The notes beneath the pieces are model-generated. The model saw nothing but the letters and a program-made list of their open reading frames with translations, searched no databases and was not told the origin of the DNA. A DNA stretch of 64,000 bases, from contig CAMVKH010000002.1 of NCBI GenBank assembly GCA_947168065.1, forward strand, positions 62,001 through 126,000, in the 5' to 3' direction. Positions 1-64,000 of this stretch are shown here, in pieces (position 1 is the first letter of the stretch; each line of letters opens with the position of its first letter). Origin of the DNA: an uncultured Bacteroidales bacterium (GTDB lineage: Bacteria; Bacteroidota; Bacteroidia; Bacteroidales; UBA932). The translations under genes and the position numbers were made by a program.

Positions 1-1547
1 ATTGCCATTGCCGGTAAACTTTCGGGCAGGGTAGTCAGGTTTTTGCATTCTTTGAACATGTTGGCATAGCACTGTTCGGCCAGCGTCGTAGCCGGAAGCG
101 CCGGCATCTTGGTCAAAGCTTCGCATTTATAGAACATGTTAGCATAGCACGCTCTCTTCATTTCCATCGCCGGAAGCGCTGGCGCTGCTGCAAGTTTAAG
201 ACAATTACTGAACATAGCACGGTAACAACCCTCCGTCAGCGTCGTCGCCGGGAGCGCTGGCGCTGCTACAAGATTCTTACAACCACTGAACATGGCTTGG
301 TAGCAACCTTCCGTCAGCGTCGTTGCCGGGAGCAAAATGGCCTTGGAATCGTGGCTGTATAATTGTAAACCGTTGTCATAGAACAAAGCCCTGAAAGTAT
401 AGGGCTGCGTCAATTCGGTAAGCTCGTCATAATCCGTCTTACGCAAGAGGCTCATCACATTGCCATAAACATAACAAGAGCTACTAACACTAAACTTGCT
501 TCCATCTGAGGATGTTCCATAATGGTCCAGACTGCCTCTGAACATGACTTTATCACCAGCGTTGGGAAGCGAAACCGAAGTCCCGGAAGTATAGGCTTCC
601 CAATTCGAAATTATGCCTGATTTTTCGGTACGAAATTCAACATCATCTTCACCGAACGAAATACCCGCGCAAGCTGTAAAAGTTATGTTTACATTGTTCG
701 CTTTCGCCTCGAAAGTAAGCGGGGTAGCTTCGTCGTTGCGCGCCATTTGCACGGTAATGTGGCTGTAAGTACCTTGGTTAAAACCAGCCTTGTCTTTCGT
801 GAAAGTATATACCTGTCCGTTGACCGTTGCAGTCAGGGAAATGCCTCTTTCTGAATTATTAAAAGTGGGGGGTAGTGCGACAAACACCACGCCGTTACCG
901 TTGGTGGTGTAGGTGGAGGCGGGGATTCTCACAATCGCTGTGTCGGGCCCGAAAAGACCGCTTGAGCTTGCGAGATGTATGATGACGAGTTCTTCGGCAT
1001 TGAGGTAAGATTCTCCGTTCTTCATCGTGAACCGCACGATGGATTGCTTGCTAGGCAAATTTGCGGAGCCCGATATTGAAACATTATTGGAGGCATCGAT
1101 AGCATTGATAATAACGTCTCCCTGGGCGAGATCGCAATGATCAGCAATGTATTCCAGGGTACCGTCCTGTGCATCATATGCATCAGAATTCAAGGTCAAG
1201 CGCAGCCTATCGTTTATTTCAATCACACCGGTCACGGTTCCCTGAAGAATGGTATGTGTTACGTCTGCACCCCAACTAGCCGGCTGTAGGTATCCAGTCA
1301 AGTTCTGGTTTTTCGTAACGTTGTAAACATACACCTTATCGTCTTCGTCCCAGGTTGCAAGGATGGACTTCCCATCCCCCGAGAGGGCGAGTCCCTTGGT
1401 GGATGCAGATTTCGTTACCTCCACAGAGATCGTGTAGGTATTGTCTTGGTCGGGAGCAGTTTCGGGCTGCAGGTTGTCCGTACAGGACGTTAAAGCGAGC
1501 AGCGTGGCGACAGCTGCGAGCATAGAAGAGTATAAGATTTTTTTCAT
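1..1547 (-). CDS. Surface lipoprotein, fimbrillin-like N-terminus with BspA-type leucine-rich repeats (C-terminus off the window)
   Basis: The frame is open from ATG at 1547 to the left edge (515 codons), so the C-terminus is missing. Residues 1-22 form a lipoprotein signal peptide with lipobox LALTSC (Cys22), which points to an acylated envelope protein. Residues 25-340 are beta-rich and read like the fimbrillin-type N-terminal domains of Bacteroidales lipoproteins (for example ATWDEDDKVYVYNV). From about residue 406 there are four 26-residue repeats of the form LPATTLTEGCYxxMFxxCxxL, the cysteine-containing BspA-like leucine-rich repeat class of Bacteroidota surface proteins. It is the last gene of a six-gene minus-strand operon and starts 12 bases after the stop of a small peptide gene. 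Adhesion or ligand binding is the usual inference for this architecture; no specific ligand can be named. Confidence 0.88.
   Translation of the reverse strand, partial: MKKILYSSMLAAVATLLALTSCTDNLQPETAPDQDNTYTISVEVTKSASTKGLALSGDGKSILATWDEDDKVYVYNVTKNQNLTGYLQPASWGADVTHTILQGTVTGVIEINDRLRLTLNSDAYDAQDGTLEYIADHCDLAQGDVIINAIDASNNVSISGSANLPSKQSIVRFTMKNGESYLNAEELVIIHLASSSGLFGPDTAIVRIPASTYTTNGNGVVFVALPPTFNNSERGISLTATVNGQVYTFTKDKAGFNQGTYSHITVQMARNDEATPLTFEAKANNVNITFTACAGISFGEDDVEFRTEKSGIISNWEAYTSGTSVSLPNAGDKVMFRGSLDHYGTSSDGSKFSVSSSCYVYGNVMSLLRKTDYDELTELTQPYTFRALFYDNGLQLYSHDSKAILLPATTLTEGCYQAMFSGCKNLVAAPALPATTLTEGCYRAMFSNCLKLAAAPALPAMEMKRACYANMFYKCEALTKMPALPATTLAEQCYANMFKECKNLTTLPESLPAMA
21..332 (-). repeat. 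Four tandem 78-bp repeats encoding leucine-rich repeats
   Basis: Reading the minus strand, units begin at 332, 254, 176 and 98, each exactly 26 codons. The first two are nearly identical at the DNA level; units 3 and 4 are more diverged. The array probably continues past the window edge. Such arrays can change copy number by slippage or recombination. Confidence 0.85.
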
Positions 1548-1559
1548 CGTGCTATCCTC

Positions 1560-1739
1560 CTACTGCCAGAGTTCATCATCAGCAGAGTTGCTATTGTATG
1601 GGGAGCGTATGCCCTCCAGGTTGCCCGAATTCAAAAAGTTGAAATTCGCGTTTGGAATACTATTGCAGAGTACTCCTTCCGGCTTCAGTTCCACCGTCTC
1701 AATGTGGGGTGTTACGTAGTGTAGTTTGTGTGTTGTCAT
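1560..1739 (-). CDS. Small 59-residue peptide with HYVxP...TVE...VLC motif
   Basis: ATG at 1739 gives 59 residues starting MTTHKLHYVTPHIETVELK and ending DDELWQ. Upstream in-frame codons belong to the preceding small gene's 3' end, so 1739 is the natural start. There is no signal peptide or membrane segment; a single Cys lies at residue 25. It resembles the 41-residue peptide at 3511-3636 (shared pattern TT-K-HYV-P-TVE-VLC-S). It lies between a tiny membrane peptide gene (stop 1750) and the lipoprotein gene (start 1547). Short Y-x-P peptides of this sort are common next to Bacteroidales surface lipoprotein genes, but I know of no established function. Confidence 0.72.
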   Translation of the reverse strand: MTTHKLHYVTPHIETVELKPEGVLCNSIPNANFNFLNSGNLEGIRSPYNSNSADDELWQ

Positions 1740-1749
1740 AAGAACAACT

Positions 1750-1887
1750 TTATTTGATTTGATTTTTATTTTGACGTGTTTCTTTTTCTTTTCGCAAAGC
1801 CCTGAAGACAGACAGCACAATCGCAGGGACCCACACGAAAAGCGTGAGCCCTGCGATGATGAGGATGGTCAGTGTGTCTTTGTCCAT
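1750..1887 (-). CDS. Tiny single-span membrane peptide (45 residues)
   Basis: ATG at 1887 to TAA at 1750-1752. The sequence starts MDKDTLTILIIAGLTLFVWV: a short acidic N-terminus, one hydrophobic span of about 22 residues, then a basic tail rich in Lys and Arg. It parallels the 34-residue product at 3660-3764, which starts MDTVTLILFILAGVTLLVWI; the shared core is L-I-AG-TL-VW-PAI. Its start is 27 bases after the stop of the 525-residue lipoprotein gene, and its stop is 10 bases before the next peptide's start, which supports one transcript. Paralogy within the module is the main argument that it is real. Confidence 0.72.
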   Translation of the reverse strand: MDKDTLTILIIAGLTLFVWVPAIVLSVFRALRKEKETRQNKNQIK

Positions 1888-1914
1888 GGTGCGAGAACAG
1901 GGGATAGAGGCTGT

Positions 1915-3492
1915 TTACAGGATGTTGATCAATCGTACGTAGTACGCACCCCCGCTGTGTTTTACGATTTGAATAAAATGCCAAATATCTTGTCCGGAAC
2001 CTTGGTTATGGTTTGTAGTATACCAGGCTTCAGTAGAATCTGAGCCATTAGTTCCGGTCCAGTAATATTGGAATGGGAGGAATGCCGCCCCGGCCGCTTT
2101 AACCGGTGTCCAGTTGTCAATAGGAGTGGTCGTATAAACATTATCCACATTAGAATGCATGCCTCCCACAATCGTCGGGCCCGAATAATCAATAGGAATG
2201 AGAATATACCCTTTCTGGCCGTCGAGTGATGCGGTGGCTTGAATGTGATTGCTAATAAGACTTTGCCAGTCATCCTTTAATGGTGTCACCCAGGTTTTTT
2301 TCTTGTATGAACTGATTTCATTATAGACGCCCCAATCCGCAGAAGTGGTTTGAAGATCGGTATAACCGGCACGGGTATTTCTATTCCAAGGGTTTTTGTT
2401 ATTGAATCCGGATGATCCATAGGTGAAAGTGTCAAAAACAGCTCCCTCATTGTACGCATCATGTGCTAATAAAGGACTGACATCGGAGGCATGTTCATGG
2501 AATACGAAACGTTTTCCTTCACCTTTTGTACCGTCATACATCAGGTTGGCTGGCGAAATAATGCAGTACTTGTTATCGGAGATGGCGAATGTGCCTTGCG
2601 TCAATGCCGTTGTTATTTTCTTTCCGTGGGCTCTTGTCGCATTATAGTCGGTGGCAAGGTGAACAATCTCGGCCTTGATGGCTTTGCCATCGCTGTCCCA
2701 GGCGGAAACCGAGAAATCGTTGTAATCATCAGCTATTGGAATGGGTATATTGACAGTGATGGTGCTGTCTGACTCAGGTATGTCGTGAATGCCCGTGATA
2801 AAAATTTCATCCACGCCACCAGCTAATTGATTGGAACGACGGATACAAGAAGTACCGACCACAACGTGCTCCGAGGATGTTCCAACTATAAATTCGCCAG
2901 AAATATGTCGGTCTAAATGGTCTTGATTAACCGAATGAAATTTTATTTTCAATTTGACAGTCCTTTTCGGGAGGGTTACCGTCAGTCGGAGCATACTGGC
3001 CAAGTTGTAAAAGACCAGGTTAGAGCTACCATTATTATTGACTGCGATCATCGGCGTCCGTACATTGTCTCCGCAAACCAGATCATAATCATACGAATCA
3101 GGGAGAATCACTCTTAGCGTAGCATCAGTATAACTGTTTTTAGCTCGAATGCTTGCAGGATAGAGTGCATAATGGAAGCGCGATTCCCCTTCTTGAAGCG
3201 TTACGGGCAGACTGCCGTTGGCAGCGACAATACATTCCTGATATTTTCCGTTCGATTCACTCGTTCCCGTCCACACGGCAATTGTATCGCCTTCTTGCCA
3301 GGCGAAAGTCGTATTGGAGAGGGTGACTTTGGTGTCGGTTTCGGTGCGGAGGCCGAGTACTTCAATGCGGGTGCCTTGACCGCTGACGCTTTCCTCGGTC
3401 TGGTTTTGAACAGGCGTGAGTTCTGCGCAGGAAGCGATGGCGAGGAGGCATGCTCCGGCCAGCAATTTTTGGAAAATGTTCTTCTGTTTCAT
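1915..3492 (-). CDS. Fimbrillin-family-like surface lipoprotein (525 residues)
   Basis: The signal peptide ends in lipobox LAIASC with the acylated Cys at residue 22. The following 300 residues, for example TKVTLSNTTFAWQEGDTIAVW, are typical of fimbrillin-type and Mfa-like domains of Bacteroidales. The C-terminal 200 residues include YYWTGTNGSDSTEAWY and end YYVRLINIL, resembling the FISUMP-like C-terminal domains often fused to such lipoproteins. It is the third gene of the first copy of the duplicated module: it starts 18 bases after the 41-residue peptide gene's stop and is followed 27 bases later by the second copy. The likely place is the outer membrane surface, as an adhesin or pilus-like component. 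The partner protein at 1-1547 differs at its C-terminus (leucine-rich repeats). Confidence 0.88.
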   Translation of the reverse strand: MKQKNIFQKLLAGACLLAIASCAELTPVQNQTEESVSGQGTRIEVLGLRTETDTKVTLSNTTFAWQEGDTIAVWTGTSESNGKYQECIVAANGSLPVTLQEGESRFHYALYPASIRAKNSYTDATLRVILPDSYDYDLVCGDNVRTPMIAVNNNGSSNLVFYNLASMLRLTVTLPKRTVKLKIKFHSVNQDHLDRHISGEFIVGTSSEHVVVGTSCIRRSNQLAGGVDEIFITGIHDIPESDSTITVNIPIPIADDYNDFSVSAWDSDGKAIKAEIVHLATDYNATRAHGKKITTALTQGTFAISDNKYCIISPANLMYDGTKGEGKRFVFHEHASDVSPLLAHDAYNEGAVFDTFTYGSSGFNNKNPWNRNTRAGYTDLQTTSADWGVYNEISSYKKKTWVTPLKDDWQSLISNHIQATASLDGQKGYILIPIDYSGPTIVGGMHSNVDNVYTTTPIDNWTPVKAAGAAFLPFQYYWTGTNGSDSTEAWYTTNHNQGSGQDIWHFIQIVKHSGGAYYVRLINIL

Positions 3493-3510
3493 TGTCTTTT
3501 CCTCCTCTTC

Positions 3511-3636
3511 TTAATCATCCCAATTCCAGTTCTCTCCAAACTTCGGGTTCGGACTTTCGCATAACACGTGATGCATTTGAATCTCCACCGTAGCGGAGGA
3601 GGGCGCTACATAATGTCGCTTTTGTGTTGTTTGCAT
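3511..3636 (-). CDS. Small 41-residue peptide with HYVxP...TVE...VLC motif
   Basis: ATG at 3636 gives 41 residues beginning MQTTQKRHYVAPSSATVEIQ and ending NWNWDD. It has one Cys (residue 26), no signal peptide and no membrane span. The motif TT-K-HYV-P-TVE-VLC-S is shared with the 59-residue peptide of the second module copy. It sits 23 bases after the tiny membrane peptide gene and 18 bases before the lipoprotein gene. Function unknown; the acidic, Trp-rich tail is a recognisable feature. It could be a chaperone-like, regulatory or modified-peptide substrate, but nothing in the sequence decides this. Confidence 0.72.
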   Translation of the reverse strand: MQTTQKRHYVAPSSATVEIQMHHVLCESPNPKFGENWNWDD

Positions 3637-3659
3637 AGGATTGATTATTATGTTTCCAT

Positions 3660-3764
3660 CTAGTCTTTCCGCACAGCCCAATAACTGGTCAGCAGGATGG
3701 CGGGAATCCATACGAGAAGGGTGACTCCGGCGAGGATGAAAAGGATGAGCGTGACGGTATCCAT
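3660..3764 (-). CDS. Tiny single-span membrane peptide (34 residues), first gene of the operon
   Basis: ATG at 3764 to TAG at 3660-3662. The product starts MDTVTLILFILAGVTLLVWI, then PAILLTSYW and a basic-acidic RKD end: a single transmembrane helix. It is paralogous to the 45-residue product at 1750-1887. A minus-strand TAGTTTTG promoter element (3786-3793) stands 22 bases upstream of its ATG, so this is the promoter-proximal gene of the six-gene operon. Function unknown. Confidence 0.75.
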   Translation of the reverse strand: MDTVTLILFILAGVTLLVWIPAILLTSYWAVRKD

Positions 3765-3785
3765 ACGTACTTGTATAATTTCCCG

Positions 3786-3793
3786 CAAAACTA
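3786..3793 (-). promoter_or_regulatory. -7 promoter element TAGTTTTG of the lipoprotein operon
   Basis: Matches the Bacteroidota TAnnTTTG consensus on the minus strand, 22 bases upstream of the ATG at 3764. No clear TTG box lies at -33. Instead the nearest GCGTCAA repeat begins about 11 bases beyond it, which suggests an activator-dependent promoter. Confidence 0.55.
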
Positions 3794-3803
3794 CAGCTCC
3801 CGC

Positions 3804-3872
3804 GCGTCAACACTGTCCCCGGTGCGTCAACGCGCTGTCCCTTTTGCGTCAACTTTGTCCCTTTTGCGTCAA
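3804..3872. promoter_or_regulatory. Four direct repeats GCGTCAA, three followed by TGTCCC: probable operator array
   Basis: GCGTCAA occurs at 3804, 3824, 3846 and 3866, spaced 20, 22 and 20 bases, about two helical turns each. TGTCCC follows at 3814, 3836 and 3856. The array lies between divergent genes, immediately upstream of the minus-strand -7 element and upstream of the regulator's own promoter. Phased direct repeats are what an AraC-type protein would bind, so the adjacent regulator is the natural candidate; that link is inference. Confidence 0.65.
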
Positions 3873-3889
3873 AAACGCGAAATTTTTCT

Positions 3890-3897
3890 TATTTTTG
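3890..3897 (+). promoter_or_regulatory. -7 promoter element TATTTTTG of the membrane AraC-type regulator gene
   Basis: Matches TAnnTTTG. Its last base is 8 bases before the ATG at 3906, so the transcript would have almost no leader. It also shows that an in-frame start upstream at 3771 would precede transcription. Confidence 0.55.
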
Positions 3898-3905
3898 AAC
3901 CCGGT

Positions 3906-5036
3906 ATGACGCCTTTGTCCATCCATCTCTTCGGTTTGGCTGCAGCCGTGTTCATCACCACGGGACTGGTGGTGGCGGCGGTGCGCTGGTTCCACATGTG
4001 CCAGCCCTTCGACAAGGATCCCCGCTATTACTACCCGGGCCGTCCCTTCGTGGTGGGCATCTACCTGAACGCACTGGTCCTGATCCCTTACGCGATCCAT
4101 CCGGAGAGTGCCGACGCCTGGCTTCTGGCACGCATCTATTTCTTCCCCGTCACCCTCTTCCACTGCATCGTCCTGCTTTTCTCTTATTTCGGGATCATCA
4201 TGCACTGGAAGCAGTGGCGGCTGTCTCTTTTCCTGGTGGGAGGCCCCGTGGCTTTCTTCCTGCTGGCCGCGCTGGTGCTGGCCGTGTGGCCCGGGGAACA
4301 GTTCAGCCAGGAGGGGAAAGCCGCCGGGTACATCTTGTATTTCCTGGGCGTCATCACGACGCTCGCCTGCCTGCTGGCCATGCAGCTGGTGCTGCGCGAG
4401 GCACGGCGCATCGACATGGATGAATACTCCAACCCGGACGACTTCCCGGTGGTTTCGGCCCGGCGCTGGATGCTGCTGGTCGTGTTGAATCTGGTGCTCT
4501 GCTGGACGGGTGCTTTTTCCAACAACCGCGTGGTGCTGGCGGCGGTCATGCTGCTGCTGGCGGCTTCGGCGCTGACCTTCCTCATCACGGTGCTGCACCC
4601 GAACCGCAACCGCCGGCTGGAAGACGAGACGGCCGAAGTCGAGGCCGTGGCGCAGCTGGGCCTGTCGCCGGATCCCGAACCGGCTCCGGAGAACGGGCCG
4701 GAAGAGCCGCTCTACCAGCGCAGTCTTCCCCTCCAGAAGCGCCTGGAGATTCTCTCGGCGGTGACGACGGTCGTGGAGGAGCAGGAAGCCTTCCTGGAAC
4801 CGCACCTGACCCTGCAGCAGGTGGCCGAGCGCAGCGGCTACAACCGTTCCTACGTGGCCGGACTCATCAAATCGGAGCTGGGCGGCTTCTTCGCCTATGT
4901 GAACCGGGTTCGGCTGGAACACGTGGACCGCTACCTGCAGGAGCATCCGACGGCCACCGTCCTGGAGGCCGCCGAAGAATCGGGCTTCATCTCGCGCAAG
5001 GCCTATTATTCGGCCAAGGCGAAGCTGCAGGGTTGA
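3906..5036 (+). CDS. Membrane-embedded AraC-type transcriptional regulator (seven predicted helices plus C-terminal HTH)
   Basis: 376 residues from ATG 3906. An in-frame upstream ATG at 3771 is rejected because the stretch between encodes the operator repeats and contains the promoter. The N-terminal 235 residues hold about seven hydrophobic segments (roughly 9-29, 47-65, 78-100, 107-127, 143-163, 190-208 and 215-233). An acidic linker follows, then an AraC-type helix-turn-helix region (about 315-376: LTLQQVAERSGYNRSYVAGL ... EAAEESGFISRKAYYSAKAK). Such multi-pass AraC regulators are frequent in Bacteroidales. It is divergent from the lipoprotein operon with the phased GCGTCAA repeats between, so it probably senses an envelope or lipid signal and controls that operon and possibly itself. 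It is convergent with the next gene, 3 bases apart. Confidence 0.85.
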   Translation: MTPLSIHLFGLAAAVFITTGLVVAAVRWFHMCQPFDKDPRYYYPGRPFVVGIYLNALVLIPYAIHPESADAWLLARIYFFPVTLFHCIVLLFSYFGIIMHWKQWRLSLFLVGGPVAFFLLAALVLAVWPGEQFSQEGKAAGYILYFLGVITTLACLLAMQLVLREARRIDMDEYSNPDDFPVVSARRWMLLVVLNLVLCWTGAFSNNRVVLAAVMLLLAASALTFLITVLHPNRNRRLEDETAEVEAVAQLGLSPDPEPAPENGPEEPLYQRSLPLQKRLEILSAVTTVVEEQEAFLEPHLTLQQVAERSGYNRSYVAGLIKSELGGFFAYVNRVRLEHVDRYLQEHPTATVLEAAEESGFISRKAYYSAKAKLQG

Positions 5037-5039
5037 TCC

Positions 5040-5813
5040 TTAAAACGGTACGGTCAGCCCGTCGAAAGCGGGCTGGAGGGAGAAGGGGAGGACGGAGAGT
5101 TCTTCTGTGAGTTCTGCGTGCCGCGGAAGCATGTGCGACAGGTGTGTCAGGTAGCTCTGTCCGGCACCGACACGGCGGCAGATGTCGATGGCTTCTTCGA
5201 GGGCGTAGTGCGAGATGTGCCGGCCGCGCTTGACGGTGTTGAGGACGAAGACCTTGAGACCGCGGAGTTTGTCGAACTCGCTTTCGGGGATGTAGTTGGC
5301 GTCGGTGACGTAGGCGAGGTCGCCGAAGCGGAAGCCGAGGATGGGCAGTTTGTAGTGCATGGCCCGGATTGGGACGACAGGAACGCCGTCGATGGCGAAG
5401 GGCAGGCTGGTAATCAGGTGGATGTCCATTTCCGGCGCGCCGGGGTAGGGCTTTTCGGCGAAGACGTAGTAGTATTCTTTCTTCAGGGATTCCAGCACGT
5501 TGGCTTCGCAGAAGATGGGGAACGAGCGTTTCTCGAGATAGTTGAACGAGCGCACGTCGTCGAGACCGCCGGTGTGGTCTTTATGGTTGTGGGTCAGGAG
5601 GATGGCATCAAGGTGGCGGATGTCTTCGCGGAGCATCTGCTGCCGGAAATCCGGCCCGGCATCGATCAGGAATGTCTTTCCTTCATACTTGACCAGGGCC
5701 GAGCACCGCAGCCGCTTGTCTCTCGGATCTTTCGACGTACACACTTCGCACTGGCATCCGATCATCGGAATGCCCTGCGAAGTCCCAGTCCCTAAAAACG
5801 TTATACTGTTCAT
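5040..5813 (-). CDS. PhnP-like metallo-beta-lactamase-fold hydrolase
   Basis: 257 residues. The metal site HNHKDH lies at 75-80, and the N-terminal CQCEVC-type cluster (Cys20, Cys22, Cys25) matches the extra zinc site of the PhnP branch of this superfamily. Further conserved pieces are FLGTGTSQGIP at the start, DAGPDFRQQ near 51-59 and the late LTHLSHMLPRH. PhnP itself is a cyclic phosphodiesterase; the Bacteroidota homologues outside phosphonate operons are only known as hydrolases of this family, so the substrate is open. It is separated from mtaB upstream by a palindromic repeat element and is convergent with the AraC-type gene. Confidence 0.88.
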   Translation of the reverse strand: MNSITFLGTGTSQGIPMIGCQCEVCTSKDPRDKRLRCSALVKYEGKTFLIDAGPDFRQQMLREDIRHLDAILLTHNHKDHTGGLDDVRSFNYLEKRSFPIFCEANVLESLKKEYYYVFAEKPYPGAPEMDIHLITSLPFAIDGVPVVPIRAMHYKLPILGFRFGDLAYVTDANYIPESEFDKLRGLKVFVLNTVKRGRHISHYALEEAIDICRRVGAGQSYLTHLSHMLPRHAELTEELSVLPFSLQPAFDGLTVPF

Positions 5814-5843
5814 GATCTGTCAACTATTGATGAAAGTGTGAGG

Positions 5844-5945
5844 GTATATGTCTTGAAGACCCTAACCACCCTCGGTTGATAGCGGGAGGGGCCCATGCGT
5901 CAGCATGGGAGGGAGACGCGTAGCGTCGGTCTGAAAGACATATAC
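5844..5945. repeat. Nested palindromic element with 11-bp terminal inverted repeats
   Basis: GTATATGTCTT at 5844-5854 is the perfect inverse of AAGACATATAC at 5935-5945. Inside are two more hairpins: CCCATGC/GCATGGG (5892-5898 and 5903-5909) and GACGC/GCGTC (5915-5919 and 5923-5927). About 100 bp, intergenic, no coding capacity. The form suits a MITE-like or structured-RNA repeat; no second copy was seen in this window. Confidence 0.6.
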
Positions 5946-5965
5946 TGGAGCACTCGAGTCAATAG

Positions 5966-7228
5966 CTAAATAGTTATTTCAACGATTTTGTTAATCCATT
6001 CTTTATCGTACGGCCGCTCGATGCGGAGGTAGTTTTCCGTGTAACCGAACATCTTGCCGCCTTTCATCGTGCTCTCGAAGAGAACTTTGGCGGGACGGCC
6101 GGCATTGGCGGCGGTGAAAGCCGCATGGAGCCGGTCGGAGAGCTCCTGAAGGCGGGCGGCGCGGGCCGTCTTCACACTTTCCTGCACCTGGTCGGACCGC
6201 TCGGCCGCCGGCGTGCCCGCGCGGCGCGAATAGGGGAAGATGTGCAGGAAGGCCGGCCGGACACGCTCCAGCAGCCGGTAGGTCTCTTCGAAATCCTCGT
6301 CCGTCTCCCCCGGAAAGCCCACGATCACATCGATGCCGAAGAAGACGCGCGTGCCGCGCTCCTCCGGCTGCTCGAGGATGTCGCGGATCAGGGCGATCTT
6401 CTCTTCGAACATCTCCGCCGTGTAGCGGCGGTGCATCGCTTTCAGGGTGCGGTTGCAGCCCGACTGGATGGGGATGTGGAAATGCGGCAGGAACTTCGTG
6501 CCCGTGGCGATCCAGCGCAGGATCTCTTCCGTGAGCAGATTCGGCTCGATGGAGGAGATGCGGTAGCGCTCGATGCCCGGCACGGCGTCCAGGGCCTTGA
6601 GCAGGTCGAGGAAACTTTCGCCCGTGCTCTTGCCGAAATCGCCCGTGTTCACACCTGTGAGCACCACCTCCACGATGCCCTGCGCCGCAATGGCGCGGGC
6701 CTGCTCCACGATCTCGGCGATGGGGATGTTGCGGCTCTTGCCGCGGGCCAGGGGCACGGTGCAGTAGGCGCAGTGGTAGTCGCAGCCGTCCTGTACCTTC
6801 AGGAAGGAGCGGGTGCGCTCTCCCGACGAATAGGCCGGGAAGAAGCTCTCCACGGCGTCGATCTCGCAGGAATAGCCCTGCGAACCGCGTTCGCCGCCCA
6901 GCAGCAGCTTCACCAGCTCGCCCTTGCGGTCGGCGCCGACGACCAGGTCCACGCCGTCGATCGACAGGATTTCCTGCGGCTTGAGCTGCGCGTAGCAGCC
7001 CGTCACGGCGATCCTGGCGCCGGGCGCGGTCCTGTGGAGCTTGCGGATGAGGTTGCGGCATTTCTTGTCGGCGTGCTCGGTCACCGAGCAGGTGTTGACC
7101 ACGAAAACGTCGGTGCCGGGTCCGGGCGCAGCCTCTTCGTAGCCCGCCGCGGCGAACTGCCGGGCGAGGGTCGAACTTTCCGAGAAATTGAGCTTGCAGC
7201 CGAGGGTGATGAACGAGACTTTATGCAT
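5966..7228 (-). CDS. mtaB: tRNA t6A37 methylthiotransferase MtaB
   Basis: 420 residues. It converts t6A37 to ms2t6A37 in tRNAs. The N-terminal UPF0004 domain carries GCKLNFSES, VNTCSVTEHADKKCR and VTGCYAQLKP with its three cluster Cys. The radical-SAM motif CDYHCAYC (CxxxCxxC) follows near residue 150, then the radical-SAM barrel and a C-terminal TRAM-like segment. The GCKLN start is characteristic of MtaB rather than MiaB. It overlaps folB by 8 bases, indicating co-transcription with folB, rsmI and tamB. The window also holds tsaD, which makes the t6A substrate, divergently transcribed from the head of this operon. Confidence 0.95.
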   Translation of the reverse strand: MHKVSFITLGCKLNFSESSTLARQFAAAGYEEAAPGPGTDVFVVNTCSVTEHADKKCRNLIRKLHRTAPGARIAVTGCYAQLKPQEILSIDGVDLVVGADRKGELVKLLLGGERGSQGYSCEIDAVESFFPAYSSGERTRSFLKVQDGCDYHCAYCTVPLARGKSRNIPIAEIVEQARAIAAQGIVEVVLTGVNTGDFGKSTGESFLDLLKALDAVPGIERYRISSIEPNLLTEEILRWIATGTKFLPHFHIPIQSGCNRTLKAMHRRYTAEMFEEKIALIRDILEQPEERGTRVFFGIDVIVGFPGETDEDFEETYRLLERVRPAFLHIFPYSRRAGTPAAERSDQVQESVKTARAARLQELSDRLHAAFTAANAGRPAKVLFESTMKGGKMFGYTENYLRIERPYDKEWINKIVEITI

Positions 7229-7568
7229 AGACGACGGTGACGGAAGAACTCTCGACCTTACCGTCGAGGGGGGGATTGTACTTGGTGACGGTCAGCTCCG
7301 CGTAACTGATGCGCGGGAAGCGGGCGATGAGGGTGTCGAGCATGCGGCTGGCGAGGTGCTCCAGCAGATTGGCCGGGACTTCCATCTCCGCGCGGATGTG
7401 CTCGTAGATCGCGCTGTAGTCGATGGCTTCGCGCAGGTCATCGCTCCGGGACGCCTTGCGCATGTCGTAGTCGTAGGCGAAATCGACCCGGAAACGGTTG
7501 CCTTCCCGGCGCTCGCTTTCGAGGCAGCCGTGGTAGGCGTAAAATTCCATATTGTTCAGTCGCACCAT
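7221..7568 (-). CDS. folB: Dihydroneopterin aldolase FolB
   Basis: 115 residues, normal for the family. It cleaves 7,8-dihydroneopterin to 6-hydroxymethyl-dihydropterin in folate synthesis. It shows the FolB signature FYAYHGCLESERREGNRF, the conserved DYSAIYEHIR segment, LLEHLA (active-site Glu) and the late VTKYNPP. The stop overlaps the mtaB start by 8 bases and the start is 3 bases after the rsmI stop, so translation is probably coupled. Confidence 0.95.
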   Translation of the reverse strand: MVRLNNMEFYAYHGCLESERREGNRFRVDFAYDYDMRKASRSDDLREAIDYSAIYEHIRAEMEVPANLLEHLASRMLDTLIARFPRISYAELTVTKYNPPLDGKVESSSVTVVYA

Positions 7569-7571
7569 AAG

Positions 7572-8306
7572 CTAACGGTTTTTTAGATCCTTCGCTTCGC
7601 TCAGGATGACAAAGACGCACGGGCGCTTGCCGATGACAAAGCCCTTTTTGCGCTCTTTCTGCCAGTCGGCGATGGATTTCGTGCGGATGAATTCGGTGGG
7701 GCAGGTGATGTCGGCGGCGACGCACAGGCGCGTGGACGGGCGGCAGGTCTCGGTCAGGTCTGCCAGCAGGGCGTCGTTGCGGTAGGGCGTCTCGATCATG
7801 ATCTGCGACTGGTTGAGGCGCGCCGACGTGCGTTCCAGCGTGCTGATGGCCTCGCGCCGTGCCGGCGCTTTCACCGGCAGATAGCCCGTGAAGGCAAAGC
7901 ACTGCCCGTTCAGCCCCGAAGCCATGAGGGCCATCATCAGCGAGGAAGGCCCGACCATCGGCACCACGTCCACTCCCTTGCGGTGCGCCAGCTCCACCAG
8001 CAGCGCGCCGGGATCGGCCACGGCGGGCAGGCCCGCTTCCGAGATCAGGCCCGCGTCCTGCTCGCCCAGCCGCGCCGCGTAGGCTTCAATCTGCTCGCGT
8101 GGCGTGTGTTCGTTGATCTCCAGCAGCTCCAGCTCCTCCACGTGCCCTTTCCAGCCGGCGGCGGAGAGAAAACGGCGCGCCGTGCGGAGCTCCTCCACGA
8201 AGAAGAGCCGCAGCGCGGCGATCCGCTCCAGCACGGGGGCAGGCAGGATGTCACTCGGTGCGTATTCGCCGAGGGGCGTTGGGATCAGGTAAAGCTTGGC
8301 TTTCAT
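7572..8306 (-). CDS. rsmI: RsmI-family 16S rRNA 2'-O-methyltransferase (tetrapyrrole-methylase fold) with a repeat-derived tail
   Basis: 244 residues. The family methylates the ribose of C1402 in 16S rRNA with SAM. It has the start LYLIPTPLGEYAP, the SEAGLPAVADPG loop and VPMVGPSSLMMALMASGLNG. It is nearer the shorter SAM-dependent methyltransferase branch common in Bacteroidota than E. coli RsmI, so the target is by family. The last residues, VILSEAKDLKNR, are encoded by half of a dispersed palindromic repeat (7585-7612) and are not part of the fold. The 5' end overlaps the tamB 3' end by 56 bases in another frame. Confidence 0.85.
   Translation of the reverse strand: MKAKLYLIPTPLGEYAPSDILPAPVLERIAALRLFFVEELRTARRFLSAAGWKGHVEELELLEINEHTPREQIEAYAARLGEQDAGLISEAGLPAVADPGALLVELAHRKGVDVVPMVGPSSLMMALMASGLNGQCFAFTGYLPVKAPARREAISTLERTSARLNQSQIMIETPYRNDALLADLTETCRPSTRLCVAADITCPTEFIRTKSIADWQKERKKGFVIGKRPCVFVILSEAKDLKNR
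7585..7612. repeat. Half copy of the ATCCTTCG...CTCAGGATGAC dispersed palindrome
   Basis: Same sequence family as at 51850-51917 and 57856-57978. Only one arm is present, and it is read through by the end of rsmI. The translated form LSEAKDL appears as a stray peptide in many unrelated bacterial proteins, a sign of a widespread repeat. Confidence 0.7.
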
Positions 8307-11300
8307 GGGCGGGAGTCTTGATGTGGAATATCTTGCGCCAGAGTTCCTTGAAAGAGTTGAAATCTTCCTGGTAGACGATGCCGGCGCCGTTGCGCTGGCT
8401 CTGGTCGAGGTAGTTGCTGTACTGGTCGGCGGAGTGGGAGAAGAGCGTCAGGCGCAGCTGTCCCTGCCGGTTGAGCTTGATCTCGATGTCGAGGTCGCCC
8501 ACGATGTCGCTGCGGCTCGACGACATGTACTGCCGGTTGCCGATGTTGCCGTTGATGATCACGCGGTTGTTGAAGAGCTGCGTGGACACGGCGACGTCAA
8601 AGATGTTGCGCCCCGACTCGGTGGGCTGGTAGTTGAAGCCCAGGTCGAGCGGGATGTCGAGTTGCCGGAAGATATTGTTGAGCTGGCTCGACATCAGTTC
8701 GGACGCGTTCGAGAAGAGCAGGGTGGTGCTGTTGACGATGCCCGACTGCTCGTCCGGGACGAAGCCGCCGGAAATCAGCAGGGCCAGGGCCTGTTTCATG
8801 CGCTTGTCTTCGGTATTGAGGGCATTCTCCACCCGCCCTTTGGTGGTCGGATCGAGGTCCGGAATGTCGACGTAGAAGCGAATCTCGGGATTCTCGAGCT
8901 TCCCGGTCACGCTGATGCCGCAGTCCACGTTGCGGCGCATGCTCACGGCGGTGGAGTCGGCGATCAGCGGGCTGATGGACGCTTTGGTGCGGTAGGTCGC
9001 GGTCAGGTCGAGGTCCGACTGCATGACGTCGCCGTTGAAGGCGATGGTGCCGCCCGGGTTGATGGAGAAATCGCGCGCGGTGATGCCCAGCATGCCGAAG
9101 TGGTAGCTGCCGCTCTGCACCTCGTAGTCGCCCTTGATGTCGAAATTGTCGCGGTCGACGGTGATGCCGATCCGGCCGTTGCCGCGAGCCTTGAGGATGT
9201 CGCCGGTATTCTTGTCGACCTCCAGCTGGATCTCCGCGTCGGGCGTGGCGTTGAGGCGCAGGTTGACGCTGACGTCCGTGCCGCCGCCCTTGGCCTTTTC
9301 GGGCGCGTTGTGGGCCTGGATCACGGAGTCGATCAGGCTGATCTTCGATTCGTTGTTGATGAAGGTCAGCAGCGACTTGTTGTCCGAGGCGGAGGCACCG
9401 AGGGGAATATGGATGGTGGTGTTTTGGGTGGGAGTCAGGTTGAGGCTCAGGCGGATCTTGTTGAGCGGGCCGGAGACGCGGACCGTTCCGTCGGCGAAGG
9501 CGCGTCCGTAGAAGCTGTTGTTGTCCTCGCTGCCGGTGTTAAGCGCCATCATGTCCTGGAGGTCGATGCGCAGGTTGAGGCGGATGTCGTTGAAGTGGTC
9601 GTACGGAATGCCGCCGGTGAGTTGCCCTTCATGACCGAAACGGTCGAAAAGCTGGACGTTCTCGAAGGTGACGCCGTCGTCACGCACCTGGAAAGGACCG
9701 TCGGCGATGTAGTTGACCTGGGTGAAGTCGAGCTTGAACTTGAACTGGTTGAGGCGGGTGTTCTCGCTGCTGATGGCCAGTTTGTTGAGCGGTCCGTGGG
9801 CCAGGATGTGGCCGGAGACCGTGCCGTCCATGTCGGACGCCAGGCCGGTGACGAGCGGCTCGACGATGCCGAGGGCCAGCGAGTCGAGCCGGACGTCGAG
9901 GTCCAGGTGCTTGTCAGAGGGCCGCAGCGTGGCGTTGGCGATGACCGGATGCCGCTCGCCCATGGTATTGTCGATGGAGAAGATGAACTGCTTCGCAGGG
10001 TCGTCCCAGCGGCTCTGCATCAGGAAATGGCCCATGTCGATGCCTACGGCTGATACATAGCGGGCGTACAGGTCGAAGAGGATGCCTTTCTCGGGCCCCG
10101 TCAGGGCGAAGGCCTCGCCCTGGCCGGTCAGCAGGCCCTGCAGGTTGAGGGGTTGGGTCAGGAAAGAGTTGGCGAAGCCCAGATCGAAGTCGTTCATCAT
10201 CAGGCGCACCGTATCGGTGAGCTTCGGGCCGATGACGCCGCCGGCATAGAGGCTCTGTTCGCCGTAGCTGAGGGAGAAATCTTCGATCTTGATGTCTTCC
10301 TTGCGGTAGTGGACGGAAGCGGGGGCGAGTTCCCACGGATGCCCGGCGATGGCCAGTTCGGAGGGCAGCAGGTCGATGCGGACCAGGTAGGGGTCCTCGT
10401 CGGCATCGGGGAAGGAGACCCGGGTGTTGAGCCGGGCGTAGGTGTCGGGGCCCTCGTCGTTGTGGAAAGCGAGCTGCAGGTTGATGACCGAATCGGCCTG
10501 GGCGTCGATGTCGATGTGTTCGGCCATCATGCCGGCGGCCTGGAGCCGGTCGATGTCGACGAAGGCGAGGATGCGTTCGCCTTCGGTCAGGCAGCGCAGC
10601 TGGAGGTTCCGGAGCAGGATCTTCTCGACGGCCGCCAGCTCCGAAGACACGTTGAGGGTGATTTCGTCGTTGATCAGGTCGGCGCGGACGGTGGAGTAGG
10701 GCGACACGAACAGCGACGGGAAGAAGAAGTCGGTGAGCGGCTTCAGGTTGAGGACCTGCAGGTTGAACGAGCCGAACTGTTCGGGGTTCGGCACGTCGTC
10801 CTTCCGGCTGTGGTGGCCGCCGAACAGGTGTTCGAGGTTGTCCTGGTAGAGCAGGTGGATGGATTCTTCGAGGAAATCCGTTACGAAGATGTTGCCGTCA
10901 TACACGCCCCGGAACAGTCCGCTGTCGATACGGATCGCATAGAGTCCGTCTTCCTCCTTGGAATCCAGGGCGATGTCGCCCAGGCGGAACAGCTGGCCCG
11001 GCAGATAGGCCTGCAGGTCGCTGAGCTTCGCCTGGCCCAGGAATGCGCCGTCCGCTGTCTGCACGATGTCGGCGGCGAGTTTGAGCGATACGGCGGCACT
11101 GTCGCGCTGGTCGAGGTGGATGGCGTTCAGGTCCACGTGGTCGACGTCGAGGTCTACGACGTAGCGGCTTTCCTTTCCTTTGCCGCCCAGATTGAGGTCG
11201 GCGCGGCCCGCCAGCACGAGGTTCGGATCCTTGCTGTGGATGTCGGCATGGACGGCGCCGTTCCGGTAGGTGCCGGAGGCCACCAGGCCTGAATAGTCAT

Positions 11301-12714
11301 ATCCGTTGAACTGGATATGGTCGATGTGGAGCGGCTCGATTTGGATGTCGAGGTTCTTGCCGTGCTTGGCGAAGGCCACGTCGGTCTGGCAGTCCAGGGC
11401 GCCGAGCGACGAGATGCCCAGGATGCGGTCGAGCTGGAGTCCGGCGGTGGCCGCCTTGCCGGAGATGTCGAGATGGTTTTTCGTAATCTGCACCAGTGCG
11501 TCCACGTCGGCGTGCCCCAGGGTCGACACGTGCACCGTGGCGTTGGCCTGGAGATGGGACAGGGGACCGTTGGCCTTGGCTGTCAGCGTGATCTGCTCGC
11601 CCGGCGCATAGCGCGACAGGGTCGCGGGCTTGAAACCGGGCGAGATGCCGGCCATAAACTGGGCGATGTCTTCGGTCGTGGTTTCGCCGTGCAGCACTTC
11701 ACCGTTGAATTGCGCTTTCGAGATGTAGGGCAGGCCCTTGACCCGGGCCTTGATATCCAGGACGGTCTTGCCGGTGCCGGTGGCCACGCGCAGACGCTCT
11801 GTCTGGAGGTCGGATACCGTACCCTTGATCTTGCCTTCCACTGTCGCGGCGAGCTGCATGTCCCGCAGCGACGGAAGGAAGGGATGGAGGGTCCGCATGT
11901 CGAAACGGGTCTGGTTCAGGGACGCCTCCAGCTTGACTTTCTCCATGAACTGGGAAAAGTCGGACGTATCGTTGAACGACAGGGTCAGGTAGTCGGCGTT
12001 CAGGTGCGAGAAGTCGTCTTCGTAGCGGAAGTTGCGCAGGGAGGCCGATCCGGTGGGGTCATACTGGAACTCCGTGCCCAGCTGACGGACAGCCAGTTCA
12101 TCGCCCTTGCGCAGGGTGAGGTTGTCGATGCGCCCCGACGCGCCGTCCGCCCCATAGCGGAGGTTTCGGGCCGACAGGTTGATGTCCTGCAGGGCCAGGC
12201 TGCTGTCGAGTGCGAAATCGATGTGCTTGAGGTTCAGCCGGTCCAGGCTGATGGCATCCCAGGGGAGGCCGCCCTTGTCCGCTTCCGGGTCCGCCGCCGG
12301 TTTTTCCTTGGGCGGCTGGTTCTTCATGGGAGCGAGCAGGCGCGACAGGTTGGTGGTGCTGTCGTCGTAGCGCCGGATGGTGAAATGCCCGTCTTCCAGG
12401 CTGACGCGGCGGATGCGCGCCTCGTTCCCCAGCAGGGAGGAGGCCTTGACTTTCACCAGCAGCTTGCCCAGGTGCGCGACCGTGTCATCGGCCCCCTGAA
12501 TCAGGTCGATGTCTTTCAGGATCAAGCTGTTGGGGTAGGAGAAATAGACTTTCCCCACATGTGCCGTGCCGTCGAGGTTCTTCGTCAGGACGCCCGCGAC
12601 CTTGTCGACGGCATAGGTCTGGACCGCCGGTATCTGAATGGCGATCATGGCGGCGACCGGGAGTGTGATCACCACCAGAATGAGGAGCCGGACGATTCGT
12701 TTCCAGGTTTTCAT
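8251..12714 (-). CDS. tamB: TamB-like translocation and assembly module protein
   Basis: 1487 residues. It has one N-terminal transmembrane anchor (about residues 7-27) and then a very long repetitive beta-rich body typical of AsmA/TamB proteins. The conserved TamB C-terminal domain (formerly DUF490) lies around residues 1050-1460, with GDYEVQSGSYHFGML and ALLISGGFVPDE. TamB-type proteins form a hydrophobic groove across the periplasm, implicated in lipid transport and outer-membrane protein insertion. Its usual partner, a TamA/TamL-type outer-membrane protein, is encoded about 26 kb away at 38911-41106. It is first in the tamB-rsmI-folB-mtaB operon, behind a TACATTTG promoter element. Confidence 0.92.
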   Translation of the reverse strand: MKTWKRIVRLLILVVITLPVAAMIAIQIPAVQTYAVDKVAGVLTKNLDGTAHVGKVYFSYPNSLILKDIDLIQGADDTVAHLGKLLVKVKASSLLGNEARIRRVSLEDGHFTIRRYDDSTTNLSRLLAPMKNQPPKEKPAADPEADKGGLPWDAISLDRLNLKHIDFALDSSLALQDINLSARNLRYGADGASGRIDNLTLRKGDELAVRQLGTEFQYDPTGSASLRNFRYEDDFSHLNADYLTLSFNDTSDFSQFMEKVKLEASLNQTRFDMRTLHPFLPSLRDMQLAATVEGKIKGTVSDLQTERLRVATGTGKTVLDIKARVKGLPYISKAQFNGEVLHGETTTEDIAQFMAGISPGFKPATLSRYAPGEQITLTAKANGPLSHLQANATVHVSTLGHADVDALVQITKNHLDISGKAATAGLQLDRILGISSLGALDCQTDVAFAKHGKNLDIQIEPLHIDHIQFNGYDYSGLVASGTYRNGAVHADIHSKDPNLVLAGRADLNLGGKGKESRYVVDLDVDHVDLNAIHLDQRDSAAVSLKLAADIVQTADGAFLGQAKLSDLQAYLPGQLFRLGDIALDSKEEDGLYAIRIDSGLFRGVYDGNIFVTDFLEESIHLLYQDNLEHLFGGHHSRKDDVPNPEQFGSFNLQVLNLKPLTDFFFPSLFVSPYSTVRADLINDEITLNVSSELAAVEKILLRNLQLRCLTEGERILAFVDIDRLQAAGMMAEHIDIDAQADSVINLQLAFHNDEGPDTYARLNTRVSFPDADEDPYLVRIDLLPSELAIAGHPWELAPASVHYRKEDIKIEDFSLSYGEQSLYAGGVIGPKLTDTVRLMMNDFDLGFANSFLTQPLNLQGLLTGQGEAFALTGPEKGILFDLYARYVSAVGIDMGHFLMQSRWDDPAKQFIFSIDNTMGERHPVIANATLRPSDKHLDLDVRLDSLALGIVEPLVTGLASDMDGTVSGHILAHGPLNKLAISSENTRLNQFKFKLDFTQVNYIADGPFQVRDDGVTFENVQLFDRFGHEGQLTGGIPYDHFNDIRLNLRIDLQDMMALNTGSEDNNSFYGRAFADGTVRVSGPLNKIRLSLNLTPTQNTTIHIPLGASASDNKSLLTFINNESKISLIDSVIQAHNAPEKAKGGGTDVSVNLRLNATPDAEIQLEVDKNTGDILKARGNGRIGITVDRDNFDIKGDYEVQSGSYHFGMLGITARDFSINPGGTIAFNGDVMQSDLDLTATYRTKASISPLIADSTAVSMRRNVDCGISVTGKLENPEIRFYVDIPDLDPTTKGRVENALNTEDKRMKQALALLISGGFVPDEQSGIVNSTTLLFSNASELMSSQLNNIFRQLDIPLDLGFNYQPTESGRNIFDVAVSTQLFNNRVIINGNIGNRQYMSSSRSDIVGDLDIEIKLNRQGQLRLTLFSHSADQYSNYLDQSQRNGAGIVYQEDFNSFKELWRKIFHIKTPAHESQALPDPNAPRRIRTE

Positions 12715-12730
12715 GCGGGCGTTAAACTTA

Positions 12731-12738
12731 CAAATGTA
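12731..12738 (-). promoter_or_regulatory. -7 element TACATTTG upstream of tamB
   Basis: Matches TAnnTTTG on the minus strand, 16 bases before the tamB ATG (12714), in the 63-base divergent gap to tsaD. Confidence 0.5.
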
Positions 12739-12750
12739 CGAAATAATTGC

Positions 12751-12758
12751 TACTTTTG
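12751..12758 (+). promoter_or_regulatory. -7 element TACTTTTG upstream of tsaD
   Basis: Matches TAnnTTTG on the plus strand, 19 bases before the tsaD ATG. It lies within 20 bases of the opposing tamB element, so the two promoters share the gap. Confidence 0.55.
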
Positions 12759-12777
12759 CGAAAATTTAACCGAACGC

Positions 12778-13806
12778 ATGACACTCACCATTTTAGGCAT
12801 TGAATCCTCCTGCGACGACACCTCTGCGGCCGTCCTTCGCGACACTTTTCTGCTGTCCAATGTGATGGCTTCGCAGGAAGTGCACCGCCGCTACGGCGGC
12901 GTGATTCCGGAGCTGGCCTCCCGCGCCCACCAGCAGAACATCCTGCCGGTGGTTTCCGAAGCCCTGAAAATGGCGGGCGTCACGATGGCCGACGTGGATG
13001 CCATCGCCTTCACGCGCGGACCGGGCCTGCTCGGCTCGCTGCTGGTGGGCACCTCGTTCACCAAGGGGCTGGCGCTGGCCACGGACAAGCCCATCATCGA
13101 AGTCAATCATCTGCAGGGACATATCCTGTCACATTTCGTCCAGGTGGAGGGCCGCGACAACCGCTGTCCGTCCTTCCCCTTCCTCTGCCTGCTGGTGTCC
13201 GGTGGCCACACCCAGATCGTCCGGGTCGACGACCCGCTGCATTTCGAGATCCTGGGCCACACCATCGACGACGCGGTGGGCGAGGCTTTCGACAAATGCG
13301 CCAAGCTCATGGGGCTGGGCTATCCCGGCGGGCCCGTGGTGGACCGTCTGGCCAGGGAGGGTGACGAGACGCGTTTCCGTTTCGCCAAGCCCAACATCCC
13401 CGGCCTCGACTACAGTTTCAGCGGCATCAAGACCTCGCTGCTCTACTTTCTGCGCGACCGCATCGCGGAAGACCCTGATTTCCTGGAGAAAAACAAGGCC
13501 GATCTCTGCGCCTCCTTCCAGAAGGACCTGATCGACATCCTGCTCAAGAAACTCATCCTGGCCACGAAGGAAACCGGCATCCGGCAGGTGGCCATCGCCG
13601 GCGGCGTGTCGGCCAACAGCGGCCTGCGCAACCGCATCGAGGCGGAAGGCCGCAAGCGCGGCTGGACCACCTTCCTGCCCGAGCTTCGCTTTACCACCGA
13701 CAATGCGGCCATGATTGCCATCACGGGCCACTACAAATACCTGGCGGGACAGTTTGCGACGCTCGACATCGCGCCGCGCTCCCGTGCCGCCGAATACGGC
13801 GACTGA
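12778..13806 (+). CDS. tsaD: tRNA N6-adenosine threonylcarbamoyltransferase TsaD
   Basis: 342 residues from ATG 12778. The frame is open further upstream, but only antisense to tamB. It transfers the threonylcarbamoyl group to A37 of ANN-decoding tRNAs. It has GIESSCDDTSAAVL at the N-terminus, the metal-binding HLQGHILSHF, the LLVSGGHTQI loop, GGPVVDRLA and GGVSANSGLR, all hallmark TsaD/Kae1 ASKHA-fold motifs. The next gene starts 2 bases after its stop. Confidence 0.97.
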   Translation: MTLTILGIESSCDDTSAAVLRDTFLLSNVMASQEVHRRYGGVIPELASRAHQQNILPVVSEALKMAGVTMADVDAIAFTRGPGLLGSLLVGTSFTKGLALATDKPIIEVNHLQGHILSHFVQVEGRDNRCPSFPFLCLLVSGGHTQIVRVDDPLHFEILGHTIDDAVGEAFDKCAKLMGLGYPGGPVVDRLAREGDETRFRFAKPNIPGLDYSFSGIKTSLLYFLRDRIAEDPDFLEKNKADLCASFQKDLIDILLKKLILATKETGIRQVAIAGGVSANSGLRNRIEAEGRKRGWTTFLPELRFTTDNAAMIAITGHYKYLAGQFATLDIAPRSRAAEYGD

Positions 13807-13808
13807 CC

Positions 13809-15350
13809 ATGAAAGAGTTCGACATCGCCTTTCCCATCCAGCACGTTCCTACCGAGGCCGAGTTGCGGCAGGCTGCGGGGCGCGCGCTGGGCGTCAAGCC
13901 CGAGCGGGTGGCCGAAGTGCGCGTGGTGCGGCGCTCCCTCGACGCCCGCGGCGAAATCCTCTATCGCTACCGCGTGCAGGCCGTGGCTGCAGGTGAACAG
14001 TTAGAAAAATATCAACTTCCTGATTATAAAGATGTTTCCAAGGCTGCGCCTGTGATTGTGGTGGGCAGCGGCCCGGCCGGCATGTTCGCGGCGCTGCAGT
14101 TGCTGATGGAAGGGCGCAGGCCCGTCGTGCTGGAGCGCGGCAAGGACGTGCACCGGCGCAAGACCGACATTGCCGCCGCCAACCAGCAGCAGCGCATCAA
14201 CCCCGAGTCGAACTACTGCTTCGGGGAGGGCGGTGCCGGCACCTTCTCCGATGGCAAGCTCTACACGCGTTCCACCAAGCGCGGCGATATCCGGGAAGTG
14301 CTGCACCAGCTGGTCGCTTTCGGCGCGAAGGAAAGCATCCTCGTGGACGCGCATCCGCACATCGGCAGCGACGCGCTCCCGCGCATCGTGGAGGGCATCC
14401 GCCATTGCATCGAAAACCACGGCGGCGAGTATCATTTCGACGAGAAAGTGGTTGATTTACAGCCTGTATCAGACGGGCATCAGCACGGTTGGAAAGTGCT
14501 CTGCGCGGGCGGGGCGGTCTACGAGGCGCCGCAGGTCATCCTGGCCACGGGCCATTCCTCGCACGACATCTACCGGCTTTTCGCCTCGAAGGGCTGGCCG
14601 CTGGAAGCCAAGGGCTTTGCCCTGGGTGTGCGCGCGGAGCATCCGCAGTCACTCATCAACCGCATCCAGTATCATAGCAAGTTCCAGCCCGGCATGCCGG
14701 CCGCGGAATATGCACTGGTGGAGCAGGTCGAAGGCCGTGGTGTCTTTTCGTTCTGCATGTGTCCGGGCGGCATCCTGGTGCCGTCAGCCACGGACACAGG
14801 GGAGGTAGTGCTCAACGGCATGTCCAATTCGATGCGCAATTCGCCCTGGGCGAACGCGGGCATCGTCTGCTCGGTGGAGCCGGGCGACGTGCCGGATTTC
14901 GACCGCTACGGGGTTTTCGCTCTGTTGGAGTTCCAGCACGCAGTCGAACGGGCCATGTTCGATTTTTCTGCTTCGCTCCGGGCACCGGCCCAGCGGCTGG
15001 TGGATTTCTGCCGGAAGAAGGATTCGCAGGGGCTGCCGCGCACCTCGTACCAGCCGGGCGCCGTCAATGCGCCGCTCTACGAGCTCCTGCCTGCGCCGGT
15101 TTTCGAGCGGCTCCGCGTGGCCTTCGCGGCGTTCGACCGCAAGATGAAGGGTTACTATACCAACGACGCGCTGGTGCTGGGCACCGAATCGAGAACATCG
15201 TCCCCGGTGCGCATCGTGCGCGATCCGGAAACGATGTCCGTGCCCGGCCTCCCGGGTCTGTATCCCTGCGGTGAAGGCGCCGGCTATGCCGGCGGCATCG
15301 TCTCCAGCGCCCTCGACGGCATCCTGGCGGCCACCTCCGCTGTCGCTTAG
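13809..15350 (+). CDS. NAD(P)/FAD-dependent oxidoreductase of the COG2509 type
   Basis: 513 residues. An N-terminal extension (1-75) precedes an FAD-binding Rossmann motif VVGSGPAGMFAAL (85-97). Conserved family pieces follow: NPESNYCFGEGGAGTFSDGK, ILATGHSSHDIY, and the C-terminal FAD motif GLYPCGEGAGYAGGI. These define the uncharacterised FAD-dependent dehydrogenase family; substrates are not known. It is directly downstream of tsaD (2-base gap) and so co-transcribed. A CTTCTCC/GGAGAAG hairpin lies about 110 bases past the stop. Confidence 0.85.
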   Translation: MKEFDIAFPIQHVPTEAELRQAAGRALGVKPERVAEVRVVRRSLDARGEILYRYRVQAVAAGEQLEKYQLPDYKDVSKAAPVIVVGSGPAGMFAALQLLMEGRRPVVLERGKDVHRRKTDIAAANQQQRINPESNYCFGEGGAGTFSDGKLYTRSTKRGDIREVLHQLVAFGAKESILVDAHPHIGSDALPRIVEGIRHCIENHGGEYHFDEKVVDLQPVSDGHQHGWKVLCAGGAVYEAPQVILATGHSSHDIYRLFASKGWPLEAKGFALGVRAEHPQSLINRIQYHSKFQPGMPAAEYALVEQVEGRGVFSFCMCPGGILVPSATDTGEVVLNGMSNSMRNSPWANAGIVCSVEPGDVPDFDRYGVFALLEFQHAVERAMFDFSASLRAPAQRLVDFCRKKDSQGLPRTSYQPGAVNAPLYELLPAPVFERLRVAFAAFDRKMKGYYTNDALVLGTESRTSSPVRIVRDPETMSVPGLPGLYPCGEGAGYAGGIVSSALDGILAATSAVA

Positions 15351-15459
15351 CAGCCGCTGTCACCCCTGCAGCTATTCGCGCCTGTTGGGCAGCGCTCTTC
15401 CTGCACGATTTCGAGATGAAGCAGAGGCCGTAAGCAGGGGAGAGGCGTCAGGCGCCGTC

Positions 15460-15481
15460 CTTCTCCATGATGAAGGAGAAG
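15460..15481. terminator. Weak hairpin CTTCTCC/GGAGAAG between the FAD oxidoreductase and methyltransferase genes
   Basis: A 7-bp perfect inverted repeat with an 8-base loop and no T-run. It could be a factor-dependent end for the upstream transcript. The rest of 15351-15515 shows nothing recognisable. Confidence 0.25.
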
Positions 15482-15515
15482 TTCTTGGCGTGGATAAATT
15501 ACCAACAAATTAGGA

Positions 15516-15546
15516 TTGACGGGCCTTGGAATGTGCGATACCTTTG
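15516..15546 (+). promoter_or_regulatory. Promoter TTG-N20-TACCTTTG
   Basis: TTG at 15516-15518 and TACCTTTG at 15539-15546 fit the Bacteroidota -33/-7 consensus and spacing. The ATG at 15587 lies about 40 bases downstream, which supports that start over an earlier in-frame ATG at 15467. Confidence 0.65.
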
Positions 15547-15586
15547 CCGAAGATTGACAGGAAATCTGAAAAACTATTCAAGTAGT

Positions 15587-16213
15587 ATGGGACTTTTCAG
15601 TAAAATTTTCAGCAACACCCGCAAGCCGGAAGGCTTCTGGGGGCGAATGATAGTGGCCGGGATGAACGGCGGCTCCCATGGGGCGATGGCCTCCTGGGGC
15701 CTGGACTTTGCCAACGTCCCCGCAGAAGGGGAAATAATCGACATCGGATGTGGCGGCGGGGCCAACCTCGCCCGCCTGATGGGCCGGAGCCTTCACGCAA
15801 AGGTTACCGGCGTGGACTACTCCCGAGTTTCAGTGGAGAAAACCCGCAAGGTCAATGCGGACGCGATTGCAGAAGGCCGCTGCCAGGTGCTGGAGGCAAG
15901 CGTTGCGGGACTTCCGTTCAAGGATGATACGTTCGGGATGGCCACCGCCTTCGAAACGGTCTATTTCTGGCCGGAAATTGAGAAGAGTTTTGCGGAAGTA
16001 AGGCGCATACTCTCGCCCGGGGGAATATTCCTCATCGTAAACGAGGACGACGGCCTGTCCGGCAACAACGAGAAATGGGAGAAGATGATCGAGGGAATGC
16101 ACACCTACACGCCCGATGAACTGAGGACACATCTTGCTGCGGCGGGATTCAGAGACGTCACTGTCCATCGTAACGAATCCAAGCACTGGCTTTGCATAAC
16201 GACGGTAAAATGA
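15587..16213 (+). CDS. Class I SAM-dependent methyltransferase
   Basis: 208 residues from ATG 15587; the start is set by the promoter at 15516-15546. The Rossmann-type SAM motif IIDIGCGGGANLARL is followed by VTGVDYSR (acidic residue binding the ribose), then EASVAGLPFKDDTFGMATAF and the RRILSPGGIFLIVNE strand of the Methyltransf_11 type. The small-molecule or lipid-like substrate is unknown. It stands alone: its own promoter, with a two-hairpin repeat element directly after its stop. Confidence 0.85.
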   Translation: MGLFSKIFSNTRKPEGFWGRMIVAGMNGGSHGAMASWGLDFANVPAEGEIIDIGCGGGANLARLMGRSLHAKVTGVDYSRVSVEKTRKVNADAIAEGRCQVLEASVAGLPFKDDTFGMATAFETVYFWPEIEKSFAEVRRILSPGGIFLIVNEDDGLSGNNEKWEKMIEGMHTYTPDELRTHLAAAGFRDVTVHRNESKHWLCITTVK

Positions 16214-16226
16214 AATGATCTTTCCC

Positions 16227-16307
16227 GTCCTCAAAAGTGGCCGTTATTGAGGACAGATGACGAAAAAACAGTCAACCATCCTCAAAATAGTGCTTTCTTG
16301 AGGACGG
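16227..16307. repeat. Two-hairpin repeat element with CGAAAAAACAG core, copy 1
   Basis: Hairpin A: GTCCTCAA (16227-16234) with TTGAGGAC (16247-16254). Core: CGAAAAAACAG (16261-16271), flanked by TGAC/GTCA, which can pair. Hairpin B: TCCTCAA (16279-16285) with TTGAGGA (16298-16304). The same architecture and core recur at 61179-61261. It lies between a plus-strand methyltransferase and the convergent slyD, so it may also end transcription. Confidence 0.7.
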
Positions 16308-16375
16308 CTGACTAGTTCAACGCCGGACCGGCTATAATTTTGGTCAGCCTCGGTTGCGACAATAATCTCCGCTGC

Positions 16376-16912
16376 TTAGGAATTGCAGTCGCCGCAGCCG
16401 CCGTTGCAGGATGAGCAGTCGTGGGTGCAGGCGCGTTCGCCGTGCAGGCCGTCCGTCAGCTCTTTTTCGGTGGCGTCGCGGATGCCGACGACCTTGCCGG
16501 TGAAGTGCAGATCCTTGCCGGCCAGTTCGTGGTTGAAGTCCATCTTCACCGTGTCGGCGCTGACTTCCAGTACCTTGCCGGGGATGACGCCGCCGGCCTG
16601 GTTCATCATCGGAATGACGCTGCCTACGAAGAGCAGCTGCTCCTGGAGCTTGCCGTCGACCTCGAAGATGTGCTTCGGCAGTTCGACGACGGCCTGCGCG
16701 TCGTACACGCCGTAGCCTTCTTTGGGATCGAGCGTGAATTCGAAGCTGTCGCCGACTTGTTTGTCTTTCAAGTATTCTTCGAACTTGGGCAGCAGATAGC
16801 CGAGTCCGTAAATGAATTCAAGGGGTTTTTCTTCCGTGGCCTGGTCTTTCACTTCGCCGTCCACCACGAGGGTGTAGGTCAGCGAAACCACTTTTTCGTC
16901 TTGGATGGTCAT
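16376..16912 (-). CDS. slyD: FKBP-type peptidyl-prolyl isomerase, SlyD class
   Basis: 178 residues. SlyD enzymes isomerise prolyl bonds and act as chaperones and nickel-binding proteins in the cytoplasm. The FKBP N-terminus LTYTLVVDGEV, the EFIYGLGYLLPKFEEYL flap and the KEGYGVYDAQAV segment leading into the inserted IF chaperone domain are clear. The C-terminus CTHDCSSCNGGCGDCNS is Cys/His-rich, as in metal-binding SlyD tails. Its start overlaps the stop of the kinase gene by 4 bases (ATGA), so the two are translationally coupled. Confidence 0.93.
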   Translation of the reverse strand: MTIQDEKVVSLTYTLVVDGEVKDQATEEKPLEFIYGLGYLLPKFEEYLKDKQVGDSFEFTLDPKEGYGVYDAQAVVELPKHIFEVDGKLQEQLLFVGSVIPMMNQAGGVIPGKVLEVSADTVKMDFNHELAGKDLHFTGKVVGIRDATEKELTDGLHGERACTHDCSSCNGGCGDCNS

Positions 16913-17499
16913 GGTTCTTGGTTAGGGTTTTCGGGGTTCAATATCAAATTGTATAGTTTCTTGTTGTAGATGACGGGCGTCTCTTCGCCGGTCTTGCGCT
17001 CGGCGATCCAGTCGGCGTCGGTGGCGCTGTTGTCGATCAGCACCCAGCTGTCACAGCGGGGAAGGTAGATGTTGCGCAGGTTCTGCATGCCCTGCCAGTA
17101 GCGGCGGACGATGGTGTTTTCCGGGATGTTGTGGCCGCCCGAGGCGACGCGGATGGCTACGCGCTTGACCGCCAACTCCGGGCTTTTGAGCCAGAAATAG
17201 AGCAGGCCCACCTTATACCCGAGCTGCTGGGCGTTCTCAATGATGCCGGCCAGGCTCTTGGTGGCCAGCGTGGTTTCCACGGCGAAGTCCTCGCCGCGCG
17301 CAATCAGCTGGTCCATCCGTTCGAGCATCAGCCGGAAGGCCCGGAGCGACTCCCGCTCCGGATCCTGCGGCGACAGTTCGTCGGCAATCTCGTCCGCATT
17401 GACGAACGTTTGGAGGTTCAGAAGCTGCGGCAGCAGGGTATACGAAGCGGTCGTCTTTCCCGCTCCGTTGCATCCGCTGATGATGAAGAACCTGGGCAT
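16909..17499 (-). CDS. Zeta-toxin-family P-loop kinase-like protein
   Basis: 196 residues from ATG 17499. It has Walker A SGCNGAGKTT at 8-17, NADEIADELSPQ (about 36-47), the conserved VETTLATKS segment of zeta/AAA_33-type kinases, and SGGHNIPENTIVRRY with the arginines that usually bind phosphate. Zeta toxins phosphorylate UDP-sugar precursors of peptidoglycan. Stand-alone Bacteroidota homologues of this length are common and their targets are untested. No epsilon-type antitoxin gene is adjacent: it starts 1 base after a muramidase gene and overlaps slyD. The cell-wall neighbour makes a role near peptidoglycan sugars possible but unproven. Confidence 0.82.
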   Translation of the reverse strand: MPRFFIISGCNGAGKTTASYTLLPQLLNLQTFVNADEIADELSPQDPERESLRAFRLMLERMDQLIARGEDFAVETTLATKSLAGIIENAQQLGYKVGLLYFWLKSPELAVKRVAIRVASGGHNIPENTIVRRYWQGMQNLRNIYLPRCDSWVLIDNSATDADWIAERKTGEETPVIYNKKLYNLILNPENPNQEP

Positions 17500-17500
17500 C

Positions 17501-18601
17501 TTATTTAATCCGGTACGGTTCGTCGCCGTAGAGGGTGTATTTCTTGGATTTGCGCATCCATTTCTGCTCCTCGGCCTTGATGTATTCACGGGTGTCGTCC
17601 CACTCGAGGCGGCCCTGGACATAGTTCATCAGGGTGGCGTCTTCCAGGTAGCGGTTGAGATTCTCGACGGTGAATTCCGGGCAGTTGTCGTGGAGGAAGC
17701 GGAGCCACTGCAGGGCGTGGTTCAGCGCGTGATAGGCCGCGCCGGGGATGAACATGAGCTGGAATCCGAAACAGACCTGGCCGCTGTAGATGCCGTAGGA
17801 CGGCTCGAAACGGGTCCAGCGGATGTGCAGGCCGGGGTGGGCGACGGGGCAGGCCGGATCGTTCCATCCCTGCAGGCCGTGCTGTGCCGGATAGTCGAAC
17901 AGCGGTTCCATCCACGGGGCACCGAACTGCTCGAAGGGACGGTTGGTGCCGTGGCCGTAGCTCACGTTGGTGCCCATCCAAAGGCACTGCCCGCTGTAGA
18001 AGTTCGAGGTGAACAGGCCAGAGAAGTCGGAGAAAGGCGGGATGGTCCAGGCCATCAGCTCGCGGTTGACCGCTTCCGCGCCGGCGGCGATGATGTGGAG
18101 CGGGAACCGGGCGCCCAGCTCGCTGTAGAACATGTTGGCCACCTCGCCGAGGGTCAGGCCGTGACGGTGGGGGAGGCCGATGATGCCCAGGGTGCCCTCG
18201 ATCTGCCGGCCGCAGGGATTGATGCGGTCGATGAGGAAGACCGAAAGCTCCGAATCGTCGTTTTTCAGACGCTTGAACAGGTTGTAGAGCAGGGTGGTGT
18301 AGTTGCTGTAGCGCGAGCCCACATCCTGCAGCTCGATGACCAGGGCGTCGAGGCCGGCCAGCTGCTCCGTTTCGATGACGGTCTCTACTTCCAGGGTTTC
18401 AACGCCTGGAACCATGGGCCCGTAGAGTGCGTGTTCGGGCGTGAAGATCCGCACCAGATTGCCCCGGCGCGCCAGGGTTTCAAAGAGATACTCACCCGTG
18501 TCGGGATGCCACGCCACCTGGTTGCAGAGCACGCCCACGCGCCCCTTCCGGAGCACCCGGTCTTCCTGTTCCAGCAGCGGTGTCGTCCTGAATGAAAACA
18601 T
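17501..18601 (-). CDS. DUF1343 / NamZ-like exo-beta-N-acetylmuramidase
   Basis: 366 residues. Family landmarks are the start VGVLCNQVAWHPDT, FTPEHALYG, the DALVIELQDVGSRYSNYTT block, FLIDRINPCGR and FYSGQCLWMGTNVSYGHGTN. NamZ, the characterised member, releases terminal MurNAc from peptidoglycan fragments. There is no obvious signal peptide (the N-terminus MFSFRTTPLLEQEDR is not hydrophobic), unlike exported homologues, so cytoplasmic recycling is possible. It is first in an operon with the kinase and slyD. No good TAnnTTTG element precedes it; the rpmE2 terminator lies 12 bases upstream. Confidence 0.85.
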   Translation of the reverse strand: MFSFRTTPLLEQEDRVLRKGRVGVLCNQVAWHPDTGEYLFETLARRGNLVRIFTPEHALYGPMVPGVETLEVETVIETEQLAGLDALVIELQDVGSRYSNYTTLLYNLFKRLKNDDSELSVFLIDRINPCGRQIEGTLGIIGLPHRHGLTLGEVANMFYSELGARFPLHIIAAGAEAVNRELMAWTIPPFSDFSGLFTSNFYSGQCLWMGTNVSYGHGTNRPFEQFGAPWMEPLFDYPAQHGLQGWNDPACPVAHPGLHIRWTRFEPSYGIYSGQVCFGFQLMFIPGAAYHALNHALQWLRFLHDNCPEFTVENLNRYLEDATLMNYVQGRLEWDDTREYIKAEEQKWMRKSKKYTLYGDEPYRIK

Positions 18602-18613
18602 AGCGTAAAGTTA

Positions 18614-18646
18614 TTAAAAAAAACGGCAACCCATCTGGCTGCCGTT
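18614..18646 (-). terminator. Rho-independent terminator of rpmE2
   Basis: On the minus strand AACGGCA pairs with TGCCGTT (18640-18646 and 18622-18628) and is followed by a run of eight T. It lies about 23 bases past the rpmE2 stop. Confidence 0.8.
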
Positions 18647-18668
18647 CCTTTTTCCTTTGCAGAAGCAG

Positions 18669-18920
18669 TTATTTCTTCTTCTGACCGTATCTTGAGTAGA
18701 ATTTGTCCACGCGGCCGGCGGTGTCGACGAGTTTCATCTTGCCGGTGTAGAACGGGTGCGAGGTGTTCGAGATCTCGACCTTCACCAGCGGGAACTCCAC
18801 GCCATTCACCTCGATGGTCTCCTTCGTGTTGACGCAGGAGCGGGTAATGAAGACGTGCTCATTGGACATATCCTTGAATGCTACAAGACGGTAGGATTCG
18901 GGATGGATTCCTTTTTTCAT
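18669..18920 (-). CDS. rpmE2: 50S ribosomal protein L31 type B
   Basis: 83 residues. It starts MKKGIHPESYRLVAFKDMS and contains the typical SNTSHPFYTGKMKLVDTAGRVDKF block. It lacks the zinc-ribbon cysteines of the A-type (one Cys only), so it is the zinc-independent type B, the usual form in Bacteroidota. It has its own well-formed promoter (18958-18988) and terminator. Confidence 0.97.
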   Translation of the reverse strand: MKKGIHPESYRLVAFKDMSNEHVFITRSCVNTKETIEVNGVEFPLVKVEISNTSHPFYTGKMKLVDTAGRVDKFYSRYGQKKK

Positions 18921-18957
18921 GGCTTATTGTTGTTTATTCAGTTTTCCAAACGGACCG

Positions 18958-18988
18958 CAAAAATAGGAATAAAAAGCTTTTCTGCAAA
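18958..18988 (-). promoter_or_regulatory. Consensus promoter TTTG-N19-TATTTTTG of rpmE2
   Basis: On the minus strand TTTG (18988-18985), exactly 19 bases, then TATTTTTG (18965-18958). This is the textbook Bacteroidota sigma-ABfr layout and the best promoter in the window. The ATG is 37 bases beyond. Confidence 0.85.
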
Positions 18989-18989
18989 A

Positions 18990-19631
18990 TTATTTTACCA
19001 ATTTGAAGCCGGCGTACATCTGGTCGTACTGGTTGAGCAGCTGGTTGATGGTCTGGAGCGTACCCTGGTTGTACATCGAGGTGACCGACTTGATGAGTTT
19101 CATCAGCGTCGAGACGTCGAACTCGAGTTCCATGTTGTTGCCTTTCACGGCCGCATAACCCTTCATGTTGATGAGTTTCTTGATCTTCATGTTGATGACC
19201 GACTTGCCGGCGTCGAGGGTCCAGGTGCCGTTGAAAGTCTTGGAGCCGTATTTGACGTACATGGTGCCGTCTTCATTGAAAGTGAAGCCGAAGAGGCCCT
19301 GGGAGATACCCACCTTGGCCAGATACTGGTCCAGCTTCTTCTCGATGGCGGCGGTGGCGGCGGTGCCGGCCAGGTTGGAGAGCGCGTTCGTGCTGGATTT
19401 GAACGTGATGGCGCTGCCGGTATAGTTCCAGGTGCCGGAGATCTTGTCGGGGGTCAGGTTGCCTTTGCCGGAGAGCAAGTCGGTGATGCTGGTGATCAGG
19501 CTGCCGGCGCTGTTGTCGCCGGAGTTGGACGAACCACCCAGCGCACCCATGATGGAGCCCAGGTTGATCTGGGCGGAAGCGGAAACAGACATGATCAGCA
19601 CAGCGGCTGCAGCAATAAGGATTCTTTTCAT
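18990..19631 (-). CDS. Secreted DUF4923 family protein
   Basis: 213 residues. The signal peptide MKRILIAAAAVLIMSVSASA has a probable signal peptidase I site, followed by a Gly/Ser-rich linker. The remainder (ISGTWNYTGSAITFKSSTNAL ... KKLDQYLAKVGISQGLFGFTFNEDGTMYVKYGSKTFNGTW) matches the lipocalin-like DUF4923 proteins common in Bacteroidales. Function unknown; a periplasmic location is expected. It is divergent from the glmM-type gene. Confidence 0.82.
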   Translation of the reverse strand: MKRILIAAAAVLIMSVSASAQINLGSIMGALGGSSNSGDNSAGSLITSITDLLSGKGNLTPDKISGTWNYTGSAITFKSSTNALSNLAGTAATAAIEKKLDQYLAKVGISQGLFGFTFNEDGTMYVKYGSKTFNGTWTLDAGKSVINMKIKKLINMKGYAAVKGNNMELEFDVSTLMKLIKSVTSMYNQGTLQTINQLLNQYDQMYAGFKLVK

Positions 19632-19648
19632 ATTATTTTCGATTTTTA

Positions 19649-19656
19649 TAACTTTG
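19649..19656 (+). promoter_or_regulatory. -7 element TAACTTTG upstream of the glmM-type gene
   Basis: Matches TAnnTTTG, 43 bases before the ATG at 19700. A weaker opposing TATCTTCG (19682-19675, minus) may serve the divergent DUF4923 gene. Confidence 0.5.
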
Positions 19657-19699
19657 CGGAATAGATTATCTCTGCGAAGATACGAAATTTTTTACCAAT

Positions 19700-21082
19700 A
19701 TGACACTCATCAAATCCATTTCCGGTATTCGGGGCACCATCGGCGGCACCATCGGCGACGCCCTCACCCCCATCGACATCGTCAAATTTACGGCGGCATA
19801 CGCCCGCCAGCTCAAGATGAAGTTCCCGGGTAAGGAACGCTACAAAGTGGTGGTCGGCCGCGACGCCCGCATCTCCGGCGAGATGGTCGACAGCATCGTC
19901 TCCGGCACCCTGCTGGCCTGCGGTGTCGACGTAGTCAACGCGGGCCTGGCTTCCACCCCGACCACGGAAATGGCGGTGCTCTTCGAAAAAGCCGACGGCG
20001 GCATCATCCTGACCGCTTCGCACAACCCCAAGCAGTGGAACGCCCTCAAGCTCCTCAATGAGAAAGGCGAGTTCCTGACTGATGCCGAAGGCAAGGCACT
20101 GCAGCAGGTGGCCGAGGCCGAAGATTTTGAGTTCATGGACGTGGACGCGCTGGGCACGATGACGCGCAAGGATTTCACCCAGGCCCACATCGATGCCGTC
20201 AGGAACTATCCGCTGGTGGACCTGAAGGCCATCCGCGATGCCAGGTTCAAGGTGGTGCTCGACTCCATCAATTCCGTGGGCGGCATCTGCATGCCCGCCC
20301 TGTTCAAGGCCCTCGGCGTGGAATGCGTGACCATCAACGGCGAGCCGAACGGCCGTTTCGCCCACAACCCGGAGCCGCTGCCGGCCAACCTCATCGGCCT
20401 CTCCGAGGCGGTCGTCCGGGAGAAGGCCGACCTGGGCGTCTCTGTCGACCCGGATGTCGACCGCCTGGCCTTCATTTGCGAAGACGGCGTGCCCTTCGGG
20501 GAAGAATATACGCTCGTGGCCGTTTCCGACTACGTGCTTTCCGTCAAGAAAGGCCCGACCGTGTCGAACATCTCCTCTTCGCGCGCCCTGCGCGACGTGA
20601 CCGAGGCCCACGGCTGCCGCTATTATGCCTGCAAGGTCGGTGAGGTGAACGCCTCGACGATGATGCAGGAAGTCGGTGCCGTCATCGGCGGCGAAGGCAA
20701 CGGCGGCGTGATCGTGCCCGACCTGCACTACGGCCGCGACGCCCTCATCGGCGTAGCCCTCTTCCTGAGCAACATGGCCCACAAGAAGCTGAGCGCTACC
20801 GCCCTTCGCGCCACCTACCCGGATTATTTCGTGTCGAAGAACCGCATCGAGATGAGCGATCCCGCTCAAATCGAGGCTGCCCTGGCCGCCGTCGAGAAAC
20901 ACTTCGCCGGCGCCGCCATCAACAAGATGGATGGTCTGCGCATCGATTTCGAGGCGGAACGCAAGTGGTTCGTCCTCCGCAAGTCGAACACCGAGCCCAT
21001 CATCCGCATCTACGCCGAAGCGCCCACCGAGGCCGTCGCCGACGCCCTCGCGCAGGAAGTCATCCGGGTCATTAACGGTTAG
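19700..21082 (+). CDS. glmM: Phosphoglucosamine mutase (GlmM-type alpha-D-phosphohexomutase)
   Basis: 460 residues. It has all four family loops: the catalytic phosphoserine loop ILTASHNPKQWNALK, the metal loop DPDVDRLAF, the sugar loop GGEGNGG and the phosphate-binding RKSNTEPIIRI. In Bacteroidota this form is annotated GlmM, converting GlcN-6-P to GlcN-1-P for UDP-GlcNAc. Phosphomannomutase or phosphoglucomutase activity cannot be excluded from motifs alone. Confidence 0.88.
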   Translation: MTLIKSISGIRGTIGGTIGDALTPIDIVKFTAAYARQLKMKFPGKERYKVVVGRDARISGEMVDSIVSGTLLACGVDVVNAGLASTPTTEMAVLFEKADGGIILTASHNPKQWNALKLLNEKGEFLTDAEGKALQQVAEAEDFEFMDVDALGTMTRKDFTQAHIDAVRNYPLVDLKAIRDARFKVVLDSINSVGGICMPALFKALGVECVTINGEPNGRFAHNPEPLPANLIGLSEAVVREKADLGVSVDPDVDRLAFICEDGVPFGEEYTLVAVSDYVLSVKKGPTVSNISSSRALRDVTEAHGCRYYACKVGEVNASTMMQEVGAVIGGEGNGGVIVPDLHYGRDALIGVALFLSNMAHKKLSATALRATYPDYFVSKNRIEMSDPAQIEAALAAVEKHFAGAAINKMDGLRIDFEAERKWFVLRKSNTEPIIRIYAEAPTEAVADALAQEVIRVING

Positions 21083-21102
21083 CGCGCGTCAATACCAAAC
21101 CT

Positions 21103-21110
21103 TACTTTTG
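21103..21110 (+). promoter_or_regulatory. -7 element TACTTTTG upstream of the potassium channel gene
   Basis: Matches TAnnTTTG. The expected start of transcription, a few bases further on, falls at the edge of the 10-bp inverted repeat at 21113-21150. Confidence 0.55.
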
Positions 21111-21112
21111 CC

Positions 21113-21150
21113 ACGACAGGATTCGGTCAGGTATGCCAGCATCCTGTCGT
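21113..21150 (+). promoter_or_regulatory. 10-bp inverted repeat ACGACAGGAT/ATCCTGTCGT in the leader of the potassium channel gene
   Basis: A perfect inverted repeat at 21113-21122 and 21141-21150 with an 18-base loop, followed by TAGCTTGTTTTTC. It could be the glmM terminator, a 5' stem at the start of the channel mRNA, or an operator just downstream of the promoter. Confidence 0.55.
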
Positions 21151-21182
21151 AGCTTGTTTTTCATCAAATACCGACGAAAGCC

Positions 21183-21956
21183 ATGAAAAATTGGAGGCAG
21201 CAAATCTATGCAATCATTCAGAAGGATGAGGGCGCAACGCGTGCAAGCCGGATCTACCAGACCGTAATGATGCTCTTGATCATCGCCAGCCTTATTCCAC
21301 TGACGTCCACCACGTCCCAACCCCCATTCCGCATCATCGAACTGGTGACGGTCTCCTTCTTCATTGTCGATTATTTCCTCCGCTGGATCACGGCCGACTA
21401 CAAGTTGGGAAAGGGAGCCCTTTCATTCCTGATCTATCCGTTCACCTTTATGGCCATCATCGACCAGCTCTCCATCATTCCGGCCTTCACGATGATGAAC
21501 AAGAGTTTCAAACTGTTGCGAATCACCCGGATGTTCCGCATCTTTCGTCTGCTCAAGTTTCTGCGATATACCGACAAAGTACACGTCCTGGTCAGCGTCC
21601 TCCAGAAAGAGAAGAACGTGCTGCTCTCCGTGCTGTTCATCGCCGTCGGCTATGTCCTGGTCACGGCCTTGATTGTATTCAATCTGGAACCGCACATCAA
21701 CCCGGTGACCGGAGAACCGACCTTCTCTACATTTTTCGACGCACTTTACTGGGCGACGGTAACGCTGACGACTGTCGGATATGGAGATATTTGTCCGGTC
21801 ACGGGGATCGGACGATTCGTGAGCATGATCTCCTCGCTGTTCGGCATCGCCATCATCGCACTCCCGTCCGGCGTGATCACTGCCGGCTATCTGGATGAGA
21901 TTCGGAGCGAGAACAAGAACAAGAAAGCGCTCCCGAAGGAGGCAAGTGAAGTGTAG
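21183..21956 (+). CDS. Voltage-gated-type potassium channel (six transmembrane segments)
   Basis: 257 residues. The selectivity filter TTVGYGD spans 196-202 between S5 and S6. The S4-like helix has arginines every third or fourth position (RITRMFRIFRLLKFLRY, 113-129). S1-S3 are at about 25-42, 52-70 and 82-100, with an acidic residue at 94. There is no cytoplasmic RCK domain; a short charged tail (RSENKNKKALPKEASEV) follows S6. It is likely a tetrameric inner-membrane K+ channel of the Kv/KvAP-like bacterial group. The leader contains a strong hairpin. It is convergent with ispG, with a small palindrome between them. Confidence 0.9.
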   Translation: MKNWRQQIYAIIQKDEGATRASRIYQTVMMLLIIASLIPLTSTTSQPPFRIIELVTVSFFIVDYFLRWITADYKLGKGALSFLIYPFTFMAIIDQLSIIPAFTMMNKSFKLLRITRMFRIFRLLKFLRYTDKVHVLVSVLQKEKNVLLSVLFIAVGYVLVTALIVFNLEPHINPVTGEPTFSTFFDALYWATVTLTTVGYGDICPVTGIGRFVSMISSLFGIAIIALPSGVITAGYLDEIRSENKNKKALPKEASEV

Positions 21957-21978
21957 CGGAGCGACAGATGCCGGAAGC

Positions 21979-22004
21979 GATGCCGGATCAAGTCCGGCAT
22001 GACG
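21979..22004. repeat. Dispersed palindrome ATGCCGGA-TCAAG-TCCGGCAT
   Basis: An 8-bp perfect stem with a 5-base loop, between the convergent channel and ispG genes. The same fold with a different stem sequence (ATTCCGGG-TCAGG-CCCGGAAT) lies inside permease 3 at 59254-59274. It could act as a two-way terminator. Confidence 0.65.
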
Positions 22005-22005
22005 A

Positions 22006-23313
22006 TCATTTCCGGTCTCCTTCTATCAATTCCAGGAGCTTGTCGATGGCTTCCTCTTGCGGGATATACCGCAGAACGGGCGTCTTGCCGCGGTAGAGCG
22101 TGACGTGGCCGCGGCCCTCGCCGACGTAGCCGTAGTCGGCGTCGGCCATCTCGCCGGGCCCGTTCACCACGCAGCCCATGACGGCAATCTTGACGCCCGC
22201 CAGATGTGCCGTGCGTCGCTTCACCTCGTTGAAGGTCGACTCCAGGTCGTAGAGCGTACGGCCGCAGCCGGGGCAGGCGATGTATTCGGGCCGCGTGAAA
22301 CGGCGCCGGCACGCCTGCAGCAGCATGTCGCGGAAACGTTCGCCGTCGGCCGCCGGAACCGGGGCGCCGCCGATGGACGACCCTTCCAGTGAGAAATCGT
22401 CGATCTTCTTGTCGAGCAGGGAAGGCCCCCAGAGACAGGAAGCCTTGATGATGAAATCGTTCCAGTCGGACGCCTCCACCCGGGTGCGGCCGCCGCGGGG
22501 GCAGTAGCCGTCGGCGATGGCCGCCACGATCTGCCGGCCGGCCGGAATCTCGTGGACCGGATCTTCCGTCAGGGACACGCGGATCGTGTCGCCAATGCCT
22601 TCTCCCAGCAGCGTGCCGATGCCCACGGCCGACTTGATGCGGCCCTCGTCGCCGTTCCCCGCCTCGGTCACGCCCAGGTGCAGCGGGAAGAGGCAGCCCA
22701 GCTCGTCGCGCATCGCCGCGTAGAGCAGGCGGTAGGCCTCCGTCATCACCAGCGCGTTGCTTGCCTTGAGCGAGACCACCACGTTGAAGAAATCCTCCTC
22801 GACGCACATGCGCAGCCACTCCATCACCGCTTCCTTCATGGCCAGCGGCGTGGCGCCGTAGCGCTGCGTGATGCGCTCGCCCAGCGAGCCGTGGTTCAGA
22901 CCGATGCGGATGGCCGTTCCGTTCTGCTTGCACAGGGCGATCAGCTCCCGGAACTTGGCGCAGGCCACTTCGTGCTCCCTGGCGAAATTGCCCGGATTGA
23001 TGCGGACCTTGTCGGCCACGGAAGCCGCTGCCAGTGCCGCGTCGGCCAGGAAATGGATGTCGGCCACCAGCGGCGTGACGATGCCCTCGTCCCGCAGCCG
23101 GCGCTTGATCTCGCGCAGCGATTCCACCTGCTTGAGCCCCTGCGTCGTGAGCCGGATCAGGTCGGCGCCCGCCGCGGCCATCGCCCGGCACTGGGCCACC
23201 GAGGCCTCGATGTCGTCGGTCGACGTGTTGCACATGGTCTGGACGAGGATGGGCTGGCCGCCCCCGATGGGGACGCGGCCGGCGATGCGGAAGGAAACGG
23301 AACGTGCTACCAT
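22006..23313 (-). CDS. ispG: 4-hydroxy-3-methylbut-2-enyl-diphosphate synthase IspG, short form
   Basis: 435 residues. It catalyses reductive dehydration of MEcPP to HMBPP in the MEP isoprenoid pathway with a 4Fe-4S cluster. The TIM barrel has VQTMCNTSTDD, RLTTQG, RINPGNF and RIGLNHGSLGERI; the C-terminal cluster domain has CPGCGRTLYD and MGCVVNGPGEMADADYGYVG. Bacteroidota enzymes known to me usually carry a large inserted domain and reach about 600 residues. Here only about 60 residues separate barrel and cluster domain, so the insert is largely missing. It is last in the six-gene ligA operon; its start overlaps the upstream gene by 7 bases. Confidence 0.93.
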   Translation of the reverse strand: MVARSVSFRIAGRVPIGGGQPILVQTMCNTSTDDIEASVAQCRAMAAAGADLIRLTTQGLKQVESLREIKRRLRDEGIVTPLVADIHFLADAALAAASVADKVRINPGNFAREHEVACAKFRELIALCKQNGTAIRIGLNHGSLGERITQRYGATPLAMKEAVMEWLRMCVEEDFFNVVVSLKASNALVMTEAYRLLYAAMRDELGCLFPLHLGVTEAGNGDEGRIKSAVGIGTLLGEGIGDTIRVSLTEDPVHEIPAGRQIVAAIADGYCPRGGRTRVEASDWNDFIIKASCLWGPSLLDKKIDDFSLEGSSIGGAPVPAADGERFRDMLLQACRRRFTRPEYIACPGCGRTLYDLESTFNEVKRRTAHLAGVKIAVMGCVVNGPGEMADADYGYVGEGRGHVTLYRGKTPVLRYIPQEEAIDKLLELIEGDRK

Positions 23314-23990
23314 AGATGGACGTGCAGCGAAGCGCTGATCATGATGTTCTGGGGATAGGTGAAGATCCAGTAAATGTCACTGTACTTGTTGGTGTGATAG
23401 ATGCTGGCCAGGGCGTATTTGTAATTGGCCTCGATGTGGAATTCGAGCGGCTTGAAGACCACGGCGAAGCCGGCGCCGGCGATGACGCCGTAGTCGTGCC
23501 GCTGGTCGTATTTCGTGAAGCCTCCCTCCTTGTCGGTGGAGAGCCGGTAACCGTAGTAGGGCCCGAGGTTGATCAGCACGCGGAAGCGTGAGAGATCGAT
23601 CTTGAACTGTGAGAGGAGCGGGAATTCCAGGATCTCGAAGGTCTCGCCGTAGCCGTCGTAGGGCGAGGTGAAACCCTCGTAGCCGTGCTTGGCGCCGACC
23701 ACCACGCCGAAATTGAAGAGGTGGTTCCACATCGCGTGGTAATAGGTGTAGCTCACGCCGAAGTTCTTGAAGGTCCAGATGCGTTCCTGCCCGATCTTGG
23801 GCGTGGAGGTGACACCGCTCAGATTGGCCGTGTAGGACACGCCGATCATGTGGATGCTCTTGAACTTGGGCTTCGTCGGCACCGTGTCCAGCGCCGCGAA
23901 GTCATTGGGCATGTCGAAGATGAAATTGTCCTGGGCGCCGGCCGTCCCGGCTGCCAGCAGCAGGATCAGGATCCAGAGCAGTCGTCTCAT
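23307..23990 (-). CDS. Outer-membrane beta-barrel protein (porin-family fold)
   Basis: 227 residues. The N-terminal signal peptide (MRRLLWILILLLAAGTAGA) is followed by alternating hydrophobic and polar strands with many Tyr and Gly. It ends in an aromatic residue (SASLHVHLW), typical of OMP_b-brl-type barrels. It contains repeated turns (YEGFTSPYDGYGETFEI, YYGYRLSTDKEGG). No specific function is recognisable. It overlaps the Ig-like lipoprotein gene by 4 bases and ispG by 7, inside the ligA-spoT operon. Confidence 0.78.
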   Translation of the reverse strand: MRRLLWILILLLAAGTAGAQDNFIFDMPNDFAALDTVPTKPKFKSIHMIGVSYTANLSGVTSTPKIGQERIWTFKNFGVSYTYYHAMWNHLFNFGVVVGAKHGYEGFTSPYDGYGETFEILEFPLLSQFKIDLSRFRVLINLGPYYGYRLSTDKEGGFTKYDQRHDYGVIAGAGFAVVFKPLEFHIEANYKYALASIYHTNKYSDIYWIFTYPQNIMISASLHVHLW

Positions 23991-25789
23991 TGGAACATTT
24001 TTTTAAGGTCGATGTGCTGCTCGATTTCCGCCGATTCAGGAATTTCGAACACTTTGTTGCCCGGTGTCGACTCGTAGAAGCGCACCACTTCGGGCTGCTT
24101 GCGGGCGAGCAGGTTGCCGGTATCGGCGTAGCCGTTCCGGTTCTTGTCGCAGGTGATGCGGATCATGTACTTGCCGGCCTGCAGGTAGGGGAAGACCAGC
24201 GACCCTTCCTTGTCCGTATGGTAGGTCCGGTAGACCCGCGAACCTTTCTCGTCGGTCAGTTCCACGATATAGCGGTCTTCCACGCCGGAAAGCCGGAGGT
24301 CGAGCAGGCTCAGGTTCTCCGCCTGCGGCACCTTGAACTTGGCCGAAGCCTTTTCGTTGGGGAGCTTGTACAGGTTGATGAAGCTGCCCTGCGGAATTGT
24401 CAGCTCATATTCGTATCCCCGGACAAGGGCCTGGTCGGGGGTGATGATGAAGCGGCGGATGTCGCTCGAATCCTGCTTGAAATGGAAGGTCTTCGGGGAT
24501 TTCTGCCCTTTCGGATTGGTCTCCTCGAGGAGGATGGAGTCGCGGTGGACCTGCAGGAGGGGCAGGGCGCTCGCCAGGCTGACGCCCAGCTGCTCGACCG
24601 TCTCGTCGTTGGCCGAGACCTGCAGTTTGAAGACGGTGTCGGGCGCCTGCTTCTCCTTGTCTTTGTCTTTCCGGAGCGTGCTTTCTTCTTCCACTTTCTT
24701 GACGGCGAGCATCACGCTCGTGTCGACCGGTGCCAGCTGGCCGGTGGAATCGGTCTTGAGGTAGTTGAGGCGGATCAGCAGGCTGTCGTCGAGCCTGTAG
24801 TCTGTATTGATCCAGAAATCGAGGCTGTCGCGCGTGGTGTTGTACTGCAGGATGATGGAGGAGTCGGGGAGGCCGACGAACTCCAGGCTGTTGATCTGCA
24901 CGTCGCCGGCGCTGAATTTCAGGTAGCCCTGGCGCTCGGTGCTCCGGCCGATGTTCTGAAGGTACTGCACGGTCTGCAGCTCCTTGAAGGTGACCATCGA
25001 GATCATCGATTCCCGGGCCTGGCAGTGGAGGGTGTCTTTCATGTCGAAGGAATGGAGCTCGGCCACGGAGTCGTTCACGACCCGCACGGGATGGTACAGG
25101 GAGTCCAGGAAACCGATCTCGTCTTCGTCTGGATTGTACTTAAAGTCATTGTCTTTATCAGAGTAGACAAATAACTGGTATACAGTATCTTTCAAATTGC
25201 GTAAAACGAAGTATCCCCAGTCGTCGGTCTTGACCGCGGCGTCCGGTCGCGCGTTGAAGCAGGCCGAGTCGGACTGGTCGATGTAGGCGGCCACCAGGGC
25301 GGCCTTGACCGGCTGCAGGGTCTGGCTGTTGATGACCGTGCCGGTGAAATAGAGCGAGTCGAGGACGTCGCCGGTGGAGAAGGCATACACGAGCCGGGGC
25401 GCCAGGTTGCCCTCGTTGTTGTCGGCCAGGGCGTTGCCGAAGTCAATGGTGTAAGTCTGGTCGGCACGCAGGGTGTCCTGCAGCGTGACCACGATGTTCT
25501 TGCCCTTGACCTTGGCCTGCGGCCTTCTCCGCGTAGGCGGGGAGAGCAGGATGTCGGTGGCCGTCTTGACGACGGTGTATTCGTTGAACTGGAGGGTGAT
25601 CTTGCCGCCGGCCGTGGGGAAATTCGTGGTCCCGGTCGGGGGCGTGAGCTTGACCAGTATGGGGGGAATGGTATCCTTCGGCCCGCCGCTCGGCGCCGTG
25701 GTGGTGTTGGCGCAGGAATGGCTCGACAAGCAGGCTCCGATGAAGAGGGCCAGGAGGATGACCGTTGCTGTGATTCTTCTCATGATCAT
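23987..25789 (-). CDS. Ig-like domain lipoprotein (600 residues)
   Basis: The N-terminal export signal is followed by Cys residues at 20 (FIGAC) and 26 (SHSC); either could be the acylation site. Then comes NTTTAPSGGPKDTIPPILV, the characteristic start of a widespread Bacteroidota envelope lipoprotein with a Big_5-like domain (residues about 45-140: FNEYTVVKTATDILLSPP). The middle holds a carboxypeptidase-regulatory-like fold (TGTVINSQTLQPVKAALVAAY). The role is unknown, although this gene is often near cell-envelope genes. It overlaps spoT and the OMP gene by 4 bases each. Confidence 0.82.
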   Translation of the reverse strand: MIMRRITATVILLALFIGACLSSHSCANTTTAPSGGPKDTIPPILVKLTPPTGTTNFPTAGGKITLQFNEYTVVKTATDILLSPPTRRRPQAKVKGKNIVVTLQDTLRADQTYTIDFGNALADNNEGNLAPRLVYAFSTGDVLDSLYFTGTVINSQTLQPVKAALVAAYIDQSDSACFNARPDAAVKTDDWGYFVLRNLKDTVYQLFVYSDKDNDFKYNPDEDEIGFLDSLYHPVRVVNDSVAELHSFDMKDTLHCQARESMISMVTFKELQTVQYLQNIGRSTERQGYLKFSAGDVQINSLEFVGLPDSSIILQYNTTRDSLDFWINTDYRLDDSLLIRLNYLKTDSTGQLAPVDTSVMLAVKKVEEESTLRKDKDKEKQAPDTVFKLQVSANDETVEQLGVSLASALPLLQVHRDSILLEETNPKGQKSPKTFHFKQDSSDIRRFIITPDQALVRGYEYELTIPQGSFINLYKLPNEKASAKFKVPQAENLSLLDLRLSGVEDRYIVELTDEKGSRVYRTYHTDKEGSLVFPYLQAGKYMIRITCDKNRNGYADTGNLLARKQPEVVRFYESTPGNKVFEIPESAEIEQHIDLKKMFQ

Positions 25790-28023
25790 TTGATTTCAAC
25801 ACGTTTGACCCGCTCGATGCCCTTGACTTTCGACAGTTCGCGGATCAGTTTGTCGAGGTCGTCGGTATTGTGGACATAGAGGTCGATGAAGCCTTCGAAG
25901 ATCTCGTCGTGCGCCTCGATGTGGAGCTTGCGCATGTTGACGCCCAGCACCAGCGAGATCACACGGGCGAGGTCGCTCAGGACGCCGACCCGGTCGATTC
26001 CCTCCAGCGAAATTCTTGCCAGATACGACATCATGAAGTGTTTGCTCCACTTGGCCGAGACGATGCGGTGCCCTTCCTTCGAGGCGAGGTTGGTGGCCAC
26101 GGCGCAGCTCTTCTTGTGGATGGTGACCGTGCCGTCGTCTTCGATGAAGGCCACCACGCTGTCGCCCGGAATCGGCGAGCAGCACTGGGCGATGTTGAAG
26201 GAGATGGTGCCCTGGTCGATGTCTTCCTGCAGCAGGAACTCGCTCTTCTTGTTGATGGAGGTGTTGCGGATCGGGTTGAGCAGTTTTACGCCCCACATCT
26301 GCACGTTGCGCCGCTCGGCGTTGGTCTTGAGGGCCTTGTCGAGGTCGCTCAGGTCGATCACGCCGATGCCGATCTTGTTGTAGAGGTCGTCCTTGCCGCC
26401 GATGGTCTTGTAATAGTCCACCAATTTCTTGATGACGCGGCTGCGCTCGGTGATGTTGCGCTCGTCAAGCTTGCGGTCGAGGATCTCCATGCCCTCCTTG
26501 ATGTTGTTTTTCTTGTCGGACTTGAGGTAGTCCATCACCTGGCTCTTCGCACGGCTGGTGGTCAGGAAATCGAGCCATTCGCGGCGGGGCCGGGCGCTTT
26601 CGGAGCTGATGATCTCCACCTGGTCGCCGTTGGTCAGGACCTGGGAGAGGGGCACCAGCCGCTGGTTGACCTTGGCGGCGATGGCGTGGTTGCCCACCTC
26701 GGAGTGGATGCTGTAGGCGAAGTCGAGGGCCGTGGAACCCTTGGCCAGGCTCTTCGATTCACCTTTCGGCGTAAAGACGTAGATCGTCGTGGTGACCAGT
26801 TCCTGGTGGAATTCGTCTAGGAACTGCATGGCGTCGATGTTGGGGTTCTCGAGGATTTCTCCCACCTGCTCGATCCAGCGGTCGATCTCGGTGTCGCCCC
26901 GTCCGCCCGTGCCGGCGTCCTTGTAGAGCCAATGGGCGGCGATGCCGCGCTCGGCGATGGAGTTCATCCGCTGCGAGCGGATCTGCACCTCCACCCAGTT
27001 GCCGGCATTGCTCATCACGGTCAGGTGGAGCGCCTCGTAGCCGTTGGCCTTCGGATTGTCCACCCAGTCCCGGGTGCGGTCGGGCTTATAAGAATACAGG
27101 CCGGTAATCATCGAGAAGATGTACCAGCACTGTTCACGTTCGTTGAATTCGCCCCGCGGCTCGAAAATGATGCGCACCGCATAGATGTCGAAGATCTGCT
27201 CGAACGGGATGTTCTTGGTAGTCATCTTCTTCCAGATGGAGTAGGGGGTCTTGAGCCGCTTGAGGATCGTATACTGGTAACCCGCTTTGTCAAGCTCCTG
27301 CCGGATGGGGGCGATGAAGTCGTCGATGGCGGCGCCGCGTTCCGACATGATCTGGTCGAGCTGATGCACGATGGAGGCGTAGGCGGCGGGTTCACGGTAT
27401 TTGAGCCAGATGTTCTCCATCTCCGACTTGATGCTGTAGAGGCCCAGGCGGTGTGCGAGCGGGATGAAGAGGTACATGGTTTCGCTGAGGATCTTGTCGC
27501 GCTTGTAGTCCGGCATGAACTGGATGGTGCGCACGTTGTGGAGCCGGTCGGCGAGCTTGATGAGGACAATGCGCACGTCGTCGTTGAGCGTCACCAGAAT
27601 GCGGCGGAAGTTCTCGGCCTGCAGGCTCACGCGGTTGGGCTGCCACTTGTTCTTGTTGTCGTTGTCGAGCGCCGTCTTGATCTTGGTCAGTCCGTCCACG
27701 AGCGATGCGATCTTGGCGCCGAAGAGCCGTTCGATGTCCTCGACCGTGAATTCGGTGTCTTCCACCACGTCGTGCAGCAGGGCGGCGCAGATGGACTTGC
27801 AGCCGAGCCCGATCTCGTCGACCACGATCTTGGCCACGGCGATCGGATGCAGGATATACGGCTCGCCGCTGCGGCGCCGCACGCCCTTGTGCGCTTCGTT
27901 GGCAAACTCGAAGGCCTTGAGCACCAGCTTGTACTGCTCCTCGTCGGCGCAGCGCTTGAGACTGGACTGCCGGAGTCCTTCGAATTCCCTTTCAATCAGT
28001 TTAATGTCCTCTTCTGTAAACAT
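25786..28023 (-). CDS. spoT: Bifunctional (p)ppGpp synthetase/hydrolase, RelA/SpoT family
   Basis: 745 residues. It controls the stringent response by making and degrading (p)ppGpp. The hydrolase domain keeps the HD metal motif (ALLHDVVEDT, His84-Asp85) and ADRLHNVRT. The synthetase domain has RLKTPYSIWKKM, DIYAVRIIF, PKANGYEALHL and VEVQIRS, all intact, so both activities are expected. A TGS domain (IYVFTPKGESKSLAKGSTALDF), a zinc-finger-like region with QCCSPIPGD and a C-terminal ACT domain complete a full-length Rel. It starts 9 bases downstream of yihY in the ligA operon. Confidence 0.96.
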   Translation of the reverse strand: MFTEEDIKLIEREFEGLRQSSLKRCADEEQYKLVLKAFEFANEAHKGVRRRSGEPYILHPIAVAKIVVDEIGLGCKSICAALLHDVVEDTEFTVEDIERLFGAKIASLVDGLTKIKTALDNDNKNKWQPNRVSLQAENFRRILVTLNDDVRIVLIKLADRLHNVRTIQFMPDYKRDKILSETMYLFIPLAHRLGLYSIKSEMENIWLKYREPAAYASIVHQLDQIMSERGAAIDDFIAPIRQELDKAGYQYTILKRLKTPYSIWKKMTTKNIPFEQIFDIYAVRIIFEPRGEFNEREQCWYIFSMITGLYSYKPDRTRDWVDNPKANGYEALHLTVMSNAGNWVEVQIRSQRMNSIAERGIAAHWLYKDAGTGGRGDTEIDRWIEQVGEILENPNIDAMQFLDEFHQELVTTTIYVFTPKGESKSLAKGSTALDFAYSIHSEVGNHAIAAKVNQRLVPLSQVLTNGDQVEIISSESARPRREWLDFLTTSRAKSQVMDYLKSDKKNNIKEGMEILDRKLDERNITERSRVIKKLVDYYKTIGGKDDLYNKIGIGVIDLSDLDKALKTNAERRNVQMWGVKLLNPIRNTSINKKSEFLLQEDIDQGTISFNIAQCCSPIPGDSVVAFIEDDGTVTIHKKSCAVATNLASKEGHRIVSAKWSKHFMMSYLARISLEGIDRVGVLSDLARVISLVLGVNMRKLHIEAHDEIFEGFIDLYVHNTDDLDKLIRELSKVKGIERVKRVEIK

Positions 28024-28032
28024 AATGTGCCT

Positions 28033-29019
28033 CTATTCTTGTTTGATGACCGCCTCTTCCGCCGTCAGGTCGGACAGGCCGCGCTCCTTGGCTTCCCGGT
28101 AGTCCACGAGGGTGTAGCCCCGGGAAAGTTCCGCGCCGAACAGGATGGTCTGCCAGCACAGGTTCAGCCAGACCATGAACAGGGGAATGAAGGCCAGGGC
28201 CCCGTAGACAGCGCCCAGGCGGAGCACCATCACCTGCGTCCCCATGTAGAATGCCTGGATGGCCAGGAATACCACACCCACGACCAGGGCGGCTTTCAGG
28301 GCCGATCCGTACCGCACCTTGGCGTGCGGAATGAATTTATACATCACCGACAGGGCCAGCACGACCACACCGTAGAACGCCAGCCAGAACATGTTGGTGG
28401 TGATGAAGTCGAAAGCGCCCAGATGACCTTCCAGCAGGCCGATGAAACGCGCGTACCAGGCCCAGCCCGAGAAGAGCAGGATCAGCACGAAGGGCGTGAC
28501 GAACAGGATGGCGAAATACACCGCCACGCGCCGCCAGAGCTTGCGGGGCTCCCGGACACGCCAGATGCGGTTGAAGGAGATCTCGATGTTGATCATCAAC
28601 CAGAAGATGGTCCACACGAAGCTCAGGAAGGAGATCCAGCCGAAAGCGCCGCTCTCGGTGGATTTGATGAGGTTCCGGGCGTATTCGATGATGACCTGCA
28701 CCAGCTGGGTGCTGGTGGGAAACGATTCGGTCAGGGTCTTGTAGAGCAGCTGGTCGAAGCCGAAGCCGTTGGAAATGAACAGGATCACCGCGATCATGGG
28801 CACGAAGGCCAGGGTGGTGAACCAGCTCAGGGCGATGGCCTCGCGGCCTACATGCTCGCGCCCGAAATTCCTGGCTGTCAGCATGATGGCCTGGGCGCTC
28901 TTGACCATTTGCTTGCGCGCTGCGCTCAGCTCGCTGAAATCGAGCACCCAGATATCCTTCGTCATGAATTTGACGAAGCTGTGCAGGAGGTCTCGTATGC
29001 GGGCAAAGAACAGGCGCAT
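28033..29019 (-). CDS. YihY/BrkB-family inner-membrane protein
   Basis: 328 residues. About six transmembrane segments follow a cytoplasmic N-terminus. Family marks are REAIALSWFTTLAFVPMIAVIL near 59-80, FGWISFLSFVWTIFWLMINIEISFNRIW, the late YGALAFIPLFMVWLNLCWQTILFGAELS and a charged tail. The family (formerly mis-named ribonuclease BN) has no firmly established function. The gene starts 4 bases after the ligA stop. Confidence 0.88.
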   Translation of the reverse strand: MRLFFARIRDLLHSFVKFMTKDIWVLDFSELSAARKQMVKSAQAIMLTARNFGREHVGREAIALSWFTTLAFVPMIAVILFISNGFGFDQLLYKTLTESFPTSTQLVQVIIEYARNLIKSTESGAFGWISFLSFVWTIFWLMINIEISFNRIWRVREPRKLWRRVAVYFAILFVTPFVLILLFSGWAWYARFIGLLEGHLGAFDFITTNMFWLAFYGVVVLALSVMYKFIPHAKVRYGSALKAALVVGVVFLAIQAFYMGTQVMVLRLGAVYGALAFIPLFMVWLNLCWQTILFGAELSRGYTLVDYREAKERGLSDLTAEEAVIKQE

Positions 29020-29023
29020 GGGC

Positions 29024-31060
<2,037 letters not shown>

Positions 31061-31071
31061 TCAATAAACTA

Positions 31072-31079
31072 CAAAATTA
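31072..31079 (-). promoter_or_regulatory. -7 element TAATTTTG upstream of ligA
   Basis: Matches TAnnTTTG on the minus strand, 17 bases before the ligA ATG at 31054. Confidence 0.55.
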
Positions 31080-31101
31080 GCGATTATTTAGCAAAAAGTA
31101 A

Positions 31102-31109
31102 TATCTTTG
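31102..31109 (+). promoter_or_regulatory. -7 element TATCTTTG upstream of pfk
   Basis: Matches TAnnTTTG. It overlaps an upstream in-frame start at 31107, so translation must begin further on; ATG 31146 is the likely start. Confidence 0.55.
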
Positions 31110-31145
31110 CGGGGTCAAATGAGAAGAAGAAACACTAAACATACT

Positions 31146-32378
31146 ATGAGGGAATCTATTGTTATTTTGGCAGGCGGTGGCCCGGCCCCGGGCATCAATA
31201 CCGTCGAAGGAACGATTGCCAAGGCTTTCATGGCTGAGGGTTATCGCGTTCTCGGTCTTCACGGAGGTTATTCCGGACTCTTTTCCGCATCTCCCAACTT
31301 CATCGAATTCAACTTCGCGCTGGCAGATTCGATCTTCAACCGTGGTGGCTCCTTCCTGCAGATGAGCCGCTACAAACCGACCCAGGAAGACTTTGACCGC
31401 TATTTCAACCTGAAATTCTTCCAGCAGAACAACATCCGTCTGCTGGTGACCATCGGCGGCGACGACACCGCATCGACGGCCAACCGCATCGGCAAGTTCC
31501 TGAAAGAGAAGAAATACCCCATCCAGAACATCCACGTGCCCAAGACCATCGACAACGACCTTCCGCTGCCGATGAACGCGCCGACCTTCGGTTACAATTC
31601 CGCCAAGGCGGAAGGTACCCGTATCGCGACGACCGTGTACGAGGATGCCCGCACGTCCGGCAACTGGTTCATCGTTTCGGCCATGGGCCGCAGCGCTGGT
31701 CACCTGGCCATGGGTATCGGTGCTTCCTGCCACTATCCGATGATCATCATCCCCGAGATGTTCAACAAGAGCGAGATCACGGTCGACAAGATCGTGCGCC
31801 TGTCGGTGAGTGCCATCATCAAGCGCAAGCTGCGCGGCATCGAGTACGGCGGCATCATCGTCTCCGAGGGTGTGTTCCACATGCTCAGCGACGAACAGCT
31901 CAAGGAAACGGGCATCAAGTTCACCTACGACGACCACGGCCATCCGGAACTCGGCAAGATTTCCAAGGCTCAGCTGTTCAACGATATGCTTGAGATCAAG
32001 CTCAAGGAGATCGGCATGAAGGTGAAGACCCGTCCGGTGGAGATCGGCTACGACATCCGCTGCCAGCAGCCGATTGCCTATGACCTCTTCTACTGCTCGC
32101 AGCTCGGCGCCGGCGTCTACGAACTCTTCATCAAGGGCGAGACCGGCTGCATGGTGTTCGTCGACCAGATCGGGACCATCCGTCCGCTCTATCTCGAAGA
32201 GCTCCAGGATCCCGAGACGGGCAAGATTCCGCCGCGGCTTGTGGACATCGAGGGCGACCAGGCCCAGGTCGTGTACAAGCACCTGCTCAACTACATCACC
32301 CCGCGTGACTACGAGGCGGCCAAGCAGTATGTCCCCAACCCGGAGGACTACGACTTCTACAAGATTCTGAACTGGTAG
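31146..32378 (+). CDS. Phosphofructokinase with PPi-type active site
   Basis: 410 residues from ATG 31146. It phosphorylates fructose-6-phosphate. The phosphoryl-donor loop reads TIGGDDTAST and the next loop PKTIDND. In this family GGDD (instead of GGDG) and a Lys before TIDND (instead of Gly) mark pyrophosphate-dependent enzymes, so PPi rather than ATP is the likely donor. The catalytic Asp of TIDND and the substrate loop MGRSAGHLA are intact. Its TAG stop shares a base with the GTG start of the following GH13 gene. Confidence 0.9.
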   Translation: MRESIVILAGGGPAPGINTVEGTIAKAFMAEGYRVLGLHGGYSGLFSASPNFIEFNFALADSIFNRGGSFLQMSRYKPTQEDFDRYFNLKFFQQNNIRLLVTIGGDDTASTANRIGKFLKEKKYPIQNIHVPKTIDNDLPLPMNAPTFGYNSAKAEGTRIATTVYEDARTSGNWFIVSAMGRSAGHLAMGIGASCHYPMIIIPEMFNKSEITVDKIVRLSVSAIIKRKLRGIEYGGIIVSEGVFHMLSDEQLKETGIKFTYDDHGHPELGKISKAQLFNDMLEIKLKEIGMKVKTRPVEIGYDIRCQQPIAYDLFYCSQLGAGVYELFIKGETGCMVFVDQIGTIRPLYLEELQDPETGKIPPRLVDIEGDQAQVVYKHLLNYITPRDYEAAKQYVPNPEDYDFYKILNW

Positions 32379-33853
32379 TGATAATTTATCAGCTTCTGTT
32401 GAGAGCCTTCGGGAACCGCAGCTGTGTTCCCGGAGGCTCTTATGCAAAGAACGGCTCCGGCAAGTTCAACGACATCGACGAAGAGGAATTTTCGCGTCTC
32501 AAGCGCCTCTCGGTCGATGCCGTCTGGTACACCGGCGTCATCTCCCACGCTACCCGCACGCATTTCCGCTCCGTGCCCGACAACGACCCCTCGCTTGTGA
32601 AGGGGGAGGCCGGTTCGCCCTACGCCATCCGCAACTGGTTCGACGTCGATCCGGCCCTGGCCGTCAATGTCGACAACCGCATGGCCGAGTTCGAGGCGCT
32701 GGTGCGGCGTACCCACGCGGCCGGCATGAAGGTCATCATCGACTTCGTGCCCAACCATGTGTACCGGGAGTACCGCAGCTACTTTTCCGACGAGAACTTC
32801 TACAGGCTCGACGGACCGCTGCACCTGCCCGCATCGCTCAATAGTTCCTATGTCGAGGATCCGGCCCTGGCCACGGGCAACGACGTGTTCCACGCCTGGC
32901 CCTCGGAGACGGACTGGTTCGATACCATCAAACTGAACTACGAGCAGCGCAGTACCTGGAGCAAGATGCTCTCCGTCTTGAAGTTCTGGGTGGAGAAAGG
33001 GGTGGACGGCTTCCGCTGCGACATGGTGGAACTCGTGCCCGCCGCGTTCTTTGAATGGGCTTTCCGGGCGCTGCGGGCGCAGCATCCGGGCCTGATCTTC
33101 ATCGCGGAAGTCTACGACAAGAATAATTACCGGCGCTATGGCAGCGCGGGCTTCGACTTGCTCTACGACAAGTCGGGTTTCTACGATGCGCTTCGCGGCA
33201 TCGTGCAGGGCGAACGGCCGGCCTCCTGCCTGACGCAGGAGTGGCAGCATCTCGGCGAGCATCAGCCGCAGATGCTCAATTTTCTGGAGAACCACGACGA
33301 ACAGCGCCTCGCCTCCGATTTCTTCGCCGGCAGTGCCAAGGCCGGCATGGCCGCTTTCGCGGTCTCCCTGCTTTTCAACACGGCTTCGTTCATGCTTTAT
33401 TTCGGGCAGGAATATGGTGAGCGGGGCATGGAGGCGGAGGGTTACAGCGGCCGGGACGGCCGTACGTCGATTTTCGACTATTGTTCCGTTCCTTCGATCT
33501 GCCGGGCGTTGTCCGGCCGTCTGACGGTCGAGGAGTCGGTCGTGTACAAGGAATACTGCCGGCTGCTGCGCATCGCGAGTGCCGACGCCATTTTCTCGAA
33601 GGGCAAGACCTTCGATCTGATGTATGCCAATCCGGCTTCCGATCATTTCAATCCGGACCGCCAGTTCGCGTGGATGCGGGGTTATGCGGGCAGCGGCATG
33701 GCCATCGTCGCCAATTTCGCTCCCACGCCTGTCGACGTGGACGTCTTCATTCCACAGGAGGCTTTCGATTATCTGGGTGTCGCCGCCCAGGCTCACACGG
33801 TCCATTTCCACGTGGCCGCCCACGATTACACCCGCATCGATGTAACGAAATAA
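32378..33853 (+). CDS. GH13 alpha-amylase-family glycoside hydrolase
   Basis: 491 residues. The start is GTG at 32378, overlapping the pfk stop in TAGTG; the protein begins IIYQLLLRAFGNR, as cytoplasmic GH13 enzymes do, without a signal peptide. The four GH13 regions are present: DFVPNH (122-127), GFRCDM with nucleophile Asp215, FIAEVYD with acid/base Glu244, and FLENHDEQR with His306-Asp307. A small C-terminal beta domain follows. It probably cleaves alpha-1,4-glucans or oligosaccharides in the cytoplasm, feeding the co-transcribed PFK; the exact subfamily is unresolved. Confidence 0.88.
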   Translation: MIIYQLLLRAFGNRSCVPGGSYAKNGSGKFNDIDEEEFSRLKRLSVDAVWYTGVISHATRTHFRSVPDNDPSLVKGEAGSPYAIRNWFDVDPALAVNVDNRMAEFEALVRRTHAAGMKVIIDFVPNHVYREYRSYFSDENFYRLDGPLHLPASLNSSYVEDPALATGNDVFHAWPSETDWFDTIKLNYEQRSTWSKMLSVLKFWVEKGVDGFRCDMVELVPAAFFEWAFRALRAQHPGLIFIAEVYDKNNYRRYGSAGFDLLYDKSGFYDALRGIVQGERPASCLTQEWQHLGEHQPQMLNFLENHDEQRLASDFFAGSAKAGMAAFAVSLLFNTASFMLYFGQEYGERGMEAEGYSGRDGRTSIFDYCSVPSICRALSGRLTVEESVVYKEYCRLLRIASADAIFSKGKTFDLMYANPASDHFNPDRQFAWMRGYAGSGMAIVANFAPTPVDVDVFIPQEAFDYLGVAAQAHTVHFHVAAHDYTRIDVTK

Positions 33854-33870
33854 CTTTCATTTATTTTCGT

Positions 33871-33878
33871 TATATTTG
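33871..33878 (+). promoter_or_regulatory. -7 element TATATTTG upstream of the GH27 gene
   Basis: Matches TAnnTTTG, 25 bases before the ATG at 33904; it gives the GH27 gene its own promoter after the GH13 gene. Confidence 0.55.
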
Positions 33879-33903
33879 GAGTTATAATCAATATTTCTCC
33901 ACG

Positions 33904-35199
33904 ATGAAAAAGTCATTACTGCTACTCGCGGCGTTGCTGCTGTGCTGCTTCGCCGGCGCTCAGGAACGCAAACCCGACGGCAATCTTCCGAAATGGGAAG
34001 GGCTGGCCGACACGCCGCAGATGGGCTGGAGTTCCTGGAACAAGTTCCAGACGGAAATCAACGAAACGCTCATCAAGGACATTGCCGACAAGATGGTCGA
34101 GCTGGGTCTCGTCGACGCCGGCTACTTCTATCTCAATCTCGATGACGGCTGGCACGGGGAGCGTGACGCGCAGGGCTTCGTGCACGAAGATCCCGCCAAA
34201 TTCCCGTCCGGCATGAAGGCGCTGGCCGATTATCTGCATGCCCGCGGCCTCAAGCTGGGCATCTACAGCGATGCCGGCACCAATACCTGCGCTTGCTATA
34301 CCGGCAGTCTTGGACACGAGTATCAGGATGCCTTCACCTATGCGCAGTGGGGGGTCGATTATCTCAAATACGACTGGTGCTACACCAGCAACATCAATCC
34401 GAAAGGCGCCTATGCGCTGATGCGCGACGCGCTCCGCTGGGCGGGCCGTCCGATCTTCTTCAGCATGTGCGAGTGGGGCAACAGCAAGCCCTGGGAATGG
34501 GCGGCGGAGGTCGGCCATTCCTGGCGGACCACCGGCGACATCGGTGTGGGCTTCCTGGCCATCCCGCAGCGGTATGATGAGAACGGGAATCCCATGTGGA
34601 CGCCGCTGGGCGTGATGCCGATCGTGGATATGAACGAGCCGCTGCGGAAATATGCGGGCCCGGGTCATTGGAACGACCCCGACATGCTGGAGGTGGGCAA
34701 CGGGATGAGTGTTGCGGAAGACCGCGCGCACTTCACCCTCTGGTGCATGATGGCCGCGCCCCTGATCCTGGGCAACGACATCACGAACATGTCGCCGGAA
34801 ACGCTCGCCACCATCACCAACAGAGACGTGATTGCCATCGACCAGGATCCCCTTGGCATCCAGGGCCTTCGCCTGAAGTGCGAGGGGGACGTACAATACT
34901 GGTTCAAGCCGCTGTCCGGCGGTGACTGGGCGTTCTGCATCCTGAACGTCGGTGAAGCGCCGGCGACGGTCCGGATTGACTGGACCGCGCTCGAGGTCGA
35001 CGATGAACTGAGCGGTCGCCGGACGGATTTCGCCACGGTGAACTATCGCGTCAAGGACCTGTGGAACGCTGCCGCCAAGCCGTTCACGACCCTCGTGAAA
35101 GGCAAGGGCAAAATGCGCCGCCAGCTGGTGCCGAATCCGGTCTCCGCGACCGTCGGTTCCCACGACGTCGTCGTCTACCGGCTCAGCCCTGTATCCTAG
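33904..35199 (+). CDS. Secreted GH27 alpha-galactosidase-like glycoside hydrolase
   Basis: 431 residues from ATG 33904; a longer open frame upstream overlaps the GH13 gene and is not used. Signal peptide MKKSLLLLAALLLCCFAGAQ. The GH27 motifs are TPQMGWSSWNKF (38-49), YLNLDDGW (76-83), LKLGIYSDAGTNTC (116-129), the nucleophile in YLKYDWCY (Asp157), the acid/base Asp in SWRTTGDI (Asp212) and GHWNDPDMLEVG. A beta-sandwich C-terminal domain follows. Expected activity is removal of terminal alpha-galactose (or alpha-N-acetylgalactosamine) in the periplasm. Its stop overlaps that of the convergent phosphatase gene. Confidence 0.93.
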   Translation: MKKSLLLLAALLLCCFAGAQERKPDGNLPKWEGLADTPQMGWSSWNKFQTEINETLIKDIADKMVELGLVDAGYFYLNLDDGWHGERDAQGFVHEDPAKFPSGMKALADYLHARGLKLGIYSDAGTNTCACYTGSLGHEYQDAFTYAQWGVDYLKYDWCYTSNINPKGAYALMRDALRWAGRPIFFSMCEWGNSKPWEWAAEVGHSWRTTGDIGVGFLAIPQRYDENGNPMWTPLGVMPIVDMNEPLRKYAGPGHWNDPDMLEVGNGMSVAEDRAHFTLWCMMAAPLILGNDITNMSPETLATITNRDVIAIDQDPLGIQGLRLKCEGDVQYWFKPLSGGDWAFCILNVGEAPATVRIDWTALEVDDELSGRRTDFATVNYRVKDLWNAAAKPFTTLVKGKGKMRRQLVPNPVSATVGSHDVVVYRLSPVS

Positions 35200-36698
35200 C
35201 GCAGGCTGAAGCGCCAGAGTTTCGAGTGGCGGGGTGCGCGTGAGGTGTTGAAGATCACATAGGCGTAGTCGGGCGTCAGGCAGATGCCTTCGGGCTCGTC
35301 CACGACCGCGGTGATATCCTTGCTCTCGAGGATGCGCTTCTTTTCCAGATCGATGACGTGTAGATAGAGTTTATGGGGTTCGTAGCCATCGGGGAGATAG
35401 GCGTAGCGGCCCCGGACGATGCTGCCCTGCCAGATGTTGATGCCTTCATCAAGGCGGGTGACATCGAGGACGTCGGCATCCGTCAGGTGGACCTCTCCGT
35501 TCTTGTCAGAGTCCGCGAGGCGCGGCAGGCGGAATTTCTTCAGCAGCTTGTAGCCGCCGTTCCGTCCGCCATAGGTATAGATGAAGCCGTTTTCGGCATC
35601 GAGGCACCAGTCGATCGTCTTCGCGTAGTCGGTTCCTGAATAGAAGATTTTTTGGACGATGCGGCTGCCTTTGAGGGTGACATCGGTCACATAGCAGCAG
35701 TTTTCACCGCCGCAAGAGGCGATGTAAAGCAGTGGGAACTGGGATTTGCGGGATGCTTTCTCCACGCCGAAGCAAGCATTGTTGCAGTGAGAGGTGTTGC
35801 CGGCCAGCAGGTAGTTGGCGACCATCCGCTGTTTCTCCATGTCGAAAATGCAGAGGCGTCCCTTGTCATGCAACACAAAAGCGTATTGGTCGTGCATGGC
35901 AAAGCCCTGGGTAGATCCAGTAACCGTTTCGCTCTCCGGTGTCCAGTCAGCGAAGTCGCAGATGAATTCCGGAGTCAGGGACGGAAAACCGGCCGCTGCC
36001 TGGTACTCTTCGCGGGCAAGGGCCAGGTCGCGTTGGAATTCGGGACTGTTCTGCAGCACGGCAAAGCCGATGCAGGCGGCAGAGGCACTGGCATCGATGT
36101 CGCTCTGCCAGTGGCAGCCTGCGATGACCCGGCTATCGCCACTCGTGACAGCCCGTTTGAACAGGGCCTCAGCGGCATCGGGATTGACCTCGGAGAGGAT
36201 CAGCGCCGCGCCCCAGGCGCGGATGGTATGGCCGGACGGATAGGAGCCGTCGGTTATCAGCCACTCGTCATCCTGCGGAAAGATGGAACTCTCCTTGAAG
36301 CGTGCATAGGGCCGCATCCGGAAATAGTGGGCTTTCGGACGCACGCGGATCTGCTCAATGGTCGAAAGGCTGTTGAAGAAGAGCTGGTAGGTGGCGGGCA
36401 TGGTCTCTTTGTCGACGGCACGGCCAAAGGGAACGCTGAAGATGGCCAGCAGCGTATCGAGATCCCAGACTGCATCGCGTTTGGCCTGCGCAAGACGGGC
36501 CGGGTCCAGGCGCTGGGTCTTGCCCCACATGTAGCGCATGATGTCGTGGGTGAAGGCTTCGCCGATGGTGTCGGGTGGGGCAGGAAGGCAGTTGACCAGG
36601 TTGGGAAGCTGTTCTTCCTGGAGATAGAGATGGACGTCTTGTGCCCGAAGGGAACCAATGCCGACGAGCAGGGTAATGAGCAGCAGGATCTTTTTCAT
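35196..36698 (-). CDS. Class A acid phosphatase fused to a C-terminal beta-propeller-like domain
   Basis: 500 residues with signal peptide (MKKILLLITLLVGIGSLRAQ). The PAP2/class A phosphatase signature is complete: KAHYFRMRP (Lys122, Arg129-Pro130), PSGH (154-157) and SRVIAGCHWQSD (Arg190, His196, Asp200), so it should be active on phosphomonoesters in the periplasm. Class A enzymes end near residue 250. Here about 245 further residues follow with repeated beta-strand patterns (QYAFVLHDKGRLCIFDMEKQ, LLYIASCGGENCCYVTDV, YAYVIFNTSRAPRHSKLWRF) like a small propeller. This fusion is unusual and may localise the enzyme or bind a ligand. It starts 11 bases after the SpoU methyltransferase gene. Confidence 0.85.
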   Translation of the reverse strand: MKKILLLITLLVGIGSLRAQDVHLYLQEEQLPNLVNCLPAPPDTIGEAFTHDIMRYMWGKTQRLDPARLAQAKRDAVWDLDTLLAIFSVPFGRAVDKETMPATYQLFFNSLSTIEQIRVRPKAHYFRMRPYARFKESSIFPQDDEWLITDGSYPSGHTIRAWGAALILSEVNPDAAEALFKRAVTSGDSRVIAGCHWQSDIDASASAACIGFAVLQNSPEFQRDLALAREEYQAAAGFPSLTPEFICDFADWTPESETVTGSTQGFAMHDQYAFVLHDKGRLCIFDMEKQRMVANYLLAGNTSHCNNACFGVEKASRKSQFPLLYIASCGGENCCYVTDVTLKGSRIVQKIFYSGTDYAKTIDWCLDAENGFIYTYGGRNGGYKLLKKFRLPRLADSDKNGEVHLTDADVLDVTRLDEGINIWQGSIVRGRYAYLPDGYEPHKLYLHVIDLEKKRILESKDITAVVDEPEGICLTPDYAYVIFNTSRAPRHSKLWRFSLR

Positions 36699-36709
36699 AT
36701 TCAGTGGGT

Positions 36710-37450
36710 TTATGCCATTCGGCGGCGGAATTCGGCGCAGGTGATGGCGGTGGCGACAGCGACGTTGAGGGATTCGCTGGTATGGGCGTTGGTGGGGAAG
36801 GGTGGGATAAAAAGGCGATGCGTTACGGTACTGGCGACTGCGGGCGAGATGCCGTTAGCTTCTGATCCCATGACGATAATGCCGCCTTTTGTCAAGGGCA
36901 TTTCATAGATACTGTCGCCGTCCAGGAATGTTCCGTAGATGGGGATTGCTTCGCTGCTCTGGTATTTTGTTCCACCCGCTACTACGCAATCCCTAATGAA
37001 CTGACTGAGATTGCAATACTTCATCTTTACGCGAAAGATGGCACCCATCGTGGCCTGGACGACCTTCGGGTTGTAGGCTTCGACGGTGTCTTCGGAGGCG
37101 AGGATCTGGTGGATGCCGAACCAGTCAGCGATGCGCAGGATGGTGCCCAGGTTGCCGGGATCACGGATGCCGTCGAGGGCGAGGACAAGTTCGTCGGCTG
37201 TGGGGGTGAAGGCGGCTGGTGCGGGCTGGCGGACGATGGCGAGGGCGGGTGACGGATGGGTCAGCTGGCTGATGCGGGCCATGGCCTCTTCGCCGATGTC
37301 TTCGACGCGATAGTGGGCGACGACATCGAAGCCGGAGGCGAGGGCCTCGGCCACGAGTTTTTCGCCTTCGACGACAAACAGCTTGCGCTCGTCGCGGAAC
37401 TTCTTCTGTCCCAGCGCCTTGATTTCCTTTATTTCGTTCTTTGAAAGCAT
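36710..37450 (-). CDS. SpoU/TrmH-family RNA 2'-O-methyltransferase
   Basis: 246 residues from ATG 37450; an in-frame GTG at 37465 is less likely. An N-terminal L30e-like substrate domain (LGQKKFRDERKLFVVEGEKLV) precedes the SPOUT knot with motif 1 LDGIRDPGNLGTILRIADWFG, motif 2 GIIVMGSEANGISP and motif 3 HTSESLNVAVATAI. It most resembles the RlmB/TsnR-like rRNA 2'-O-ribose methyltransferases. The exact nucleotide target is not determinable here. Confidence 0.9.
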   Translation of the reverse strand: MLSKNEIKEIKALGQKKFRDERKLFVVEGEKLVAEALASGFDVVAHYRVEDIGEEAMARISQLTHPSPALAIVRQPAPAAFTPTADELVLALDGIRDPGNLGTILRIADWFGIHQILASEDTVEAYNPKVVQATMGAIFRVKMKYCNLSQFIRDCVVAGGTKYQSSEAIPIYGTFLDGDSIYEMPLTKGGIIVMGSEANGISPAVASTVTHRLFIPPFPTNAHTSESLNVAVATAITCAEFRRRMA

Positions 37451-37537
37451 TTGTTGTCGCTTCACTCGCTCTGATATTTGTCTCGCTCCCGAAAAAAGGT
37501 CGCTTCGCCAAATACCACCCGCTCCGTTACGCTCAAA
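37451..37537. other. Intergenic stretch rich in GAGCGA/GAAGCGAC-type repeats
   Basis: Between rmlB and the SpoU methyltransferase gene the minus strand carries recurring GCGAAGCGAC, GGGAGCGAGAC and GAGCGAGTGAAGCGAC blocks. They look like another degenerate dispersed repeat. No clear promoter box or terminator with a T-run was found. Confidence 0.35.
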
Positions 37538-38761
37538 CTAGCGATTCTTGTACATGTCGTCGTAGTACTTCTGGTAGTCACCGCTCGTGACATTGTCCAT
37601 CCAGGCCTGGTTGTCCAGGTACCAGCGGACGGTCTTCTCGATACCTTCCTCAAACTGGAGGGAAGGCTCCCAGCCGAGTTCCTTCTGCAGCTTGGTCGAG
37701 TCGATCGCATAGCGCAGGTCGTGGCCGGCGCGGTCGGTGACATAGGTGATCAGGTGATCACTCGTGCCTTCGGGATTACCCAGCAAACGGTCGACCGTCT
37801 TGATGAGCACCTTGATCAGGTCGATGTTCTTCCATTCGTTGAAGCCGCCGATGTTGTAGGTCTCCGCCTCTTTGCCTTCATGGAAGATCAGGTCGATGGC
37901 GCGGGCATGGTCTTCGACGTAGAGCCAGTCGCGCACGTTCTCGCCCTTTCCGTAGACCGGCAGCGGTTTGCCGTGACGGATGTTGTTGATGAACAGCGGG
38001 ATGAGCTTTTCAGGGAACTGGTACGGGCCGTAGTTGTTCGAGCAGTTGGTCACCACGACGGGCAGGCCGTAGGTGTCGTGGTAGGCGCGCACGAAGTGGT
38101 CGCTTGAGGCCTTGGCGGCACTGTACGGGCTGTGCGGCTGGTATTTGAGGTCTTCCGTGAAGAACTGCGTGCCGTAGGCCAGGTGGTGCTTTCCGGAAGA
38201 AGCCTTCGTCGTGAACGGCGGCTCCACGCCCGCCGGGTCGGTAATCTCCAGCGCTCCGTATACCTCGTCGGTAGAGATGTGATAGAAGCGGCATTTCGTT
38301 TCGGGAGATGTCCCTTCACATCCGCTACGGCATTCCGCACCGGGCTCCCCGCAAAAACTCCGTGAAGGGACATTTCCCTCAACGGGCAGCCGGTATCCAT
38401 GCGGCTCCCAGCAGAGCTTCGCGGCCTGCAGGAGGGTCAGCGTGCCCATCACGTTCGTCTTGGCGAAAGTGAACGGGTCCTTGATGGAGCGGTCCACATG
38501 GCTTTCGGCGGCCAGGTGGATGACACCGTCGACATACTCGTCCTGCATCAGCTTCAGCACAGCGTCAAAATCGCAGATGTCCATCTTGACGAAACGGTAG
38601 TTGGGCTTGTTCTCCACGTCTTTCAGATTGGCCAGATTGCCCGCGTAGGTCAGCTTGTCCAGGTTGATGATCTTGTAATCGGGATATTTGTTGACGAACA
38701 GCCGCACGACGTGCGAGCCGATAAACCCGGCCCCGCCGGTGATGAGGATTGTGCGTTTCAT
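37538..38761 (-). CDS. rmlB: dTDP-glucose 4,6-dehydratase with an in-frame palindromic insertion
   Basis: 407 residues from ATG 38761. It makes dTDP-4-keto-6-deoxyglucose for rhamnose and other deoxysugars. It shows NAD motif GGAGFIGSHV (9-18), HLAAESHVDRSI (82-93), the catalytic STDEVYG (163-169) and YSAAKASSDH with the YxxxK pair. Between WEP (118-120) and RFYHIST an extra stretch of about 35 residues replaces the few residues normally found there. Codons 128-153 are encoded by a 76-bp palindromic element (38303-38378) that keeps the frame. The site is a loop just before the catalytic strand, so activity may be retained. A TATTTTTG element lies upstream. Confidence 0.93.
   Translation of the reverse strand: MKRTILITGGAGFIGSHVVRLFVNKYPDYKIINLDKLTYAGNLANLKDVENKPNYRFVKMDICDFDAVLKLMQDEYVDGVIHLAAESHVDRSIKDPFTFAKTNVMGTLTLLQAAKLCWEPHGYRLPVEGNVPSRSFCGEPGAECRSGCEGTSPETKCRFYHISTDEVYGALEITDPAGVEPPFTTKASSGKHHLAYGTQFFTEDLKYQPHSPYSAAKASSDHFVRAYHDTYGLPVVVTNCSNNYGPYQFPEKLIPLFINNIRHGKPLPVYGKGENVRDWLYVEDHARAIDLIFHEGKEAETYNIGGFNEWKNIDLIKVLIKTVDRLLGNPEGTSDHLITYVTDRAGHDLRYAIDSTKLQKELGWEPSLQFEEGIEKTVRWYLDNQAWMDNVTSGDYQKYYDDMYKNR
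38303..38378. repeat. 76-bp palindromic element inserted in frame within rmlB
   Basis: GGGAGATGTCCCTTCAC (38303-38319) pairs with GTGAAGGGACATTTCCC (38362-38378) at 16 of 17 positions, with a 42-base centre. Read in rmlB it encodes EGNVPSRSFCGEPGAECRSG and a few further residues that have no counterpart in homologues I know. It resembles in principle the palindromic elements that insert into Rickettsia genes. Confidence 0.75.
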
Positions 38762-38781
38762 AAAGCAAAGGTTAAGATTAA

Positions 38782-38789
38782 CAAAAATA
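38782..38789 (-). promoter_or_regulatory. -7 element TATTTTTG upstream of rmlB
   Basis: Matches TAnnTTTG on the minus strand, 20 bases before the rmlB ATG. TTTG at 38815-38812 lies 22 bases upstream as a possible -33 box. Confidence 0.55.
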
Positions 38790-38896
38790 ATGATTTTTGT
38801 GCAATCCTTTGCAAACTGCCGGGAACAAAAAAGCGGGAGAATCAAGCTATGCCTGACCGAATGCGCCCTGCGAGCCGAATTTCTCACAAATTTTCT

Positions 38897-38904
38897 TATA
38901 TTTG
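38897..38904 (+). promoter_or_regulatory. -7 element TATATTTG immediately upstream of the TamL-like gene
   Basis: Matches TAnnTTTG and ends only 6 bases before the ATG at 38911, so the transcript would be leaderless or nearly so. Confidence 0.55.
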
Positions 38905-38910
38905 CATAAT

Positions 38911-41106
38911 ATGCGGAAATTCGGGGTGTTCCTGATCGGGATGATGCTTCTGGCGACAGGATGCTCGACGACGAAAATGTTGTCGGAAGACGAGCTGCGC
39001 CTGGCGGAGAACAAGGTCGTCATCACCAACAACAACAGCAACTACAACCCCTCGAGCCTGGCCCCGTATATCAAGCAGAAGTCCAACTACTACGTCTTCG
39101 GCAAGTGGCACCCGGGCCTGTATATCTACAACTGGCAGAACGGCAAGGGAAAAGGCTGGGACCGCTTCTGCCAGAAGATCGGCCAGGCGCCCGTCGTCTT
39201 CGAAGAATCCCTGATCGACAAGTCCGTCACCAGCATGCTGGACCACCTGACCTACCAGGGCTACTACAACTCCCATATCGACACCAGGACCGAGGTCAAG
39301 AACCAGACCGCCCGGGTCGAGTACGACGTGACCCTTGGGAAGCAGTTTCCCATCCGCTCCATCGACTACCAGGTGAAAGATTCCACGCTGGCCCGCCTGA
39401 TGGCCGCCGACTCCAGCAACTACACCGTCGTGCCCGGCGATTTCCTTTCGGAGGAAGAACTCGAGAAAGAAAGCGAGCGCTTCACCAGCCTCTTCCGTAA
39501 CAACGGCTACTGGGGCTTTTCCAAGAACTATTTCTTTTTCTACGCCGATACGACGACCCACCGCGACGAGGCGGATCTCATCGTCAAGATTGAAAACTAC
39601 ACCCGTAACGAAAGCGAAGACGCCGCCCGCGAGCACCGCCAGTACACCATCGGCACCGTGGCGCTTATGCCGCAGCCGGGCATGCGCGTCCGCCAGAAGT
39701 TCCTGCAGAACCTCAACCAGCTGAAGCCCGGCGAACTCTACAGCGAAGAGAAGATCAAACGGGAGTACGACCGCTACTCCAGCATTCCGCTCTTCAGCAG
39801 CGTCAACATGATGCTCCGGGAGTCCGAGTCTGACTCTACGGCCGTGGATTGCCGCGTCTTGCTGCAGCAGGCCCGCCTCCAGGCCCTCAAACTCAACCTG
39901 GAAGGTTCCTTCAACTCCACCGGCCTCTTCGGCGTGACACCTTCCGTGTCGTACAGCCACAAGAACATCTTCGGCGGGGGAGAAGTGCTCTCGCTGGGCT
40001 TCCGCGGCAACTTCCAGTTCATGTTCCGCTCGCCGACCCGCGCGACCGAGCTGGCCGTCAACGCGGGCCTGAAGATCCCCTGGTATCCCGATTTCATCCT
40101 GCGCATGCCCTTCGTCAACCTGCCGCAGATGGACATCAACTTCACCTACAATTTCCAGAACCGGCCTGAATATACCCGCAACATCGTGACGGGCGCCTAC
40201 GGCTTCAACTGGAACATTGCCAAGAAATTCTACTACCAGTTCAAACCGGTCCAGCTCAGTGCCGTCAGCGCCACGCGTCTCGACTCCACCTTCATCGCGG
40301 GCATCCGGGACCCTTACCTGAAGAATTCCTTCCGCAGCCACCTGGACCTGGGCGGCAGCGGCACTTTCTACTTCTCCACCAACACCTCGGTCAACCCGAA
40401 AGTCACCTATTTCTACACCCGCTTCCAGTATGACATGTCGGGCAATCTGATGCGCCTGCTGGGCAAGACGGGCCTGTTCAAGAAAGGGGAAAGGGGAGAG
40501 GACCTGATCGCCGGCATTCCGTATGCGCAGTATGTCCGCGGCGAACTGCAGGCCGTGGGCACCTTCCGCCTCGGCGATGTGGGGCAGTACGCCCTGGCGG
40601 TGCGGGCGCTGGCGGGCATGGGCTTCGCCTACGGGAATTCCGTGTCGCTGCCCTTCGAGAAGCTCTTCTATGCCGGCGGCGCGAGCAGCATGCGCGGCTG
40701 GCGGGCCCGGGCGGTCGGTCCGGGTATGGCGCCGCGCGACACGAGCTTCGCCATCGCCAACCAGTCGGGCGACATGCACCTGGAAGCCAACGTGGAGATG
40801 CGTTTCCCCTTGTTCTGGAAGCTGGAAGGGGCGGTGTTTGCCGACATCGGCAATGTGTGGAACATCGACGCGGACGGCCTGGACGGTCAGTCGCGCGATC
40901 CGCGGAGCCTCTTTTCGTTCAAGAATCTGTTCCGCAGCACGGCCATGGACGTCGGGCTGGGTGCACGCCTCGATTTCGGCATGGTGCTCATCCGTTTCGA
41001 CATGGGTCTGGTTGTCTATGATCCCTACAAACAGGAATTCATGGGCATCAACGACTGGTTCAACGGCAATTACGCCTTCCACTTCGGCATCGGATACCCG
41101 TTCTGA
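38911..41106 (+). CDS. BamA/TamA-superfamily outer-membrane lipoprotein, TamL-like
   Basis: 731 residues from ATG 38911; a TTG 9 bases earlier lies inside the promoter. The lipoprotein signal ends LLATGC (Cys18). About 330 residues of POTRA-like domains follow (VEYDVTLGKQFPIRSIDYQV; QYTIGTVALMPQPGMRVRQ), then a 16-strand-type barrel of the Omp85 family. The barrel has FYAGGASSMRGWRAR, close to the family's conserved RGW/RGY loop motif, and ends FHFGIGYPF with a terminal Phe. Lipidated TamA homologues of this form (TamL) in Bacteroidota are thought to pair with TamB, which this window encodes at 8251-12714. Role: outer-membrane assembly or lipid transport. Confidence 0.9.
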   Translation: MRKFGVFLIGMMLLATGCSTTKMLSEDELRLAENKVVITNNNSNYNPSSLAPYIKQKSNYYVFGKWHPGLYIYNWQNGKGKGWDRFCQKIGQAPVVFEESLIDKSVTSMLDHLTYQGYYNSHIDTRTEVKNQTARVEYDVTLGKQFPIRSIDYQVKDSTLARLMAADSSNYTVVPGDFLSEEELEKESERFTSLFRNNGYWGFSKNYFFFYADTTTHRDEADLIVKIENYTRNESEDAAREHRQYTIGTVALMPQPGMRVRQKFLQNLNQLKPGELYSEEKIKREYDRYSSIPLFSSVNMMLRESESDSTAVDCRVLLQQARLQALKLNLEGSFNSTGLFGVTPSVSYSHKNIFGGGEVLSLGFRGNFQFMFRSPTRATELAVNAGLKIPWYPDFILRMPFVNLPQMDINFTYNFQNRPEYTRNIVTGAYGFNWNIAKKFYYQFKPVQLSAVSATRLDSTFIAGIRDPYLKNSFRSHLDLGGSGTFYFSTNTSVNPKVTYFYTRFQYDMSGNLMRLLGKTGLFKKGERGEDLIAGIPYAQYVRGELQAVGTFRLGDVGQYALAVRALAGMGFAYGNSVSLPFEKLFYAGGASSMRGWRARAVGPGMAPRDTSFAIANQSGDMHLEANVEMRFPLFWKLEGAVFADIGNVWNIDADGLDGQSRDPRSLFSFKNLFRSTAMDVGLGARLDFGMVLIRFDMGLVVYDPYKQEFMGINDWFNGNYAFHFGIGYPF

Positions 41107-41111
41107 GTTGA

Positions 41112-41126
41112 CGGGGCTCTGCCCCG
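41112..41126. terminator. Hairpin CGGGGC-TCT-GCCCCG between convergent genes
   Basis: A 6-bp perfect GC stem with a 3-base loop, between the TamL-like gene stop (41106) and the convergent lipoprotein stop (41137). No T-run on either side, so termination is only plausible. Confidence 0.4.
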
Positions 41127-41136
41127 GCTCCCGCAG

Positions 41137-41874
41137 CTAATTCAGCAGGAAAGTAAAGGCCGTCATCGCGGCGGCTTCCTTCTGGAAGTCGTCCGGTGCG
41201 AGCTGGTAGCGGTAGATGGGGCATTTCATCGGCCAGGTGGCATTCGGGTACGTGCCCTGCACCAGTTTGAAACTGCCCAGCGGGGCCATGTAGCCCGGGA
41301 TGACCTCGATCAGCGTCTTGGCGAAGACGGGTGATTCATCCAGGACAAATGTATGCTTCGACTGGTCGCCGCGCGAACTCAACTCGATGTCGAACTGAAC
41401 CATCTCTGCGGATTCCCGGATATCCCGGTTGGCAAGGCTCAAGCCGTTGCGGCCGGTGGAATCGGCAGCGGGCGAGTAGAAGAGGGCCCGGATGGTGTTC
41501 TTATGCTGGATTTTGATCTTCTTGTAGGCTTCCAGTACTTCCAGGATCGTCGCGCAGGCCGTCGGATCGTCGAGGGAGGCGGAGATCAGCGAGATTTGGG
41601 GGTTCTTTTTCTCCTTGCCCGGGAATTCGGCCACGAGCACTTGCTGCCCGTCGTCTTCCAGGGTCCAGAGGTCCTTGGCACCGAGTTCCTGCATCAGCTG
41701 GAGGGTCAGGTAGTCAAGCTGTTTTTCTCCTGTGAATTGCTGGAGTTTGGCGTTGTAGACGGCTTCTTTGCCATTGAAGAACTGGTCGATCTGGGCGATG
41801 CGGGTTTCAGGGGTGATGGTTTTGCAGGCGACCGCCGACAGGACGACGAGCGACAGAAGCAGGAGTCTTTTCAT
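41137..41874 (-). CDS. Lipoprotein resembling an M28 peptidase that has lost its metal site
   Basis: 245 residues from ATG 41874; a TTG three codons earlier is not preferred. The lipobox is SAVAC (Cys17). The central part follows the M28 aminopeptidase pattern: VLVAEFPGKEKKNPQISLIS then SLDDPTACATILEVLEAYK, like the family's AHLDD...GAAGLLELA, and NTIRALFYSPAADSTGRNGL, like RTIRFVFWSAEE.GLLGS. But the His of HxD is Ser and the catalytic Glu-Glu is Ala-Ala or Ala-Asp, so hydrolysis is unlikely. It may be a binding pseudoenzyme. It is last in the DUF349-yidC-yggS operon. The family assignment is my pattern reading and needs a profile search. Confidence 0.7.
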   Translation of the reverse strand: MKRLLLLSLVVLSAVACKTITPETRIAQIDQFFNGKEAVYNAKLQQFTGEKQLDYLTLQLMQELGAKDLWTLEDDGQQVLVAEFPGKEKKNPQISLISASLDDPTACATILEVLEAYKKIKIQHKNTIRALFYSPAADSTGRNGLSLANRDIRESAEMVQFDIELSSRGDQSKHTFVLDESPVFAKTLIEVIPGYMAPLGSFKLVQGTYPNATWPMKCPIYRYQLAPDDFQKEAAAMTAFTFLLN

Positions 41875-41879
41875 CTCTT

Positions 41880-42524
41880 TCAATTTCTTTTTCCAAAAAT
41901 AAACGTCCCGATACGTACAATTGTCGTGCCTTCCTCGACGGCGATGCGCCAGTCCTCGCTCATGCCCATCGAAACCTGGTCGCAGCCCGGGATGTCGGAC
42001 AGCCGTTGCGAGAGGGCCTTGAGCGTGCGGAATTCCTGCCGCACCTCTTCGGTGTCGTCGGTGAAGGTGGCCATGCCCATCACGCCGCGCAGGCGGACGT
42101 TCGGATAGTCGCTCATGTGCCGGGCGATCGCCCCGGCCTCTTCCGGCAGGAAGCCTTGCTTGGTGGTCTCACGGGCGATGTGCACCTCGAGCAGACAGTC
42201 GACCGTCTTGCCCAGGGCGCGGGCCTGCTTGTCGATCTCGGCGAGCAGGCGCTCCGAATCCACCGAATGGATCAGGGTGACGTAAGGAAGGATGAGCTTG
42301 ACCTTGTTGGTCTGCAGGTGCCCGATGAAGTGCCATTGGATGTCGGCGGGGAGGAGCGGGGCCTTGAGGGCCAGTTCCTGGGGACGGTTCTCGCCGAATG
42401 CGCGCTGGCCGGCGTCGTAGGCCTGCCGGATGTCCCCGACGGGCTTGAATTTGGAAACTGCCACCAACTGGACGGTTGATGGCAGTTCGTGTCTGATTTG
42501 CTCGATGGCAGTGGCGATAGACAT
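41880..42524 (-). CDS. yggS: Pyridoxal-phosphate homeostasis protein, YggS/PROSC family
   Basis: 214 residues. It is a PLP-binding single-domain TIM barrel that buffers PLP. The PLP lysine is Lys25 in LVAVSKFKPVGDI; conserved pieces are FGENRPQEL, WHFIGHLQTNKVK, IHSVDSERLL, LLEVHIARETTKQGF and VSMGMSEDWRIAVEEGTTIVRIG (phosphate-binding end). It lies 6 bases after the yidC stop. Confidence 0.96.
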   Translation of the reverse strand: MSIATAIEQIRHELPSTVQLVAVSKFKPVGDIRQAYDAGQRAFGENRPQELALKAPLLPADIQWHFIGHLQTNKVKLILPYVTLIHSVDSERLLAEIDKQARALGKTVDCLLEVHIARETTKQGFLPEEAGAIARHMSDYPNVRLRGVMGMATFTDDTEEVRQEFRTLKALSQRLSDIPGCDQVSMGMSEDWRIAVEEGTTIVRIGTFIFGKRN

Positions 42525-42530
42525 GCTCGA

Positions 42531-44378
42531 TTATTTCTTGTTCTGCCGCGCCTGTTCCTGCTGGGCCTTGTAGGCGGCTTCCAGACGCTGCTGGAACTTC
42601 GATTTCTTGACAGGTTCCTTCGAATTGGCCTTCTTCTTCAGGTTTTCGTAGATCTTGTCTTCGTCGATGAACCATTTGCGGATGGCCCAGTTCTGCCCGA
42701 TGGTGATGATGTTGGAGAGCAGGTAGTAGTAGCTCAGACCGGCCGAGAGGTTGTTGCAGATGAACACCATCATGATCGGCATCAGCCATACCTGCATGAA
42801 TTCCATGCCGGGCATGGTCTGCGTACTGGCCTGCTGCGACATCGTCATCTTGGAGTAGCCCCACATGGAAACACCCATCAGCAGGGCGAAGAGCGAGATG
42901 TGGTCGCCGTAGAGCGGAATCTTGAAGCCGAAGTCCAGGATCGAGTCGTAGGCGCTCAGGTCGTGGCACCAGAGGAAGCCCTGCTGGCGCAGCTCGATGG
43001 AAGCCGGGAAGAAGCGGAACATGGCCCACAGGATCGGGAACTGGAGCAGGATGGGGAGGCATCCGCCCCACATGCTCACGCCGGCCCGCTTGTAGAGGTC
43101 CATGGTGGCCTGCTGCTTCTTCATGGCATCTTCCTGGCGGGGATACTTCTCGTTGATCTTGTCGATCTCGGGTTTGAGCACCCGCATCTTGGCGGTGGAC
43201 GCGTAGGATTTCCAGGTGAGCGGCGAAATCACAAGCTTGATCATGATGGTCAGGATCAGGATGATCAGGCCGTAGCTGCTGATGAAACGGCTCAGCCAGT
43301 TGAAGGTCGGGATGATGACAAAGCGGCTGATGGTGCCGATGACCTTGCCGCCCAGCGGAATCACCTTCTCAAAGTCTTCGCCGTAGCTCTTCAGGGTGTA
43401 GAAGTGGTTCGGACCGAAGTAGAAATTGAAGGGGAGGGTGAAGTCGGCGCTGCGGCTGTCGAGGGCGACGCTCATCTCGGCGCCCGACTGCATCAGGTTG
43501 CCTTCGGGATCCTTGTCGGGATAGAAGCGGTTGACCAGCTTGCCGGCGGGGAAACCGTTCTCCGATACGAAGATGGCCGAGAAGAACTGCTGCTGGAAGC
43601 CGAACCAGCGGATGGTGGAGTTGAAATTTTCCTCCGCCATGTCGCGGCGCTTGCCCAGTGTCTTTACTTCGTTGTTGGCCAGATATTTATAGGCGACACC
43701 CGAGTAGTTGCGCTCGTTCTGGTAGCCTTTCTCGAGGCGGGGCACGTCGAGCACCCACTTGAGGGTCATCTGTCCGGTGCGGCGGTCAAGTACCTGGTCC
43801 ATGCCCACGAAGTGCAGCCGGTAGCCCAGCATGTAGCTGTCGCTGGCCAGGGAGTACACGGCGTCCACCCAGGCATGCTCCTCGAACTGGAGGCGCAGGG
43901 TAAGGGTGCTGTCGGTGCTCTCGACGGGGCGGAAATGCAGGTCGCTGGTATTCACCCACTGGTTGGTGTTGAGCTCCAGGTCGAAGAGACTCTTGTTGGG
44001 ACGCACCAGGAAGAGGGCGGCGCTGTCATAGGTGTAGTAGTCCTTGATGCGCACCTCGTAGGGCTGGGCGCCCTTGGAGCTGATCCGGATGGCGACCTTG
44101 TCGTTTTCCAGGGTATAGTAGGCGGTTTCGGCCTGACTGGCCTGGTTGAGGTACTGGTCCTGATAGTCTTCACCGGCTTCCGGGACGATTTCGTCGAGGC
44201 CGGTGGTGTCGGCGTCTGCTTCCTCGCCGCGTTCAAGGGCGGCGACGGTGGCCAGGGAATCCCGCAGGAGAGCCTCCTGCTGGCGCTGGTTGACCTGCTT
44301 GGTGTTGTACCAGCTGAACAACAGCAGGATAACGCCGATCAGGGCAAAGCCGATGATGCTGCTTCTCTTGTCGTTCAT
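42531..44378 (-). CDS. yidC: Membrane protein insertase YidC
   Basis: 615 residues. It inserts and folds inner-membrane proteins. An N-terminal transmembrane segment (about 8-24), a large periplasmic beta-sandwich domain (about 90-340) and the conserved C-terminal Oxa1/YidC core follow. The core includes YGLIILILTIMIKLVISPLTWKSY and KINEKYPRQEDAMKKQQATMDLYKRAGVSMWGGCLPILLQFPILWAMF. The C-terminal tail is Lys/Gln-rich, as in Bacteroidota YidC. It follows the DUF349 gene by 3 bases and precedes yggS by 6. Confidence 0.97.
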   Translation of the reverse strand: MNDKRSSIIGFALIGVILLLFSWYNTKQVNQRQQEALLRDSLATVAALERGEEADADTTGLDEIVPEAGEDYQDQYLNQASQAETAYYTLENDKVAIRISSKGAQPYEVRIKDYYTYDSAALFLVRPNKSLFDLELNTNQWVNTSDLHFRPVESTDSTLTLRLQFEEHAWVDAVYSLASDSYMLGYRLHFVGMDQVLDRRTGQMTLKWVLDVPRLEKGYQNERNYSGVAYKYLANNEVKTLGKRRDMAEENFNSTIRWFGFQQQFFSAIFVSENGFPAGKLVNRFYPDKDPEGNLMQSGAEMSVALDSRSADFTLPFNFYFGPNHFYTLKSYGEDFEKVIPLGGKVIGTISRFVIIPTFNWLSRFISSYGLIILILTIMIKLVISPLTWKSYASTAKMRVLKPEIDKINEKYPRQEDAMKKQQATMDLYKRAGVSMWGGCLPILLQFPILWAMFRFFPASIELRQQGFLWCHDLSAYDSILDFGFKIPLYGDHISLFALLMGVSMWGYSKMTMSQQASTQTMPGMEFMQVWLMPIMMVFICNNLSAGLSYYYLLSNIITIGQNWAIRKWFIDEDKIYENLKKKANSKEPVKKSKFQQRLEAAYKAQQEQARQNKK

Positions 44379-44381
44379 GCG

Positions 44382-46253
44382 CTACTCCTGCTCGTGCTGA
44401 CGGTCGAATTCCTTGATCTCTTCTTCGAGCTGGGCAAGTTCCTGTCGGGCGATGTCAATCTTCTTGTTGAGCTCTTCCAGCAGGGCCTCGGCGTTCTTCG
44501 AAGAGGCGAAGAAGCCCATGTTGTTCTCCCAGGTGGCGATCTCCTGTTCCTTCTTCATGAATTTCTGGACCAGACGGTCGCGTTCGCTGCGGACGGTGCG
44601 CTCGGCTTTGCCGGCGAAGCGGCCGGCCGACTCGCGGAATTCACCGAATTTTTCGCTGACAGCCTTGCGGAACGCCTCCTGGATGCGGGCCTTTTCCTTG
44701 AAAGGCACGAAGCCGATGGCATTCCAGCGCTCCTGGAATTCGTGCAGGGCTTCGCGGGCTTCTTCCTTGCCCTCCACCTCGAAGGCACGGATCTCGTCGA
44801 TGAGCTCGCGTTTCTTCCGGAGGTTTTCGGTCTGCTCGGAGTTCATGCTGCCGAAGTGCTTGTCGCGATTGTCGAAGAAGGCGTCGCAGGCGGCGCGGAA
44901 GCGCTTCCAGACCTGCTCGGATTTCTTGCGGGAGACGGGGCCGATCTCTTTCCACTGCTTCTGAAGTTCGATGAAGGCTTCGGAAGTCTTCTTCCAGTCG
45001 TCGTTGTCTTTCAGGGCCTCGGCCTTCTCGCAGAGTTCCAGCTTCTTGGTCAGGTTGTCCTGCATCTGGTTCTTGAAGTCGGAATAGAATTCACGCTTCT
45101 TGGCGAAGAACTCGTCGCAGGCGGCGCGGAAACGGTCGTATACTTTCTGGTTGTCTTTCTTGGAGGCGAAACCGATCTTCTTCCATTCTTTCTGGATGTT
45201 CTCGATATCCTTGGTCAGGGCGTTCCAGTCGGTGGAATCCTTGATTTCGGTCTGGGCGATGGCTTCCACCTTCTCGCAGAGGGCCGTCTTGGCTTCCAGG
45301 TTCTCTTTCTGGTTGCCCTTCTGGCTCTCGAAGAAAGCCTGGTGTTTCTTGTTGATCACGGCGGTGGCGGCGCGGAAACGCTCCCACACCGATTCGCGGA
45401 ATTCCTTGCTCACCGGACCCAGTTCCTTCCACTGCTCGTGGAGTTTCTGCAGGGTGCGGAAGGCGCCCACGACATCTTCCTGCTCGGCGAGATTCTCTGC
45501 CTTCTCGCAGAGGTTCTCCTTCGCTTCGAGGTTCTTCTTGAAGTCGAGGTCGCGGAACTCCTTGTTGATCTTCACATAGTCGTAGAATTTCTCCACGTAG
45601 TGCTGGTAGGTGTCGTACAGGTCCTTGACCCTGGCCTGCGGCACGGGGCCGATGGCACGCCAGCGGTTCTGGATCTCGCGGAAGCGGGGGAAGGTCTGGT
45701 TGAGGTCTTCGCTGGCTTCGACGAGGGCCTTGAGGTCTTCGATCACGGCGAGCTTGGCCTGGTAGTTTTCTTCCTTGTTCTTCTCGAGTTCCTGGGTGTA
45801 GGCGGAACGCCTTACCTTATATTGGCTGTAAAGATCCTTGAATCCGCGTTCGATCTCGGCGAAAGGATTGACGGAGACGGGCTCGTCGGCCGGCGCTTCG
45901 GCGTTTTCAGCCGCTTCGGCGGGCTGCTCGAGGCCCGAGGCGATCTTTTCTTTGCGCAGGTTCTTGTAGAATGCCGCCTTGAGGGCTTCGGCATGCTTGT
46001 AGAGCTGCTGCATGTTCTCGCCGTCAATCAGGCTCTTGAACGTGTCGACAATCTCCTTGAGACCCTGGTTCGAAAAATCCGTCTTTTCGTTTTCCGTTTC
46101 TTTTGCGGTTTCCGTTTCGGTTTCGGCCGCCGGCTCGGCAGGGGTTTCCACTTGCGTTTCCACTTGGGGCTCCGCCTGGGTTTCGACAGCTTCTTCCTTT
46201 ACTTCTACGGGCTGTTCCTCGATGGGAGCAACCGGGTTCAGATCTTCACTCAT
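44382..46253 (-). CDS. DUF349 repeat protein (623 residues)
   Basis: An acidic, low-complexity N-terminus (residues 1-65, Glu/Thr/Val-rich) is followed by five clear repeats of the DUF349 type, for example QWKELGPVSKEFRESVWERF, EWKKIGFASKKDNQKVYDRF and QWKEIGPVSRKKSEQVWKRF. They form a long highly charged helical, coiled-coil-like rod. There is no signal peptide. DUF349 proteins are linked to RNA or ribosome association in some bacteria, but their role in Bacteroidota is open. It is first in the operon with yidC and divergent from trmD. Confidence 0.88.
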   Translation of the reverse strand: MSEDLNPVAPIEEQPVEVKEEAVETQAEPQVETQVETPAEPAAETETETAKETENEKTDFSNQGLKEIVDTFKSLIDGENMQQLYKHAEALKAAFYKNLRKEKIASGLEQPAEAAENAEAPADEPVSVNPFAEIERGFKDLYSQYKVRRSAYTQELEKNKEENYQAKLAVIEDLKALVEASEDLNQTFPRFREIQNRWRAIGPVPQARVKDLYDTYQHYVEKFYDYVKINKEFRDLDFKKNLEAKENLCEKAENLAEQEDVVGAFRTLQKLHEQWKELGPVSKEFRESVWERFRAATAVINKKHQAFFESQKGNQKENLEAKTALCEKVEAIAQTEIKDSTDWNALTKDIENIQKEWKKIGFASKKDNQKVYDRFRAACDEFFAKKREFYSDFKNQMQDNLTKKLELCEKAEALKDNDDWKKTSEAFIELQKQWKEIGPVSRKKSEQVWKRFRAACDAFFDNRDKHFGSMNSEQTENLRKKRELIDEIRAFEVEGKEEAREALHEFQERWNAIGFVPFKEKARIQEAFRKAVSEKFGEFRESAGRFAGKAERTVRSERDRLVQKFMKKEQEIATWENNMGFFASSKNAEALLEELNKKIDIARQELAQLEEEIKEFDRQHEQE

Positions 46254-46281
46254 GACTTTACATGTTTTTAATAGTAGCTTG

Positions 46282-46289
46282 CAAATATA
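46282..46289 (-). promoter_or_regulatory. -7 element TATATTTG of the DUF349-yidC operon
   Basis: Matches TAnnTTTG on the minus strand, 28 bases before the ATG at 46253. Confidence 0.55.
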
Positions 46290-46311
46290 GTCTTTTTTTA
46301 TAAATAATCGC

Positions 46312-46319
46312 TATTTTTG
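46312..46319 (+). promoter_or_regulatory. -7 element TATTTTTG upstream of trmD
   Basis: Matches TAnnTTTG, 19 bases before the trmD ATG, and divergent from the DUF349 promoter. Confidence 0.55.
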
Positions 46320-46338
46320 TGGGACCGAAGAAAAGCCT

Positions 46339-47013
46339 ATGAGAATCGATATTCTGACCGTCGTTCCGGAACTGCTCGAGAGCCCGCTGGGCTATTCCAT
46401 CGTCAAGCGCGCCCAGGACAAAGGGCTCGTTGAAATCCACGTCCACAATATCCGTGAATACGGCAAGGGCCGCTGGCGCCAGGTCGACGACTACAGTTTC
46501 GGCGGTGACGCCGGCATGGTGATGATGATTGAGCCGGTCTATACCCTGATGGAGAAGCTCAAGGCCGAGCGTCATTACGACGAGATCATCTTCACTTCGC
46601 CCGATGGGGAGCCTTTTACACAGGCCGTTGCCAACGAGCTGTCCATCAAGGAGAACCTCCTGATTCTCTGCGGCCATTACAAGGGCGTGGACCATCGCAT
46701 CCGCGAGCATCTGATTACGCGCGAGATCACGGTGGGGGATTACGTGCTTTCCGGCGGTGAGATCCCGGCCGCCATCATTACCGACGCCGTCGTACGGCTG
46801 CTGCCGGGCGCCCTCGGCGACGAGACCTCCGCTCTTTCGGACTCGTTCCAGGATGGCCTGCTGGCCCCGCCGGTCTACACCCGTCCCGCCGAATTCAACG
46901 GCTGGAAAGTGCCCGAAGTCCTGTTGTCGGGCGACCCCAAAAAAATCGCTGCATGGCAGGACGAACAGGCCCTCGCCCGCACGAAGGCCCTGCGCCCGGA
47001 ATTGCTGAAATAG
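46339..47013 (+). CDS. trmD: tRNA (guanine37-N1)-methyltransferase TrmD
   Basis: 224 residues. It makes m1G37 in tRNAs to prevent frameshifting. SPOUT trefoil-knot motifs: [16 protein letters not shown], the [16 protein letters not shown] loop, [26 protein letters not shown] and the dimer-interface [19 protein letters not shown]. It is convergent with the aldo/keto reductase gene, 3 bases apart. Confidence 0.97.
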
Positions 47014-47016
47014 CCT

Positions 47017-48033
47017 TTACCGTAACTGGATGGGAGCAGAGAGCTCCTCGATGCGCTGCAGTTCCGCGGCGCTGAACGCGGTATTGTCCAGGGTCTGGAG
47101 GTTGTCCGCCAGCTGGCTCACGGAGCTGGCGCCGATGATGACCGAGGTCACGCGGCTGTCGTTGAGCAGCCAGGCCAGGGCCATCTGGGCGAGGCTCTGC
47201 CCGCGCTGGAGCGCCAGTTCGTTCAGCGCTTTCAACGCTTCCAGCATGCCGGACGTAAGCATTTCTTCCCGCAGGGAAGACCCGCGGCGCGCCATGCGGG
47301 AATCGGCCGGGACGCCGTTGAGGTAGCGGCCCGTCAGCAGGCCCTGCTGGAGCGGCGAGAACGCGATGAAGCCGGCGCCGTGCGCATGGCAGAGGTCGAT
47401 CAGGCCCTTTTCCTGCGGAACGCGGTCCATGATGTTGTAGCGGTCCTGATAGAGCAGGCAGGGTACGTCGTGCGCCGCGAGATAGCGGTACGCTTCCTGC
47501 GCCTTGTCGGCGGGATAGCGTGACAGACCCACGTACAGCGCCTTCCCCTGGCGGACGGCATCCACCAGCGCCTGCATCGTTTCCTCAATGGGGGTTTCCG
47601 GGTCCCAGCGATGGGAGTAAAAGATGTCCACATAGTCGAGCTTCATCCGCCGCAGGCTCTGGTCCAGGCTGGCCATCAGGTACTTGCGGGAGCCGAAATT
47701 GCCGTAGGGACCGGGCCACATGTCCCAGCCCGCCTTGGTGCTGATGAACAGCTCGTCGCGGTAGGGGCGGAAGGAGGCCTCCATCAGCCGGCCGAAATTC
47801 TCCTCCGCCGTGCCGTATTCCGGGCCGTAGTTGTTCGCCAGGTCGAAGTGGCAGATGCCCTTGTCGAAAGCGTAGTGGGCCATCGCCTTCACGTCCTGGA
47901 AGGGTTTGTAGGAGCCGAAGTTGTGCCACAGACCCAGGGAAAGGGCGGGAAGCTGGATGCCGGAACGTCCGCAGCGGCGGTAGTTCATCGTTTCGTACCG
48001 GTTGGAGGAAGGGGAGTAGACAGGTTCAACCAT
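47017..48033 (-). CDS. Aldo/keto reductase, L-glyceraldehyde-3-phosphate reductase-like
   Basis: 338 residues from ATG 48033. NADPH-dependent AKR fold with the catalytic set Asp-Tyr-Lys-His in FDLANNYGPEYGTAEENFG, STKAGWDMWPGPYG and VDIFYSHRWDPETP. The WPGPYGNFGSRKYL segment is typical of the YghZ/Gpr branch, which reduces L-glyceraldehyde-3-phosphate and methylglyoxal. The promoter element TATATTTG is at 48064-48057 (minus), divergent from the two-component genes. Confidence 0.88.
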   Translation of the reverse strand: MVEPVYSPSSNRYETMNYRRCGRSGIQLPALSLGLWHNFGSYKPFQDVKAMAHYAFDKGICHFDLANNYGPEYGTAEENFGRLMEASFRPYRDELFISTKAGWDMWPGPYGNFGSRKYLMASLDQSLRRMKLDYVDIFYSHRWDPETPIEETMQALVDAVRQGKALYVGLSRYPADKAQEAYRYLAAHDVPCLLYQDRYNIMDRVPQEKGLIDLCHAHGAGFIAFSPLQQGLLTGRYLNGVPADSRMARRGSSLREEMLTSGMLEALKALNELALQRGQSLAQMALAWLLNDSRVTSVIIGASSVSQLADNLQTLDNTAFSAAELQRIEELSAPIQLR

Positions 48034-48056
48034 GATGGATTCTTTTTTACTTGCTA

Positions 48057-48064
48057 CAAATATA
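48057..48064 (-). promoter_or_regulatory. -7 element TATATTTG of the aldo/keto reductase gene
   Basis: Matches TAnnTTTG on the minus strand, 23 bases before the ATG at 48033. Confidence 0.55.
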
Positions 48065-48099
48065 ATCTTTTTCTGATAGCGCAAGTGGGGAGTTTTTTG

Positions 48100-48107
48100 T
48101 AATTTTG
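48100..48107 (+). promoter_or_regulatory. -7 element TAATTTTG of the response regulator gene
   Basis: Matches TAnnTTTG. A possible TTG start at 48105 falls inside it, so ATG 48117, 9 bases further on, is the start and the leader is very short. Confidence 0.55.
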
Positions 48108-48116
48108 GCTTCGCTT

Positions 48117-49448
48117 ATGACGCTCAGAAAGGGAAAAATCCTTATTGTAGATGACAACGCCGGCATCCGCCAGGCGTTGCAGATCCTGTTGCCGGCGCAT
48201 TTTTCGGAGGTGGAAACGCTGCCTTCTCCGAGGACACTGGTCGGCATGCTGGAGCATTTCCGGCCCGACGTGGTGCTGCTGGACATGAATTTCAACACTT
48301 CGATCAATACGGGAAATGAGGGCCTTTACTGGGCCGGGGAGATCAAGAAGATGATGCCGGAAGTGGAAGTGGTGCTGTTTACGGCCTATGCCGACATCCA
48401 GCTGGCGGTGGAAGGCATGAAGCGCGGCGCTTTCGATTTCATCGTGAAGCCCTGGGACAACGACAAACTCATCGAGGTGCTGACCGCAGCGCGGGACAAG
48501 GCCCGGAAGGCGATGGGGCGGGATGAACGGAAGGCCGATGCACCGGCTGGCGACAGCCCGATGTTCTGGGGCAGTTCCAAGGCGATGGCAGCCATCCGGA
48601 AGACCATCGACAAGATTGCCCCGACCGATGCCACCGTCCTGATTACGGGCGAGAACGGTACCGGCAAGGATGTGCTGGCGCGGGAGATACACGCGCACAG
48701 CCTCCGAAGCGGGAAGCCGATGGTCGCCGTTGACGCAGGCGCCATTACGGAGACGCTGTTCGAAAGCGAATTGTTCGGCCACGTGAAAGGCGCTTTCACC
48801 GATGCGCACACGGATCATGTGGGCAAGTTCGAACAGGCCGACGGCGGCACGCTCTTCCTGGATGAAATCGGCAATATTCCGTTGCACCTGCAGGCCAAGC
48901 TGCTGCGGGTGATCCAAAACCGCAACGTGGTGCGCGTGGGTGGCACGCAGGCCATTCCGGTGAACATCCGGCTCATCTGCGCAACGAACATGGACCTGGC
49001 GGCACTGGTCCGGGAAGGACGCTTCCGCGAGGACCTGTATTATCGAATCAATACGGTCCATATCGCACTGCCGTCGCTCCGGGAACGCCGGGAGGACATC
49101 GTGCCGCTGGCGGAGCTGTTCCTGGAACGCTTTGCCCGGAAGTACCACCGGCCTTTGCGCGGCATCGCTCCCGATGCGGCAGCCATGCTGACGGAAGGTC
49201 GCTGGAACGGCAATATCCGCGAACTGCAGAACTGCGTCGAGAAGGCGGTCATCCTGTCGGAAGGAACGGTCCTGGCTCCGAAAGATTTTCAGTTGGATGT
49301 CCGGGTGGTACCTGACATGACGGGAGACGAGGAACGGCAGGTCCGCGAAGCGGTCGCACGCTGCAACGGCAATATCTCTGCTGCCGCCAAGATGCTGGGC
49401 GTCAGCCGCCCTACGCTCTACGCCAAAATGAAGAAATACGGGCTGTAA
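48117..49448 (+). CDS. NtrC-type sigma-54-dependent response regulator
   Basis: 443 residues from ATG 48117. The receiver domain has Asp12-Asp13 (IVDDN), the phosphorylation site Asp56 (VVLLDMNF) and the switch KPWDNDKL. The AAA+ domain (about 140-370) has Walker A GENGTGKD, a GAFTDA loop (the sigma-54 contact loop, usually GAFTGA), Walker B GGTLFLDEIGNI and arginine fingers near LRERREDIVPLAELF. The Fis-type HTH (about 405-441) reads ARCNGNISAAAKMLGVSRPT. The kinase gene follows 3 bases later. The expected target is the sigma-54 promoter at 50430-50445 in front of the TolC gene. Confidence 0.95.
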   Translation: MTLRKGKILIVDDNAGIRQALQILLPAHFSEVETLPSPRTLVGMLEHFRPDVVLLDMNFNTSINTGNEGLYWAGEIKKMMPEVEVVLFTAYADIQLAVEGMKRGAFDFIVKPWDNDKLIEVLTAARDKARKAMGRDERKADAPAGDSPMFWGSSKAMAAIRKTIDKIAPTDATVLITGENGTGKDVLAREIHAHSLRSGKPMVAVDAGAITETLFESELFGHVKGAFTDAHTDHVGKFEQADGGTLFLDEIGNIPLHLQAKLLRVIQNRNVVRVGGTQAIPVNIRLICATNMDLAALVREGRFREDLYYRINTVHIALPSLRERREDIVPLAELFLERFARKYHRPLRGIAPDAAAMLTEGRWNGNIRELQNCVEKAVILSEGTVLAPKDFQLDVRVVPDMTGDEERQVREAVARCNGNISAAAKMLGVSRPTLYAKMKKYGL

Positions 49449-49451
49449 TCT

Positions 49452-50327
49452 ATGTCCACCTGGCAAATCATCCTTCTCTGCGTCATCGTTGCCGTCATCG
49501 CGGCAGTGATTGCGACCCTCCGGACCCGCCGGAGGGACATCAAGAAGGTGGCCTACATGATGGATGCGATGGAGGACGGGGAACTGAATTTCCGTTTTCA
49601 GGACAGAAATAAGTTCAACCGTACGCTGAACCGCATCCGGACCATCTTCGAGAAACAGCGCCAGGCCCACGAGCAGGATTCCTGGACCAAGCTCATCCGC
49701 GTGCTCACGCACGAGATCATGAATACGGTGTCGCCCATCGCCTCCTTGAGCGATTATCTGTCCAAATCGATCGAAGAGGACGACTATCGCAAGGAGGATA
49801 TCCGGACGGGGCTGGACACCATCAGTGATTCGTCCAGGAACCTCATCAAGTTTGTGGAGACCTACCGGCAGCTTTCCGGCGTGGCCAAGCCGGTCCGTCA
49901 CGCCATCGATCTGCAAGAGCTGATGGACAAGGTGATTTCGCTGGACAGCGAGTATGCCGCCAGCTGTGGCGCCACTTGCCTGTATCGTCCGGAGGAGGAC
50001 GACTTGATGATCTATGCCGACGAAGGCCAGATTTCCCAGATACTCATCAACCTCATCAAGAATGCCCTGCAGGCCGGGGCCCGGCACATCGACATCAGCG
50101 CGCGGATGGGGGAAGAGGATGAGACCATCATCCTGGTGGCCAACGACGGCGAAGCGATTCCGGTCTCCGCGCAGGAACAGATCTTTGTGCCGTTCTACAC
50201 CACCAAGCAGGAAGGCTCGGGCATCGGCCTCTCCCTGGCCCGCCAGATCATGCGGCAGCACAACGGCACCATCGACCTCGTCCGGAGCGACGCGGAGCGG
50301 ACGGTCTTCCAGCTGGTGTTCCGATAG
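49452..50327 (+). CDS. Histidine kinase with one transmembrane anchor and no sensory domain
   Basis: 291 residues. One N-terminal transmembrane helix (about 4-22) is followed directly by a short HAMP-like linker and the DHp helix with phospho-accepting His87 in RVLTHEIMNTVSPIASLS. The HATPase domain has N-box ILINLIKNALQAGA, G1 VANDGEAIPV and G2 GSGIGLSLARQIM. It has essentially no periplasmic loop, so it probably reads a signal through the membrane or through a partner such as the downstream transporter. It pairs with the response regulator 3 bases upstream. Confidence 0.93.
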   Translation: MSTWQIILLCVIVAVIAAVIATLRTRRRDIKKVAYMMDAMEDGELNFRFQDRNKFNRTLNRIRTIFEKQRQAHEQDSWTKLIRVLTHEIMNTVSPIASLSDYLSKSIEEDDYRKEDIRTGLDTISDSSRNLIKFVETYRQLSGVAKPVRHAIDLQELMDKVISLDSEYAASCGATCLYRPEEDDLMIYADEGQISQILINLIKNALQAGARHIDISARMGEEDETIILVANDGEAIPVSAQEQIFVPFYTTKQEGSGIGLSLARQIMRQHNGTIDLVRSDAERTVFQLVFR

Positions 50328-50330
50328 GCG

Positions 50331-50385
50331 AAAGTGTAAAGACAGTTGTAAAGAAAGTGTAAAGTCTTGACAGGCTTTACACTTT
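50331..50385. promoter_or_regulatory. Three AAAGTGTAAAG boxes: probable enhancer sites for the NtrC-type regulator
   Basis: AAAGTGTAAAG at 50331-50341 and 50354-50364 in direct orientation, and its exact inverse CTTTACACTTT at 50375-50385. A partial TTGTAAAG is at 50346-50353. The last two form an 11-bp palindrome with a 10-base centre. They lie about 45-100 bases upstream of the sigma-54 -24 box, the normal place for enhancer sites. The palindrome followed by TTTTTG could also terminate the kinase transcript. Confidence 0.65.
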
Positions 50386-50429
50386 TTGTTTTCTAATTAG
50401 TTGATTGTAAATCAGGTTGTTACTTGTTT

Positions 50430-50445
50430 TGGCACGGCGGGTGTT
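50430..50445 (+). promoter_or_regulatory. Sigma-54-type promoter upstream of the TolC-HlyD-permease operon
   Basis: TTGGCACG (50429-50436) is a perfect -24 element. Ten bases after its GG comes GT (50443-50444) in place of the canonical GC of the -12 element, within GTGTT. Predicted transcription start is near 50456, about 19 bases before the TolC ATG. Confidence 0.65.
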
Positions 50446-50474
50446 GTTTTCCGGGTGTAAAGGAAGAAAACAAC

Positions 50475-51851
50475 ATGAACAGAATCTTTTTTTTCATAGG
50501 AATTGCTTTAGTTGCCGTGGCCTCCGTCATCGGGACGGAGGCCCGGGGTCAGGAGATGACCCTGCGCGACTGCATGACCTATGCCATTTCGAACTCGACG
50601 AAAATCCGGATCCAGCAGGCGGAGATAGGGGATGCACAGGTGGCGCGGCGCAACGCCGTGCTAAAGGCGTTCACGCCGACCATCAACGGCAGCACCTATG
50701 CCTACTACAATTTCGGCCGCAGCATCGACCCGGAGACCAATATCTATGTCACGGAAACCTCTTTCCACAACGGCTATTCCCTCGGAGCGGGCATCACGCT
50801 GTTCGACGGGTTCAGTGCGGTCAACAACATGAAAATCACCAAAACCGCGCTGGCTATCGGCCAGACGAAAGAGAAGCAGGTGGAAGCCGATATCTGCCTG
50901 GCTGTCATGGAAGCATACTACAATGTGGTCTATTACAAACGCTTGTGTGATATCTATGAAGCACAGGTCTCGGTGGCGGAAGCCACGCTGCGGAAGCTGC
51001 AGAAACAGGAGGGACTGGGCCAGAAAAGCCACGCCGACGTGGTGCAGGCGGAGGCTGAGCTGGCTGACCGGCAGTACGATGCCATCGAGGCACGGAACCA
51101 CTATGCCGACCAGCGCACCAACCTCGGCGACCTGATGTTCTGGCCCGTGGAGCAGGAACTCGTGATCGTGACGGATTTCAATTCCTTCGCCAACGTCCAG
51201 GATGACATCGCGGCCCTTCTGCGGGAGCCCGGTGCGACCGAAGAGTCGCTGATCGTCGATTACGCCCTGGCCAACGATCCCGGGGTGAAGATTGCCGGCT
51301 GGCAGGTGGAAAATGCCCGGCGCGAGCTGGCGACGGCCCGCTGGCAGCTGCTGCCGAGCCTGAGCCTCAACGCGGGCTGGAGTACCAGCTACTTCAACTA
51401 TCCCGGCAAGGACATCCAGGTCGCTCCCTTCCGCGATCAGTTCTGGAACAACCAGGGTGAATACATCCAGTTCTCGATGTCGATCCCCATCTACAACCGT
51501 CTCCAGGGCCACGACAACATCGCGCGCAAACGCAACGCGCTCAAAAAGATGAATGCAGAGTACGACCAGAAGCGGCGCGAGGTGGCCTCCGAGGTGCAGC
51601 GGGCCGTGCAGGACCGGGACGGCGCGTTGTCCGCCTATGAGCAGGCGCTCCGGAAAGCCTCTGTGCAGGAAGAAGCTTACCAGCTCAATGCCAAGAAGAT
51701 GGAGCAGGGCCTGATCTCCTCCATCGAATACCAGACGGCAACGAACAATTACATCCGCGCCCGTGCTGACGAGATGAACTCCCTGTTCAAGTATCTCATC
51801 AAGCAGGCGGTGGTGCGGTATTACAATGGTGTTGAATACATTAACCAATAG
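50475..51851 (+). CDS. TolC-family outer-membrane efflux protein
   Basis: 458 residues from ATG 50475, set by the sigma-54 promoter upstream. Signal peptide MNRIFFFIGIALVAVASVIG then TEARGQEMTLRDCMTYAISN, the usual start of mature TolC-type proteins. Two OEP repeats with long coiled-coil helices follow (KQVEADICLAVMEAYYNVVY; RREVASEVQRAVQDRDGALS). It would form the outer-membrane channel of a tripartite pump with the HlyD-type adaptor next door. Its TAG stop is also the first bases of a dispersed palindromic repeat. Confidence 0.94.
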   Translation: MNRIFFFIGIALVAVASVIGTEARGQEMTLRDCMTYAISNSTKIRIQQAEIGDAQVARRNAVLKAFTPTINGSTYAYYNFGRSIDPETNIYVTETSFHNGYSLGAGITLFDGFSAVNNMKITKTALAIGQTKEKQVEADICLAVMEAYYNVVYYKRLCDIYEAQVSVAEATLRKLQKQEGLGQKSHADVVQAEAELADRQYDAIEARNHYADQRTNLGDLMFWPVEQELVIVTDFNSFANVQDDIAALLREPGATEESLIVDYALANDPGVKIAGWQVENARRELATARWQLLPSLSLNAGWSTSYFNYPGKDIQVAPFRDQFWNNQGEYIQFSMSIPIYNRLQGHDNIARKRNALKKMNAEYDQKRREVASEVQRAVQDRDGALSAYEQALRKASVQEEAYQLNAKKMEQGLISSIEYQTATNNYIRARADEMNSLFKYLIKQAVVRYYNGVEYINQ

Positions 51852-51917
51852 ATCCTTCGCTACGCTCAGGATGACATCATTGTCATTCTGAGGGAACGAA
51901 GTGACCGAAGAATCTAA
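51850..51917. repeat. Complete dispersed palindrome AGATCCTTCG...CGAAGAATCT
   Basis: The left arm includes ATCCTTCG and CTCAGGATGACA; the right arm is TGTCATTCTGAG to CGAAGAATCT, roughly complementary over about 28 bases with a short centre. It occupies nearly all of the gap between the TolC and HlyD genes. The TolC stop codon TAG overlaps its first bases. Confidence 0.75.
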
Positions 51918-51921
51918 AAAT

Positions 51922-53178
51922 ATGGATAAGATTATCGAGAAGAAAACAGGTTGGCGCGTGGCGTTTACGAAAAAAGCCCTGCCGTGGTGGTTGGGAGCGC
52001 TGCTGCTGGTGTTTATCGTGTATCTGATTGCGCGGCCGAACAACAAGACGCTGCGCGTCGACAAGGACGCGATCTCGGTCAGCACGGCCGTGAAGGGCGA
52101 GTTCAACGACTATATCCGCATCAGCGGGCGCGTACAGCCGATGACGACCATCCAGCTTTCGCCCCAGGAAGGCGGTATCGTGGAGAAGATCCTCATCGAG
52201 GAAGGTTCCCCGGTGAAGGCCGGCGATGCCATTCTCATCTTGAATAACGACAACCTGGACCTGCAGATCCTGAATTCCGAAGCCGAACTGGCCGAGAAGG
52301 AAAACATCCTCCGCAATACGCAGATCCAGATGGAACAGCAGAAACTGGACGTGCGCCAGAATGTGCTGGAGTACGGCACGCAGGTGGAGCGACTGAAGCG
52401 CGCTTACGAGCAGCAGAAAGCCCTCTATGAGGACAAACTCATCGCGAAGGAAGATTACCTGAAAGCTGAAGAAGACTATCGGCTGGCACAACAGAAATAT
52501 GAACTGATCCGCGAACGCTCCAAGCAGGACAGCCTGTATCGCGGCACCCAGATTGACCGCATGGAAGAAAGCCTTGACAATATGCTGCTGAACATGCAGA
52601 TGATCCGCAAGCGCAAATCCAACCTGGTCGTCAAGGCCCCCATCGACGGTGAACTGGGTTTGCTGGACGTGGTCCTGGGCCAGTCCATTGCTGCCGGCAC
52701 GAAGATCGGCCAGATCAACAGCGTGGGTCTGTATAAGGTTGAGGCCCAAATCGATGAACACTACATTGACCGCGTGATCGCAGGCCTGTCCGCCACCTTC
52801 GAGCGCCAGGGCGAAACCTACTCCACCCTCATCCGGAAAGTCTATCCCGAGGTCCGTGACGGCAAGTTCAAGGCCGATTTCAAGTTCGACGGCGAGCAGC
52901 CCGACAACATCCGCGCCGGACAGACCTACTACCTCAACCTCCAGCTGGGCCAGCCCGAAGAAGCCGTCATCATCCCCCGCGGCACCTTCTATCAGAAGAC
53001 CGGCGGCAAGTGGATCTATGTCGTCAACAAAGAGGGCACCAAAGCCGTCAAAAGAGAGATCCGCATTGGCCGCCAGAACCCGCAGTACTACGAGGTCCTC
53101 GAGGGCCTGGAGCCCGGTGAGAAGGTCATCACTTCCGGGTATGACACGTATGGTGATAGTGATGTATTAGTATTCTAA
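51922..53178 (+). CDS. HlyD/RND-type periplasmic adaptor protein
   Basis: 418 residues from ATG 51922; an in-frame GTG at 51901 lies inside the repeat and is rejected. One transmembrane anchor (about 20-38, LPWWLGALLLVFIVYLIA), then the lipoyl/barrel-sandwich half QEGGIVEKILIEEGSPVKAG. A long coiled-coil hairpin (about 115-225) contacts TolC, followed by the second lipoyl half VKAPIDGELGLLDVVLGQSI, a beta-barrel and a membrane-proximal domain. It is a MacA-like adaptor linking the permeases to TolC. Permease 1 starts 3 bases after its stop. Confidence 0.94.
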   Translation: MDKIIEKKTGWRVAFTKKALPWWLGALLLVFIVYLIARPNNKTLRVDKDAISVSTAVKGEFNDYIRISGRVQPMTTIQLSPQEGGIVEKILIEEGSPVKAGDAILILNNDNLDLQILNSEAELAEKENILRNTQIQMEQQKLDVRQNVLEYGTQVERLKRAYEQQKALYEDKLIAKEDYLKAEEDYRLAQQKYELIRERSKQDSLYRGTQIDRMEESLDNMLLNMQMIRKRKSNLVVKAPIDGELGLLDVVLGQSIAAGTKIGQINSVGLYKVEAQIDEHYIDRVIAGLSATFERQGETYSTLIRKVYPEVRDGKFKADFKFDGEQPDNIRAGQTYYLNLQLGQPEEAVIIPRGTFYQKTGGKWIYVVNKEGTKAVKREIRIGRQNPQYYEVLEGLEPGEKVITSGYDTYGDSDVLVF

Positions 53179-53181
53179 GCT

Positions 53182-55503
53182 ATGAAGAGTTTCTGGAATT
53201 TTCTGAAAAAGAATAAGTTATACGGGGCTATCAACCTTGTGGGTCTTACGGTGTCGATGGCGTTCGTGCTCCTGCTGGCGGTGTATATCCAACGGCAGCT
53301 CTCCACGGATTCTTTCCAAAAGAATGCGGACCGGATCTATGCTGTTGCCAGCGAAGATAACGTAAATATGGGCTATTGGCTGGACAAGCATCTTAAGAAC
53401 AACTTTCCTGAAATAGAAAAGGGGTGTTGCGTGGCCAACATCGCATCGGCGGCAGCATTCAACATTAACGGAGAACGAGTCTATGGCAGCACGATGGCGG
53501 CGGACAGCACCTTTTTTGAGATGTTCAGTTATGATTTGGTGGAAGGCAATAAGGCCGACTGGCTCGTGTCCTGGGACCGCTGCATGGTGAGCCGGGAGTT
53601 TGCGAATGCCCATTTCGGGGACAAGGATCCTATTGGCCAGGTCATAACCTTGAATGATAATGCGGATTATCCGCTTACTGTCTGCGGCGTCTATGAAGAT
53701 TTCGGGAACTCCATCCTGAAAGCTCCGGACGTACTGATGCGGGGCGAAATTATGCCCAAGATCAATTCGGCCCATAATGAAAGTATGAGCAACGCCGGAG
53801 GCGGCATCTGCTTTGTGATGGCCTATCCGGGCGCCGACCTTCAGGCTAGGCAGAGTGACATCCTGGATTGGTGCGAAGAGAATTTCTGGGTGTACAAGAG
53901 CCAATACGATAATGTTCGGCTGATTCCTCTCAGGAACATGTATTTCCTGGATGATGGGAATAAAGATTGGACGGAGACCATTCAGTTCGGGAACCGCAGT
54001 TTCGTAAACCTGCTGCTGGCGATGTGCATCCTGCTCCTTGCATTTGCAGTGCTCAATTATATCAATATGACCACCGCCCTCACGGGCTTCCGTGCCAAGG
54101 AAATGGCCACCCGGCGGCTGGTGGGTGCCGACAAGCGCAGCATCTTCCTGAAAGTCATCTCTGAGAGTACGCTCATCTGCGGCATCTCGATGCTGCTGGC
54201 CATCCTGCTGGCGGAGGCGCTCTGTCCGGCGGTTTCCCGCCTGCTGGAATACCAGGTGTCCATTTTCAAGGCAATTACGCCTGTCAATGTGCTGCTGGTA
54301 CTGGGCTTTATCGTGATACTCGGTGTTTTGTCAGGAATTGTACCGGCCCTGCTGATTCAACAGGCGCAGCCCATCGAGATTGTGCGCGGTACGCTCAGGC
54401 TCAAGACCAAGACGGTCTATAGCAAAGTCATCATCATCATCCAGAATGTGGTGGCCGTCGTGATGCTGGTGAGCGCTCTCACGATGGGCCTCCAGATCCG
54501 GCATATGATTTCTGCCGACCTGGGCTACAATACGAAAGACATTCTTGTGGTTGACAATGCCTTTGGCCAGACCGGGCAGATCCGGCCGCTGCTGGACCGC
54601 CTGCGCACGGAACCCTGCGTGGAGGAAGTTGGTCAGGGCGACGGCATTCCGCTGGGAGGAACGAACAACTGGACGATGGAACTGCCGGATGGCCGTTGGG
54701 TATCGTTCCAACAGATCCAAGGAGACGATAAGTATTTCGAAATCCTTGGTCTGAAAGTGAAACAGGACAATCATCAGCGTGCCTACTGGCTCAATGAATA
54801 CGCTTTCAAGCAAATTGGCATAGACGAGACAGCGACGGAATTCCAATCTGCCAAGAATGGTACACGCCTGATTGGGGGCATCTATTACGATTTCAAGATC
54901 CGTCCCCTGGAGGCCGACCAGAGCGCTGCTATGATTTTCAATCACGGGGAGTATCCCGATGACAATTACCCCTGGGTGCTGATTGTAAAAACGACCGGAG
55001 ACCAGGTAGCCGCGAAAAAGCGGGTGGAAGCCATAGCTGGGGAAGTATTTCCGGGCAGGCTCTTCGAAGCCCAGTATATTGAGGAAATGATCGAAGACGG
55101 CTTCGGTGACGAAAGCCGGGTGCTCAAGATTGTCATCATCTTCACGCTGTTGTCCATCCTGGTGAGCGCCCTTGGGCTCTTTGCCATGAGCTCATACTAT
55201 ATGCAGCAGGAGATTCGTAGCGTATCAGTGAAGAAGGTCTTCGGAGCCGATTATTCCGGCGTGCTGAAGGAACTGGTGCTGTCGTTCATGAAGATGGTGG
55301 GCATCGCCTTCGTCATCGGCGTGCCGATTGCCTGGTTCATCATGAATCGCTGGCTCTCCGGCTACGGCCATCGTATTGACCTCCACTGGTGGATATTTGC
55401 CCTCGCCGGACTGGCGGTTGCCATTATTGCTGCGATTAGCGTACTCTACCAGAGCATCAAGACCGCACAGACCAATCCCGCCGAGGCCTTGAAAAAAGAA
55501 TAA
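53182..55503 (+). CDS. FtsX/MacB-type ABC permease 1 (773 residues)
   Basis: It begins MKSFWNFLKKNKLYGAINLV, with the first transmembrane helix at about 17-38. A first MacB-like periplasmic domain follows (FQKNADRIYAVASEDNVNMG), then three or four helices around 265-420 including NYINMTTALTGFRAKEMATRRLVGADK, the FtsX coupling region. A second periplasmic domain spans about 435-650, and three C-terminal helices end TNPAEALKKE. This is a doubled MacB/FtsX layout of about eight helices in one chain. It starts 3 bases after the adaptor and 5 before permease 2. The ATPase is encoded separately at 58013. Confidence 0.92.
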   Translation: MKSFWNFLKKNKLYGAINLVGLTVSMAFVLLLAVYIQRQLSTDSFQKNADRIYAVASEDNVNMGYWLDKHLKNNFPEIEKGCCVANIASAAAFNINGERVYGSTMAADSTFFEMFSYDLVEGNKADWLVSWDRCMVSREFANAHFGDKDPIGQVITLNDNADYPLTVCGVYEDFGNSILKAPDVLMRGEIMPKINSAHNESMSNAGGGICFVMAYPGADLQARQSDILDWCEENFWVYKSQYDNVRLIPLRNMYFLDDGNKDWTETIQFGNRSFVNLLLAMCILLLAFAVLNYINMTTALTGFRAKEMATRRLVGADKRSIFLKVISESTLICGISMLLAILLAEALCPAVSRLLEYQVSIFKAITPVNVLLVLGFIVILGVLSGIVPALLIQQAQPIEIVRGTLRLKTKTVYSKVIIIIQNVVAVVMLVSALTMGLQIRHMISADLGYNTKDILVVDNAFGQTGQIRPLLDRLRTEPCVEEVGQGDGIPLGGTNNWTMELPDGRWVSFQQIQGDDKYFEILGLKVKQDNHQRAYWLNEYAFKQIGIDETATEFQSAKNGTRLIGGIYYDFKIRPLEADQSAAMIFNHGEYPDDNYPWVLIVKTTGDQVAAKKRVEAIAGEVFPGRLFEAQYIEEMIEDGFGDESRVLKIVIIFTLLSILVSALGLFAMSSYYMQQEIRSVSVKKVFGADYSGVLKELVLSFMKMVGIAFVIGVPIAWFIMNRWLSGYGHRIDLHWWIFALAGLAVAIIAAISVLYQSIKTAQTNPAEALKKE

Positions 55504-55508
55504 ATTCT

Positions 55509-57857
55509 ATGAAAGTATTCAGAAAGACAGGCGTTTCGACGCTGATCAATATCCTTGGGATGAGCGTGGCCTTCGCCGCTGCGATGATCCTGATGGTGCA
55601 GGTCCGCTGGGACACGACCTATGACGCCAATTTCGAAGGGCACTCTCAGGTGTTCCGGATGGAGAACAACTGGATGGATAAAGGGCTGTATAGTACCTTT
55701 TTTTCCCGGCCGATCATAGAGGCCGCCAAGGCGGCCAGCCCCAATATCGAGGCGGTGGGGACCTTTGGATGGATGCCCCAGGAGGCGACTCTAAACAAAG
55801 ACGGTGAAGAGACGGTACTAACCGTTCCTTCTGCAAGAGTTGACAGTTCTATGTTCTCCGTGTTCCCATTTGAGTGGGTAGAGGGCTCGGCGCGGGAATT
55901 CACCGCAGGCGAGACAGCTGTCGTGAGCGAGGAATATGCGAAGACATTCTTCGGAAACGAGAGCGCCATCGGCAAAAATTTTAAGGCCGGTAGTGGCGAG
56001 CAGGTCCGTGTGATTGGTGTCTTTAAGGATTTGCCCCAAAATTTCAGCATGCACTATGGCGTGCTTGTCAATCTGGGGGACGATTGCCTTGATTCGCCCA
56101 ATGAGTGGTCATTCGCCGCTTATTTGAAAATAAAAGACCCGTGCCGGGCCAAGGAAACGGAGGGGATGATGGTGAATACCATTCTGGAACAATACGGTGA
56201 CGATCACGATGCCGATGAGACAGATGAATTCCGCAGAGGATTCCGTATCGTTAACCTGCATAATGCCCATTTTGAGCGTGATGTGAGGGCCAATATCGCC
56301 AGCGCCAACAAGGCGATTACCATTACGCTGGCCGCGATTGCCATCCTGCTCATTATCATCGCCATTATCAACTTTATCAATTTCGCTTTCGCGGAGATTC
56401 CTTTCCGCATCAAGAGCATCAATACTCGAAAAGTGCTGGGCGAAGGACGAGGCTCGCTGATTGGACGGCAACTGATGCACGCCGGGCTTATCGCGCTCAT
56501 TGCATTTGCGGTTGCCTGCCTCATCATGCACGTAGTGGCAGGAACTTCCTGGGCATCGTATGTGTCGGACAGCTTGTCACTGAAGAATAATGTCGGCATC
56601 CTGGCGCTGATGCTGGGCGTGGCGCTGATCTCGGCCGTCATCGCCGGTCTTGCCCCGGCCCTGTATTCCACATCCCAGCCTGCCGCATTGGTCTTGAAAG
56701 GTTCTTATGGAACCAGCGTGAAGGGAAAGGCTCTTCGCAATATGCTTGTGGGGCTTCAATTTGTATTGTCGTTCCTTTTCATCCTGATGGCCCTGTTTGT
56801 GGGCGTGCAGACCAAGTTTATGATGGGGAAGGACATGGGCTTCGACGAAGCGCGCGTCCTTCAGACTTGGTGCGGATATCAGGCCGGGAACCAGAAAGAC
56901 GCCCTGAGGAGCCATTTGCTTCAGAATCCTTCCATTGAAGCCGTGACTTTCGCTGACGGTCAGATTGTCTCAGACCAGAAGATGGGTTGGAGCCGTCCCG
57001 GGGACGATGGCAACCAGGTATTTATGGAAGTGTTGCCCGTCGATGTCAACTTTATGGAATTCTTTGGCCTGCAACTGGCAGATGGCCGCGATTTCCGTGA
57101 GTCTGACAACCAGAATGAGGCCGGCAGCATCATTCCCAATGAGACCTTCATGCAGATGTTTCCACAGTACCACGTCGGAAGCCTGATGTACGGCCACGTG
57201 GCTAGTTGCGAGATTATCGGTGTTGTGAAGGATTTCAATTTCAAGAGTTTGCAACATGCAATGGGCCCGTTGGTACTTTATAACTGGGGCAAAGATGGGT
57301 GGCGGTCTTTCGCACAAATGTACGTGCGGGCTACGCCCGGGGCCGATTTCAAAGAGGTATCGGATTACATCAAAGAGGCCGTCTGCAAGTTCGACCCCAG
57401 ACGGGAACCCCATATGGTGTCAGTCAGCCATCTGGATGAGAGTATCGAGAAAATGTACCAGAGCGAACAGTCGCTGGGAAAACTTATCACCATCGCCTCC
57501 CTTGTGGCGCTCCTGATTGCCATCATCGGCATCATCGGCCTGGTGTTCTTTGAGACGCAGTTCATCCGCAAAGAGATTGCCGTACGGCGTGTGAATGGCG
57601 CTACTGTGGGCAGCATCTTGAAGATGATAAACAAGAAGTACTTGATAATGGCCGGTGCCAGCTTCGTGATTGCAGCGCCCGTTGCATACTGGCTGATGAC
57701 CGCCTGGCGGAAGGGATTTGCCTATCAGGCACCCGTGCCAGTGTGGATCTTCCTGGTGGCGCTGCTGGCAGTTGCCGCCATTACCCTGGCCGTCGTCACG
57801 CTCCAAAGTTGGAGAGCGGCCAATGCCAACCCCGTAGAATCGTTGAAGAATGAGTAG
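55509..57857 (+). CDS. FtsX/MacB-type ABC permease 2 (782 residues)
   Basis: Same doubled layout: a first helix near 13-30 (INILGMSVAFAAAMILMVQV), a periplasmic domain, and a helix cluster near 260-420 (AIAILLIIIAIINFINFAFA; FRIKSINTRKVLGEGRG coupling region). A second periplasmic domain follows with NFKSLQHAMGPLVLYNW, and three last helices end ANPVESLKNE. It lacks the FLxxNKLYxAI amino end shared by permeases 1, 4 and 5. The TAG stop runs into a dispersed repeat with a 21-bp tandem expansion, before the ATPase gene. Confidence 0.92.
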   Translation: MKVFRKTGVSTLINILGMSVAFAAAMILMVQVRWDTTYDANFEGHSQVFRMENNWMDKGLYSTFFSRPIIEAAKAASPNIEAVGTFGWMPQEATLNKDGEETVLTVPSARVDSSMFSVFPFEWVEGSAREFTAGETAVVSEEYAKTFFGNESAIGKNFKAGSGEQVRVIGVFKDLPQNFSMHYGVLVNLGDDCLDSPNEWSFAAYLKIKDPCRAKETEGMMVNTILEQYGDDHDADETDEFRRGFRIVNLHNAHFERDVRANIASANKAITITLAAIAILLIIIAIINFINFAFAEIPFRIKSINTRKVLGEGRGSLIGRQLMHAGLIALIAFAVACLIMHVVAGTSWASYVSDSLSLKNNVGILALMLGVALISAVIAGLAPALYSTSQPAALVLKGSYGTSVKGKALRNMLVGLQFVLSFLFILMALFVGVQTKFMMGKDMGFDEARVLQTWCGYQAGNQKDALRSHLLQNPSIEAVTFADGQIVSDQKMGWSRPGDDGNQVFMEVLPVDVNFMEFFGLQLADGRDFRESDNQNEAGSIIPNETFMQMFPQYHVGSLMYGHVASCEIIGVVKDFNFKSLQHAMGPLVLYNWGKDGWRSFAQMYVRATPGADFKEVSDYIKEAVCKFDPRREPHMVSVSHLDESIEKMYQSEQSLGKLITIASLVALLIAIIGIIGLVFFETQFIRKEIAVRRVNGATVGSILKMINKKYLIMAGASFVIAAPVAYWLMTAWRKGFAYQAPVPVWIFLVALLAVAAITLAVVTLQSWRAANANPVESLKNE

Positions 57858-57978
57858 ATCCTTCGCTAACGCTCAGGATGACAAAGAGGTGGCTCAGGAT
57901 GACAAAGAGGTGGCTCAGGATGACAAAGAGGACAGTCTGAATGTTGGCCTGTCATTCTGAACGAAGTGAAGAATCTTT
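57856..57978. repeat. Dispersed palindrome AGATCCTTCG...GAAGAATCT with internal 21-bp tandem repeat
   Basis: Same family as 51850-51917. The left arm's GCTCAGGATGACAAAGAGG unit is repeated three times with period 21 (from 57871, 57892 and 57913). The right arm TGTCATTCTGA to GAAGAATCT follows. The permease 2 stop TAG overlaps the first bases, exactly as in the TolC gene. It fills most of the gap to the ATPase. Confidence 0.75.
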
Positions 57979-58012
57979 AACAATAGAACAAACAATTATA
58001 ACACAAATAATT

Positions 58013-58693
<681 letters not shown>

Positions 58694-58703
58694 GTGCTGT
58701 TGT

Positions 58704-58773
58704 CGTCCCAAAATATGGGACGTCGGCGGCGAAATAGGGGGTAAAATGCTTCTGTCGTCCCCTCATATTGGAC
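58704..58773. repeat. Pair of hairpins between the ATPase and permease 3 genes
   Basis: CGTCCCA-AAATA-TGGGACG (58704-58722) is a perfect 7-bp stem. A weaker GTCC...GGAC (58757-58760 and 58770-58773) follows about 35 bases later. The two-hairpin spacing recalls the elements at 16227 and 61179, but the CGAAAAAACAG core is absent, so kinship is uncertain. It could modulate expression of permease 3. Confidence 0.5.
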
Positions 58774-58809
58774 ATCAGGAGTACTGTACAACAAGCAGCT
58801 GAATAGAGA

Positions 58810-61173
58810 ATGAAAACAAAAAGCGATATCATCATCAAGGTGCTGTCCCTGGGAGTAGGGCTGGCCGTGGGCATCGTGCTCATTGCCAAGGTGTTCTTTG
58901 AGCTGAGTTACGACAGCTTCTACAAGGATATCGACCGGGTGTACACCATTCGGACCTGGTACTCACAGAATGGGGACGAGAAAGATTATGGCCAGGTCAG
59001 TGGCGGCGTAGCCGTGGGCTTTATGGAGGAAGTTCCAGGCGTAGAGGCGGGTACGCGTACGACGTTTATTTTCAACGGCGACACCTACCTGGACGAACAA
59101 GGGAACAAACTCAAAGGGACCCTTGTCTGTGCCGACACGTGCTTTTTCAAAGTATTTGACCGGCCTATTCTGGCAGGAGATCCGGTGAAGGCGCTGGGGA
59201 AATGGGGCTGTGTGGTGGTAAGCCGGAGCTTTGCCGAGAAGTTGGCCGAGGAGATTCCGGGTCAGGCCCGGAATGACGTATCTTCCGTCATCGGCAAGCA
59301 GATCGCCAATGCCGATGTGGAAGAGTTGAAACTGACCATCGAGGGTGTCTTTGAGGACTTCCCGAAGAACGGCAGCCTGGACTACGACATCCTCCTTTCG
59401 ATGACCACCTACAACAAGGAGAGCACGGACAACTGGCTGGGTAACGACCGATATCGGGGCTATGTAAGACTGATGCCGGGCATTGATCCCACTACGCTGT
59501 CCGATGCCATTCGCAAGATGCAGGAGGCACACCAACCTATGGAACAGATTGAGGCGATGGGCCTTCAGCTGAGCTATTTCCTCTCCCCTTTCAGCACGAT
59601 GCACACTTCCTCCCGGGAAGTAAAGACGCAAGTGATCCTCTTGTCCATCGTCGCTGCGCTGCTGATCATCATCAGCCTGCTGAACTACATCCTGATCGTG
59701 ATTTCATCCCTGGTGAAGCGCTCCAAGGAAGTGGGCGTACGGAAGTGCTATGGCGCTGAAAGCAAGCATATCTACGGAATGCTGACGAAGGAGGCCCTCT
59801 TGCATATCATTCTTTCACTGGGCCTGGCCGCCATTATCATCTTCGCTGGACGCGGGATTATTGAGAACCTGCTGGGCGTGCCGTTCCAGACGCTGCTGGT
59901 GCCGCAGAGTATCGTGGCCATCGGCCTGCTGGTCCTGTTCGTGCTGATCATCTCGATCGTCGTTCCAGCCGAACTCTACCAGCGAATTCCGGTCTATGCG
60001 GCGCTGAAGAACTATACAGAGAATTCCCGCCGCTGGAAGCTGGGTCTGCTGGGCGTGCAGGTGCTCATCAACGTGTTCCTGGTGGTGATGATGATCCTCA
60101 TCGGCCGCCAGTACCAGAAGGTGTCCCACGCCGACACAGGTTATGACTACAAGAACCTGTACTACTTCGACCTGTTTGACAGAGACCGGCAGGCACTGTT
60201 AAGGGCCTACCAGACCCTGAAGAGCCTCCCCGAGGTAAGCGGCGTAGCGGCCAGCTACAATCTGCCTTATCAAGGATCCAGTGGGGACAACGTCTCTCTT
60301 CCCGGCGAATATAAAGAACTGTTCAACATCGCCGATCAGTATGAATGCTCTCCGGAGTTTTACGAGCTGTTGGGCATCCAGTTCCTGGATGGCCGGGCGC
60401 CGCGGGACTCCAGCGAAGTGGCTGTTGACGAGAAATTTGTGGCCCGGATGTCCGACTTTACCGACTGGTCCGACGGCGCTGTAGGCAAGCAGGTGTTCAT
60501 CACCGGCCACGACAGCCAGGAAAATCCGGAAATGAGCTATTTCACCATCTCCGGGGTTTACAAGAGCTATCTGATCGGAAACCTGCAGTATGTGGATGAA
60601 CGGCCCAGTGCCCTGTTCTATGGTGAGATTGGAAGTATGAACTCCTGGTTGCCGCACACCCTCTTCAAGGTACGCCCGGATGCGCTCGAGAAAGTGCGCG
60701 GCGCTTTGAAGGAAGCGTTGCCGGACAAGGAAATCAACATCGTTTCTTATGCAGAGCAGATGCGTTCCGCCTACGCCGACAGCAAGAAGATGCGCAATAC
60801 GATGGCGCTGGGCGCCGTGTTTTCCTTGCTGATCGCGCTGCTGGGACTCATCGGCTTCATCCGTGACGAATCGCTGCGCCGCAGCAAGGAGATGGCTGTC
60901 CGAAAGATCAACGGCGCCACCACCCGGGACATCCTGCGCGTATTTGCCAGGGAAATCATGAAACTGTCCGCCGTGATGGCTGTCATCGCCTGCATCGCCG
61001 CCTACTTCGTGGCGCACAAGTGGCTGGAGCAGTTTGCCGAAAAGGTATCGCTCAATCCGCTGTATTTCATCGGCGGAGCCGCTCTGGTGCTGCTGATTGT
61101 ACTGGGCGTGGTAGTCCTGAACTGCCTCCGCATTGCCCGGGCCAATCCAGTGGAATCGCTAAAGAATGAATAA
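58810..61173 (+). CDS. FtsX/MacB-type ABC permease 3 (787 residues) with an in-frame repeat insertion
   Basis: Doubled MacB/FtsX layout: a first helix near 10-28 (VLSLGVGLAVGIVLIAKVFF), a first periplasmic domain starting SYDSFYKDIDRVYTIRTWYS, and a helix cluster near 275-430 (LNYILIVISSLVKRSKEVGV coupling region). A second periplasmic domain follows, with C-terminal helices ending ANPVESLKNE. Around residues 148-157 the sequence EIPGQARNDV comes from a dispersed palindrome (59254-59274) and is absent from the sister permeases at the same place (compare AKTFFGNESAIG in permease 2). The frame is intact. Confidence 0.92.
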   Translation: MKTKSDIIIKVLSLGVGLAVGIVLIAKVFFELSYDSFYKDIDRVYTIRTWYSQNGDEKDYGQVSGGVAVGFMEEVPGVEAGTRTTFIFNGDTYLDEQGNKLKGTLVCADTCFFKVFDRPILAGDPVKALGKWGCVVVSRSFAEKLAEEIPGQARNDVSSVIGKQIANADVEELKLTIEGVFEDFPKNGSLDYDILLSMTTYNKESTDNWLGNDRYRGYVRLMPGIDPTTLSDAIRKMQEAHQPMEQIEAMGLQLSYFLSPFSTMHTSSREVKTQVILLSIVAALLIIISLLNYILIVISSLVKRSKEVGVRKCYGAESKHIYGMLTKEALLHIILSLGLAAIIIFAGRGIIENLLGVPFQTLLVPQSIVAIGLLVLFVLIISIVVPAELYQRIPVYAALKNYTENSRRWKLGLLGVQVLINVFLVVMMILIGRQYQKVSHADTGYDYKNLYYFDLFDRDRQALLRAYQTLKSLPEVSGVAASYNLPYQGSSGDNVSLPGEYKELFNIADQYECSPEFYELLGIQFLDGRAPRDSSEVAVDEKFVARMSDFTDWSDGAVGKQVFITGHDSQENPEMSYFTISGVYKSYLIGNLQYVDERPSALFYGEIGSMNSWLPHTLFKVRPDALEKVRGALKEALPDKEINIVSYAEQMRSAYADSKKMRNTMALGAVFSLLIALLGLIGFIRDESLRRSKEMAVRKINGATTRDILRVFAREIMKLSAVMAVIACIAAYFVAHKWLEQFAEKVSLNPLYFIGGAALVLLIVLGVVVLNCLRIARANPVESLKNE
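59254..59274. repeat. Dispersed palindrome ATTCCGGG-TCAGG-CCCGGAAT inside permease 3
   Basis: A perfect 8-bp stem with a 5-base loop, followed by GACG as at 21979-22004. Stem bases differ between the two copies while pairing is kept. Read in frame it gives IPGQARND, a peptide seen as a stray insert in many bacterial proteins. Confidence 0.7.
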
Positions 61174-61178
61174 GATTT

Positions 61179-61261
61179 CCATCCTCATATTAGACCTGTC
61201 TTGAGGATGGAAGCCGAAAAAACAGGCCGCCATCCTCAAATAAAGGCCCAAATGAGGATGG
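61179..61261. repeat. Two-hairpin repeat element with CGAAAAAACAG core, copy 2
   Basis: Hairpin A: CCATCCTCA (61179-61187) with TGAGGATGG (61202-61210). Core: CGAAAAAACAG (61215-61225), flanked by GCC/GGC. Hairpin B: CCATCCTCA (61230-61238) with TGAGGATGG (61253-61261). Same order and spacing as copy 1 at 16227-16307, with changed stem bases. It fills the gap between permeases 3 and 4. Confidence 0.75.
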
Positions 61262-61282
61262 AGCCAAATTTGAAGCAACGAC

Positions 61283-63592
61283 ATGAAAAGCTATCTGAAG
61301 TTTCTCTCCCGCAACAAACTCTACACCGCCATCGAGGCGGTGGGGCTGGCCGTGAGCCTGGCGTTTGTGTTGCTGACCGGGCATTTTGTGTGGCAACAGC
61401 GGCTGATGACGCGGAACGTGCCGGACTATCAGGATGTCTATACCTTCTACCGGTCGACCGGAACACGCTCTGGCATCGGCCAGTCCTGGGGTTTCGCCTA
61501 CCAGGCCAAAGAGAGCATTCCCGAAGTGGAAAAAGCCGCGATGTTCTGGAAGGCGCGACAGAACGAGGAAGATATAGCTGAAGTTGGCGGGCAGAAATAC
61601 CACGTCAGCAGCTATATGGTGGGTGGGGATTTCTTCGACATCTTTCCGGCCGAGTTCGACTACGGCGGCCCCGAAGTGCTCACGGATATCTCCAATGTCA
61701 TCGTCAGCCGCGCCTTCGCAAACAGCTTGGGCGGGGTGGAGCAAGCCTTGGGCAGGACCCTCGACGGAAAATATACGATTGCGGCCATTGTCAAGGAGAC
61801 GCCCAATCCCATCTTCGGCGATGTCGATATCATCTCCAGCATCGAAAACCTGACCAACCGGAAAAACGCTCCGTATATGCTCGACGTCATTCCCTTCGTC
61901 AAAGTCCGGAAGGGAACCGACCGGGCGGCGCTGGAGGTTAAGGCCGACACGCTGGTCGCCCGGGCATTCGAGGTATTCGGGGCCAGGGAGTTCCTGAACG
62001 ACAGCGGCCTGATCCGTTATGACGAAATCTGGTTCTCGCCCGCCAACAACCAGTCCCTGCGACAGGGAAACCCGCTGTTCACGGGCGTCATCCTGCTGGT
62101 CACCATCATCCTTCTGTTGTCGGCGATATTCAATTACATCAACCTCAACGTAGCGCTTTCCAGCAAGCGCGCCAAAGAGATGGCCACCCGCAAGATCCTC
62201 GGGGCGGGAGAAAAGGCCCTGATCGGTGGCTACCTCCTGGAATCCTTCGCCTTCACAGCGATCTGCTTCCTGCTGGCAGTGCTGCTTGCCGAGGCTTGCA
62301 CGCCCTGGTTCAACCGGATCATCGGTGCCGTCGTGCCTGTGATGGTACAGTACACCCCGGGATGGCTGGCTGTTTATGCTCTGTTTATTGTTCTGATCTC
62401 AGTAATCCAGGGTCTCCTGCCGGCCTGGCTCGGCACGCGGATGCCAGCCATTGCCGTGGTCAAAGGAGAGTACCGCGCCCGGCACAAACACGTGTTCAGC
62501 AAGGTGTTCATCGTGTTGCAGCAGGTCTTCTCCATTATCCTGCTGGCCCTCGCCCTGATCCTCGGCCTGCAGGTCTCGCACATGGCCCATCGCCCGATGG
62601 GTGTCGATGTGGATGGTGATTTCTACATACAACTTGATAACTGGGATCTGCGTGACATCTTTGCCGAGCAGGCGGCATCCCTATCCTGTGTCAACCGGAT
62701 CGGTCGCAGCACCTATTTCCCGGGAATGGCAGAAGAATGGGAATCGGAAGACAAGGACAAGGGTAAGATCAAGATGGCCATCATCACCTGCGACAGTACG
62801 GCGTTTGACATCTTCGGTTTCGATGTCCGGGAAAGGTACCAGGAACCGGTGGAAGGTACCGTGTGGATTTCCGAGCAGGAGATGACGCGTTTCGGCATCG
62901 ACCGGAATACCGAGAACCTGAAATACCACCACGTGCTGGGCGAATCCCTCGGCGGCATTATCGGCGACTTTGCGGCGATCGATGTGCTTTCCTATGGCTC
63001 GGACGTGGGCAGTTACGTGATCATCAGCCCCGTGGAGGAGTTGTACGGCCTGCTGATCGAGACGACCGGTGACCGGGCGGAGGCCGAACGCCAGTTGAAA
63101 GATCTTCACCAGGAACTATGTATGAAATACCTGGGAATCGAGGAGAAACCCTATATGTTCGGCTACATTTCGGATATCCTTTCGGAGGGCCTGACGGAGG
63201 TACGGGCGCGCCTGAAGCTCGTCGAAGTGTTCATGCTGCTGAGCCTGCTGCTTTCCGTATTGGGCCTGACCGCCATGAGCAGCTACTACGCAAACGAGAG
63301 CGCGAAAGATATCGCCATCCGGAAGGTCTTCGGCAGCACGATGCAGGATGAGGTCCGCAAGTCGGTCCTGGAGTATCTCACGCTGCTGGCAATCGCGGCG
63401 TTTGTCGCTGTCCCGATCGCCATTTATCTGGCCGCCCGGCTGCTGGAGCCGTATCCGTACCGGGTATCCGGCTGCGGCTGGGTCTTTATCGCCGCCGTGG
63501 CCATCGCAACGCTCATCGCTTTCGCCTCCGTCCTCTGGCAGACCTTGAAAGCCGCGAAGACGGATCCGGCTGTAGAGTTGAAAAAAGAATAG
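61283..63592 (+). CDS. FtsX/MacB-type ABC permease 4 (769 residues)
   Basis: It starts MKSYLKFLSRNKLYTAIEAV with the first helix at about 18-35. The first periplasmic domain has VPDYQDVYTFYRSTG; a helix cluster near 265-410 includes NYINLNVALSSKRAKEMATR, the coupling region. A second periplasmic domain follows, and three last helices (LLSLLLSVLGLTAMSSYYAN) end TDPAVELKKE. It is closest in N- and C-terminal pattern to permeases 1 and 5. Codons 8-29 are nearly identical in DNA to permease 5. Permease 5 begins 1 base after its stop. Confidence 0.92.
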   Translation: MKSYLKFLSRNKLYTAIEAVGLAVSLAFVLLTGHFVWQQRLMTRNVPDYQDVYTFYRSTGTRSGIGQSWGFAYQAKESIPEVEKAAMFWKARQNEEDIAEVGGQKYHVSSYMVGGDFFDIFPAEFDYGGPEVLTDISNVIVSRAFANSLGGVEQALGRTLDGKYTIAAIVKETPNPIFGDVDIISSIENLTNRKNAPYMLDVIPFVKVRKGTDRAALEVKADTLVARAFEVFGAREFLNDSGLIRYDEIWFSPANNQSLRQGNPLFTGVILLVTIILLLSAIFNYINLNVALSSKRAKEMATRKILGAGEKALIGGYLLESFAFTAICFLLAVLLAEACTPWFNRIIGAVVPVMVQYTPGWLAVYALFIVLISVIQGLLPAWLGTRMPAIAVVKGEYRARHKHVFSKVFIVLQQVFSIILLALALILGLQVSHMAHRPMGVDVDGDFYIQLDNWDLRDIFAEQAASLSCVNRIGRSTYFPGMAEEWESEDKDKGKIKMAIITCDSTAFDIFGFDVRERYQEPVEGTVWISEQEMTRFGIDRNTENLKYHHVLGESLGGIIGDFAAIDVLSYGSDVGSYVIISPVEELYGLLIETTGDRAEAERQLKDLHQELCMKYLGIEEKPYMFGYISDILSEGLTEVRARLKLVEVFMLLSLLLSVLGLTAMSSYYANESAKDIAIRKVFGSTMQDEVRKSVLEYLTLLAIAAFVAVPIAIYLAARLLEPYPYRVSGCGWVFIAAVAIATLIAFASVLWQTLKAAKTDPAVELKKE

Positions 63593-63593
63593 T

Positions 63594-64000
63594 ATGAAAA
63601 GTTACCTTAAATTCCTCTCCCGCAACAAGCTCTACACCGCCATCGAGGCGGTGGGGCTGGCCGTGAGCCTGGCGTTTGTGATCATCATAGGTTCCTATGT
63701 ATGGCAGCAATATGCCGTGACGCGGGAGCATCCGGACCGGGAGCGGGTTTATGTGCCTGGGACGCCGGGATTCCCTGCGCTGACGTATGGTTTCCCTGAT
63801 GCCATTGGGGACATTCCGGAAATTGAGTCCGTTTCCAGGATGTGCAATGTAGCTGTACATCCAGTCATTCGGGGAGAGAATACGGAGGCAGAAAGCGTTG
63901 GCGTAGAACCGGCGTTCTTTGAGATATGTCCTCAGTTTCGTTTTGTAGAAGGCTCCGCAGATGTGCTTTCAGCTCCGACCCATGTCATTCTTTCGGCCTC
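63594..64000 (+). CDS. FtsX/MacB-type ABC permease 5 (C-terminus off the window)
   Basis: ATG at 63594, one base after the permease 4 stop; 135 codons are visible before the right edge. The product begins MKSYLKFLSRNKLYTAIEAV, with one transmembrane helix (about 18-36) and the start of a MacB-like periplasmic domain (REHPDRERVYVPGTPGFPAL ... EPAFFEICPQFRFVEGSADV). This matches the corresponding part of the other permeases. Length and further genes of the operon are unknown. Confidence 0.88.
   Translation, partial: MKSYLKFLSRNKLYTAIEAVGLAVSLAFVIIIGSYVWQQYAVTREHPDRERVYVPGTPGFPALTYGFPDAIGDIPEIESVSRMCNVAVHPVIRGENTEAESVGVEPAFFEICPQFRFVEGSADVLSAPTHVILSA

Follow-up and report, generated by a model that had tools for sequence, protein, structure and literature searches.

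The window, i.e. the whole 64,000-nucleotide stretch of DNA analysed here (G000:C2:62001-126000, from a 77%-complete draft genome of 2.02 Mb that its named relatives place as Bacteroidales-like), ends in a string of transporter genes on the + strand that adjoins two regulatory genes. The first of these (48105..49448, +) codes for an NtrC-type response regulator with receiver, sigma-54 activator AAA+ and Fis-type HTH domains (Pfam Response_reg, Sigma54_activat and HTH_8), which also adjoins strings in many relatives, and the second (49452..50327, +) for a histidine kinase (Pfam HATPase_c). They are followed, all on the + strand, by the genes for a TolC-type outer membrane exit duct (50475..51851; Pfam OEP in two stretches), a HlyD-type periplasmic adaptor (51916..53178; Pfam HlyD_3), the permeases P1 (53182..55503, 773 aa) and P2 (55509..57857, 782 aa), an ATPase (58013..58693, 226 aa; Pfam ABC_tran), and the permeases P3 (58810..61173, 787 aa) and P4 (61283..63592, 769 aa), before the window edge truncates the operon within P5 (63594..64000, +). 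An earlier reading of this DNA, made from the letters alone (sequence-only reading), had described TolC, adaptor, P1, P2, ATPase and P3 to P5 as lying in one direction with a single visible ATPase, and all of these genes are present in this orientation at the coordinates given above.

Reading contig C2 beyond the window, as had been proposed, completed P5 (C2:125594-127891, 765 aa) and added P6 (C2:127929-130265, 778 aa) and P7 (C2:130369-132753, 794 aa), after which a convergent gene on the opposite strand (C2:132764-134443) closes the string. The order in the genome is TolC-HlyD-P1-P2-ATPase-P3-P4-P5-P6-P7, i.e. seven permeases and one ATPase, with intergenic gaps of 1 to 155 nt from TolC to P7. 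The ATPase remained the operon's sole one: no second ATPase gene, let alone one for each permease, follows P3-P7 up to the end of the string, and the nearest further ATPase-like match on C2 is located at C2:145008 on the opposite strand. Other related ATPases in the genome are 51%, 46% and 43% identical to that of the operon. The genome also contains the start of a second operon, truncated by the edge of contig C9 (G000:C9:40000-50505, L017). It comprises regulator, kinase, TolC, an adaptor 96% identical to the adaptor of the first operon, and 82 N-terminal residues of a P1-like permease; a search of the assembly revealed no double permeases beyond these. Beyond the sequence-only reading, the analysis adds two more permeases, the regulatory genes, a putative promoter and an apparently cassette-like behaviour of the permease genes.

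Some permease junctions (57860-57990, 61175-61282 and L016:7266-7368) hold short palindromic or direct repeats; at 57871-57931 a 21-bp repeat is present in 2.9 copies, and near-identical repeats occur at two junctions of genome G004. Between 46,000 and 64,000 no RNA element was detected with Rfam families at the gathering threshold. We also considered an anti-phage system and rejected it, as the seven permeases and the kinase gave no PADLOC match; the ATPase had 12 PADLOC matches (best mad3, 1.5e-33), which we read as generic ABC/AAA similarity.

Architecture of the permeases

According to the sequence-only reading each permease is a doubled MacB/FtsX chain of about 770-790 residues, and eight hydrophobic helices are indeed predicted in all seven permeases, with lengths of 765-794 aa. 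Pfam detected FtsX in P1-P4 and MacB_PCD in P1-P3 and the P5 fragment; in P4, FtsX is the sole Pfam match at E<=0.001, MacB_PCD being absent at that cut-off. AlphaFold2 models, made for two of the seven (P1: 53 aligned sequences, mean pLDDT 83.5, pTM 0.72; P2: 38 sequences, mean pLDDT 85.9, pTM 0.78), exhibit eight long helices and two periplasmic domains. The best full-chain fold match of these models in the PDB is YbbP (9ge6, 9ge7) with moderate TM-scores of 0.38-0.46 (rmsd 11-14.5), and MacB, LolE and HrtB match about one half. Matches of a search with the P1 alignment profile include 3is6, the solved periplasmic domain of a Porphyromonas gingivalis permease, as well as MacB, LolF and LolE. 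As predicted from their sequences, each permease is a fused pseudo-dimer with two periplasmic domains, each half being a four-helix FtsX unit, and with FtsX units, a MacB-type core and four helices per unit the permeases belong to the Type VII (MacB/FtsX) ABC superfamily. Having two four-helix units and two periplasmic domains, one chain can replace a MacB dimer. In YbbAP two ATPase copies serve one fused permease, according to the available part of the report (PMC12646458), and this precedent together with the pseudo-dimer in each chain implies that one permease suffices for a transporter. A review on MacB states, in the excerpt available, that fused two-unit permeases always have the ATPase as a separate protein (PMC5985334), and the operon fits this rule.

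The seven permeases share 19-44% identity, and over the 21 permease pairs the mean identity is 19-20% in the periplasmic domains versus 30-31% in the helix and coupling regions. P2 and P6 deviate from the other permeases in the coupling motif of the N-half, as if one half were specialised. This deviation and the co-occurrence of the permeases in one string would suit a heteromeric assembly, which the sequence-only reading had offered as an alternative and in which different permeases form one mixed complex. Both halves are, however, already contained in each chain, and number and identity of the permeases vary by genome, a variation hard to reconcile with a mixed complex of fixed composition. 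A heteromeric assembly is thus the less supported of the two proposals, and we consider it very unlikely.

We also asked if most permeases might be redundant or decaying copies from tandem duplications. Broken permease frames occur in relatives, e.g. L046, L059 and L095, where they may be contig errors. By contrast, all seven frames of the operon are open, and comparison with the four orthologs listed gave dN/dS values of 0.07-0.08 (P1), 0.09-0.21 (P2), 0.10-0.13 (P3), 0.09-0.14 (P4), 0.05-0.11 (P5), 0.06-0.14 (P6) and 0.08-0.12 (P7), the value of 0.21 deriving from a pair with a dS of only 0.03. Moreover, the best ortholog elsewhere scores 1599-1742 bits for each permease, whereas paralogs in the own genome reach no more than 623 bits. 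These results imply that the permeases are distinct, maintained and under purifying selection, and that they should be mostly non-functional copies, the second objection raised beforehand, is highly improbable.

Comparison with known systems

For all seven permeases the best NCBIfam model is ADOP (TIGR03434), with 131-222 bits against a cut-off of 622, followed by DarB with 33-75 bits against a cut-off of 700. ADOP permeases likewise are duplicated FtsX/MacB permeases, and the ADOP cut-off is missed here; to our knowledge, ADOP genes lack a neighbouring ATPase. The best named family of the ATPase is DarD (NF038007, 283 bits, below the cut-off of 375) and that of the adaptor is DarC (NF038010, 209 bits, below the cut-off of 450), the adaptor being above the cut-off of the broad adaptor model TIGR01730 (147.5 versus 94.9 bits). 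DarBCD, the darobactin exporter, shares with the operon a separate ATPase, a HlyD-type adaptor and a long permease, but it has one permease gene, as far as the available text describes it (PMC9055067), versus seven here. It also differs in that TolC and a regulator pair adjoin the string here and that the cut-offs of DarB, DarC and DarD (NF038008, NF038010 and NF038007) are missed.

YbbAP, a Type VII ABC system of E. coli, resembles the operon in its fused permease, its two periplasmic domains and its separate ATPase. In the part of the YbbAP report available, however, the permease has ten helices including a linking pair and TesA as partner (PMC12646458), whereas eight helices, TolC and an adaptor are found here. 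MacAB-TolC has in common with the operon an adaptor, a TolC-type duct and MacB_PCD and FtsX domains, with the adaptor and TolC genes being adjacent here. MacB, in contrast, combines ATPase and four-helix permease in one chain that forms a homodimer, whereas here a fused double permease is accompanied by a separate ATPase. ECF transporters use one energy unit for several substrate-specific subunits. They and MsmK resemble the operon in this respect, but are importers with other folds. Another related gene group is PG0682-PG0685 of P. gingivalis. According to the available passages (PMC12040651) it forms one operon in which an ATP-binding protein is encoded along with an FtsX-like and two other ABC permeases, i.e. 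three permeases versus seven here; we liken the two by this description only.

The Type VII ABC superfamily, the tripartite layout and PG0682-PG0685 with its three permeases are already known. New here, as far as the literature search tells, are the scale, the untied numbers of motors and permeases, and a similarity limited to gene ends combined with reordering. The conservation of a sigma-54-like site and a palindrome before TolC, next to the genes of an NtrC-type regulator and a sensorless kinase (see below), is new as well. No literature on strings of several FtsX permeases in Bacteroidetes or on their concerted evolution was found in this search, whose coverage mostly stops short of subscription journals.

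Permease and ATPase numbers in relatives

A profile of the seven permeases matched 39 of 61 genomes (own genome included) at E<=1e-40, and a search with the adaptor matched 24 of the 61 at E<=1e-20. A scan of named genomes gave 79 loci, the best of 531 confirmed stretches, whose titles mostly name Bacteroidales or Bacteroidia drafts, many of them ruminant, and some Salinivirgaceae; one of them (L131) is an isolate genome of Bacteroides caecigallinarum that carries the operon. We annotated 123 loci (L015-L137) by script and dropped six copies of other loci, leaving 117. Near-identical strains were kept and the window's own operon was included, so that the strings counted below are not independent. 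A string is a run of genes on the same strand with gaps of up to 1.2 kb, and pieces of permeases were counted, too.

In the 92 strings that contain a minimum of two permeases or pieces, one ATPase of at least 300 bits was present in 46, two in two (L113, L129) and none in 44; lowering the threshold to 150 bits changed these numbers to 49, three (adding L028) and 40, respectively. The strings with one ATPase have 2 to 9 permeases or pieces. An end cuts 29 of the 44 ATPase-less strings. Of the 30 strings that lie completely within the fetched stretch, 14 have one ATPase, one has two and 15 have none, and for 11 of these 15 the entire stretch lacks an ATPase of at least 150 bits; a permease string and its ATPase may, however, be more than 1.2 kb apart. 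At 300 bits, exactly one ATPase is found in 46 of the 48 strings that have any. The ATPase is hence often absent and hardly ever doubled, and its number does not follow the number of permeases. Order and content of the permeases vary widely among the relatives, as does the permease next to the ATPase, all seven types adjoining it somewhere.

The sequence-only reading had suggested that permeases with different heads share one motor. The counts of ATPases and permeases fit this suggestion, but the ATPase-less strings also fit motors that are encoded elsewhere. In a corresponding alternative only the permeases near the ATPase form a tripartite pump, and the others use other ATPases or are separate transporters that share a transcript. 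Permease strings frequently lack an ATPase (44 of 92, and 15 of the 30 uncut ones), related ATPases of 43-51% identity are encoded elsewhere in the genome, and ATPase sharing in trans has a precedent in MsmK, as described in the accessible text (PMC4519317). On the other hand, it is not a fixed permease type that lies beside the ATPase, and strings that have an ATPase nearly always have exactly one. We regard this alternative as unlikely, and favour one motor for several permeases.

The largest string observed, in L110, has nine permeases (one cut) and one ATPase. In L033 and L034 three tandem permeases are accompanied by an NtrC-type regulator in the stretch, and no ATPase match is found within 19-20 kb; in total, eleven uncut strings are of this kind. 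A search for a conserved accessory gene within the strings yielded 117 ORFs in gaps that fall into 78 clusters, none of which is widely conserved; the largest, with 7 members, looks by eye like a non-coding frame. Other gap ORFs resemble, again by eye, PIN, AAA, Fic and GIY-YIG passengers.

Evolution of the permease genes

The first 29 residues of P4, P5 and P7 are identical, and at this start 71-86% of 28 codons are identical as well, versus 40-44% among identical residues in the middle of the genes. We compared these heads in 161 of 277 permeases, picked by their N-terminal motif and giving pairs that are not independent. At 25-35% protein identity the first 87 nt reach an identity of 85% or more in 18 of 46 pairs within a locus versus 1.1% of 7495 pairs between loci, and at 35-45% protein identity in 25 of 63 versus 12% of 3399 pairs. 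When classes were matched per locus, within-locus similarity was higher for heads in 34 of 40 loci (median +0.05) and for tails in 32 of 40 (+0.065). Five control windows lean likewise (24-30 of 40 loci, +0.005 to +0.029; strongest at codons 700-728, p 8e-6), so that the effect at heads and tails is the largest, but modest. In L110 the first 87 nt of the six permeases compared are 84-95% identical, even across subfamilies.

Comparison with G004 revealed a different order, P3-P5-P6-P4-P7 versus P3-P4-P5-P6-P7 here, and a dS that differs from gene to gene (P2 0.03, P3 0.64, P4 0.18, P5 0.03, P6 0.13, P7 0.67). The block of P4 that matches G004 comprises almost the whole gene and 11 nt upstream, and the block of P5-P6 extends into the first 87 nt of whatever permease comes next. 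One break of the match lies inside P3, near C2:121219, away from the gene ends. The intergenic stretch upstream of P7 moves with P7 (98% identical), and two junctions in G004 bear repeats that are 96% identical. The simplest reading of these patterns is that recombination may occur at the ends of the permease genes. With near-constant ends, diverged middles, mosaic divergence and order changes at the ends, the permease genes seem to behave like cassettes.

Putative regulation of the operon

Upstream of TolC we identified a sigma-54-like site (TGGCACGGCGGGTGT, 50430..50444, +) by the relaxed pattern TGGCA-N7-TG[CT] and an inverted repeat (GTGTAAAG...CTTTACAC, 50352..50387) by a terminator scan and palindrome comparison. 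The strict sigma-54 consensus with one mismatch allowed has no match in the window. The relaxed promoter and palindrome patterns were defined after the sites had been seen, and are set beside controls and genome-wide scans. TGGCA-N7-TG[CT] is found before TolC in 30 of 36 loci, as compared to 45 of 7200 shuffles, and before other genes in 25 of 435 cases (adaptor 3/49, ATPase 1/57, regulator 2/40, kinase 0/20, permeases 19/269). In 28 of the 30 loci a TGTAAA...TTTACA palindrome lies about 90 nt (83-104) above the site. Scanning four genomes for TGTAAA-N3-7-TTTACA gave 12 places. Judged by position, three of them precede TolC, four precede a small secreted protein, one precedes the second operon's regulator, and the remaining four are at other sites; the controls gave one, in G000. 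CTTTACA-N30-60-TTTGGCA matches 14 times in eight genomes (seven upstream of a TolC of such operons, two upstream of the small secreted protein, one between permeases, four without assignment) versus three times for the reversed control, and in the own genome twice only, upstream of the two TolC genes.

An rpoN gene is present in the genome, and the operon is probably under sigma-54 control. The link to sigma-54 is not new in itself, since a 2025 study has already reported an enrichment of COG0577 antimicrobial-peptide permeases among the sigma-54 targets predicted for Bacteroidia (PMC12316311, in the part available). The inverted repeat is a candidate for an enhancer of the regulator and/or a terminator of the kinase gene. 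Seven terminator-like stems lie on the + strand between 48,000 and 64,000, the longest of which (16 pairs) precedes TolC, with the other six being inside genes; on both strands there are 19, versus a mean of 13.9 in shuffles.

The kinase is predicted to have a single membrane helix and lacks a periplasmic sensor domain. Among 43 distinct kinases (relatives and own copies) 36 have one helix, four have two or three, and three have none. An alternative is a Bce-like role in sensing and resistance: some permeases would recognise antimicrobial peptides or lipids of the envelope and pass a signal on to the sensorless kinase, instead of or along with export. This alternative is compatible with an exporter. 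The one-helix kinase without periplasmic domain in 36 of the 43, the regulator and kinase genes adjoining many strings, and the COG0577 enrichment (PMC12316311, same passages) are in line with it. BceB, however, has ten helices and one extracellular domain, versus eight and two in the permeases here, and the presence of an NtrC-type regulator, TolC and an adaptor also argues against it. We take a Bce-like role for a serious possibility that nevertheless falls short of being probable.

Proposed mode of action

The explanation we prefer, and hold to be somewhat probable, is that of a regulated tripartite Type VII exporter in which one ATPase, one adaptor and one duct serve alternative fused permease heads; the sharing of one motor, the cargo and the signalling by the kinase are elements that we infer. 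Two copies of the single ATPase would dock on whichever permease is present, ATP-driven helix movement would work the periplasmic domains, and what the permease has captured from periplasm or membrane would leave through the shared adaptor and duct. As the periplasmic domains are where the permeases diverge most, these would define different cargo. Expression would be switched on by the adjacent NtrC-type regulator via the palindromes located roughly 90 nt upstream of the promoter, and the kinase, having no sensor domain, would read the state of the membrane or of the transporter. Over evolution, permease genes would be exchanged, lost and reordered in a cassette-like manner, the breakpoints being at their conserved ends. 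In view of the many ATPase-less strings some permeases may use motors that are encoded elsewhere.

If the motor is shared, the operon would be an exporter counterpart of the shared-motor importers, present in gut-associated Bacteroidales drafts and in L131. Its orthologous permeases would also form a natural set in which to study the choice of cargo by Type VII periplasmic domains, and the operon would exemplify how transporter heads under a single regulator are gained, lost and reordered as modules. More tentatively, and with no more than limited confidence, we suggest a plug-in exporter, where one motor, adaptor and duct are combined with a changing magazine of permeases encoded by cassette genes and where the regulator also drives a secreted partner in some species. 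The near-constant gene ends, flanking variable middles that encode the periplasmic parts, would then act as shared sequence arms by which a lineage swaps whole heads and changes its export repertoire.

Further sites of the palindrome and promoter patterns

The small protein mentioned above (about 100-120 aa; L138:1667-2005, also L150-L155) is encoded in 6 of the 61 genomes and absent from this draft. Its N-terminus looks like a signal peptide by eye, and the one sequence scanned has a CarboxypepD_reg match under the cut-off. Upstream of its gene the TTTGGCAC box is found in six of six cases, the palindrome pattern in five and the promoter pattern TGGCA-N7-TG[CT] in two. The gene adjoins the regulator in two genomes and lies on a different contig from the permeases in four. 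The small secreted protein is a candidate partner or cargo. In G036 (C3:2808-2875) the palindrome-promoter pattern separates one permease gene from the next, with a small ORF located there as well, which suggests that some operons may have an internal start.
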